This document shows positions 1-36,240 of a stretch of 36,240 nucleotides of DNA, piece by piece; position 1 is the first letter of the stretch; each line of letters starts with the position of its first letter. A program made the position numbers and the translations under genes. The stretch covers positions 1 to 36,240 of the forward strand of contig CAJQQC010000040.1 in NCBI GenBank assembly GCA_905480385.1. The letters are read 5' to 3'. The notes beneath the pieces were generated by a model, which did no database searches, was not told the DNA's origin, and saw only the letters and a list, made by a program, of their open reading frames with translations. The DNA is from an uncultured Winogradskyella sp. Its GTDB lineage: Bacteria; Bacteroidota; Bacteroidia; Flavobacteriales; Flavobacteriaceae.

Positions 1-386
1 CTGTTGTAAGATCTTCAGACAAAAAGGCGGTTTTAGCATCAGTATTTAAAAACACTAATATTGCTACATCCAATCTAATAGATACTTTAATCTCTAATAA
101 AAGACTAGCCCTTTTAAATGATGTAGCTGCTGGTTATATACAATTATATGATCAGATGAGAGGAACACAAGTAGCAACTGTGACTACAGCAATTCCTTTA
201 ACATCAGATTTAAAAACTAAAGTATTAGCTAAAGTTAAAGAGCTTACAGGTAAGGAAGCAGAAGTTAAAAATATTATTGATGAAACCATTTTAGGTGGTT
301 TCATATTACGAGTTGGAGATATACAGTATAACGCTAGTATCGCAAATAAGCTCGATAAATTAAAAAGAGAATTTACATTAAATTAA
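1..386 (+). CDS. atpH: ATP synthase F1 subunit delta (3' part)
   Basis: This is the C-terminal part of the delta (OSCP) subunit, which joins the F1 head to the peripheral stalk of the proton-translocating ATP synthase. The frame that starts at base 3 is open to the TAA at 384-386 and reads about 127 residues, beginning VVRSSDKKAVLASVF and ending KLDKLKREFTLN. The internal ATG at 156 is not the start, because homology-like sequence continues unbroken upstream to the window edge. The ending GGFILRVGD followed by YNASIANKLDKLK is the typical C-terminal signature of AtpH. It lies 27 bases before atpA, in the usual F-H-A-G order. Product identification is secure; the N-terminus lies outside the window. 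Confidence 0.95.
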   Translation, partial: VVRSSDKKAVLASVFKNTNIATSNLIDTLISNKRLALLNDVAAGYIQLYDQMRGTQVATVTTAIPLTSDLKTKVLAKVKELTGKEAEVKNIIDETILGGFILRVGDIQYNASIANKLDKLKREFTLN

Positions 387-413
387 GATAATATCTATCT
401 AACATAAATAAAG

Positions 414-1994
414 ATGGCAGAAGTAAAACCAGCTGAAATATCAGCAATCTTAAAACAACAACTTTCAGACTTTGAAGCAGGAGCTTCATTAGACGAAGTA
501 GGAACAGTATTAACTGTAGGTGATGGTATTGTACGTGCTTACGGATTAGCTAACGCTCAATATGGTGAGTTAGTAGAATTTGAAGGTGGTGCAGAAGGAA
601 TCGTACTTAACCTTGAAGAAGATAATGTAGGTATCGTACTTTTAGGTACTTCATTAGGCGTAAAAGAAGGTTCTACAGTAAAACGAACAGAGCGTATCGC
701 ATCTGTGAAAGTAGGTGAAGGTATCGTTGGACGTGTTGTAGACACTTTAGGTAATCCAATTGATGGTAAAGGACCAATCGCTGGAGAAACTTATGAGATG
801 CCAGTTGAGCGTAAAGCACCAGGTGTTATTTACAGAGAGCCAGTAACAGAGCCATTACAAACAGGTATTAAAGCCATTGATGCTATGATTCCAGTTGGTA
901 GAGGTCAACGTGAGTTGGTAATTGGAGACCGTCAAACCGGTAAAACAACGGTTTGTATTGATACCATCTTAAATCAAAAAGAATTTTACGATGCAGGTGA
1001 ACCTGTATATTGTATATATGTAGCTGTAGGTCAAAAAGCATCTACTGTCGCAAACATCGCTAAAGTATTAGAAGAAAGAGGAGCACTAGCATATACTACA
1101 ATTGTAGCAGCTAACGCATCTGATCCAGCAGCGATGCAGGTATACGCACCAATGACTGGAGCGTCTATCGGAGAATATTTTAGAGATACTGGTCGACCAG
1201 CATTAATCATTTATGATGATTTATCTAAGCAAGCGGTAGCTTACCGTGAGGTATCTTTATTATTACGTCGCCCTCCAGGACGTGAGGCATATCCTGGAGA
1301 TGTATTTTATTTACACTCAAGATTATTAGAGCGCTCTGCAAAGGTTATTAATGACGATAACATTGCCAAAGAGATGAATGATTTACCAGAATCTCTTAAA
1401 CCAATCGTAAAAGGTGGTGGTTCTTTAACAGCATTACCAATTATTGAAACTCAAGCAGGTGACGTATCAGCATATATTCCAACTAATGTAATTTCTATTA
1501 CAGATGGTCAGATTTTCTTAGATGGTGATTTATTTAACTCTGGTGTTCGTCCAGCAATTAATGTAGGTATATCTGTATCTCGTGTTGGTGGTAACGCTCA
1601 GATTAAATCAATGAAAAAAGTATCTGGTACATTAAAATTAGATCAAGCACAGTTCCGTGAGTTAGAAGCTTTCGCTAAGTTTGGTTCTGATTTAGATGCA
1701 TCAACATTAAATGTTATTAATAAAGGTAAGCGTAATGTTGAGATATTAAAGCAAGCACAGAATGACCCATTTACTGTAGAAGATCAGGTAGCTATCATTT
1801 ATGCAGGTTCTAAGAACTTATTAAAAGATGTTCCTGTTGATAAAGTAAAAGAATTCGAAAGAGATTATGTTGAGTTTTTGAATGCAAAACATAGAGCTAC
1901 TTTAGATACGCTTAAGACAGGTAAATTAACTGACGAGGTTATCGATACTTTAACAAGTGTTGCAAAAGACCTATCAGGGAAGTACAGAGCTTAA
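414..1994 (+). CDS. atpA: ATP synthase F1 subunit alpha
   Basis: The non-catalytic nucleotide-binding alpha subunit forms the alpha3-beta3 hexamer of F1 on the cytoplasmic face of the inner membrane. At 526 residues it has the normal family length. Visible features are the N-terminal beta-barrel region (about residues 25-95), the P-loop GDRQTGKT at 171-178, and the family-diagnostic stretch [14 protein letters not shown] in the second half. The ATG start at 414 gives [10 protein letters not shown], as in related proteins. It lies between atpH and atpG in one operon. A 55-base spacer with a small hairpin separates it from atpG. Nothing unusual is seen in the protein. Confidence 0.98.
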
Positions 1995-2011
1995 TTAAAT
2001 AAACTAATGTC

Positions 2012-2033
2012 ACTACGAGTTGCGACTGGTAGT
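2012..2033 (+). other. Intercistronic hairpin between atpA and atpG
   Basis: The arms ACTACGAGT (2012-2020) and ACTGGTAGT (2025-2033) pair around a TGCG loop with one internal mismatch. The sequence downstream is AT-rich but has no T-run, so this is probably not a terminator. It may be an mRNA stability or processing element in the atp operon, or chance. Confidence 0.35.
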
Positions 2034-2049
2034 CTTTATAAATTAAAGA

Positions 2050-2910
2050 ATGGCAAACTTAAAAGAAATACGTAACAGAATATCATCAGTTTCTTCAACG
2101 ATGCAGATTACCAGTGCCATGAAAATGGTTTCTGCTGCAAAGTTAAAAAAGGCTCAAGATGCTATTACTGCAATGCGTCCTTACTCTAATAAGTTAACAG
2201 AATTATTACAGAGTTTAAGTTCTACTTTAGATGCAGATTCTGGAAGTAAGTATTCTGTTCAAAGAGAAGTTAAAAATGTTTTAGTAGTTGCTATCACTTC
2301 CAACAGAGGTTTGTGTGGTGCTTTTAACTCTAACATTATTAAACAGACCAATACTTTGATTAATGACGTTTATTCTGATAAGAATGTTTCAGTTTTAGCT
2401 ATTGGTAAGAAAGCTAATGACGCTTTTGCAAAACAAGACCGAGTGATTGGAAACAAAAGTGAAGTCTTTGATGATTTAACTTTTGAGAATGTTGCAGAAA
2501 TAGCAGAAATGCTAATGGAAAAGTTTGTTGCAGGTGAGTTTGATAAAATAGAATTAGTTTACAATAGTTTTAAAAATGCTGCTACTCAGGTAATAATGTC
2601 AGAGCAATTTTTACCAATTGTACCGGTTGAAGGTGATTCAAATGCAAATCTAGATTACATTTTTGAGCCATCTAAAGAAGAAATTGTAGAAACGTTAATC
2701 CCAAAATCTTTAAAGACACAATTGTTTAAAGGTATTAGAGATTCTTTTGCATCTGAGCATGGGGCACGTATGACCGCAATGCACAAAGCAACAGATAACG
2801 CAACTGAGTTAAGAGACCAGTTGAAATTGACATACAATAAAGCTCGTCAAGCAGCAATTACAAACGAGATTTTAGAGATTGTTGGTGGTGCTGAAGCATT
2901 AAATAATTAA
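2050..2910 (+). CDS. atpG: ATP synthase F1 subunit gamma
   Basis: The gamma subunit is the central rotor shaft of F1. Its two terminal helices form a coiled coil inside the alpha/beta ring. At 286 residues it matches the family. The N-terminal helix MANLKEIRNRISSVSSTMQI and the C-terminal helix containing LKLTYNKARQAAITNEILEI are both characteristic. The Rossmann-like middle begins with NVLVVAITSNRGLCGAFNS, a highly conserved gamma motif. It is the last gene of the operon here. A strong intrinsic terminator follows about 50 bases after the stop, and neither atpD nor atpC follows, so the beta and epsilon genes must be encoded elsewhere. Confidence 0.98.
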   Translation: MANLKEIRNRISSVSSTMQITSAMKMVSAAKLKKAQDAITAMRPYSNKLTELLQSLSSTLDADSGSKYSVQREVKNVLVVAITSNRGLCGAFNSNIIKQTNTLINDVYSDKNVSVLAIGKKANDAFAKQDRVIGNKSEVFDDLTFENVAEIAEMLMEKFVAGEFDKIELVYNSFKNAATQVIMSEQFLPIVPVEGDSNANLDYIFEPSKEEIVETLIPKSLKTQLFKGIRDSFASEHGARMTAMHKATDNATELRDQLKLTYNKARQAAITNEILEIVGGAEALNN

Positions 2911-2960
2911 AAAAGATAAGTTTTACTGATTTTTCTCAGGATTTCAAAACTTTTAGAATA

Positions 2961-2988
2961 AACCTCACTTTTTAAGTGGGGTTTTTTT
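2961..2988 (+). terminator. Intrinsic terminator of the atp operon
   Basis: The arms AACCTCACTT (2961-2970) and AAGTGGGGTT (2974-2983) form a 10-bp stem with one G-T wobble and a 3-base loop, followed directly by a T-run. It lies 50 bases after the atpG stop. Confidence 0.92.
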
Positions 2989-3138
2989 ATGGATTAATGT
3001 TTTATAAATAGAAAGACGCATCAATTATTTTTAATTTGATATAATCTATTGCATTTGCTTGTATCTTTTTAAGAATATCGTAAACATGTTTTTAGTTTTA
3101 GATTAAATTGATGATATTTGATTTCCAAAAAAATTAAA

Positions 3139-6100
3139 ATGAAAAAGAAACTGTTAATTGGTTCGAGTATTCTACTCGGACTGACACTGACTTTTACGAC
3201 TTTATTAAAAAATCAGAACTTAAAATCTGATATAACTACTAATGATGAAACTGTAAAGATTCATGAAGAAAATTTAGCAAAAAGCCCTTTTAAAGAGACT
3301 TTAAAGCTGAGCAAGAATGAGCGTAAAGCATTAGGAATTCCACCAGATAGATATTATGAAGAAGAGTATGAGTTAACGATGAACCCAGTCTTAGGAAGGC
3401 CAACACCTGAAAACCTAGAAGGTATTCGTGAGATGATGGAGGCACGGTTTAGACAACGTGTTCCAGGAGATGGTATTGAGAACGATTGGGAATCACGTGG
3501 GCCAAATAATGTTGGTGGTAGAACCAGAGGCTTGATGTTTGATCCCAATGATAATACCAACAAAACAGTTTTTGCTGGAGGTGTTAGTGGTGGTTTATGG
3601 AAAAACACAGATATCACTAGTGCTGCTACAGTATGGCAGCGTGTAGATTTACCAGATAATCTTAATGTATCTGTAATTGTGGCAGATCCAAACAATCCTA
3701 ATATTTTTTATGTGGGTACAGGAGAATCATATACAAACGGGGATGTCAGTGGTGACGGTGTTTACCAATCTACTGATGCTGGTAATTCTTGGACTAGAGT
3801 TTTAGGAGGTGCAACAGGCCCAACACAATTCGATTCTGCATCAAACATTACAGTTAATTCACCTACAAACGTTTCTGGAGATTACAATTCTAGAGAATCA
3901 ACAAATTTTGGAGTACAAGCAACTTCAGTTGTTTCAGGAGATTTTGTTTTAGCAAATGATTCGGCATCCGCTAATCCACCTGAAGGTTGTGCAACTTTTG
4001 GAGCCGATGCTAGTGGACGTATAGCGATAATACGTAGAGGAGATTGTCCATTTGTAGACAAAGTAAAAAATGCTCAAGATGCTGGTGCTATTGCCGCAAT
4101 AGTTGTTAACAATGTGGGTGGCGCTCCAATAGATATGGGTGGTACAGATGCAACGATTACAATTCCTGCTGTAATGATATCTTTAGACGATGGTGAACCA
4201 ATCATAAATGCGATACAAACAGGTATTGTAAACGGTTCTATAAATCCTGCAACAGGTTCTTTTACAGGAACATTAGTGCCAGGAATTCAGCAAATAAATG
4301 ATATTAAAATTAAAGACAATAATGGTGTATCAGAAGTTTATGTGGCTGCTGGAGATGCTTTCTATGGTTCTGCAAATGTTACTACTTTTTTAGGTGGTAC
4401 TGAGCTTGGTATTTTCAAATCACTAGACGAAGGTGCTACATGGACAACAACTAATATACCTCAAACTCCTGCCGGTAATGATTATGAACCAAATGATATT
4501 GAAATAGCTGCAGATGGAAAAATCTGGATGTCAACCATTGACAGTTCAATATTTGGTGATGGTGGAGGAAGAATTTTTGCATCAGATGATGGGCAAAACT
4601 TTCAATTAGAACATACAGTTCCTAATGCAGATAGAAGCCAAATAGCGGTTTCAAAGCAAAATGCTGGTACAATATATGTTTTAGCAGAAGTTCCTGGTGG
4701 TGTAGCCATGCAAAGTACAACTGATGGTTTTGCTGCTGATATTTCAGATTTAGACCTACCAAATGATGCAGATAATGGCATTGATGCAAATGATTTCACA
4801 AGAGGTCAAGCTTTTTATGATCTACTTTTAGAGGTGGATCCAACAAGTGATCAAACTATTTATGCAGGAGGAATAGATTTATTTAGATCTGGCAACGGTG
4901 GACAAGGAACTGGAGGTTCTAGTTGGGAGCAAATTTCAAAATGGTCTAATAATAACAATTTAGCTGGCTTAAACATTCCGTTAGTTCATGCTGACCAACA
5001 CACTATGATCTTTGCGCCAAATGATGCTTTTACTGCAATTTTCGGAAACGATGGTGGGGTATATTACTCTACATCTGGAGGTTTAACTATACAATCTAGA
5101 AACAACGGCTTTGTAACATCTCAATTTTACACAGTTGGAGTAGCACCCACAGGTACTTTTACAGGAGATACAGACCACTTTATTGGAGGGCTACAAGATA
5201 ATGGAACCCAATTATTTTCTGGCGTAGGAGAAGGAATAAACAGTTCTACAACAGCATTTGGTGGTGATGGAGCATACAGTTTCTTCGATCAAGACGGAAC
5301 AGATGATTACTACATTACCAACTTTGTTTTTAACAGAGCGGTAAACTTATTTTTTATAAGCGGTGGTAGTGTAAATCTTAATAGTGAGAGCACAAATAAT
5401 GGTTCTTTTATTAACCCACAAGCTCTAGATTCAAACTTAGATATTTTATATTCTAATTATTCCTCTGGTGGAACTTCTTTAATCAGGAGATATTCAGGAA
5501 TTAAAAGCTCGGCAACATTAAATAAAAATGATTTTGGAGACCCAATCTTGTTAACAAGTAGACCAACTGCTTTTGATGTTTCTCCTCATACAACAACATC
5601 AACTACACTATTAGTAGGAACTGTTTTAGGTGATATTTTAAGAGTAGATAATGCAGATTTAAATCCAGTTTTTACAAGCATAGAAACTAATAATGTTATT
5701 GTTGGAAGTATTTCTGATGTAGAATTTGGAGCTAACGAAAACGAAGTTTTTGCAACAGTGCATAATTATGGTGTAAATAATATTTGGTATACGTCTGATG
5801 GTGGTACAACTTGGGCAGAAAAAGACGGCGACTTACCAGATTTACCGGTAAAAGCAATACTACAAAACCCTTTCAATCCAGACGAAGTAATCATAGGTAC
5901 CGAATTAGGTATCTGGTTTACAACAAACTTTTCGGCAGCTAGTCCAAACTGGAATCCAGCTCAAGGCGGAATGTCTACAGTAAGAATTACAGATATAGAT
6001 TTAAGAGATGATAATGCCATTTACATTTCAACTTACGGTAGAGGTGTATTTTCAGGACAATTTTTAGAAGATCCAGATGCAGATAATGATGGTGATGGTG

Positions 6101-7161
6101 TCCCAAATATTTCTGATAACTGCCCTAACACATCAAACGCAGATCAAGCCGATATAGACGGAAATGGAATAGGTGACGTTTGTCAAGATACAGATAATGA
6201 CGGCGTGTTAGATATCAATGATAACTGCCCAGATAACGTAAACGCAGACCAAACTGATGCTGATGGAGATGGTATTGGGGATGTTTGCCAAGATGGTGAC
6301 GGTGATGGTGTTGTAGATGGAGAAGATAATTGCCCAGATAATGCCAATGCCGACCAGCAAGATTTAAATAATAATGGTATTGGTGATGTCTGTGACGAGA
6401 GTTACGAAAACCCTAATAACATCACTTTAGAGATTAGATCTGAGACTTGTGAGAATCAAGATAATGGCCAGGTTACAATCACTGTTTTACAAACATTTGT
6501 AAACTATACGGTAACTCTAATAGGTAATGGAGTTAATCTGACTCAAAATATTGCAGGAGCAAATAATACTGTAAGGTTTAATGATATTTCGGTAGGTTCC
6601 TATACAGTTTGTGTTAATGTTGATGGTAGAGATTTTGAACAATGTTTCGAAATTAATATAGACGCAGCGCCAGCTTTAGGAGGTGTTTTTAGTCTTGTAA
6701 ATAATAATAATAATCCTAATGACACCAATTCTCGATCAACAGCCGTTAACATAGATACTGGTACAGCACCATTTACGGTAAGATTTAATGATGAAGTCAT
6801 TATGGTAACCAGCGAGAGCTCTTTTAATGTTGAAACTACAACTTCTGGTGTTATTGAAATTTCTTCATCAATAGCTTGTGAAGGTAAACTTAGCAGAACA
6901 ATAGAAGATACGATGCCATTACAATTAAGCTTTGGGCCAAACCCTGTAATTAATAACTTGAGAATTAATATCCCTAATGCGCCAGAAAACGGTGTTGATG
7001 TTCAAGTATTTGATGTTCATGGAAAACAAGTTATTAATCAACAATATACTGTTCAGAACAGTTCATATATCAATGTTCCTTTTGGTAACCTTACACAAGG
7101 TTTATACTTTGTACAACTGGATATAGAAAACTCTGAAATGATTAAAATCATTAAAAAATAA
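3139..7161 (+). CDS. T9SS-sorted beta-propeller protein with PA domain and TSP type 3 repeats
   Basis: A predicted secreted, probably cell-surface protein of 1340 residues. I chose ATG 3139 over the in-frame TTG at 3118 because it gives a clean signal peptide (MKKKLLIGSSILLGLTLTF). Next comes a sortilin/BNR-like propeller, starting with WESRGPNNVGGRTRGLMF and repeating blades with T/S-DGGTTW or D-EGATW motifs. It is interrupted at about residues 235-385 by a protease-associated (PA) domain (GRIAIIRRGDCPFVDKV). Residues 980-1085 are aspartate-rich thrombospondin type 3 repeats, expected to bind calcium. A beta-sandwich region follows. The end, from LSFGPNPVINNL (about 1263) to MIKIIKK, matches a type A T9SS sorting domain. 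No catalytic motif is visible; a binding or adhesive role is inferred. A lipoprotein gene follows 4 bases later. Confidence 0.88.
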   Translation: MKKKLLIGSSILLGLTLTFTTLLKNQNLKSDITTNDETVKIHEENLAKSPFKETLKLSKNERKALGIPPDRYYEEEYELTMNPVLGRPTPENLEGIREMMEARFRQRVPGDGIENDWESRGPNNVGGRTRGLMFDPNDNTNKTVFAGGVSGGLWKNTDITSAATVWQRVDLPDNLNVSVIVADPNNPNIFYVGTGESYTNGDVSGDGVYQSTDAGNSWTRVLGGATGPTQFDSASNITVNSPTNVSGDYNSRESTNFGVQATSVVSGDFVLANDSASANPPEGCATFGADASGRIAIIRRGDCPFVDKVKNAQDAGAIAAIVVNNVGGAPIDMGGTDATITIPAVMISLDDGEPIINAIQTGIVNGSINPATGSFTGTLVPGIQQINDIKIKDNNGVSEVYVAAGDAFYGSANVTTFLGGTELGIFKSLDEGATWTTTNIPQTPAGNDYEPNDIEIAADGKIWMSTIDSSIFGDGGGRIFASDDGQNFQLEHTVPNADRSQIAVSKQNAGTIYVLAEVPGGVAMQSTTDGFAADISDLDLPNDADNGIDANDFTRGQAFYDLLLEVDPTSDQTIYAGGIDLFRSGNGGQGTGGSSWEQISKWSNNNNLAGLNIPLVHADQHTMIFAPNDAFTAIFGNDGGVYYSTSGGLTIQSRNNGFVTSQFYTVGVAPTGTFTGDTDHFIGGLQDNGTQLFSGVGEGINSSTTAFGGDGAYSFFDQDGTDDYYITNFVFNRAVNLFFISGGSVNLNSESTNNGSFINPQALDSNLDILYSNYSSGGTSLIRRYSGIKSSATLNKNDFGDPILLTSRPTAFDVSPHTTTSTTLLVGTVLGDILRVDNADLNPVFTSIETNNVIVGSISDVEFGANENEVFATVHNYGVNNIWYTSDGGTTWAEKDGDLPDLPVKAILQNPFNPDEVIIGTELGIWFTTNFSAASPNWNPAQGGMSTVRITDIDLRDDNAIYISTYGRGVFSGQFLEDPDADNDGDGVPNISDNCPNTSNADQADIDGNGIGDVCQDTDNDGVLDINDNCPDNVNADQTDADGDGIGDVCQDGDGDGVVDGEDNCPDNANADQQDLNNNGIGDVCDESYENPNNITLEIRSETCENQDNGQVTITVLQTFVNYTVTLIGNGVNLTQNIAGANNTVRFNDISVGSYTVCVNVDGRDFEQCFEINIDAAPALGGVFSLVNNNNNPNDTNSRSTAVNIDTGTAPFTVRFNDEVIMVTSESSFNVETTTSGVIEISSSIACEGKLSRTIEDTMPLQLSFGPNPVINNLRINIPNAPENGVDVQVFDVHGKQVINQQYTVQNSSYINVPFGNLTQGLYFVQLDIENSEMIKIIKK
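6076..6393 (+). repeat. Thrombospondin type 3 calcium-binding repeat array within the T9SS protein
   Basis: About 106 codons hold six Asp/Asn-rich loops (DADNDGDGV, DIDGNGIGD, DTDNDGVLD, DADGDGIGD, DGDGDGVVD, DLNNNGIGD) with regularly spaced NCP and DVC cysteines. This is the TSP type 3 pattern. Such arrays often form a rigid, calcium-dependent spacer between a surface domain and the sorting domain. Confidence 0.88.
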
Positions 7162-7165
7162 CAAG

Positions 7166-7858
7166 ATGAAAAAGGAAATAAAATTAATAGCATCATTATT
7201 CTCGATATTACTATTGGTAGCATGTGGCGGTAGCAATGATGGCCCACCACCCAATACTGCACCAACTAGAGTAACTCAAGTTACGTTCCCAACAGCTAAT
7301 TTGTTATGTATAGATAATACCATAAATTTTCAATGGAATGCCTCTACAGATGCTGACGGAGACCCAATAACGTATAGAATTATTATTGCAACAGACAGAG
7401 ACCTTAATAATGTTGTCGAAAATAGAACAACCACAACCAATAGTGTTACAATAACACTGCAACAAGGTGTTGCATATTATTGGACTGTTACTGCAATTGA
7501 TAATGCCGGAGGAGAATCTGAAGCTTCAACAACTTTAGCATTTTTTACCTCAGGTCCTGGAATTACCAATTACGCACCGTTTACAGCTGCAGTTGACGAG
7601 CCAGCAGATGAAAGCACAGTTTCTGCTGGAACCGTAAACCTTAAATGGGTTGGAGGAGATACCGATGTAGGGGATACATTAACATACGACTTGTATTTTG
7701 GATTAGCAATGGTCCCACCTTTAGAATCAGCAGGACTTACTTCTGAGAACGCTAATGTGACTACAACCGGAGGGAATACCTATTATTGGCGTGTAGATTC
7801 AATCGATAATTCTGGCGTAAAAACTATTGGGCAGATTTGGTCTTTCGACGCTAATTAA
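7166..7858 (+). CDS. Lipoprotein with two fibronectin type III-like domains
   Basis: A 230-residue predicted lipoprotein. The signal peptide MKKEIKLIASLFSILLLVAC ends in a good lipobox (LVAC, Cys20). It is followed by GGSNDGPPPN, a flexible stretch of the kind seen in surface-exposed Bacteroidota lipoproteins. Two beta-sandwich repeats follow: one has FQWNASTDADGDPITYRI and ends AYYWTVTAIDNAGG, the second has LKWVGGDTDVGDTLTYDL and ends YYWRVDSIDNSG. Both have the WxV/YYW pattern of Fn3-like domains. The start lies 4 bases after the stop of the large T9SS protein, so the two are very likely co-transcribed and may work together at the surface. The specific function is unknown. Confidence 0.82.
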   Translation: MKKEIKLIASLFSILLLVACGGSNDGPPPNTAPTRVTQVTFPTANLLCIDNTINFQWNASTDADGDPITYRIIIATDRDLNNVVENRTTTTNSVTITLQQGVAYYWTVTAIDNAGGESEASTTLAFFTSGPGITNYAPFTAAVDEPADESTVSAGTVNLKWVGGDTDVGDTLTYDLYFGLAMVPPLESAGLTSENANVTTTGGNTYYWRVDSIDNSGVKTIGQIWSFDAN

Positions 7859-7909
7859 AAATATGGCATGGCTATTGAAAAGGGATAGTTATTACAAAAA
7901 GCTTTCACT

Positions 7910-8401
7910 ATGAAAAGGATACGTAAAACATTTAGATTTTTATCTCTAGCAATTATTTCTGTTAGCTTTTCGCAATGCGCAAGTACTATAAAATTCCAGA
8001 AAGAAGCCCCTATCAGTTTTGGAGAAGTATACTGTCAAAATTGGGTTGCTGGTGTAAAAGGTGGAGGCTCAGGCACCAATATTTTTATTAAAACAGAATC
8101 AAATGATTTGGTTTTAGATAGTGTTTATTTTAGAGGAAAGGTTTCTAAATTAGAAACAAAACCAGGCAACAAACAGTTATTTATAGGACGCTTTTTGTCA
8201 ACTTCAAATACAGAAAAGTATAATTTCGGAACTACTAGTAGTGATAAAAGAAATGATGAAAATTTCCCATTTACGCTACAGAATAGCGAATGTGTGGTCA
8301 GCTACACAGTAGATGAGAAAATAAATTACTATAAATTAGGCAATATTATCCAAAGACAAACAGACGCTTTGCCAATGTCAACGCTTCCAAACAAAAATTA
8401 A
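7910..8401 (+). CDS. Hypothetical probable lipoprotein
   Basis: A 163-residue protein with a basic N-terminus and a hydrophobic signal (MKRIRKTFRFLSLAIISVSF) ending in SQC at Cys23. This is a non-canonical but plausible lipobox. The mature part has a short motif, FGEVYCQNWVAGVKGGGSGT, followed by alternating beta-strand-like sequence. The pattern resembles small conserved flavobacterial hypothetical proteins, but I cannot assign a function. It is 51 bases after the Fn3 lipoprotein and is followed by a strong terminator, so it is probably the last gene of a three-gene unit with the T9SS protein. Confidence 0.7.
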   Translation: MKRIRKTFRFLSLAIISVSFSQCASTIKFQKEAPISFGEVYCQNWVAGVKGGGSGTNIFIKTESNDLVLDSVYFRGKVSKLETKPGNKQLFIGRFLSTSNTEKYNFGTTSSDKRNDENFPFTLQNSECVVSYTVDEKINYYKLGNIIQRQTDALPMSTLPNKN

Positions 8402-8420
8402 GTGTTAACTATATAATCAA

Positions 8421-8448
8421 AACCTCACAATAACAGTGAGGTTTTTTT
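8421..8448 (+). terminator. Intrinsic terminator
   Basis: The perfect 8-bp arms AACCTCAC (8421-8428) and GTGAGGTT (8436-8443) flank a 7-base loop and are followed by a T-run to 8448. It separates the T9SS-protein unit from the flippase operon. Confidence 0.92.
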
Positions 8449-8485
8449 GTTTTAAAACAGTATTTTAGAGCATTATTTATAGGAT

Positions 8486-9913
8486 TTGAGCGTACTTCAA
8501 AAGTTTTTTAAAGACACAGTTATTTATGGATTGGCAATTGTTTTGCCTCGCCTAATTAATTTCTTGTTAGTCCGTTTACATACAGATGTTTTACCAAACG
8601 AAGGCTATTCAGAAAACACAGAATTCTATATTGTAGCCGCATTTTTTAATGTGGTATTAACCTATGGTTTAGAAACCTCTTTTTTCAGATTTTTCAGTAA
8701 ACAACAAGAGAAAGACAAGGTTTTATCAACATCTTTAATTTCTATTATAACAACGACTTTTGTTTTTGGAATTGTCCTATTTGTTTTTAGAGATGCCATT
8801 TCCAAAACACTCAGAATCAATACCGATTTTTACAATCTATTAGTTTCAATAACCCTTATCGATACCATGGTTGTTATTCCATTCGCTTACCTGCGTGTTA
8901 CCGGAAGACCTATAAAATTTGCATTATTAAAACTAATCAATGTATTAATAATAGTAGTGCTCAATATACTACTACTTTCAATTACCTATGGTTCGGAAAG
9001 CCTTAGAGGCCTATTTAATGTTAGTAATCCTGTAGAGTATATTTTTATAGCAAACCTCATAGCCAGTGGTTTTATTCTACTTATGGTGTTGCCATATATG
9101 TTTAAAACTAAATTTATTTTCGACACATCTATTTTTAAACAACTCATTAATTACGGTTTACCAATAATGGTAGCTGGTTTGGCATTTGTAATCAACGAGA
9201 ATTTAGATAAATGGTTATTACCTTCTTATGAAGGCGAATGCATCAACGGCGCTTATAGTGCATGTTATAAGTTAGCAGTTTTTATGACCCTTTTCATTCA
9301 AGCATTCCGTATGGGAGCAGAACCTTTTTTCTTTAACCATTCTGACAAAGCAAACGCTAAAGAAACCTATGCGACAATTCTAAAATATTTTACGATAGTT
9401 GGGACTTTGGGTCTCATTATCGTTACTGTTTATATCGATGTATTGAGACCTATTTTTATTAAAAAAGAAAGCTATTTATTGGCTTTAGACATTGTGCCAA
9501 TTGTATTATTAGCAAACTTGTGTTTAGGTATTTATCATAACCTTTCTATTTGGTATAAGCTCACGGATAAGACGCGTTACGGTATGTATATTTCTTTGAT
9601 TGGCGCAGTAATTACAATTGGATTTAACGTCGTATTTATTCCAAAATTAGGCTTTATGGCTTGTGCTTACGCTACACTTTTAGCTTATGGTTTGATGATG
9701 CTTATTTCTTTAGGCTTAGGCAGAATGCATTATCCGGTGCCTTACGATTTTAAAAGAATAGCGATGTATTTACTTTGCGGGACTTTGATTTCATTCTTAA
9801 GTTATTATCAATTTGACAGAGATATTTTAATAGGAACCGTATTTTTGTGTGCCTTTGTGATAGCGGTCGTTTTGCTTGAAAAAAAGGACTTGAAACGAAT
9901 TTTGAAAAAGTAA
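8486..9913 (+). CDS. Polysaccharide/lipid-linked oligosaccharide flippase (MOP superfamily, Wzx-like)
   Basis: A 475-residue polytopic inner-membrane protein with about 12-14 hydrophobic segments. It begins [19 protein letters not shown], typical of Bacteroidota polysaccharide biosynthesis proteins of the MATE/MOP group. These proteins flip undecaprenyl- or lipid-linked sugars across the inner membrane. The start must be TTG at 8486 or later, because an in-frame TAG lies at 8480-8482 and no ATG occurs nearby. This TTG start fits the expected N-terminus. Dut follows after 2 bases and a sugar-phosphate nucleotidyltransferase lies two genes on, which supports a role in surface polysaccharide or lipid-linked glycan export. 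The transported substrate is unknown. Confidence 0.85.
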
Positions 9914-9915
9914 AT

Positions 9916-10350
9916 ATGAAGATTAAAGTTATAAACAAATCCAATCACGATTTACCACATTACGAAACCATAGCATCAGCTGGAATGGATTTACGTGCAA
10001 ATATTTTAGAACAAATAACCTTAAAACCTTTAGAACGCACCATTGTAAAAACAGGTTTATTTATTGAGTTACCACTAGGAATAGAAGCGCAAGTACGTCC
10101 ACGTAGTGGCTTAGCTGCAAAAAAAGGGATTACAGTACTTAATGCACCGGGGACAGTCGATGCAGATTATAGAGGTGAAATAGGCGTGATTTTAGTCAAT
10201 CTTTCTAATGATGATTTTGTAATAGAAAATGGAGAACGTATTGCACAATTAGTCATCGCAAAACACGAACGTGCAGAATGGGAACAAGTAGAATCCTTAT
10301 CAGAAACATCTCGTGGTAAAGGTGGTTTTGGAAGTACGGGCGTAAAATAA
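9916..10350 (+). CDS. dut: Deoxyuridine 5'-triphosphate nucleotidohydrolase (dUTPase)
   Basis: Hydrolyses dUTP to dUMP and pyrophosphate. This keeps uracil out of DNA and supplies dUMP for thymidylate synthesis; the enzyme is normally a trimer in the cytoplasm. The 144-residue length is standard. All five trimeric dUTPase motifs are visible: SAGMDLRA (21-28), RPRSGLA (61-67), [10 protein letters not shown] (79-88, catalytic Asp82), GERIAQLV (107-114), and the C-terminal arm [10 protein letters not shown] (133-142). It starts 2 bases after the flippase stop, so the two are translationally close. No odd feature is seen in the protein. Confidence 0.97.
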
Positions 10351-10351
10351 T

Positions 10352-10387
10352 TTGAGATGTCATTCAGCGCAAGGCGAAGAATCTCAA
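10352..10387 (+). repeat. Degenerate copy of a dispersed palindromic intergenic repeat
   Basis: Between dut and the nucleotidyltransferase gene, TTGAGAT (10352-10358) and ATCTCAA (10381-10387) are inverted around TGTCATTCAGCGC and AAGGCGAAGA-type sequence. This closely resembles the GTCATTCTGAGCG/GCGAAGAATCTC intergenic repeat that I recall as frequent in many Bacteroidota genomes. Its place inside an operon suggests a transcribed hairpin or a relic. Confidence 0.5.
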
Positions 10388-10418
10388 CTAAATAATTAAT
10401 AAAGAATCAATTCAAAGC

Positions 10419-11438
10419 ATGAAGATAATAGTACCAATGGCAGGTCGTGGTTCACGATTGAGACCGCATAGTTTAACAGTACCAAAACCATTAATTCCGG
10501 TTGCAGGTCAACCCATAGTTCACAGATTAGTAAAAGATATTGCCAAGGTTTTAAAACAGCCTATCGAGGAAATTGCATTTGTACTTGGCGATCCCGCTTT
10601 TTTTGGAGATGACGTTGTTACTAGTTTAAAGCAATTAGCAGAAAGCTTAGGAGCAAAAGCATCAATTTACAGACAAGACCAACCTTTAGGTACTGGTCAC
10701 GCAATTATGAGTGCAGAGCCTTCTTTATCTGGCCCAGCCGTAATTGCTTATGCAGATACACTGATTCGTGCTGAGTTTGATTTAGATCCAGAAGCTGATA
10801 GCGTTATTTGGACAAAACGTGTTGCGAATCCTGAAGCTTATGGTGTAGTAAAGTTAAATGACAAACAAGAAATCGTTGAGCTAGTTGAAAAGCCAGATGC
10901 TTTTGTTAGTGACCAAGCCGTCATAGGTATCTATTATTTCAAAGATGTAGCGGTATTAAAATCGAAGCTTCAAGGGGTATTGGATGAAAACGTTATGAAT
11001 GGCGGAGAGTATCAAATCAATGACGGTATAAAACGTATGATGGCAGATGGAAGAGTTTTTAAGACTGGAACGGTTGACGAATGGATGGATTGCGGGAATA
11101 AAGCCGTAACGCTTGAAACCAACACCAAAATGTTAGGTTTTTTAAAGTCCGATGGAGAAGAAAAATTAGTTGATGATTCCGTTGTTTTAGAAAATTCAAC
11201 AATCATCGAACCTTGTTTCATTGGTCAAAATGTAGTGCTTAAAAACAGTACTATTGGACCTAATGTTTCCATAGGAAATGGAACAACTATAGAGAACTCA
11301 GTCGTTAAAAATAGTTTAATCCAGACGCAAACTACTATTAAAAACGCTACATTAGACCAAGCCATGATTGGTAATCACGTAAAGTATAATGGTGAGTTTA
11401 CTAAAATTAGTATTGGTGATTATTCACAAATGGAATAA
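10419..11438 (+). CDS. Sugar-phosphate nucleotidyltransferase with left-handed beta-helix tail
   Basis: A 339-residue enzyme expected to join a nucleoside triphosphate to a sugar 1-phosphate, giving an NDP-sugar for envelope glycans. The N-terminus MKIIVPMAGRGSRLRPHSLT followed by VPKPLIPVAG is the nucleotidyltransferase signature (GxGxRLxP...KP). Later motifs include PLGTGHAI, VIAYADTLI (metal-binding Asp) and EWMDCGN. From about residue 245 the sequence turns into hexapeptide-like repeats (SVVLENSTIIEP, VVLKNSTIGPNVSIGNG), indicating a left-handed beta-helix. The sugar and nucleotide cannot be read from sequence; glucose-1-phosphate thymidylyl- or uridylyltransferase are the usual annotations. 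It is co-oriented with the flippase and dut. Confidence 0.88.
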   Translation: MKIIVPMAGRGSRLRPHSLTVPKPLIPVAGQPIVHRLVKDIAKVLKQPIEEIAFVLGDPAFFGDDVVTSLKQLAESLGAKASIYRQDQPLGTGHAIMSAEPSLSGPAVIAYADTLIRAEFDLDPEADSVIWTKRVANPEAYGVVKLNDKQEIVELVEKPDAFVSDQAVIGIYYFKDVAVLKSKLQGVLDENVMNGGEYQINDGIKRMMADGRVFKTGTVDEWMDCGNKAVTLETNTKMLGFLKSDGEEKLVDDSVVLENSTIIEPCFIGQNVVLKNSTIGPNVSIGNGTTIENSVVKNSLIQTQTTIKNATLDQAMIGNHVKYNGEFTKISIGDYSQME

Positions 11439-11458
11439 AATTTGAATAGCTATTTGTA

Positions 11459-12820
11459 GTGAAACATAAATCGAACATAGCCATACTAGTTTTAGTGCTT
11501 TTTCTAGTACCAATATTTACGTTGGCACAAGATAAACTAGGAGATGAACCTGAGGACGATTTAGGAAATATTAGTGACGATTATCAAGAACACTTCTTCG
11601 AAGCACTTAAACAAAAAGGTATTGAAAACTATAAACGTGCTATCGTAGCTCTTGAAAAATGTTTAGATATAGATGACACAAAGCCGGTTATATATTTTGA
11701 GTTAGGTAAAAACCACAATACACTTAATAATTTTGGAGCAGCAGAAGAGGCTCTTAAAAAAGCCATTTCAATGCAACCAGATAACGAGTGGTTTTTAGAC
11801 GAGCTTTATGATGTGTACTATAAGCAGGACGATTTTGATAATGCTATAAAAACAGTCAAACAATTAGTCAAATACCATCCTGATTATAAAATGGATTTGG
11901 CGACGATTTACATTCAAAAAGGAAAATATAATCAAGCTTTAAAAGTTCTTGACGAGCTTGACCAAACTTTAGGCACTAATGAAGTCAGAGATCAAATGCG
12001 TAACACAATATACAGAGAAACTGGGGCTGCTAGTGACAGAATAGATAATCTTAAAGAACGTATTGCTGCTGATCCAAATAATGAGAACAATCATTTACAA
12101 CTTATTTACAGATATAGTCAAACAGGAAAAACTAATAAAGCTTTTGATGCTGCAAAAGAGTTATTAGAAATACAACCAGAATCTAAATTGGTGCATTTGG
12201 CATTATATAAGTTTTATCTTGATGATAACGAAATAGAAAAAGCGATTTTATCAATGAAATTGGTCTTAAATACACCTGAAATTGACGAAGAAGTAAAGTC
12301 AAAAGTGCTTAAGGATTTTTTGTCTTTTGTTGAGAAAAATCCAAAACATCAAAAGGATTTAATCGAAGCAACAGATAATGAAGACATCGAAAAGAATGCC
12401 AAGTCACTATCGAATTTAGGCACCTATTATCTTAAAACAGGCGACAAGCAAAAGGCACTCAAAAATTATAAAGAAGCTTTAAAACAAAACCCAAGTGATT
12501 TTAAATTATTACGAGACGTTATTTTATTACATCTCGAACTCAAACAATTTAAAGAAGCTTTAAAACAAAGTGAAATCGCTCTAGAATTTTACCCTGCTCA
12601 GCCAATTCTATATTTACTTAATGGTGTTTCAAACATTAATCTTAGCGTACCTAAAAAGGCAATCGATAGTTTAGAAACGGGACTTGATTTCCTAGTCGAA
12701 AACCCAACAATGGAAAGAGATTTTTACATGCAACTTAGTGAAGCTTATAAGTTAACCAATAATAATGCAAAGTCAAAAGCGTTTGCTATAAAGGCACAAG
12801 CCATAAAAGAACAGAAATAA
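11459..12820 (+). CDS. Secreted/periplasmic TPR-repeat protein
   Basis: A 453-residue protein beginning with a signal peptide (MKHKSNIAILVLVLFLVPIF, then TLAQDK). The start is GTG at 11459, which yields the full signal sequence. The rest is helical with many tetratricopeptide repeats, for example YFELGKNHNTLNNFGAAEEA, LGTYYLKTGDKQKALKNYKE and LNGVSNINLSVPKKAIDSLE. TPRs mediate protein-protein binding, so a scaffold role in the periplasm is inferred. It starts 20 bases after the nucleotidyltransferase and ends 2 bases before the DUF4292 lipoprotein, placing it in an envelope-biogenesis operon. I recall this TPR-DUF4292-M23 order as conserved in flavobacteria; no specific function is known to me. 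Confidence 0.85.
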   Translation: MKHKSNIAILVLVLFLVPIFTLAQDKLGDEPEDDLGNISDDYQEHFFEALKQKGIENYKRAIVALEKCLDIDDTKPVIYFELGKNHNTLNNFGAAEEALKKAISMQPDNEWFLDELYDVYYKQDDFDNAIKTVKQLVKYHPDYKMDLATIYIQKGKYNQALKVLDELDQTLGTNEVRDQMRNTIYRETGAASDRIDNLKERIAADPNNENNHLQLIYRYSQTGKTNKAFDAAKELLEIQPESKLVHLALYKFYLDDNEIEKAILSMKLVLNTPEIDEEVKSKVLKDFLSFVEKNPKHQKDLIEATDNEDIEKNAKSLSNLGTYYLKTGDKQKALKNYKEALKQNPSDFKLLRDVILLHLELKQFKEALKQSEIALEFYPAQPILYLLNGVSNINLSVPKKAIDSLETGLDFLVENPTMERDFYMQLSEAYKLTNNNAKSKAFAIKAQAIKEQK

Positions 12821-12822
12821 AA

Positions 12823-13614
12823 ATGAAACAATTTCTCAAATATAAGATTACTTCTATACTCATTTTAGGCCTAGTCATGATGAGCTTTTTGGGTTGTAAA
12901 TCTACAAGGGCAATCGCATCATCAGGAGAAGCGAGTTCAGACTTGTCTTCTAAGCAATTGATAAAAGCCCATAAAAAAAACGATGTAGACTTTAAAACAT
13001 TACAAGCAAAAGCTAAAATTGATATCACTCAAGGCGAAAAAAGGCAAGGAGCTACATTTAATCTTCGAATCCAAAAAGATAAGATAATATGGTTAAGTGC
13101 GCCGTTAGGTTTGGCAAGGATGAAAATTACACCAGACCAAGTTCAATTTTATAACAAAACAGATAACACGTATTTTGATGGCAATTACCAATTGTTAAGT
13201 GACTTTGCGGGCTTTGAATTAGACTTCAAGAAAGTACAAAACATATTAATGGGGCAAGCCATTTATGACTTAAAAGAAAAACCGCATGAGGTAAATATTC
13301 AGGACAACTCTTATGTGCTTCAGCCTAAAACACAAGATGTATTATTAGAATTATTTTATTTAATGAATGCGTCGCATTTTAAACTAAATTCTTTACAAAT
13401 GGCACAATCAGTAAAGCGAAGATTTCTTCAAGTAGATTATAAATCTTACCAAGACGTTGATAAGAACGTTATCCCAAAAGAAATCAAAATTATTGCTGTT
13501 GAAGACACTGATGAAGCATTAATTGATATGGAAATTAAATCGGTAACGCTTAATGGCGAAGTACGTTTTCCTTTCAGAATTCCTTCAGGTTATACAGAAA
13601 TTGAATTGAATTAA
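12823..13614 (+). CDS. DUF4292 family lipoprotein
   Basis: A 263-residue predicted outer-membrane or periplasmic lipoprotein. The signal ends LVMMSFLGC, with the lipidated Cys at residue 25. The mature sequence contains TLQAKAKIDITQGEKRQGAT and IIWLSAPLGLARMKITPDQV, which resemble DUF4292 proteins. These proteins are broadly LolA/LolB-like in their predicted half-barrel fold, which suggests handling of a hydrophobic ligand such as a lipoprotein acyl chain. That role is inference only. The gene is tightly packed between the TPR gene (2-base gap) and the EnvC-like gene (1-base gap), so translation of the three is probably coupled. Confidence 0.85.
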   Translation: MKQFLKYKITSILILGLVMMSFLGCKSTRAIASSGEASSDLSSKQLIKAHKKNDVDFKTLQAKAKIDITQGEKRQGATFNLRIQKDKIIWLSAPLGLARMKITPDQVQFYNKTDNTYFDGNYQLLSDFAGFELDFKKVQNILMGQAIYDLKEKPHEVNIQDNSYVLQPKTQDVLLELFYLMNASHFKLNSLQMAQSVKRRFLQVDYKSYQDVDKNVIPKEIKIIAVEDTDEALIDMEIKSVTLNGEVRFPFRIPSGYTEIELN

Positions 13615-13615
13615 T

Positions 13616-14836
13616 ATGCGATTACAAAGCATCTTCATAATAGTAATAGTAGCATTGTTTTCAGCATCATTTGTATCTGCACAAAGTCAGAAACAAAAAC
13701 AACTTGAAGCCAAGCGACAACGTCTACTAAAGGAAATATCTCAACTTAATTCGCTAAACAGAGCCAATAAAACAAAAGAAAAATCTGTTGTCTCTCAGGT
13801 TGAAGATGCCAACTACAAAATAAGAGTACGTCAAAATTTGATTAAGGTATCTAATGAGCAAGCCAATCAATTAACAAGAGACATTAATAACAATCAAAAA
13901 AAAATCACTCAACTTAGAAATCAATTAAAAGAATTAAAAGACGATTATGCGAAAATGGTTGTAAAGTCTTATAAAAGCAAGTCTGAACAAAGTAAAGTCA
14001 TGTTTTTATTGTCATCAGATAACTTTAAACAAGCGTATAAACGTCTTCAGTACATTAATCAATACAAAGAATATCAGAAAAAACAAGCCGAAGATATCAA
14101 AGTGAAAACACAAGATTTGCAAAAGCTAAATTTAGAATTAGCTGAACAAAAGGAAATCAAAAAGAAGTTGGTCGTAGAAAACCGCAAAGTAAAAAAAGAG
14201 TTAGAGTTTGAGATGAAAATGCAACAAGATTTAATGGTGTTGATTAGAAAGGATATCAAAAAGTACGCTGCGGAGATTAGTAAAAAACGACAAGAAGCAG
14301 ACCGAATAGACAAAGAAATAAATCGTTTGATTCGTGAAGCAATTGTCGCATCAAATAAAAAAGCTGGGAAAACAACGTCCACAGGAAAGTTTGTCTTGAC
14401 ACCAGCAGCCAAAAAATTAGCTGCCAATTTTGAGTCTAATAAAGGAAAACTACGTTGGCCAGTCGATAGAGGTGTTATAAAAAGTAAATACGGATTACAA
14501 CGCTCAATTACTGATAGAACTGTGAAGAATAACTATAGAAGTATTTATATCTCAACAGAAAAAAATGCCAATGTCAAAGCAGTTTTCAAAGGAGAGGTTT
14601 ATAAAATTATGGTCATCAAAAACGCAAATCCTGCTGTAATGATTAGCCATGGAAGCTATATTACAGTATATATGAATATGTCTAAGATTAATGTAAAGTC
14701 AGGTGACAAAATCGAAACAGGACAAACCATTGGCGAAGCATTTACCAATAAATCTTCTGGGGAAACCTTATTGGGCTTTAGAGTCTATAAAAATGATGCA
14801 ACTCAAAACCCTGAATATTGGTTATCTAAAAACTAA
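13616..14836 (+). CDS. EnvC-like murein hydrolase activator (coiled coil plus degenerate LytM/M23)
   Basis: A 406-residue secreted protein: signal peptide (about 1-22, ending SFVSAQ), a long lysine- and glutamine-rich coiled coil (about 25-240), and a C-terminal LytM/peptidase M23 domain starting KGKLRWPVDRGVIKSKYG (about 280-400). Active M23 enzymes carry an HxxxD zinc motif and an HxH motif. Here the first is replaced around NNYRSIYIST, and the final HxH is replaced by GFRVY. The domain is therefore probably inactive as an enzyme, as in E. coli EnvC, which activates amidases during division. The role as an activator of septal or other murein hydrolases is inferred. It is the last gene of the operon and its stop overlaps the convergent small lipoprotein gene by 4 bases. 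Confidence 0.88.
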   Translation: MRLQSIFIIVIVALFSASFVSAQSQKQKQLEAKRQRLLKEISQLNSLNRANKTKEKSVVSQVEDANYKIRVRQNLIKVSNEQANQLTRDINNNQKKITQLRNQLKELKDDYAKMVVKSYKSKSEQSKVMFLLSSDNFKQAYKRLQYINQYKEYQKKQAEDIKVKTQDLQKLNLELAEQKEIKKKLVVENRKVKKELEFEMKMQQDLMVLIRKDIKKYAAEISKKRQEADRIDKEINRLIREAIVASNKKAGKTTSTGKFVLTPAAKKLAANFESNKGKLRWPVDRGVIKSKYGLQRSITDRTVKNNYRSIYISTEKNANVKAVFKGEVYKIMVIKNANPAVMISHGSYITVYMNMSKINVKSGDKIETGQTIGEAFTNKSSGETLLGFRVYKNDATQNPEYWLSKN

Positions 14837-15051
14837 ATATTAACGATGACGTAACCGTTTTTTGTTTTACTGTAACGCTTTCCGTTCCAGACATAATAAC
14901 GTTTCCCATTTATACGAACCACTTTGTGGTTTCTTGGTAATTTATTTACCACTGTAACATTAGCAGGTTGCCTTAAAATTACGCGACGAGCACAAGAGTT
15001 AAGACTCAAAAAGAAAATAAGGCCCAATAAAATAAGTAGATTCTTCATCAT
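14833..15051 (-). CDS. Small basic lipoprotein, function unknown
   Basis: A 72-residue protein with a signal peptide and a good lipobox (LSLNSC, Cys19). The mature part is about 53 residues and strongly basic (VVRINGKRYYVWNGKRYSKT), with two near-repeats of NGKRYY/NGKRYS. Such tandem NGKRY-type motifs occur in small Bacteroidota envelope lipoproteins, but I know no assigned function. The positive charge might favour contact with peptidoglycan or lipopolysaccharide; this is speculation. The 3' end overlaps the end of the EnvC-like gene on the other strand by 4 bases. Confidence 0.75.
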   Translation of the reverse strand: MMKNLLILLGLIFFLSLNSCARRVILRQPANVTVVNKLPRNHKVVRINGKRYYVWNGKRYSKTKNGYVIVNI

Positions 15052-15105
15052 TAAAAGATTTAGGTTTAATAATGAATAAGACTACAAAAAAGGCAATAGG
15101 TTTAA

Positions 15106-15615
15106 TTACTGAAACAAAGCTTTTAGTTCAGTGGCATCTGTAGCTTTCATTTTACCGGCAATAACTAAGCTCAATTGTTTGCGCCTCAAGGCAGCGTCAA
15201 AACGCTCTTTTTCTAATTCTGTTTCAGGGATTAGCTCAGGTACTTTTACTGGACGCCCAGTTTCGTCAACAGCCACAAAGGTATAGATAGCCTCATTGGC
15301 TTTAATACATTCACCAGATTCACGGTCTTCAATCCATACATCCATATATACTTCCATAGATGATGTAAAAGCACGAGACACTTTAGCCTCAATAGTGACT
15401 ACACTTCCAACAGGAACCGAACGATTAAATGCGACATGATTTACAGAAGCTGTGACGACTATTCTTCGGGAATGACGACGTGCAGCAATACTTGCACAAC
15501 GGTCCATCCGCGCCAATAGTTCACCTCCAAATAGGTTGTTTAATGGATTTGTTTCGCTCGGTAAAACGAGGTCTGTAACTATAGTTTTTGATTGAAATGC
15601 GGTTCTTGATTCCAT
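15106..15615 (-). CDS. Acyl-CoA thioesterase, hotdog fold (YciA/ACOT type)
   Basis: Hydrolyses acyl-CoA to free acid and CoA in the cytoplasm. The 169-residue protein has one hotdog domain. The stretch NPLNNLFGGELLARMD (23-38) holds the active-site pattern of the YciA/cytosolic acyl-CoA hydrolase family, with Asp38 as the likely catalytic residue. RIVVTASVNHVAFNRSV is the matching second strand block. The acyl specificity cannot be predicted. It is a single gene with its own likely promoter: a TACCTTTG element lies 19-26 bases upstream of the ATG. The convergent or co-oriented neighbours share no obvious pathway. Confidence 0.9.
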   Translation of the reverse strand: MESRTAFQSKTIVTDLVLPSETNPLNNLFGGELLARMDRCASIAARRHSRRIVVTASVNHVAFNRSVPVGSVVTIEAKVSRAFTSSMEVYMDVWIEDRESGECIKANEAIYTFVAVDETGRPVKVPELIPETELEKERFDAALRRKQLSLVIAGKMKATDATELKALFQ

Positions 15616-15633
15616 AAGCTATATGATTCAACA

Positions 15634-15641
15634 CAAAGGTA
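15634..15641 (-). promoter_or_regulatory. Candidate flavobacterial -7 promoter element (TACCTTTG)
   Basis: On the minus strand this reads TACCTTTG, an exact match to the Bacteroidota sigma-A -7 consensus TAnnTTTG. It is 19 bases upstream of the thioesterase start. No clear TTG -33 element is seen at 17-23 bases further upstream. Confidence 0.6.
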
Positions 15642-15699
15642 AATTAAAAAGTATGAAGTGAGTAATAAGCAGTATTAAGTTTTAGCTAAAGAGAATAAA

Positions 15700-16638
15700 T
15701 TATTTATTCAAGTTTTGCACTAATAACCATGCATCTTTATTATGTGCTTTTCTGATGACATATAAAGAGCGTTGAGCTTCAGCTCTATTATCGTAACTAG
15801 AGTATACAACCTGATGTAATCCAAAACGATTTACACCTATTTTACGAGCTTTATAACCCAATACTTTAAGTTGTTCTACTTTTTTATCAGAGTTGCCTTC
15901 TATTCTAAAAGCTCCAGCAACAACATGGTAATTACCCATTTGCTTTTCTACTGAGAATGTAGCAGCTGGTAAAGGATTACTTATAAAAAATGTGGCTTCT
16001 TGTATTTCAGCTTCAATCTGAGTGGTAGCTTTTTGTTGTGCAACTTGGTTGTGCTCGTTTACAGAATCATTATAGATTTTACCAGTACCCAAACCACCTA
16101 ACCCTAAAACAATAATTGCAGCTGCAGCATATTTTAACCAGTTGCTAGAACGTTTTTTAGCCGTTAAAACTATAGGCAATTTACCTTCAATAACCTCAAT
16201 TTCTTGTTTACATACTTCTCGTGTAACATCGTTTGCATTAAAGTGTGATAACCCAAAAGCATCAGTTAAGTAATTGATATGGTAAGATGGATTAAAGACT
16301 ATACTACCTTCCGTATTTAGTAGTAAATCTCCAATATTATTAAATGATATTGTTTCCCCATCAATCAAATAAGATTTAATAGCTTTGACTTGTTTGTTAA
16401 CTTTTTCAACTGCGACTTGGTATGGTACCTTTTCAACTTCGGCAATATAATTTACTAAAAGCCCATCATTATTTTGAAGTTGCTCATTAAAAGACAACAC
16501 TTTTTTTGGTGGATAAAAGGTATGAGTAGATTGGTGTATTTTAGCAGAAATGCGATTAGTCAAAAACGCACCAAAACCTGGTACGGTTACACAATCGTAT
16601 CTATATAATAAATCACTGATGTAAGTTTCTAATTGCAT
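15700..16638 (-). CDS. HU-CCDC81 and SPOR domain protein
   Basis: A membrane-anchored protein that probably binds peptidoglycan. I place the start at ATG 16638 (MQLETYISDLLYRYDCV); an in-frame GTG two codons upstream is less likely. This gives 312 residues. The N-terminal 150 residues resemble the two bacterial HU-CCDC81 domains (DCVTVPGFGAFLTNRIS; IGDLLLNTEGSIVFNPSY), which are HU-like and cytoplasmic here. One membrane segment follows (about 168-186, LKYAAAAIIVLGLGGLGTG). After a linker, a SPOR domain starts near YHVVAGAFRIEGN (about 231) and runs to the end. SPOR domains bind denuded glycan strands at division septa, so a link between septal cell wall and a cytoplasmic DNA- or protein-binding domain is plausible. 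It is divergent from dprA. Confidence 0.87.
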   Translation of the reverse strand: MQLETYISDLLYRYDCVTVPGFGAFLTNRISAKIHQSTHTFYPPKKVLSFNEQLQNNDGLLVNYIAEVEKVPYQVAVEKVNKQVKAIKSYLIDGETISFNNIGDLLLNTEGSIVFNPSYHINYLTDAFGLSHFNANDVTREVCKQEIEVIEGKLPIVLTAKKRSSNWLKYAAAAIIVLGLGGLGTGKIYNDSVNEHNQVAQQKATTQIEAEIQEATFFISNPLPAATFSVEKQMGNYHVVAGAFRIEGNSDKKVEQLKVLGYKARKIGVNRFGLHQVVYSSYDNRAEAQRSLYVIRKAHNKDAWLLVQNLNK

Positions 16639-16711
16639 ATACACAAATTTATAAAATTTTGTATTCTATCAACCTGTTGACGCACTAATTTATTAACATC
16701 GTAAAAAATGT

Positions 16712-16719
16712 TATTTTTG
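16712..16719 (+). promoter_or_regulatory. Candidate -7 promoter element for dprA (TATTTTTG)
   Basis: TATTTTTG matches TAnnTTTG and ends 19 bases before the dprA ATG, in the 100-base divergent region. A TTG at 16677-16679 is too far (32 bases) to be a standard -33 element. Confidence 0.45.
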
Positions 16720-16738
16720 ATGTTTATTCAAAATTTAA

Positions 16739-17842
16739 ATGACAGAAGATCAATTCATAAATATTTTAGCACTCCAACATGTTCCTAAAATAGGTTCAAC
16801 CACGGCTAAAAAATTAATCGCACATTGTGGAAGTGCCGAAGCTGTTTTTAAAGAAAAGAAAAGTAATATTCTGAAAATTGATAGGATTGGAACTGTTACT
16901 ATTGAAGGCTTGTTTGATAGCATTCATTTTGAAGAAGCTAAAAATGAATTACGTTTTATAAAAGACAATAATATAGGCTATACGTGTTTTACAGATTCAG
17001 ATTATCCTGAACGTTTAAAACACTGTATTGATGCACCATTGTTGTTATTTCAGTCAGGGAATATTAACCTCCACAACAAACGAATAATTAGTGTTGTCGG
17101 TGCCAGAAAGATTACAAAAAGCGGTATTGCCTTTTGCGAGAAACTTGTTGAAGAATTAACTCCTTATGACCCAGTAATTATTTCGGGATTTGCTTACGGT
17201 ACAGATATAACTGCACACAAAGCAGCCTTAAAAAACAACCTACAAACTATTGGATGTTTAGCACATGGCTTGAACCAAATTTACCCAAAAATCCACAAAA
17301 AGTATATGGTAGATGTCGAAAAACATGGCGGATTTTTTACAGACTTTTGGAGTACTGATGCCTTTGATAGAAACAATTTTTTAAAACGAAACCGAATTAT
17401 TGCAGGACTTAGCGAAGCTACAATTGTTATAGAATCTGCAGAAAAAGGCGGAAGCTTAGTTACTGCCGATATTGCAAACTCTTATAATAGAGATGTTTTT
17501 GCTGTCCCGGGGAGAACAACGGATAGTCAAAGTGTAGGTTGTAATAATCTAATTAAAGCCAATCAAGCTCATTTATTGTCAAACCCTTTGGATGTACCAT
17601 ATTTATTAGGGTGGGAATTAGACCATCAACAAAAACCAATAGCCCAAAAACAACTGTTTGTAGAATTAGAGCCAGATGAGAAAATCATCTATAATTACCT
17701 AAAAGAAAACGATAAAGAATTACTCGATGTTATTGCATTACATTGCAATATGCCTACTTATAAATTAGCAGGATTATTATTAAACATGGAATTGAAAGGC
17801 GTTATTAGACCTTTGCCAGGTAAGTTGTTTGAGGTGATTTAA
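16739..17842 (+). CDS. dprA: DNA-processing protein DprA
   Basis: DprA (Smf) binds incoming single-stranded DNA during natural transformation and loads RecA onto it. It is kept in many bacteria not known to be competent. The 367-residue protein has an N-terminal helix-hairpin-helix-like region (about 10-60), then a Rossmann-like DprA core with ISVVGARKITKSGI (117-130), IISGFAYGTDITAHKAAL and AVPGRTTDSQSVGCNNLI. The C-terminal 70 residues look like the winged-helix (DML1-like) domain. It is a stand-alone gene that ends tail-to-tail with trpS, sharing 4 bases. recA is in the same window 5 kb away but in a separate unit. Confidence 0.96.
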   Translation: MTEDQFINILALQHVPKIGSTTAKKLIAHCGSAEAVFKEKKSNILKIDRIGTVTIEGLFDSIHFEEAKNELRFIKDNNIGYTCFTDSDYPERLKHCIDAPLLLFQSGNINLHNKRIISVVGARKITKSGIAFCEKLVEELTPYDPVIISGFAYGTDITAHKAALKNNLQTIGCLAHGLNQIYPKIHKKYMVDVEKHGGFFTDFWSTDAFDRNNFLKRNRIIAGLSEATIVIESAEKGGSLVTADIANSYNRDVFAVPGRTTDSQSVGCNNLIKANQAHLLSNPLDVPYLLGWELDHQQKPIAQKQLFVELEPDEKIIYNYLKENDKELLDVIALHCNMPTYKLAGLLLNMELKGVIRPLPGKLFEVI

Positions 17843-18810
17843 TAACCAACCTTTTCTCTAACACGGTTTAAAACTTTTTTAGCAACACCGCTAGCTTTTT
17901 CAGCACCAACTTTTAAAGCAGCATCAACTTCATTGAGGTTAGCCATGTAGTAATTGTAGCGTTCTCTAGCTTCAGCAAAACGTTCTAAAATTAATTCGTA
18001 CAGTGCTTGTTTGGCATGACCATAACCATAATTGCCATTTTCGTAGTTGGCTTTCATTTCAGTAATTGCATTGTCATCTGCTAACAGACTATAAATCGCA
18101 AAGCAATTACAATTCGACCAATCTTTTGGTTCTTCGAGTGGTGTACTATCTGTTTGGATAGACATAATTTGCTTGCGGAGTTTCTTTTCTGGCAAAAAGA
18201 TATCTATAATATTGCCTTTACTCTTACTCATTTTAGCACCATCCGTACCAGGAATAAGCATCGTGTCTTTTTGGACATCAGCTTTTGGTAGGACAAAAGT
18301 TTCACCACCAATTTTTACATGAAAACGAGACGCTACATCGCGTGTCATTTCAATATGTTGTTCTTGGTCTTTTCCAACAGGGATAATTTCGGCATCATAT
18401 AATAAGATGTCTGCAGCCATTAACATAGGATAGGTAAACAAGCCCGCATTGACATCTTCTAATCTATCGGCTTTGTCCTTAAAGCTATGTGCTAAAGTCA
18501 AACGTTGATATGGGAAGAAACAGCTTAAATACCAAGATAATTCTGTCACTTGTGGCACATCGCTTTGTCTGTAAAACACGGTTTTATTAATATCTAAACC
18601 AAATGCCAACCAAGTTGCAGCAGTCGAGTAGGTGTTTTGTCTTAAGGTTTCGGCATCTTTTATTTGCGTTAACGAGTGCATATCTGCAATAAACAAATAC
18701 GAATCGTTAGCTTCGTTTTTTGCTTTTTCAATTGCTGGTAATATTGCACCTAAAATATTACCTAGATGCGGTGTACCTGTGCTTTGTATTCCTGTTAGTA
18801 TTCTTGCCAT
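17839..18810 (-). CDS. trpS: Tryptophanyl-tRNA synthetase
   Basis: Charges tRNA-Trp with tryptophan (class Ic synthetase, dimer). The 323-residue length fits bacterial TrpRS. The HIGH-like motif is PHLGN (14-18) and the KMSKS loop is at 193-197 (GAKMSKSKGN). Other family stretches are FIADMHSLTQI and PVGKDQEQHIEMTRDVA. The upstream region carries an inverted repeat 7-24 bases before the ATG and a TACCTTTG -7 element further up. No T-box-like leader is visible. The stop overlaps the dprA stop by 4 bases on the opposite strand. Confidence 0.97.
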   Translation of the reverse strand: MARILTGIQSTGTPHLGNILGAILPAIEKAKNEANDSYLFIADMHSLTQIKDAETLRQNTYSTAATWLAFGLDINKTVFYRQSDVPQVTELSWYLSCFFPYQRLTLAHSFKDKADRLEDVNAGLFTYPMLMAADILLYDAEIIPVGKDQEQHIEMTRDVASRFHVKIGGETFVLPKADVQKDTMLIPGTDGAKMSKSKGNIIDIFLPEKKLRKQIMSIQTDSTPLEEPKDWSNCNCFAIYSLLADDNAITEMKANYENGNYGYGHAKQALYELILERFAEARERYNYYMANLNEVDAALKVGAEKASGVAKKVLNRVREKVGY

Positions 18811-18816
18811 GCTAAC

Positions 18817-18834
18817 TTCCCACTAAAGCGGGAA
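18817..18834 (-). repeat. Inverted repeat in the trpS leader
   Basis: TTCCCAC (18817-18823) and GCGGGAA (18828-18834) can pair with one wobble around a 4-base loop in the trpS leader RNA (TTCCCGC-TTTA-GTGGGAA when read on the minus strand). GAGA precedes it on that strand. The GAGATTCCCGC form resembles dispersed intergenic repeats of this group. It sits 7 bases from the start codon. Confidence 0.5.
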
Positions 18835-18869
18835 TCTCTTTAAGATTAAAATTTACTTGATATTGAAAA

Positions 18870-18877
18870 CAAAGGTA
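18870..18877 (-). promoter_or_regulatory. Candidate -7 promoter element for trpS (TACCTTTG)
   Basis: Reads TACCTTTG on the minus strand, an exact TAnnTTTG match, 60 bases upstream of the trpS ATG. It is placed so that the leader hairpin at 18817-18834 would be transcribed. No convincing -33 TTG is seen. Confidence 0.55.
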
Positions 18878-18910
18878 ATTTTTTCTGTTATACTATTTAA
18901 TTTATTTGTC

Positions 18911-18918
18911 TAGTTTTG
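18911..18918 (+). promoter_or_regulatory. Candidate -7 promoter element for the PlsC-like gene (TAGTTTTG)
   Basis: TAGTTTTG matches TAnnTTTG 95 bases upstream of the acyltransferase start, in the trpS/plsC divergent region. It gives a leader of about 85 bases. No clear -33 TTG is seen. Confidence 0.35.
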
Positions 18919-19012
18919 GGCAGATGAAACACTAAGTTATAATTTTTTCAATTTTTTGTGGATAATATTATGAGTGTAACATCTGACGAAATGAAAAAAA
19001 TATAAAACACTG

Positions 19013-19759
19013 ATGAAATTCTTCAAGTATATTTTCTGGATTTTTTACCGTATTTGGTTTTACATTTTGGTGGCAATTCCGATTTTGGTGTTGCTTCCTT
19101 TTTTATTGGTGTCAATATCCAGAGAGCAGTGGTATCCATATTTCTTTAAACTAGCGCGTTTATGGGCCAAATTTATTTTGGTTGGTATGGGTTATAATTA
19201 TAAGATAGAAAGATTACAAACGCCAGATACTAAAGCAAGTTATATGTTTGTGGCTAATCATACATCAATGACAGACATAATGCTTATGCTAACATCGGTT
19301 AAAAACCCATTTGTGTTTGTTGGGAAAAAGGAATTGGCAAAGATTCCGCTATTTGGATTTTTTTATAAACGCACTTGTATTCTGGTAGACAGAAGTAGTT
19401 CTAAGAGTCGACAAGCTGTTTTTTTGAGAGCACAACGTCGATTAAGACAAGGTTTGAGTATTTGTATTTTTCCTGAAGGCGGTGTACCAGATGAATCTAT
19501 TGTTTTAGATACTTTTAAAGATGGTGCATTTAGGATGGCTATAAATCAACAGATACCTATTGTACCGATGACATTTTATGATAATAAAAAACGTTTTTCA
19601 TTTTCATTTTTTAGTGGTAGTCCAGGTAAAATGCGTGTCAAAATTCATAAGTTCTTCTCTACGGAAGGATTGACAATTGACGATACAAGAACATTGAATG
19701 ATACTGTTAGGACTTTAATCTTAGAAGATTTATCCAAAGACCAGAAACTTATAAATTAA
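19013..19759 (+). CDS. 1-acyl-sn-glycerol-3-phosphate acyltransferase (PlsC family)
   Basis: Transfers an acyl chain to lysophosphatidic acid, making phosphatidic acid for membrane phospholipids. The 248-residue protein has a strongly hydrophobic N-terminal anchor (about 5-35), then the acyltransferase core. The catalytic NHTSMTD (HX4D, His83 and Asp88) and the substrate-binding FPEGG (153-157) are intact, with VDRSSSKSRQ between them. It is a single gene, divergent from trpS, and is followed by a bidirectional terminator. The name plsC is likely, but some family members act on other acyl acceptors such as ornithine lipids, so the exact substrate is not proven. Confidence 0.9.
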   Translation: MKFFKYIFWIFYRIWFYILVAIPILVLLPFLLVSISREQWYPYFFKLARLWAKFILVGMGYNYKIERLQTPDTKASYMFVANHTSMTDIMLMLTSVKNPFVFVGKKELAKIPLFGFFYKRTCILVDRSSSKSRQAVFLRAQRRLRQGLSICIFPEGGVPDESIVLDTFKDGAFRMAINQQIPIVPMTFYDNKKRFSFSFFSGSPGKMRVKIHKFFSTEGLTIDDTRTLNDTVRTLILEDLSKDQKLIN

Positions 19760-19760
19760 A

Positions 19761-19790
19761 AAAGTCGCTCAAACCACTGAGCGACCTTTT
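19761..19790. terminator. Bidirectional intrinsic terminator
   Basis: The perfect 8-bp arms GTCGCTCA (19764-19771) and TGAGCGAC (19778-19785) have a 6-base loop. There is a T-run on the plus side and an A-run (T-run on the minus strand) on the other. It lies between the convergent plsC-like and anti-sigma/barrel genes and can serve both. Confidence 0.9.
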
Positions 19791-19859
19791 ACAAGTTATT
19801 GCCATCATTGCTTAATTGAGTTTACAATAACTACCAACTAAAAAAACCTAAAACTAAGC

Positions 19860-21383
19860 CTAGAATTTAAAGCTTAAACCTGTATATACGCCAATAAAAA
19901 ATGGTTTAAAATCACCTGATGTATTATTGAACGTATTTAATTGATACTTGAATTTTGGTTCAAGATTTATATTAATTTTTTCTGATAAACGATAATCAAC
20001 ACCAACGCCAAAATTGGCACTAAAACTTGTGTTATTAAAGTTGTTGGCCACGCCAATTAAAGTACTTTGACCATTGATGTCTGCCGAGATTTCGTTCTCG
20101 TTAAGTAAAAGGGTACTAAATCCACCACTTAGATTTACACCAAGTTTTTTGTCTATCACACGATACTCAACTTCCAAAGGAATTTCTATAAAACCAAAAC
20201 GTTGTTCTAAACTACCGGTTTGTAATGTGTTAATAGCTTCTGGCACTGAGTTTTGAGAAATTCTTGGGCGACTAATAAGCATTAAAGAGGCATAGTTAAC
20301 GTCGCTATTAAGTTGGACATTTTGCAGTCTGCTAGAAGCTGCGTCAGAGTTTGCAGAAAATGAATTATCTGACAATACAATAACATTATTAGTCGTGTTA
20401 TTAAAACTAACGCGATTAATTCCTGCAGTAATTTTAAGCCTATTATTTACAGCATAACTTCCTTTAACTCCATAGCTCATACTAATATCACTAGTAGTAG
20501 TATTAGAATCAAACTGAGCATCAATCGAAGAGCCTTTACCTAAAGAATTGAAATAAACCGGCGCAACATTGGGCGCAATACTCCACCGGCGGATTTCTCT
20601 TTCTTCTTCATTATTAGTTTTTGCCTCAGCAATTGCCTCTTCTATGTCGTGGCCTTTATCTTTTTCTGCTATTTTTTCAGATATTTCAGTAAATATGGTT
20701 CCTTCTGTATTAGAAGTATTACTAACAGTTTTATCTGTTTTTACAACAGCATTAGTTTCGTTTGAGTCAGAATTTAAAATGGCTTTAATCTCTTCTTGAG
20801 ACTTAAGCTGAATTTTATTTTCTGCTTCAGTTTTATTCTTTTGTACGTATTTATTTGAAGTTGAGGTGATAGATTTTCCATTAGGTTCTATACCACTTAC
20901 TGATGAAAACGTTTCTTTCTGTTTTTTAGTTGAGGTAGAATTTTGAACTGCAACTACAGTATTATTTTTGCTAGAGTTTGAATTTAAAAGCGGTGATTTT
21001 GAATAAGCATCTTTTCCTTGATTATCCTCGTTTTTAATCGAATTACCCTTTTCTAAATTATCTGAAGCGATAATAGTATTTTCTTTTTGTAAAGCGGCGT
21101 CTTTATCTGATTTTTTATTGTTCTCTATTTCAGTATTATTAGAATCAGAGTCTGCAACAACTGTTGTATCATCAGTATTATTAAAAGTAGTTCCAATAGC
21201 AAACATAAGCACAAGTACAGCTGCAACGCCACCAAGTTTCCACAAAATCGGTATGATGCGTTGCTTTTTCTTTTTCTTATCAAGTCTAGCTTCAATGCCT
21301 TCCCAAAGCTTGTCGTTTGGCATAACATCAAAATCCCTAAACTTTTCTTGAAACAGTCTGTCGATATGTTTTTTATCGCTCAT
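19860..21383 (-). CDS. Anti-sigma-like membrane protein with C-terminal outer-membrane beta-barrel
   Basis: A 507-residue protein with an unusual layout. Residues 1-42 are charged and cytoplasmic, with a motif seen in Bacteroidota proteins encoded beside ECF sigma factors (IDRLFQEKFRDFDVMPNDKL). One transmembrane helix follows (about 43-67, after a KKKKKQR stop-transfer-like cluster). Residues about 70-265 are a low-complexity Ser/Asn/Lys/Glu-rich linker. The last 240 residues show alternating strands and porin-like sequence (MSYGVKGSYAVNNRLKITAG; FSANFGVGVDYRLSEKINI) and end in GLSFKF, a C-terminal Phe as used for beta-barrel assembly. The gene lies 2 bases after the sigma factor stop. It probably regulates that sigma factor; a link to outer-membrane state is inference. 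Confidence 0.8.
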   Translation of the reverse strand: MSDKKHIDRLFQEKFRDFDVMPNDKLWEGIEARLDKKKKKQRIIPILWKLGGVAAVLVLMFAIGTTFNNTDDTTVVADSDSNNTEIENNKKSDKDAALQKENTIIASDNLEKGNSIKNEDNQGKDAYSKSPLLNSNSSKNNTVVAVQNSTSTKKQKETFSSVSGIEPNGKSITSTSNKYVQKNKTEAENKIQLKSQEEIKAILNSDSNETNAVVKTDKTVSNTSNTEGTIFTEISEKIAEKDKGHDIEEAIAEAKTNNEEEREIRRWSIAPNVAPVYFNSLGKGSSIDAQFDSNTTTSDISMSYGVKGSYAVNNRLKITAGINRVSFNNTTNNVIVLSDNSFSANSDAASSRLQNVQLNSDVNYASLMLISRPRISQNSVPEAINTLQTGSLEQRFGFIEIPLEVEYRVIDKKLGVNLSGGFSTLLLNENEISADINGQSTLIGVANNFNNTSFSANFGVGVDYRLSEKININLEPKFKYQLNTFNNTSGDFKPFFIGVYTGLSFKF

Positions 21384-21385
21384 TT

Positions 21386-21928
21386 TTATAAGGATTGCGA
21401 ATTTACACTCGCTTTATAGTCTTTAATTTTTTGTTTTAAAATCATCCTCGCACGTGCTAGGTTTGATTTTGATGTGCCATTAGATATTTCTAACATTTTA
21501 CCAATTTCGTTATGCGAAAAACCATCCATAACGTATAAGTTAAACACCAACCGATAACGGTCTGGTAAATCCTGAATAATCTGAAGTAAAAAATCTAAGT
21601 CTACTTCATCATTACCAATTTCTATATCTACATCTTCAATCGCACTTTCATCAATTAAGCTATAAACTTGCACTTTTCGATAACGCTTTAAAGCAGTGTT
21701 AATAGCTATGCGTTTTATCCAACCTTCAAAAGAACCTTTGTTTTTGTATTGTTCTATTTTATTAAAAATAGTTACAAACGCATCCTGTAAATTATCTTCT
21801 GCCTCGACATAGTTTTTTGAATACTTGAGGCATATGGAGAACAATCTACTGGCATAAAGCTTATATAATTGACTCTGAGCACTAGCATTCTTTTTTTTAC
21901 AGTCTCTAATGAGTTCTTGTAAACTCAA
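21386..21928 (-). CDS. RNA polymerase sigma-70 factor, ECF subfamily
   Basis: A 180-residue alternative sigma factor with sigma regions 2 and 4 only. Region 2 contains YVEAEDNLQDAFVTIFNKI followed by GSFEGWIKRIAINTALKRYR. Region 4 contains LPDRYRLVFNLYVMDGFSHN and the helix-turn-helix EIGKMLEISNGTSKSNLARA. It directs RNA polymerase to a small regulon, commonly for envelope stress or surface functions in this phylum. The gene sits 26 bases after the small lipoprotein gene and 2 bases before the anti-sigma-like/barrel gene, so the three form one operon. The target promoters are unknown. Confidence 0.95.
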   Translation of the reverse strand: MSLQELIRDCKKKNASAQSQLYKLYASRLFSICLKYSKNYVEAEDNLQDAFVTIFNKIEQYKNKGSFEGWIKRIAINTALKRYRKVQVYSLIDESAIEDVDIEIGNDEVDLDFLLQIIQDLPDRYRLVFNLYVMDGFSHNEIGKMLEISNGTSKSNLARARMILKQKIKDYKASVNSQSL

Positions 21929-21954
21929 GGGGTTGAGGGGATTTAATTTAATAT

Positions 21955-22371
21955 TTACTCTACGACTGGCACTTCTACTATCAAATAATCGTCTTGTCCA
22001 TTCGGACTACTTCCTTGATAAAACTGAAATATGTATGGGCCAGTACTTAATACTAAAAAGTCAAATGACACTGAAGCTTCTTCAGCGTTTGTTGAGCAAT
22101 CTGGGTCATTGTATACCGTGTCTACAACAGCTACCGTTCTTGTATTTCCGTCAGGTTGAAATATAAAGTCGTTAAACTCGTGACATCCGTTAGGTCTCAA
22201 GTAATCAACAGTAATTTCATAGGTTTCTCCTAATGTAAATTCGGCAGGTACATCTACACTTGTAATAGACATTATCTCTAATTCAAAGTTTATATCTCTT
22301 CCATCATTAATCTCACATGATAGTAGCGTTCCTAAAACAAATAATACGAGTAATTTTTTCATTTTTTTCAT
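21955..22371 (-). CDS. Small lipoprotein at the head of the sigma-factor operon
   Basis: A 138-residue predicted lipoprotein. Two possible starts exist (22371 and, three codons later, 22362); both give the same signal, ending LGTLLSC (Cys19 from the first start) followed by EINDGRDINFE. The acidic residues after the Cys are typical of surface-exported lipoproteins in this phylum. The mature part is a beta-rich domain with a probable disulfide pair (PNGCHEFNDF; NDPDCSTNAEEAS) and a GPYIFQFYQGSSPNGQDDYL end. I do not recognise a named family. The 26-base gap to the sigma gene suggests it is expressed with it and could be a sensor or a target. Confidence 0.75.
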   Translation of the reverse strand: MKKMKKLLVLFVLGTLLSCEINDGRDINFELEIMSITSVDVPAEFTLGETYEITVDYLRPNGCHEFNDFIFQPDGNTRTVAVVDTVYNDPDCSTNAEEASVSFDFLVLSTGPYIFQFYQGSSPNGQDDYLIVEVPVVE

Positions 22372-22433
22372 TTAAAATTTATGTTTGCTATGGGCAAGAT
22401 GCAAAAAACTTTAAAAGGTTGCGTCTAAAAACA

Positions 22434-22463
22434 AAAAAATCCTGAAAATTTTCAGGATTTTTT
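22434..22463 (-). terminator. Intrinsic terminator of recA
   Basis: A perfect 15-bp inverted repeat: AAAAAATCCTGAAAA (22434-22448) and TTTTCAGGATTTTTT (22449-22463). Read on the minus strand, it begins just after the recA stop and ends in a T-rich run. It is symmetric and could also work on the plus strand. Confidence 0.9.
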
Positions 22464-22464
22464 A

Positions 22465-23472
22465 TTAGGCTTCTATTTCATTAACTTTTGCCCTTACTTT
22501 TTCTTCTAGTTCATCCATCAATTCAGGATTATCTTTTATTAATGCTTTTACGGCATCCCGGCCTTGGCCGAGTTTAGTATCGTCATAGCTAAACCATGAC
22601 CCCGCCTTTTTAATAATATCGTGTTCTACAGCAATATCTAGGATCTCTCCAACTTTAGAAATACCCTGACCATACATAATATCAAATTCTGCTAATTTAA
22701 AAGGTGGAGCGACTTTATTTTTTACAACTTTCACTCGCGTTTTGTTACCCATTACAGTACTATTGCTATCTTTAATTTGAGTAGAACGTCTTATATCCAA
22801 GCGGACAGAAGCGTAAAACTTAAGGGCATTACCACCAGTAGTCGTTTCTGGGTTGCCAAACATAACACCAATTTTTTCACGTAATTGATTAATGAAAAAC
22901 ATTGTACAATTAGTTTTACTAATCGATCCTGTCAATTTTCTCAAGGCTTGAGACATTAAACGTGCATGTAATCCCATTTTAGAATCTCCCATTTCTCCTT
23001 CAATTTCACTTTTAGGAGTCAATGCAGCAACAGAATCTATAACAATAATATCAATTGCACCAGAGCGCACTAAATTGTCTGCAATCTCTAAAGCTTGCTC
23101 TCCATTATCTGGCTGAGAAATAATTAGGTTCTCTAAATCAACACCTAACTTTTCAGCATAAAAACGGTCAAAAGCATGCTCTGCATCAATGAAAGCAGCA
23201 ATTCCACCCGCTTTTTGTGCTTCAGCGATAGCGTGTAATGTTAATGTGGTTTTACCAGAAGATTCTGGGCCATATATTTCAATAACTCTTCCTCTAGGAT
23301 AGCCTCCAACGCCTAATGCAATATCTAATCCAAGTGAACCTGAAGAAATCGCATCGACATCTTCAATGGCTTGGTCACTCATTTTCATTACCGTTCCTTT
23401 TCCGTAAGCCTTATCTAACTTGTCTAACGTTAGTTTAAGCGCCTTTAATTTTGCATCTTTTTCACTACTCAT
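22465..23472 (-). CDS. recA: Recombinase RecA
   Basis: The strand-exchange ATPase of homologous recombination and the co-protease for LexA-type repressors. The 335-residue length is normal. Walker A is GPESSGKT (68-75). Other RecA hallmarks are [18 protein letters not shown], the Walker B region [19 protein letters not shown], the loop-1/loop-2 stretches [17 protein letters not shown] and [20 protein letters not shown], and the basic C-terminal domain. It is a single gene with its own strong terminator. No LexA-like operator is recognised upstream. Confidence 0.98.
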
Positions 23473-23632
23473 GTATTCAGTTTTTTGCTATTAATCTTGA
23501 AGGTAAAAATAAGACTTCTTTTAACAGATTACAATTTAAGACGCAACCATTTTATAGTTTCTGCATCTACTAATTGAAAAAGGAAAAAATTGCTATGAAA
23601 AAGCTTTTGATTTTGGATTAAAAATTTTAGAA

Positions 23633-23740
23633 ATGGGATTTTTAGCAAAAATTATTTTCAGTAAAACTTTAGGTGTGACAACAGCTGTTTTAGTTTTCGG
23701 TTGTTGCAAAGCCGATGGTGGTTTGCTCGTTTTAGTATGA
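23633..23740 (+). CDS. Possible 35-residue membrane or secreted peptide
   Basis: In the 404-base gap between recA and trhO, an ATG at 23633 opens 35 codons to TGA at 23738. The product starts MGFLAKIIFSKTLG, has a hydrophobic core (VTTAVLVFG), a Cys-Cys pair at 24-25, and ends KADGGLLVLV. A shorter ORF (MKKLLILD) lies just upstream. A strong terminator-like hairpin at 23779-23814, with no other plus-strand gene to serve, suggests that something here is transcribed. I do not recognise a family. It could instead be a non-coding RNA or chance. Confidence 0.35.
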   Translation: MGFLAKIIFSKTLGVTTAVLVFGCCKADGGLLVLV

Positions 23741-23778
23741 TTTAATTATAAATTAATATTAATAACGAGTTAGTCCTC

Positions 23779-23814
23779 AAAAAAGTACTTTGATTTTTAT
23801 CAAAGTGCTTTTTT
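23779..23814 (+). terminator. Intrinsic terminator with no assigned upstream gene
   Basis: The arms AAGTACTTTGAT (23783-23794) and ATCAAAGTGCTT (23799-23810) have one wobble and a 4-base loop, extended by an A-run and a T-run on either side. recA points away and trhO starts downstream, so it would end a transcript from the small-ORF region. It is also symmetric enough to work on the minus strand. Confidence 0.75.
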
Positions 23815-23826
23815 CGTTTAAAAAAT

Positions 23827-23834
23827 TACCTTTG
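23827..23834 (+). promoter_or_regulatory. Candidate -7 promoter element for trhO (TACCTTTG)
   Basis: An exact TAnnTTTG match ending 42 bases before the trhO ATG and just downstream of the terminator. No good -33 TTG at the right spacing. Confidence 0.55.
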
Positions 23835-23876
23835 TACCTGAAAATAAATTCTTTAACCTTAAAACATTAGTATAGC

Positions 23877-24941
23877 ATGCAACTGTACAATAACTTAAGC
23901 GGCAAGGAAAGAGCAGAACTTATCGAAAAAGCGGGCAAAGACCGTTTGACAATCTCTTTCTACAAATACGCAAAAATCGGAAACCCCGAACTTTTTAGAA
24001 ATCACTTATTTATCAATTGGAATGACATAGATGTACTTGGACGTATTTATGTTGCTCATGAAGGTATTAATGCGCAGTTGTCTGTTCCTGCAGATAATTT
24101 TCAATTGTTTAAAAACCACTTAGATTCTATTACGTTCCTTGAAAATGTAAGATTAAATATTGCTGTTGAGCACGATAATTTTGCTTTTTTAAAACTAAAA
24201 GTTAAAGTCCGAAATAAGATAGTCGCCGATGGTTTAAATGATGATACTTTTGATGCTACAAATAGAGGTGTACATGTTAATGCAAAAAAGTTTAATGAAC
24301 TCATTGAAGATCCTGATACAGTTTTAGTAGACATGCGTAATCATTACGAGAGCGAAATAGGACATTTTAAAAATGCAGTGACTCCAGATGTAGACACCTT
24401 TAGAGAATCTTTAGATTTAATTGAAGAAGATTTAAGAGCGCATAAGGAAGATAAAAAATTAGTGATGTACTGTACTGGAGGCATACGTTGCGAAAAAGCT
24501 AGTGCTTACTACAAACACAAAGGTTTTAAAAATGTATTTCAACTTGAAGGCGGCATAATTAACTACGTCCGCCAAATTGAAGCCCAAGGTTTAGAAAATA
24601 AATTTATCGGCAAAAACTTCGTATTTGATCAACGCCGTTCAGAACGAATTTCAGAGGATGTGATTTCTAATTGCCATCAATGTGGCGAACCTGCAGATAT
24701 GCATACAAATTGTGCTAACGAGGCTTGTCATCTTTTGTTTATCCAATGCGATAATTGTAAAGAAAAAATGAATAATTGCTGTTCAACTAACTGTATGGAA
24801 ATAATTGAATTATCCTATGAGGAGCAAAAGGCATTACGGAAAGGTCAAGGAAACAGTAACGATATCTTTAAAAAAGGACGTACAGAACATTTGCCATATA
24901 AAAAGGATTTACGAAATATATTTGATACTTTAAAGAAGTAA
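23877..24941 (+). CDS. trhO: Oxygen-dependent tRNA uridine(34) hydroxylase TrhO (rhodanese family)
   Basis: Forms 5-hydroxyuridine at the wobble position of tRNA, the first step towards cmo5U/mo5U modification. At 354 residues the order is an N-terminal acylphosphatase-like/UPF0176 domain with RIYVAHEGINAQLSVPA, then a rhodanese domain starting DTVLVDMRNHYESEIGHFKN. The active-site loop is MYCTGGIRCEKASAY (Cys199 and Cys205), diagnostic of the YceA/TrhO group. The end is a cysteine-rich zinc-binding-like region (NCHQCGEPADMHTNC; CDNCKEKMNNCCSTNC), also usual in this family. It is a single gene with its own promoter and terminator. Confidence 0.94.
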   Translation: MQLYNNLSGKERAELIEKAGKDRLTISFYKYAKIGNPELFRNHLFINWNDIDVLGRIYVAHEGINAQLSVPADNFQLFKNHLDSITFLENVRLNIAVEHDNFAFLKLKVKVRNKIVADGLNDDTFDATNRGVHVNAKKFNELIEDPDTVLVDMRNHYESEIGHFKNAVTPDVDTFRESLDLIEEDLRAHKEDKKLVMYCTGGIRCEKASAYYKHKGFKNVFQLEGGIINYVRQIEAQGLENKFIGKNFVFDQRRSERISEDVISNCHQCGEPADMHTNCANEACHLLFIQCDNCKEKMNNCCSTNCMEIIELSYEEQKALRKGQGNSNDIFKKGRTEHLPYKKDLRNIFDTLKK

Positions 24942-24945
24942 GATC

Positions 24946-24977
24946 AAAGCCTTGAAGATCTATTTAAGGCTTTTTTT
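24946..24977 (+). terminator. Intrinsic terminator of trhO
   Basis: AAAGCCTT (24946-24953) pairs with AAGGCTTT (24966-24973) around a 12-base loop and is followed by a T-run to 24977. It starts 5 bases after the trhO stop. Confidence 0.85.
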
Positions 24978-25050
24978 ATTCTCGATATGTATTATTATAG
25001 AAGTCCATAAATAATTTTATCTTTACTTTTCAAATATTTACGAATCCTTC

Positions 25051-25076
25051 TTTCAAAATTTTATAAAATTTTGAAA
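25051..25076. promoter_or_regulatory. Perfect 26-bp palindrome upstream of ricT
   Basis: TTTCAAAATTTTA and TAAAATTTTGAAA form an uninterrupted two-fold symmetric sequence with no spacer, ending 17 bases before the ricT ATG. The symmetry without a loop suits a dimeric DNA-binding protein better than a terminator. No T-run follows. AT-richness raises the chance of coincidence. Confidence 0.45.
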
Positions 25077-25093
25077 TATATATAACTTAATTT

Positions 25094-26281
25094 ATGGCTT
25101 GTAACAGTTGCTCAACTGGCAAAGACGGCCAACCAAAAGGATGTAAAAACAATGGGACTTGTGGTACAGATAGCTGCAATAAACTTACTGTTTTTGACTG
25201 GCTGGCCAATATGTCGCTTCCTAACGGACAAGAACCTTTTTCGGGTATTGAAGTTCGTTTTAAAAACGGAAGAAAACAATATTATAAAAACACAGAAACC
25301 CTTACGTTAAGCATTGGTGATATAGTTGCAACTCAAGCAAAATCTGGTCACGATGTAGGCATGGTGACACTTACAGGAGAGCTTGTTCGTGTACAAATGA
25401 AACGTAAAAAAGTTAATATTGATGACAAAGAAAGTGTCTTAAAGATTTACAGAAAAGCATCACAAAAAGATATAGACATATGGTCAGCAGCTCGAGACAA
25501 AGAAGAGCCGATGAAGGTAAAAGCGAGACAATTTGCTATTGATTTAAATTTAAAGATGAAAATATCTGATATTGAATTTCAGGGAGATGCAAGTAAAGCA
25601 ACATTTTATTACACTGCCGAAGAGCGTGTAGATTTCAGAGAATTGATTAAGGTTTTTGCACGTGAATTTAGAACGCGCATAGAAATGAAACAAGTTGGCT
25701 TTAGACAAGAAGCTGCAAGACTTGGTGGTATTGGTTCTTGTGGTCGAGAGTTATGCTGTTCTACATGGTTAACAGACTTCAGATCAGTAAGTACATCTGC
25801 AGCACGTTATCAGCAATTATCCCTAAACCCCTTAAAACTTGCTGGACAATGTGGTAAACTGAAATGTTGTCTAAACTATGAGCTAGATTCTTACCTAGAC
25901 GCACTTAAAGCGTTTCCTAAAAAGGAGAAAAAACTACAAACCGAAAAAGGAACAGCTATTTGTCAAAAAACAGATATTTTTAAAGGCTTAATGTGGTATG
26001 CCTACGAGGGCGAATGGATGAATTGGCATATACTTTCTGCTACACAGGCCAACCAAATCATTGAAAAAAATAAAAAAGGAGAAAAAGTCGCAAGCCTTGA
26101 AGAATATGCAGTTGAGCATGTTGAAGATACTAAAACAGAGTTCGAAAACGTTGTTGGTCAAGATAGTTTAACACGTTTTGATAATCCAAAACGCAATAAC
26201 AGACGTAAAAATAATAAGAATCGTAACCGAAATAATAAAAGGCGAAATCGTAATCCTAAGAATAATGCAAAAAAAGACTAG
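25094..26281 (+). CDS. ricT: PSP1/RicT (YaaT)-family iron-sulfur regulatory protein
   Basis: A 395-residue cytoplasmic protein of the PSP1 family. The N-terminus is cysteine-rich (MACNSCSTGKDGQPKGCKNN; Cys 3, 6, 17, 23, 28). The PSP1 core follows, with RFKNGRKQYYKNTETLTLS and IEMKQVGFRQEAARLGGIGS, then GRELCCSTW and AGQCGKLKCCLNYE. These paired Cys motifs are the RicT signature, for the partner that binds an Fe-S cluster with RicA and RicF in Bacillus and affects RNase Y. Bacteroidota usually lack that full complex, so the role here is open. The Lys/Arg/Asn-rich tail (about 360-395) could bind nucleic acid. The 3' end overlaps gldH by 17 bases. Confidence 0.88.
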   Translation: MACNSCSTGKDGQPKGCKNNGTCGTDSCNKLTVFDWLANMSLPNGQEPFSGIEVRFKNGRKQYYKNTETLTLSIGDIVATQAKSGHDVGMVTLTGELVRVQMKRKKVNIDDKESVLKIYRKASQKDIDIWSAARDKEEPMKVKARQFAIDLNLKMKISDIEFQGDASKATFYYTAEERVDFRELIKVFAREFRTRIEMKQVGFRQEAARLGGIGSCGRELCCSTWLTDFRSVSTSAARYQQLSLNPLKLAGQCGKLKCCLNYELDSYLDALKAFPKKEKKLQTEKGTAICQKTDIFKGLMWYAYEGEWMNWHILSATQANQIIEKNKKGEKVASLEEYAVEHVEDTKTEFENVVGQDSLTRFDNPKRNNRRKNNKNRNRNNKRRNRNPKNNAKKD

Positions 26282-26762
26282 TGTTTTTCTAATAGCTAGC
26301 TTAATGTTAATCTTTTTAGTATCGTGTGATACTAAATCTGTTTTTGACGAATATAAGTCTCTTCCAAATCAATGGAATAAAGATAATATTATTTCATTTC
26401 AACTTGAAGCTCCAGACTCCACAAACACTTATAATTTATATGTAAATATTCGTAATAATAACGATTACAAATTCAGTAATTTATATTTAATTACTGGCTT
26501 AGAATATCCAAACGGTAAAACACTAGTAGACACTTTAGAATATAAAATGGCCGCACCAGACGGAACGCTTTTAGGAGAGGGTTTTACAGATGTGAAAGAA
26601 AATAAATTATGGTACAAAGGCTATAAAGTTCCTTTTGTGTTTAATGAATTAGGAACCTATACTTTTACAGTACAACATGCTATGCGAAAGTTTGGAGATG
26701 TTAATGGTGTAGATGATTTAGAAGGTATTACAGAAGTAGGTTTTAGAGTAGAAAACAAATAG
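26265..26762 (+). CDS. gldH: Gliding motility lipoprotein GldH
   Basis: GldH is one of the lipoproteins required for gliding in Flavobacterium johnsoniae. I place the start at ATG 26265, giving 165 residues with signal MQKKTSVFLIASLMLIFLVS and the lipidated Cys at residue 21 (lipobox LVSC). The longer reading frame from 26178 has no signal at its N-terminus and lies inside ricT. The mature part reads VFDEYKSLPNQWNKDNIISF, then a beta-sandwich region (KLWYKGYKVPFVFNELGTYT) and ends ITEVGFRVENK, as expected for GldH. It overlaps ricT and ends 2 bases before the PBP1A gene, so it is part of one operon. Confidence 0.92.
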   Translation: MQKKTSVFLIASLMLIFLVSCDTKSVFDEYKSLPNQWNKDNIISFQLEAPDSTNTYNLYVNIRNNNDYKFSNLYLITGLEYPNGKTLVDTLEYKMAAPDGTLLGEGFTDVKENKLWYKGYKVPFVFNELGTYTFTVQHAMRKFGDVNGVDDLEGITEVGFRVENK

Positions 26763-26764
26763 TT

Positions 26765-29125
26765 ATGGCTAAGAAAAAAGCTGCAAATAAAAAGAGTGAA
26801 ACTGAAATTTTTTCAAAATATGTCCGTTGGTTTTGGACTTTATTTGGACTAGGTTTCTTATCAGTTATTTTTTTATTTCTATTCGCTTCATGGGGACTTT
26901 TGGGTGAGATGCCTGATCATACATTATTAGAAAATCCTCGAACAAATCTAGCTTCAGAAGTTATTTCTTCTGATAATAAGACGCTCTCAAAATTTTACTT
27001 TGAAGACAATAGAACACCTGTAGGATATGATGAACTTCCAAAAAATTTAGTAGATGCCTTAGTTGCAACAGAAGATATTCGTTTTTATGAGCATTCGGGA
27101 ATAGATGCTAGAGGTTTTTTAAGAGCTATTTTTGCAAAACTTACACTTAGAGATAAAGGTGGAGCAAGTACAATATCTCAGCAATTAGCCAGGCAATTGT
27201 TTGTTGGTGTGCGGTCAAAAAATAAGTTAGAAGCTGTAACTCAAAAAATTAAAGAATGGGTTATTGCTATTCGTTTAGAGCGCCAGTATACTAAAGAAGA
27301 AATTATAGCTATGTATTTTAACATCTATGATTTTAATAATAATGCAGATGGTATTCGTTCTGCAGCACGTATCTATTTTGGGAAAGAGCCAAAGGACTTA
27401 GAAACAAAAGAAGCATCAATGTTAGTAGGGATGTTTAAAAATTCATCGCTATATAACCCAAGATCTCACAGAAATCCGGTTGGTACAAGAAATAGAAGAA
27501 ATGTTGTTTTAGCTCAGATGGCTAAGTACGACTATATTACTGAAGAAGCTAAAGATTCACTCCAACAAACAGATTTAGATTTAAATTACTCTCCAGAATC
27601 TCATCGCGAAGGTTTAGCAACATACTTTAGAGCTAACTTATCAGATTTTATGAAAGATTGGATTAAACAAAATCCAAAACCAGATGGTAAAAAACACAAC
27701 CTTTATAATGATGGCCTAAAGATTTACACAACTATAGATTCTCGTATGCAGCAATACGCAGAAGATGCAATTGCTAAACATATGCCAATGTTACAAGCAG
27801 AGTTTGATAACCAAAACACTCCAAACAAAAACCTCACAGCACCTTTTTTAGAGCTTGATAAAAAGGAAATCGAGAGCCTAATGCGAGTCGGAATGCGTCG
27901 AAGTGAACGTTGGAGACACATGAAAAATGATTTGGGTAAATCAGAAAAAGAAATTATTGCTTCTTTTGACAAACCTACTCAAATGGAAATTTTTGCATGG
28001 GAAAAAGGTAAATACTCAGAGATTGATACTGTTATGAAACCGATGGATTCTATGCGATATTACAAATCGTTTTTGCGTCCAGCAATGATGTCAATGGATC
28101 CACAAACAGGCCACGTAAAAGCTTGGGTGGGAGGTATGAATTATAAGCACTTTAAGTATGATATGGTTAAGCAAGGTAAGCGACAAGTCGGTTCTACCTT
28201 CAAGCCATTTGTATATGCAACAGCAATTGATCAATTACAATTATCTCCATGTGATTCCTTACCTAGGACACCAATAACTATAGAGGCTAATAAATTTGGT
28301 AACCCAGAACCATGGACTACTAAAAATTCTGATGGTAAGTATGATGGTTTTCAAACGCTTAAATCTGCTTTAGCGAGTTCTACAAATACAATTACAGCAA
28401 GACTAATGAATGAGATAGGTCCACAACCAGTTGTGGAAATGGCAAAAAAGCTTGGTGTAGAACAAGATATATTGCCAGTGCCAGCAATAGCATTAGGTAC
28501 ACCAGATATTAGTGTTTATGAAATGGTTGCCGCATACTCAACATTTGCCAATAAAGGCGTTTATAATAAACCTGTTTTAGTAACTCGTATAGAAGACAAG
28601 AATGGTACTGTATTGTACCAATTTCAGCCAGAAAGTCGAGATGTTTTAAGCGAAGAAGTTGCTTATGTTACAATTAATTTAATGCAAGGTGTAGTTGAAG
28701 GAGGTTCTGGGAAAAGACTTCAAGACACTTGGAGAATAAACCAACAGTTTACAAAAAAAATGCTTACGGGTTATCCATATGAACTCACAAATCCAATTGC
28801 TGGTAAAACAGGAACAACACAAAATCAGTCTGATGGTTGGTTTATGGGTATTGTGCCAAATCTCGTTACTGGTGTTTGGGTAGGATGTGAAGATAGAGCA
28901 GCTCATTTTGAATCGATTACATATGGACAAGGTGCTTCTACAGCTTTACCAATTTGGGGTTTATACATGAAAGCCTGTTATGAAGATGAAACATTGAATG
29001 TATCAAAAGAAGCTTTTGAAGAACCTCTTAACTTATCTATAAATGTAGATTGTGATAAAGTGTCTATAAGTGACGTTTTTGCTGATGATAATTCGGATGA
29101 AGATTTAGATGAATTAGACTTTTAA
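26765..29125 (+). CDS. Class A penicillin-binding protein 1A (transglycosylase/transpeptidase)
   Basis: A bifunctional inner-membrane enzyme that polymerises and cross-links peptidoglycan. The 786-residue protein has a short cytoplasmic tail, one membrane helix (about 22-45), and a GT51 glycosyltransferase domain with catalytic ATEDIRFYEHSGID (Glu103) and KGGASTISQQLARQLF. The transpeptidase domain has SxxK at Ser477-Lys480 (GSTFKPF), SxN at 539-541 (SSTN) and KTG at 681-683 (GKTGTTQNQSDGWFMG). All key residues are present. An acidic tail (SDEDLDELDF) closes the protein. Co-transcription with gldH is likely (2-base gap). mrcA/ponA-type names would also fit. Confidence 0.96.
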   Translation: MAKKKAANKKSETEIFSKYVRWFWTLFGLGFLSVIFLFLFASWGLLGEMPDHTLLENPRTNLASEVISSDNKTLSKFYFEDNRTPVGYDELPKNLVDALVATEDIRFYEHSGIDARGFLRAIFAKLTLRDKGGASTISQQLARQLFVGVRSKNKLEAVTQKIKEWVIAIRLERQYTKEEIIAMYFNIYDFNNNADGIRSAARIYFGKEPKDLETKEASMLVGMFKNSSLYNPRSHRNPVGTRNRRNVVLAQMAKYDYITEEAKDSLQQTDLDLNYSPESHREGLATYFRANLSDFMKDWIKQNPKPDGKKHNLYNDGLKIYTTIDSRMQQYAEDAIAKHMPMLQAEFDNQNTPNKNLTAPFLELDKKEIESLMRVGMRRSERWRHMKNDLGKSEKEIIASFDKPTQMEIFAWEKGKYSEIDTVMKPMDSMRYYKSFLRPAMMSMDPQTGHVKAWVGGMNYKHFKYDMVKQGKRQVGSTFKPFVYATAIDQLQLSPCDSLPRTPITIEANKFGNPEPWTTKNSDGKYDGFQTLKSALASSTNTITARLMNEIGPQPVVEMAKKLGVEQDILPVPAIALGTPDISVYEMVAAYSTFANKGVYNKPVLVTRIEDKNGTVLYQFQPESRDVLSEEVAYVTINLMQGVVEGGSGKRLQDTWRINQQFTKKMLTGYPYELTNPIAGKTGTTQNQSDGWFMGIVPNLVTGVWVGCEDRAAHFESITYGQGASTALPIWGLYMKACYEDETLNVSKEAFEEPLNLSINVDCDKVSISDVFADDNSDEDLDELDF

Positions 29126-29167
29126 ATTAAAAAAGCTTTTATAAAATTACGATAGATAGTCTTACAT

Positions 29168-29175
29168 TATATTTG
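29168..29175 (+). promoter_or_regulatory. Candidate -7 promoter element for scoA-scoB (TATATTTG)
   Basis: TATATTTG matches TAnnTTTG and ends 16 bases before the scoA ATG. No clear -33 TTG is seen at the standard spacing. Confidence 0.45.
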
Positions 29176-29191
29176 TAAATAATCAAAAAAT

Positions 29192-29893
29192 ATGATTAAT
29201 AAAAAAGTAGCCAATGTCGCTATAGCTTTAGACGGCGTTTCAGATAATATGACTTTTATGTTTGGCGGTTTTGGTCTCAGTGGTATTCCTGAAAATGCCA
29301 TTGCAGAATTGGTAAAACTAAATATTAAAGGTTTGTCCTGTATCTCAAATAATGCAGGTGTCGATGATTTTGGTTTAGGACTTTTACTTCAGCAAAAACA
29401 AGTTAAAAAAATGATCTCATCTTATGTTGGTGAGAATGATGAATTTGAGCGTCAAATGCTAAGTGGAGAGTTAGATGTAGAGCTAATTCCGCAAGGCACA
29501 TTAGCAGAACGATGCAGAGCAGCACAGGCAGGATTTCCGGCTATTTATACACCTGCTGGATATGGAACTGAAGTTGCTGAAGGAAAAGAAACCCGAGAGT
29601 TTGATGGAAAAATGTATGTTTTGGAGCACGCTTTCAAAGCTGACTTTGCTTTTGTGAAAGCGTGGAAGGGAGATGCTGCTGGAAACTTAATTTTTAAGGG
29701 CACAGCAAGAAATTTTAACCCTAACATGTGCGGTGGGGCCAAAATAACAGTTGCTGAGGTAGAAGAATTAGTTCCTGTTGGTGATCTAGACCCAAATCAA
29801 ATTCATATTCCAGGAATATTTGTACAGCGTATTTTTCAAGGAGAAATTTATGAGAAAAGAATTGAACAAAGGACGGTTAGACAAAGAAGTTAA
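29192..29893 (+). CDS. scoA: 3-oxoacid CoA-transferase subunit A
   Basis: The alpha subunit of succinyl-CoA:3-ketoacid CoA-transferase, which moves CoA between succinyl-CoA and acetoacetate or related 3-oxoacids. It allows use of ketone bodies and some amino-acid or lipid breakdown products. The 233-residue protein has the CoA-transferase family I pattern [18 protein letters not shown] near the N-terminus, plus [17 protein letters not shown] and [15 protein letters not shown]. The paired B subunit starts 2 bases after its stop. Subunit assignment is firm from order and motifs; the exact acyl acceptor is inferred. Confidence 0.93.
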
Positions 29894-29895
29894 AT

Positions 29896-30549
29896 ATGTT
29901 AGATAAAAACGGAATAGCAAAACGAATTGCCAAAGAAGTACAAAACGGCTACTATGTTAACCTTGGTATTGGTATACCAACACTAGTAGCGAATTTTGTG
30001 AGAGAAGATATTGAAGTTGAGTTTCAGAGTGAAAATGGTGTTTTAGGGATGGGACCTTTTCCTTTCGAGGGCGAAGAAGATGCTGATATAATTAATGCAG
30101 GTAAACAAACTATAACAACATTACCAGGCGCTTCTTTTTTTGATTCTGCTACAAGTTTTTCTATGATACGAGGCAAGCATGTAGATTTAACTATTCTTGG
30201 AGCTATGGAAGTTTCTGAAAATGGGGATATAGCAAATTGGAAGATACCAGGTAAAATGGTTAAAGGAATGGGTGGCGCTATGGATTTAGTAGCAAGTGCA
30301 GAAAATATTATTGTTGCGATGATGCATACTAATAGAGCAGGAGCTTCAAAATTACTTAAAAGATGTTCTTTACCATTAACAGGAGTTGGTTGTGTAAAAA
30401 AAATAGTTACTAATCTTGCAGTTATTGAGGTAACAGAAAGCGGCTTTAAACTATTAGAACGTGCACCAGGTGTTTCAGTGGAAGTTATAAAAGATGCAAC
30501 AGAGGGACACTTAATCATTGACAGAGTAATACCTGAAATGGAATTATAA
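29896..30549 (+). CDS. scoB: 3-oxoacid CoA-transferase subunit B
   Basis: The catalytic beta subunit of the heteromeric CoA-transferase. It is 217 residues long, the usual size. The active-site glutamate is in SENGVLGMGP (Glu46), the catalytic motif of family I transferases. GYYVNLGIGIPTLVANFV near the N-terminus and IPGKMVKGMGGAMDLVASA are also characteristic. Two-subunit genes in A-B order and a 2-base gap indicate a translationally linked pair. A clear terminator follows 21 bases after the stop. Confidence 0.95.
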   Translation: MLDKNGIAKRIAKEVQNGYYVNLGIGIPTLVANFVREDIEVEFQSENGVLGMGPFPFEGEEDADIINAGKQTITTLPGASFFDSATSFSMIRGKHVDLTILGAMEVSENGDIANWKIPGKMVKGMGGAMDLVASAENIIVAMMHTNRAGASKLLKRCSLPLTGVGCVKKIVTNLAVIEVTESGFKLLERAPGVSVEVIKDATEGHLIIDRVIPEMEL

Positions 30550-30570
30550 TTGTAAATTTAAGGAATGTAC

Positions 30571-30594
30571 GCCGCTTGAAAAAGCGGCTTTTTT
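30571..30594 (+). terminator. Intrinsic terminator of scoA-scoB
   Basis: The perfect 7-bp arms GCCGCTT (30571-30577) and AAGCGGC (30582-30588) close a GAAA tetraloop, followed by a T-run to 30594. Confidence 0.93.
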
Positions 30595-30690
30595 AAGGTT
30601 AAAAGACTACAATATGTTAAAATATAGTGCATTTCATCGATTAATTATGTTTTTAATCGTTAAATTTAAATATTAATTTCATATTAGCAG

Positions 30691-30768
30691 TCCCAAATTA
30701 CAATAACCAAGTTTACCATAAACTTAATTTATGATTTGTCCCAAATCTATCATAAATCTTAACTTATG
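30691..30768. repeat. Tandem imperfect repeats and inverted repeats upstream of a small ORF
   Basis: TCCCAAAT occurs at 30691 and 30739. CATAAA...CTTAA...TTATGA occurs at 30717 and again at 30751. Each copy is itself near-palindromic (CATAAA/TTTATG; CATAA/TTATG), and GATTTG-TCC-CAAATC forms a small hairpin between them. The second copy runs into the start codon of the 39-codon ORF. This could be an operator array or folded leader RNA; AT-richness tempers confidence. Confidence 0.4.
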
Positions 30769-30885
30769 AAAAAACGAACAAATCTACCAGAACCTACTTT
30801 TGAAGAAAGACCTTCAATAATTAAAAATACGCTCAGATTAATCTCTGGCGTATTTTATTTAACAAAAAAAGTATTTCTTCTATAA
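30766..30885 (+). CDS. Possible 39-residue basic peptide
   Basis: ATG at 30766 opens 39 codons to TAA at 30883. The product starts MKKRTNLPEPTFEERPSIIK and ends in a hydrophobic, basic segment (LRLISGVFYLTKKVFLL). A 12-codon ORF from 30731 ends in TGA overlapping the ATG (ATGA), which is compatible with translational coupling. The stop overlaps the end of the convergent ABC gene by 6 bases. The amphipathic composition suggests a membrane-associated small protein. I recognise no family, and no terminator follows on the plus strand, so it may not be a gene. Confidence 0.35.
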   Translation: MKKRTNLPEPTFEERPSIIKNTLRLISGVFYLTKKVFLL

Positions 30886-32571
30886 TCCTTTAGGTATAGC
30901 ATCAATAAGTTTTTTTGTGTAATTTTTTTTAGGATTTTGATATATTTTATCAGCTTCGCCTAACTCCTCAATTTTACCTTTGTTCATAACCATTAATTGA
31001 TCAGACATATATTTAACAACAGCTAAATCGTGAGATATAAATATGTAAGTAAATCCAAATTTTTCTTTCAAACTATTTAATAGATTCAAAACTTGCGCTT
31101 GCACAGAAATATCAAGTGCAGAAACAGATTCGTCGCACACAATAAGTTTTGGCTCTAAAGCAATTGTCCTTGCTATACCAATACGTTGGCGTTGACCACC
31201 AGAAAATTCATGAGGATATTTATTAAAATCATCTTCTAGAAGGCCTACGTGGTTTAATATGCTTAAAACTTTTTCTTTTCTTTCTTTTTTATTCTTTCCA
31301 ATACCATGAACTTTCATGGGTTCCATGATAGCATTACCTACTGTTAGTCTTGGGTTTAATGATGCAAAAGGATCTTGGAAAATAATTTGTATGTCTTTTC
31401 TTAGTGATCGTAGCTGTTTACTGTTTAAATCAGTAATGTCTTTTCCATCATATTTGACTATTCCTGACGAAGCTTTATCTAATTGTAGGATAGCATTCCC
31501 TAAAGTAGATTTTCCACAACCTGATTCGCCAACTAAACCAAGTGTTTCACCTGGATAGACTTTAAAACTAACCTTATCAACTGCTTTAAATGTTGAATTT
31601 GCGCCAATCCATCCTTTTTTAGAAAGGTATATTTTTTCTAAATCAATAACTTCTAAAATGGGGTTTTGGTTATAAAGAGTTTTATGTTTTTTTTGGCGCT
31701 CTTCATCAGAAACAATTTCAAAATTAATAGCGTCATTTAAAAAATCACTTACCGTAGGTAACTCTCTCTGTCTATAATTAGTAGATGGTCTTGAATTAAA
31801 TAGTGCTTTTGTATAGGAATGTTTTGGAGATGTAAAAATTAGACTAGTGTTTCCTTGTTCAACAATTTCACCTTTATACATAACAAGAACTCTATCCGCT
31901 AGTTCTGATATTAATGCTAAATCATGCGAAATAAATAAAACACTCATTTTAGTGTCTTCTTGAAGTTCTTTTAGCAATAATAAAATTTCCTTTTGTACGG
32001 TAACATCTAAAGCCGTTGTAGGCTCGTCAGCAATCAGCAATTTTGGTTTACATGAAATAGCCATAGCAATCATTACACGTTGTTTTTGTCCACCAGAAAT
32101 TTCATGAGGATACGCATTGAAAACACGTTCCGGTTCAGGAAGTTTTACTTTATCAAAAAGTGAAATCACCTCTTTTTTGATTTCGCTTTTTGATAAACTT
32201 GTATGTCTTTTTGTTAATTCAGCAACTTGATGACCACACTTCATAGATGGGTTTAAAGAACTCATGGGTTCTTGAAAAATCATTGAAATGTCATTTCCTC
32301 TTAAAGCTTGATAACCCTTTTCTGATATATTTAAAAGGTCTTTATCTTCAAATTGAATTGAACCTTTGGTGACTTCAGAAATCCTTTTAGGTAATAATCC
32401 CATAATAGCCAAAGAAGAAACTGATTTTCCTGATCCAGATTCTCCGACGATTCCTAATATTTCATTTTTACAAATAGAGAATGAAACATCATGAACGACT
32501 TCAGTTTTAGTTTTATTTGATATAAAACTTATGCTAAGGTTTTGAATATTAAGGATTTCAGAAGTTTTCAT
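30880..32571 (-). CDS. Dual-ATPase peptide/nickel-type ABC transporter ATP-binding protein
   Basis: A 563-residue fusion of two DppD/DppF-like ATPase domains, as in YejF/GsiA-type importers for peptides. Domain 1 has Walker A GESGSGKS (43-50), signature ISGGQKQR (158-165) and Walker B LLIADEP. Domain 2 has Walker A GESGCGKS (348-355), signature FSGGQRQR (456-463) and LIVCDES. Each half ends with the extended C-terminal region of oligopeptide ATPases (SPKHSYTKALFNSRP; NPKKNYTKKLIDAIPKGL). It should energise uptake or export through a two-permease channel, but no permease or binding protein gene adjoins it here. The partner is probably elsewhere on the chromosome, as is common for this gene in flavobacteria. 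Confidence 0.93.
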   Translation of the reverse strand: MKTSEILNIQNLSISFISNKTKTEVVHDVSFSICKNEILGIVGESGSGKSVSSLAIMGLLPKRISEVTKGSIQFEDKDLLNISEKGYQALRGNDISMIFQEPMSSLNPSMKCGHQVAELTKRHTSLSKSEIKKEVISLFDKVKLPEPERVFNAYPHEISGGQKQRVMIAMAISCKPKLLIADEPTTALDVTVQKEILLLLKELQEDTKMSVLFISHDLALISELADRVLVMYKGEIVEQGNTSLIFTSPKHSYTKALFNSRPSTNYRQRELPTVSDFLNDAINFEIVSDEERQKKHKTLYNQNPILEVIDLEKIYLSKKGWIGANSTFKAVDKVSFKVYPGETLGLVGESGCGKSTLGNAILQLDKASSGIVKYDGKDITDLNSKQLRSLRKDIQIIFQDPFASLNPRLTVGNAIMEPMKVHGIGKNKKERKEKVLSILNHVGLLEDDFNKYPHEFSGGQRQRIGIARTIALEPKLIVCDESVSALDISVQAQVLNLLNSLKEKFGFTYIFISHDLAVVKYMSDQLMVMNKGKIEELGEADKIYQNPKKNYTKKLIDAIPKGL

Positions 32572-32633
32572 ATGTAAATATAATGCAATAATCTAATAAA
32601 AAAGTAAGTTATATAATCCCCACTTTAAACATG

Positions 32634-32663
32634 AAATCCAGATAAGAAATTATCTGGATTTTT
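32634..32663 (+). terminator. Strong terminator-like hairpin in a gap with no plus-strand gene upstream
   Basis: The perfect 12-bp arms AAATCCAGATAA (32634-32645) and TTATCTGGATTT (32650-32661) close a GAAA loop, followed by T's on the plus strand. Only the divergent ABC gene lies to the left (its start is at 32571). It may end an antisense or short transcript, or be a folded element in the ABC leader RNA. Confidence 0.6.
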
Positions 32664-32772
32664 CAATTTAAAAAATAGTTCAAAATGTTTTTATTATCAT
32701 TTATTAAGTGTTTTAACAAGTCTATTTTCATCTTAATTCTCTTAAGTTAACAATTAAATGTTGAAATTTAAT

Positions 32773-32795
32773 AAGCACGGAGTTATTTCGTGCTT
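32773..32795. other. Hairpin upstream of the metalloprotease gene
   Basis: AAGCACG (32773-32779) and CGTGCTT (32789-32795) form a perfect 7-bp stem with a 9-base loop, 38 bases upstream of the protease ATG. There is only a weak T-run (TTT), so it is not a convincing terminator. It may be part of the 5' untranslated region. The rest of the 262-base gap holds no recognisable gene. Confidence 0.4.
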
Positions 32796-32833
32796 TAAAA
32801 TGATTAAATTGGGGTATTCAAAAACCAATTCTT

Positions 32834-35800
32834 ATGAAAATTAAATTACTGTTGTTCGTTTTGACACTGAGCACAACCTTCCTTTGGTCTCAAAAAAATA
32901 ATTCATGGACTAATGAAGACAATACGGGAATCACTTTGTCTAAGTCCAATCATCAAAGTTTAAATAACTATAGAGTTTATAGTTTAGATACACAGGCGTT
33001 AAAATCATCACTTTTAAGCACCCCATATAGAAATAATTCAAATTCTTTTTCTAATGTTATTGTTACTTTTCCTAACCATAAAGGAAATATGATGCGCTAT
33101 AGAATTAGTGAGTCATCTACAATGCATCCAGACCTTCAAGCAAGATATCCAGAGATTAAATCGTATTTAGGTCAAGGAATTGACAGTCCAACTTCACAAA
33201 TAAGATTTAGTTTATCTCCTTATGGATTTAGCGCAATGATATTGTCACCAGAAAACGGTAATACATTCATTGAATCAAGTCAACCAGATTCAAATAATTA
33301 TGTAGTATATACTCGAGCGAATAGAGTTAATTCTAATGATGACTTTGAATGTGAGGTTACTGATCAGATGAACAAATTTTTAGAAATTGGGAATGGATTA
33401 AGAAATGCTGATGACGGAATTTTAAGAACCTTCAGATTAGCCGTTTCTACAACAGGAGAATATACTCAGTATCATGGAGGTTCAGTGTCTCAATCTCTCG
33501 CGGCTATAAATACCACTATGACGCGTGTTAATGGGCTTTTTGAAAATGATTTTAATGTTACAATGGTATTAATCCCTAATAATGATGCCATAATTTACAC
33601 CAATGGTAATACTGATCCTTATTCTAACGGAAGCTATAACAATCAAGTGCAAAACGTCCTAACCAATATTATCGGTGAAGCTAACTACGATGTGGGTCAT
33701 TTATTTGCAAGAGCTTCAGATAACGGAAATGCTGGCTGTATAGGATGTGTTTGTGTTAACGGACAAAAGGGGAGCGCATTTACCTCGCGTTCTACGCCTG
33801 AAGGCGATCCGTTTGATGTAGATTATGTTGCTCATGAATTAGGCCATCAATTTGGGGGGAACCATACATTTTCATTCAGAAATGAAGGAACTAATGCGCA
33901 TTATGAACCCGGCAGTGGTTCTACTATTATGGGTTATGCAGGTATTACAGGATCAACCGATGTGCAATCAGTGAGTGACCCTTATTTTCATTGGTATACA
34001 ATTCAGCAGGTCACTAATTATGTTAAAACAACAAGTTGTCAAGTTAATACAAATACCGGAAATTCAATTCCAACAGTAAGTGCGGGCCCTAATTTTACAA
34101 TTCCGAGAGGAACACCTTTTGTCCTCGAGGGTACAGCAAGTGACAATGACATAGGAGATATTCTCACATATTGCTGGGAACAAGCGGATGAAAATGATGC
34201 TTCAACTACTTTTCCTTCTACTAATTCCACTTCAGGCGTATCCTTCAGGTCGTTTAATCCATCAACTGATAACAAACGTTATTTCCCGCGCCTTTTAACA
34301 ATTAAAACTGGAGCTACAGCCTGGCAATGGGAGGCTATTCCAAATGTGTCTAGGACACTCAATTTTAGACTTACCGTAAGAGATAATCGCGCAGGAGGAG
34401 CCACAAATAATAGTGACGATACTAGTATAACAGTAAATGGTTCGGCCGGACCTTTTATATTAAATTCACCAAACACTAATGTGACTTGGGATGCTGGGAC
34501 AACAAGAACTGTAACATGGGATGTTGCCGGTACAACAGGTAATGGTATAAATGCTACTAATGTTGATATATTTTTATCAACGGATGGAGGTGACACATAT
34601 CCTATTACACTTGCTACAGGAGTACCAAATGATGGTTCTCATGATATTGTAGTACCTAATAATGAAGGGAATCAAAATAGGGTCATGGTTAAAGGTACAA
34701 ATAATATCTTTTTCGATATTTCTAACACCAACTTTACAATTGGTTCACCGGTTGTATGTAATGCTACCATACCTGCAGGATTAGTAGCATCAAATGTTGC
34801 AACTACAACAGCTACGATAACTTGGAATGCTGTACCTGGCGCGAGCTATGATTTAAGATTTAGAGAAGTAGGGACATCAACTTGGATAACCGAATCAGTT
34901 ACAGGAATCTCTTCTTCATTATCAGGTCTAACTGCATTGACACAATATGAAGCACAAGTAAGAAGTACGTGTTCTGGTGGTGTAACATCAGCTTACAGTG
35001 GTTTAGTAAATTTCACTACTACAGATGTCCAATTGAATTATTGTGATTCAGCAAGTACAAATGTTAATGACGAATATATCAGCAGACTTCAACTAAATAC
35101 AATTGATAATTCATCTGGAGCACAATTTTATTCAGATTTTACAAATATTTCAACTTCATTGACCAAAGGAACTCAATATTCTGTTACCATTACGCCTACT
35201 TGGACAGGTACAGTTTATAGCGAAGGATATTCCGTTTGGATTGATTATAACCGAGATGGAGATTTTTCTGATGCTGGCGAACAGGTTTTCACTCAAGCTC
35301 CGACACAGGCAACTCCTGTAAGTGGTAGCTTTACTGTACCCACAAATGCCGTTGAGAATTCTACAAGAATGCGAGTGACATTAAGCTATAACGCCAATGT
35401 TGGGCCTTGTGATTCATTTCAGTATGGAGAAGTTGAAGATTATACGATCATAATACAAGCGGCAGGTCCTGATGAAGAGGCCCCATCTTCTCCTACTGAT
35501 TTAACAGCTTCAAATACTACAGAAACCAGTACCGATTTGAATTGGACAGCTGCAACTGATAATGTTGGAGTTTCTAATTATGACGTTTATCAGGACGGTG
35601 TACAGATTGCAAATGTTATTGGTACGAGTGTACAAGTAACAGGGCTTTCTGAAAGTACTACATACAGTTTTTATGTTATTGCTAATGATGCGGCAGGTAA
35701 TAGTTCTGCACAAAGTAATATAGTTAATGAGACTACGCTTTCAGCACCAACATGTAGTGATGGCATTCAAAACGGTGATGAGACTGGAGTAGATTGTGGT

Positions 35801-36240
35801 GGCTCATCTTGTGCACCATGCGCAACATCTACTTTAAATGAAGGATTTTTTGAAACCGGATTAGATGGTTGGACAGACGGGGGTAGTGATGTGGCGAGAG
35901 TTCAAACTACAAATTCTTATGAAGGGATATGGTCTATAAGGATACGAGATAATTCAGGAACAGCGTCTTCAATGACGTCACCAACATATGATCTCTCTGA
36001 TTACGAAAGTGTTGAGATTAGCTTTTTCTATTATCCTGTTAGTATGGAGAATGGCGAGGATTTTTGGTTACAATTTAATGATGGTTCTGGGTGGACAACG
36101 GTTGCTACGTATGTAAGTGGAACAGATTTTACCAATGGCAATTTCTTTAATGATTCGGTTACCGTGACTAACTCGCAATTCTCATTTGGGCCAAGTGCAC
36201 AGTTTAGATTACGCTGTGATGCTTCAGGTAATAATGACCA
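32834..36240 (+). CDS. Secreted reprolysin-like zinc metalloprotease, multidomain (5' part, probable T9SS substrate)
   Basis: An open frame from ATG 32834 to the window edge, at least 1135 residues. Signal peptide MKIKLLLFVLTLSTTFLW-SQ, then a propeptide region (to about 200). The catalytic domain has HELGHQFGGNH (334-344), the HExxHxxGxxH zinc site, and a Met-turn STIMGYAG (Met366), as in M12B/reprolysin-like peptidases. Next come beta-sandwich regions, an Fn3 domain (about 642-735), a GEVED domain ending GEVEDYTI (about 740-870) with the metal-like loop DYNRDGDFSDAGE, a second Fn3 (about 883-970), a Cys-rich linker (CSDGIQNGDETGVDCGG) and the start of a jelly-roll-like domain (EGFFETGLDGWTDGG). 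A C-terminal T9SS sorting domain is expected beyond the window but not seen. Confidence 0.9.
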   Translation, partial: MKIKLLLFVLTLSTTFLWSQKNNSWTNEDNTGITLSKSNHQSLNNYRVYSLDTQALKSSLLSTPYRNNSNSFSNVIVTFPNHKGNMMRYRISESSTMHPDLQARYPEIKSYLGQGIDSPTSQIRFSLSPYGFSAMILSPENGNTFIESSQPDSNNYVVYTRANRVNSNDDFECEVTDQMNKFLEIGNGLRNADDGILRTFRLAVSTTGEYTQYHGGSVSQSLAAINTTMTRVNGLFENDFNVTMVLIPNNDAIIYTNGNTDPYSNGSYNNQVQNVLTNIIGEANYDVGHLFARASDNGNAGCIGCVCVNGQKGSAFTSRSTPEGDPFDVDYVAHELGHQFGGNHTFSFRNEGTNAHYEPGSGSTIMGYAGITGSTDVQSVSDPYFHWYTIQQVTNYVKTTSCQVNTNTGNSIPTVSAGPNFTIPRGTPFVLEGTASDNDIGDILTYCWEQADENDASTTFPSTNSTSGVSFRSFNPSTDNKRYFPRLLTIKTGATAWQWEAIPNVSRTLNFRLTVRDNRAGGATNNSDDTSITVNGSAGPFILNSPNTNVTWDAGTTRTVTWDVAGTTGNGINATNVDIFLSTDGGDTYPITLATGVPNDGSHDIVVPNNEGNQNRVMVKGTNNIFFDISNTNFTIGSPVVCNATIPAGLVASNVATTTATITWNAVPGASYDLRFREVGTSTWITESVTGISSSLSGLTALTQYEAQVRSTCSGGVTSAYSGLVNFTTTDVQLNYCDSASTNVNDEYISRLQLNTIDNSSGAQFYSDFTNISTSLTKGTQYSVTITPTWTGTVYSEGYSVWIDYNRDGDFSDAGEQVFTQAPTQATPVSGSFTVPTNAVENSTRMRVTLSYNANVGPCDSFQYGEVEDYTIIIQAAGPDEEAPSSPTDLTASNTTETSTDLNWTAATDNVGVSNYDVYQDGVQIANVIGTSVQVTGLSESTTYSFYVIANDAAGNSSAQSNIVNETTLSAPTCSDGIQNGDETGVDCGGSSCAPCATSTLNEGFFETGLDGWTDGGSDVARVQTTNSYEGIWSIRIRDNSGTASSMTSPTYDLSDYESVEISFFYYPVSMENGEDFWLQFNDGSGWTTVATYVSGTDFTNGNFFNDSVTVTNSQFSFGPSAQFRLRCDASGNND

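What the first reader, a model, noticed from the sequence alone, without database searches (positions are those of the whole stretch)
19860..21928. Sigma factor with an anti-sigma-like protein that spans to an outer-membrane barrel
One 507-residue chain appears to hold a cytoplasmic anti-sigma-like segment, one inner-membrane helix, a linker of about 195 polar residues and a beta-barrel ending in Phe. If intact in the cell, it would physically connect the outer membrane to the ECF sigma factor encoded 2 bases upstream. The usual design uses separate receptor and anti-sigma proteins. Similar genes are common in flavobacterial genomes, but I know of no described mechanism.
Basis: partly seen in the sequence, partly recalled or inferred. 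Interest (0 to 1): 0.75.

Follow-up and report, generated by a model that had tools for sequence, protein, structure and literature searches.

The report
Two-membrane tethered anti-sigma factor
A flavobacterium carries a gene for one protein chain predicted to reach from inside the cell, across both membranes, to an outer-membrane barrel, where it would likely hold back the gene-switching sigma factor encoded beside it; this design is already described in gut Bacteroides, and the new parts here are a shared promoter sequence and the envelope genes it would likely switch on.

The parts
19860..21383 (-). dma-like gene, 507 residues: anti-sigma-type N-terminus, inner-membrane helix, linker, outer-membrane barrel
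21252..21383 (-). codons 1-44: predicted cytoplasmic two-helix anti-sigma segment (W27 and I30 invariant, F11 and P22 nearly so in 25 diverse sequences)
   Evidence: sigma match beside this module in 30 of 30 class-level loci
21189..21251 (-). codons 45-65: hydrophobic stretch, predicted inner-membrane helix
   Evidence: read from the sequence; helix 46-64 in the model at low confidence
20601..21188 (-). codons 66-261: variable polar linker, predicted disordered
19863..20600 (-). codons 262-507: predicted eight-stranded outer-membrane barrel ending in Phe
21386..21928 (-). ECF sigma factor (das-like), 180 residues, TTG start
21955..22371 (-). first gene of the operon: 138-residue predicted lipoprotein, beta-sandwich, invariant C19, C63, C92; the invariant Met is residue 4, so the true start may lie there
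   Evidence: (match in 96 of 108 loci)
22397..22423 (-). ECF-type promoter signature before the operon, CGCAACCTTTTAAAGTTTTTTGCATCT
22434..22463 (-). intrinsic terminator behind recA, separates recA from the operon
19759..19790 (-). intrinsic terminator behind the dma-like gene
23542..23568 (+). second copy of the promoter signature, between recA and trhO
   Evidence: (64 of 65 loci, window included)
23569..23817 (+). predicted short transcript from the second promoter, ending in a strong hairpin with a T run (23779-23814)
23633..23740 (+). small ORF with a peptide of the CKADGG type (35 residues here, 30 in most others); such a peptide in 26 of 64 loci

Best explanation
The 507-residue chain is likely a Dma/Reo-type anti-sigma factor: its N-terminal segment would hold the ECF sigma factor encoded 2 bases upstream, one predicted helix would cross the inner membrane, a predicted disordered linker would span the periplasm and a predicted eight-stranded barrel would sit in the outer membrane. 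Shown by sequence: the intact frame, the conserved-variable-conserved pattern, the sigma gene beside it in the relatives examined, the three-gene group (lipoprotein, sigma, anti-sigma) between two terminator-like hairpins, and one promoter signature before this group and again between recA and trhO. Predicted: the barrel fold, the disordered linker and the topology. Inferred: that a seated barrel keeps the chain in its holding state, and that outer-membrane damage or failed barrel assembly ends this (probably through cleavage or loss of the anti-sigma segment), so that the sigma factor transcribes its own operon, the short transcript beside recA and, in relatives with larger genomes, a set of outer-membrane and surface genes. 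Because the anti-sigma gene lies in its own predicted regulon, the response would shut itself off once new barrels assemble.
For: Barrel. Pattern of conservation. A sigma match beside the chain in 108 of 108 loci with a match to the long protein, the window included; in one (L104) it is a partial sigma match before a 219-residue frame. The same in 30 of 30 class-level loci chosen by the N-terminal module alone, seven of them the window and six genomes already seen, also before chains of about 250 residues, too short for linker and barrel, which ties the N-terminus rather than the barrel to the sigma factor. Operon and terminators. Promoter signature found in 87 of 108 loci, 85 of them with 16 bases between GCAAC and CATCT; 2 exact copies in the window, 0.02 matches expected at up to 2 mismatches; up to one mismatch in 41 of 41 genomes of the genus, 3-13 copies each, reversed pattern 10 copies in all; in 18 of 18 genomes with a strong match to the chain and 5 of 17 without one, one copy each. 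Genes behind it: export-type N-termini in 39 of 53 against 102 of 296 sampled genes; Pfam above cut-off on ten representatives: TonB receptor plug, DUF3575, T9SS tails in two. Precedent: Dma1/Das1 and Dma2/Das2 (PMC13088901); the pair called EcfO-Reo, induced by the toxin BcpT and by Bd-A, a BamA inhibitor (PMC9308784 and PMC13114119, passages).
Against: No binding, localisation or expression was measured. The N-terminus is short (about 44 residues), has no solved relative by sequence (best E 0.033) and no Pfam or NCBIfam match. The paired co-variation test (132 of 140 pairs, Neff 48, top-20 sum 4.37 against 3.88 +/- 0.06, largest 4.01, permuted within groups) cannot be separated from phylogeny, and its single best pair (0.267) is not above the largest permuted value (0.272). 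Helix and N-terminus are modelled with low confidence. In the window's own genome (85% complete) only the two copies beside recA are convincing; one 1-mismatch and one 2-mismatch site have no sensible gene behind them, so the wide regulon rests on relatives, in which a further such pair could use the same signature. In 400 kb sampled from one relative the signature was absent even at two mismatches, which is too little sequence to weigh. The strong-match genomes are 17 of 18 from one family, so kinship is a confounder. The signal-sequence rule is crude and home-made, with a lower length limit for test genes (60) than for baseline genes (100).
Confidence: 0.72

Rival explanations
1. The chain is made as one but cut in the periplasm after export; the barrel half works alone in the outer membrane and the inner-membrane half is an ordinary single-pass anti-sigma factor released by regulated proteolysis, so that no physical link exists in the resting cell.
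For: The linker is poorly conserved in sequence, and chains of about 250 residues, too short for linker and barrel (their C-termini were not scanned for domains), exist with the same N-terminal module and a sigma gene beside it.
Against: The parts stay fused in one frame: in the 80 named loci the best tblastn segment runs from residue 1 to 501-507, and 27 of 29 further loci gave one frame of 438-641 residues. Both sets were chosen by similarity to the fused chain, so split genes would be under-sampled, and a cut after synthesis is not excluded.
Confidence: 0.25
2. The N-terminus does not act on the sigma factor; it is an inner-membrane anchor for an OmpA-like tether between the membranes, and the shared operon only reflects a common envelope task.
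For: The N-terminus is very short and matches no known anti-sigma domain model.
Against: The N-terminal module lies beside a sigma gene in 30 of 30 loci picked without regard to the barrel, and loss of the equivalent genes is reported to free the sigma factor in B. thetaiotaomicron and P. vulgatus (PMC13088901, PMC9308784, PMC13114119, passages).
Confidence: 0.06
3. The barrel binds a ligand (a glycan or a toxin) and signals occupancy, instead of sensing assembly or damage.
For: Residues 341-380 are the least conserved part of the barrel, as expected of an exposed loop; the Dma2 authors propose sensing of an unknown glycan (PMC13088901, Discussion).
Against: The predicted barrel resembles small eight-stranded ones, and the predicted regulon in relatives is a mixture of envelope genes rather than one transport locus.
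Confidence: 0.25

Closest known systems
Dma family (Dma1, Dma2 with Das1, Das2), Bacteroides thetaiotaomicron, PMC13088901
   Same: N-terminal sigma-binding part, one helix, long disordered tether, C-terminal barrel; ECF sigma gene adjacent; [quoted passage not shown]
   Different: Found here in Flavobacteriaceae; the operon starts with a small lipoprotein and follows recA; whether the sigma factor is of group ECF21 was not tested; the lipoprotein had no Pfam match at all; effect on vesicles unknown
EcfO-Reo of Bacteroides fragilis and Phocaeicola vulgatus, PMC9308784 and PMC13114119
   Same: One anti-sigma chain from cytoplasm to outer-membrane barrel, sigma gene directly upstream, regulon that includes surface lipoproteins (NigD)
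   Different: Sequences and regulons were not compared here (no sequences at hand)
FecI/FecR/FecA-type surface signalling (recalled)
   Same: Outer-membrane event reaches a cytoplasmic ECF sigma factor
   Different: There the receptor and the anti-sigma factor are separate proteins and the receptor is a large TonB-dependent barrel; here one chain and a small barrel
RseA/sigmaE of Escherichia coli (recalled)
   Same: Inner-membrane anti-sigma factor answering outer-membrane protein trouble; regulon with envelope genes and small RNAs
   Different: RseA has no outer-membrane part

Membership tests
[quoted passage not shown]
   Residues 65-244 mostly pLDDT under 35; low conservation, 178-272 residues in 117 chains; a prediction only
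[quoted passage not shown]
   One hydrophobic stretch at 45-65 read from the sequence; helix 46-64 in the model at pLDDT 37-39; no topology program was run
[quoted passage not shown]
   Conserved module beside a sigma gene in 30 of 30 loci; co-variation test not decisive; no binding test
[quoted passage not shown]
   108 of 108 loci, window included
[quoted passage not shown]
   No ECF-group models at hand
[quoted passage not shown]
   Their sequences were not at hand; the 2024 naming paper is not held
[quoted passage not shown]
   Needs mutants
FecR-type anti-sigma with separate receptor | Separate TonB-dependent receptor gene in the operon | tested here: not met
   The three genes between the terminators are lipoprotein, sigma and the single chain

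The most novel reading that the evidence does not exclude
In flavobacteria the barrel is a built-in test piece for outer-membrane assembly: as long as each new anti-sigma chain can be inserted it silences the sigma factor, and when insertion fails the sigma factor fires a SigmaE-like core response made of a small surface lipoprotein, its own regulator and a 240-nucleotide regulatory RNA (in part coding a 30-residue peptide) on the far side of recA, with species-specific outer-membrane genes added on.
Probability: 0.28. Interest if true: 0.75.

Novelty: new member of a known kind. Interest (0 to 1): 0.45.

Why it matters
It takes a design known from a few gut Bacteroidales studies to the Flavobacteriaceae, where 27 of the 30 family genomes listed matched the chain (some weakly), and supplies what could make it testable there: a sharp promoter signature, a conserved three-gene operon with a defined lipoprotein partner, a predicted envelope regulon and a conserved short transcript beside recA. 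I found no held paper on how flavobacteria sense outer-membrane damage through such a pair; a reporter on this promoter would address it directly.

Tried and rejected
Searches used the promoter pattern with the spacer one base too long; kept as a negative control (13 of 41 genomes, one hit each) and repeated correctly. Rfam gave nothing at gathering score in 21900-24000 (five weaker matches). No PDB relative by sequence for the chain or for the N-terminal module at E below 0.03. Foldseek gave no match below E 1e-3 for the lipoprotein (best 0.013), so only 'beta-sandwich' is claimed. The looser signal-sequence rule (44 of 53) had a baseline of 148 of 296 and was replaced by the stricter one; the choice of the stricter rule was made after seeing this. 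The co-variation test counts as inconclusive; 8 of 140 loci were dropped there because no partner frame was found. Pairing of the short transcript with target leaders was looked at by eye only and dropped as chance. trhO as the main target of the second promoter was thought less likely because a strong hairpin with a T run lies between and a housekeeping-like motif follows it (by eye); but in four loci with long gaps (L010, L019, L029, L052) the signature stays 304-419 bases from trhO and over 1.1 kb from recA, so read-through into trhO is not excluded. Of the 21 loci without the operon promoter, 13 had less than 460 bases upstream or were not placed; among the 8 with full upstream sequence, L008 and L035 carry GTATCT in place of GCATCT (seen in the listing), the other six were not examined.

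Literature: searches listed no paper on such a pair in Flavobacteriaceae or on this promoter; the lists are capped and the library lacks most subscription papers, so this is weak. In F. psychrophilum (PMC9723704, passages) an ECF motif (SM6, with a CGT box) precedes an ECF/anti-sigma pair; by its description it is another motif. Seen as passages only: PMC7366714, PMC8999054, PMC12045153.

Full report
What is there. On the minus strand, directly behind recA, lie three genes: a 138-residue predicted lipoprotein (21955-22371), an ECF sigma factor (21386-21928, TTG start) and the 507-residue protein of the finding (19860-21383); the gaps are 26 and 2 bases. A terminator-like hairpin behind recA (22463-22434) and one behind the last gene (19790-19759) bound the group; both fold better than all 200 shuffles (z -5.1 and -6.3). 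The genome is a 2.2 Mb assembly in 182 contigs, 85% complete; the nearest named relatives are Winogradskyella.

The N-terminus and the sigma factor. The 110 loci L001-L110 are the window's own, 80 from a named-genome scan (the best 80 of 549) and 29 from an order-wide scan (63 of 196 genomes with a match). 108 of the 110 had a tblastn match to the long protein, and in all 108 a sigma match lies beside it, in L104 only a partial one before a 219-residue frame; the other two (L102, L105) have a sigma match too. The lipoprotein matched in 96 of 108 (in L098 on the far side of the chain), recA in 88 of 108, many of the rest being cut short. A profile of the first 71 positions alone (25 sequences) matched in 210 of 295 genomes of the class, in frames of very different length. 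In all 30 loci fetched there, seven of them the window and six genomes already seen, a sigma match lies beside it, also before seven chains of about 250 residues that are too short for linker and barrel. So the N-terminal module goes with the sigma factor, and the barrel is one of several C-terminal ends. A co-variation test between the two proteins exceeded its permutation control in the sum of its top 20 pairs, not in the single best pair, and cannot exclude shared ancestry as the cause.

Promoter. Upstream of the lipoprotein lies CGCAACC-N-TT-N11-GCATCT; a relaxed form (GCAAC, 14-20 bases, CATCT) was found within 900 bases upstream of sigma in 87 of 108 loci, 85 of them with exactly 16 bases. 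The window holds two exact copies, 0.02 matches expected: 22397-22423(-) before the operon and 23542-23568(+) between recA and trhO. The second copy (up to two mismatches) is kept in 64 of 65 loci where the recA-trhO gap could be read, window included; in the 65th it looks shifted by spacing. In 41 genomes of the genus, the own one included, the pattern at up to one mismatch occurs 3-13 times each, while the reversed pattern occurs 10 times in all and a spacer longer by one base 13 times in all. In 45 of the 196 order-level genomes that I picked, it occurs in 18 of 18 with a strong match to the long protein (E below 1e-50), 4 of 10 with a weak match and 5 of 17 with none, the last one copy each; the reversed pattern occurs in 5 of the 45. 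17 of the 18 are of one family, so kinship is a confounder, and one of them owes 8 of its 12 copies to a repeated element.

Regulon. I fetched 60 sites: 2 in the own genome and 58 in eight same-genus relatives; the list was capped. 53 had a frame of at least 60 residues starting within 400 bases. A crude rule for export-type N-termini was met by 39 of 53, against 102 of 296 sampled genes of at least 100 residues from one relative; by protein family 17 of 22, a family counting if any member met the rule (Fisher p about 1e-4). Six of the 53 are the operon's own lipoprotein. Five of the 14 misses are trhO and three are a surface protein read from a late start. Pfam on ten representatives, above cut-off: TonB receptor plug with carboxypeptidase-like domain, DUF3575, type IX secretion tails in two; the other six had none above cut-off. 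This points to an outer-membrane and surface regulon. In the window's own genome only the two copies beside recA are convincing.

The short transcript. Of the 64 loci with the second promoter, 62 have a conserved 5' segment, 26 a peptide ending CKADGG or alike, and 61 a hairpin with T run by a loose rule whose positions scatter, so that this last count is weak. In the window a hairpin at 23779-23814 folds at -17.2 kcal/mol, z -7.5. In the loci without the peptide the promoter and 5' segment stay, so an RNA function is my inference and the peptide may be an extra. No Rfam family matches at gathering score. In a few loci with long gaps the promoter stays near trhO instead of recA.

Lipoprotein. 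Its model is good (pLDDT 87.8, 94-98 in the folded part): an eight-strand beta-sandwich with three invariant cysteines, one the predicted lipid site and two perhaps a disulfide; no close solved fold was found.

Comparison with what is known. The Dma family of B. thetaiotaomicron has the same four parts and an adjacent ECF21 sigma factor; deletion is reported to free the sigma factor and raise vesicle release (PMC13088901: abstract, passages, Discussion). In P. vulgatus the pair now called EcfO-Reo has the same build, is induced by BcpT, a toxin that binds the lipid A-core, and by Bd-A, an inhibitor of BamA; loss of the anti-sigma gene gives longer O-antigen and partial protection against toxins (PMC9308784, PMC13114119: passages). 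The 2024 PNAS paper that named Dma and the 2013 EcfO paper were not read. By architecture and gene order the window's pair is of this kind; orthology was not tested because no Dma or Reo sequence was at hand.

How it likely works. Commitment: sequestration of the sigma factor by an intact, outer-membrane-seated chain, release on failure or damage of the barrel's seat, with the anti-sigma gene in its own regulon as the off switch. The response of EcfO-Reo to a BamA inhibitor is the best outside support for an assembly sensor. Shown: gene order, promoter signature, conservation. Predicted: fold and topology. Inferred: binding, signal, release.

Verdict. The extra findings (promoter, operon with lipoprotein, transcript beside recA, likely envelope regulon) make it a useful flavobacterial member of a known kind.

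Noticed in passing
23569-23817 (+): Short transcript predicted under the same promoter signature between recA and trhO; signature kept in 64 of 65 loci; 26 of 64 code a small peptide ending CKADGG or alike. Possibly a small RNA with a peptide.
   Followed up: partly
L022, recA-trhO gap: In place of the short transcript the second promoter is followed by a frame of 347 residues with a signal-peptide-like start and repeats (by eye).
   Followed up: no
L246, L251, L252, L256, L257, L260, L265: Same N-terminal module and sigma gene beside it, but chains of 246-259 residues, too short for linker and barrel: a short form of the same anti-sigma class.
   Followed up: partly
L253, 1387-3033 (+): The N-terminal module matches twice in tandem at the start of a 548-residue chain (two profile matches).
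   Followed up: no
genomes of family f5 (e.g. G120, G172, G187): The N-terminal part matches at the start of frames of 845-861 residues, so longer chains of another kind exist.
   Followed up: no
L104: A partial sigma match (residues 1-111) directly before a 219-residue frame with the barrel end; possibly a shortened or rearranged pair.
   Followed up: no
G079, eight identical copies of CGCAACCGTGTTTCCTCTTGGGCATCT: A repeated element carries a one-mismatch copy of the promoter signature; likely chance inside a mobile element.
   Followed up: no
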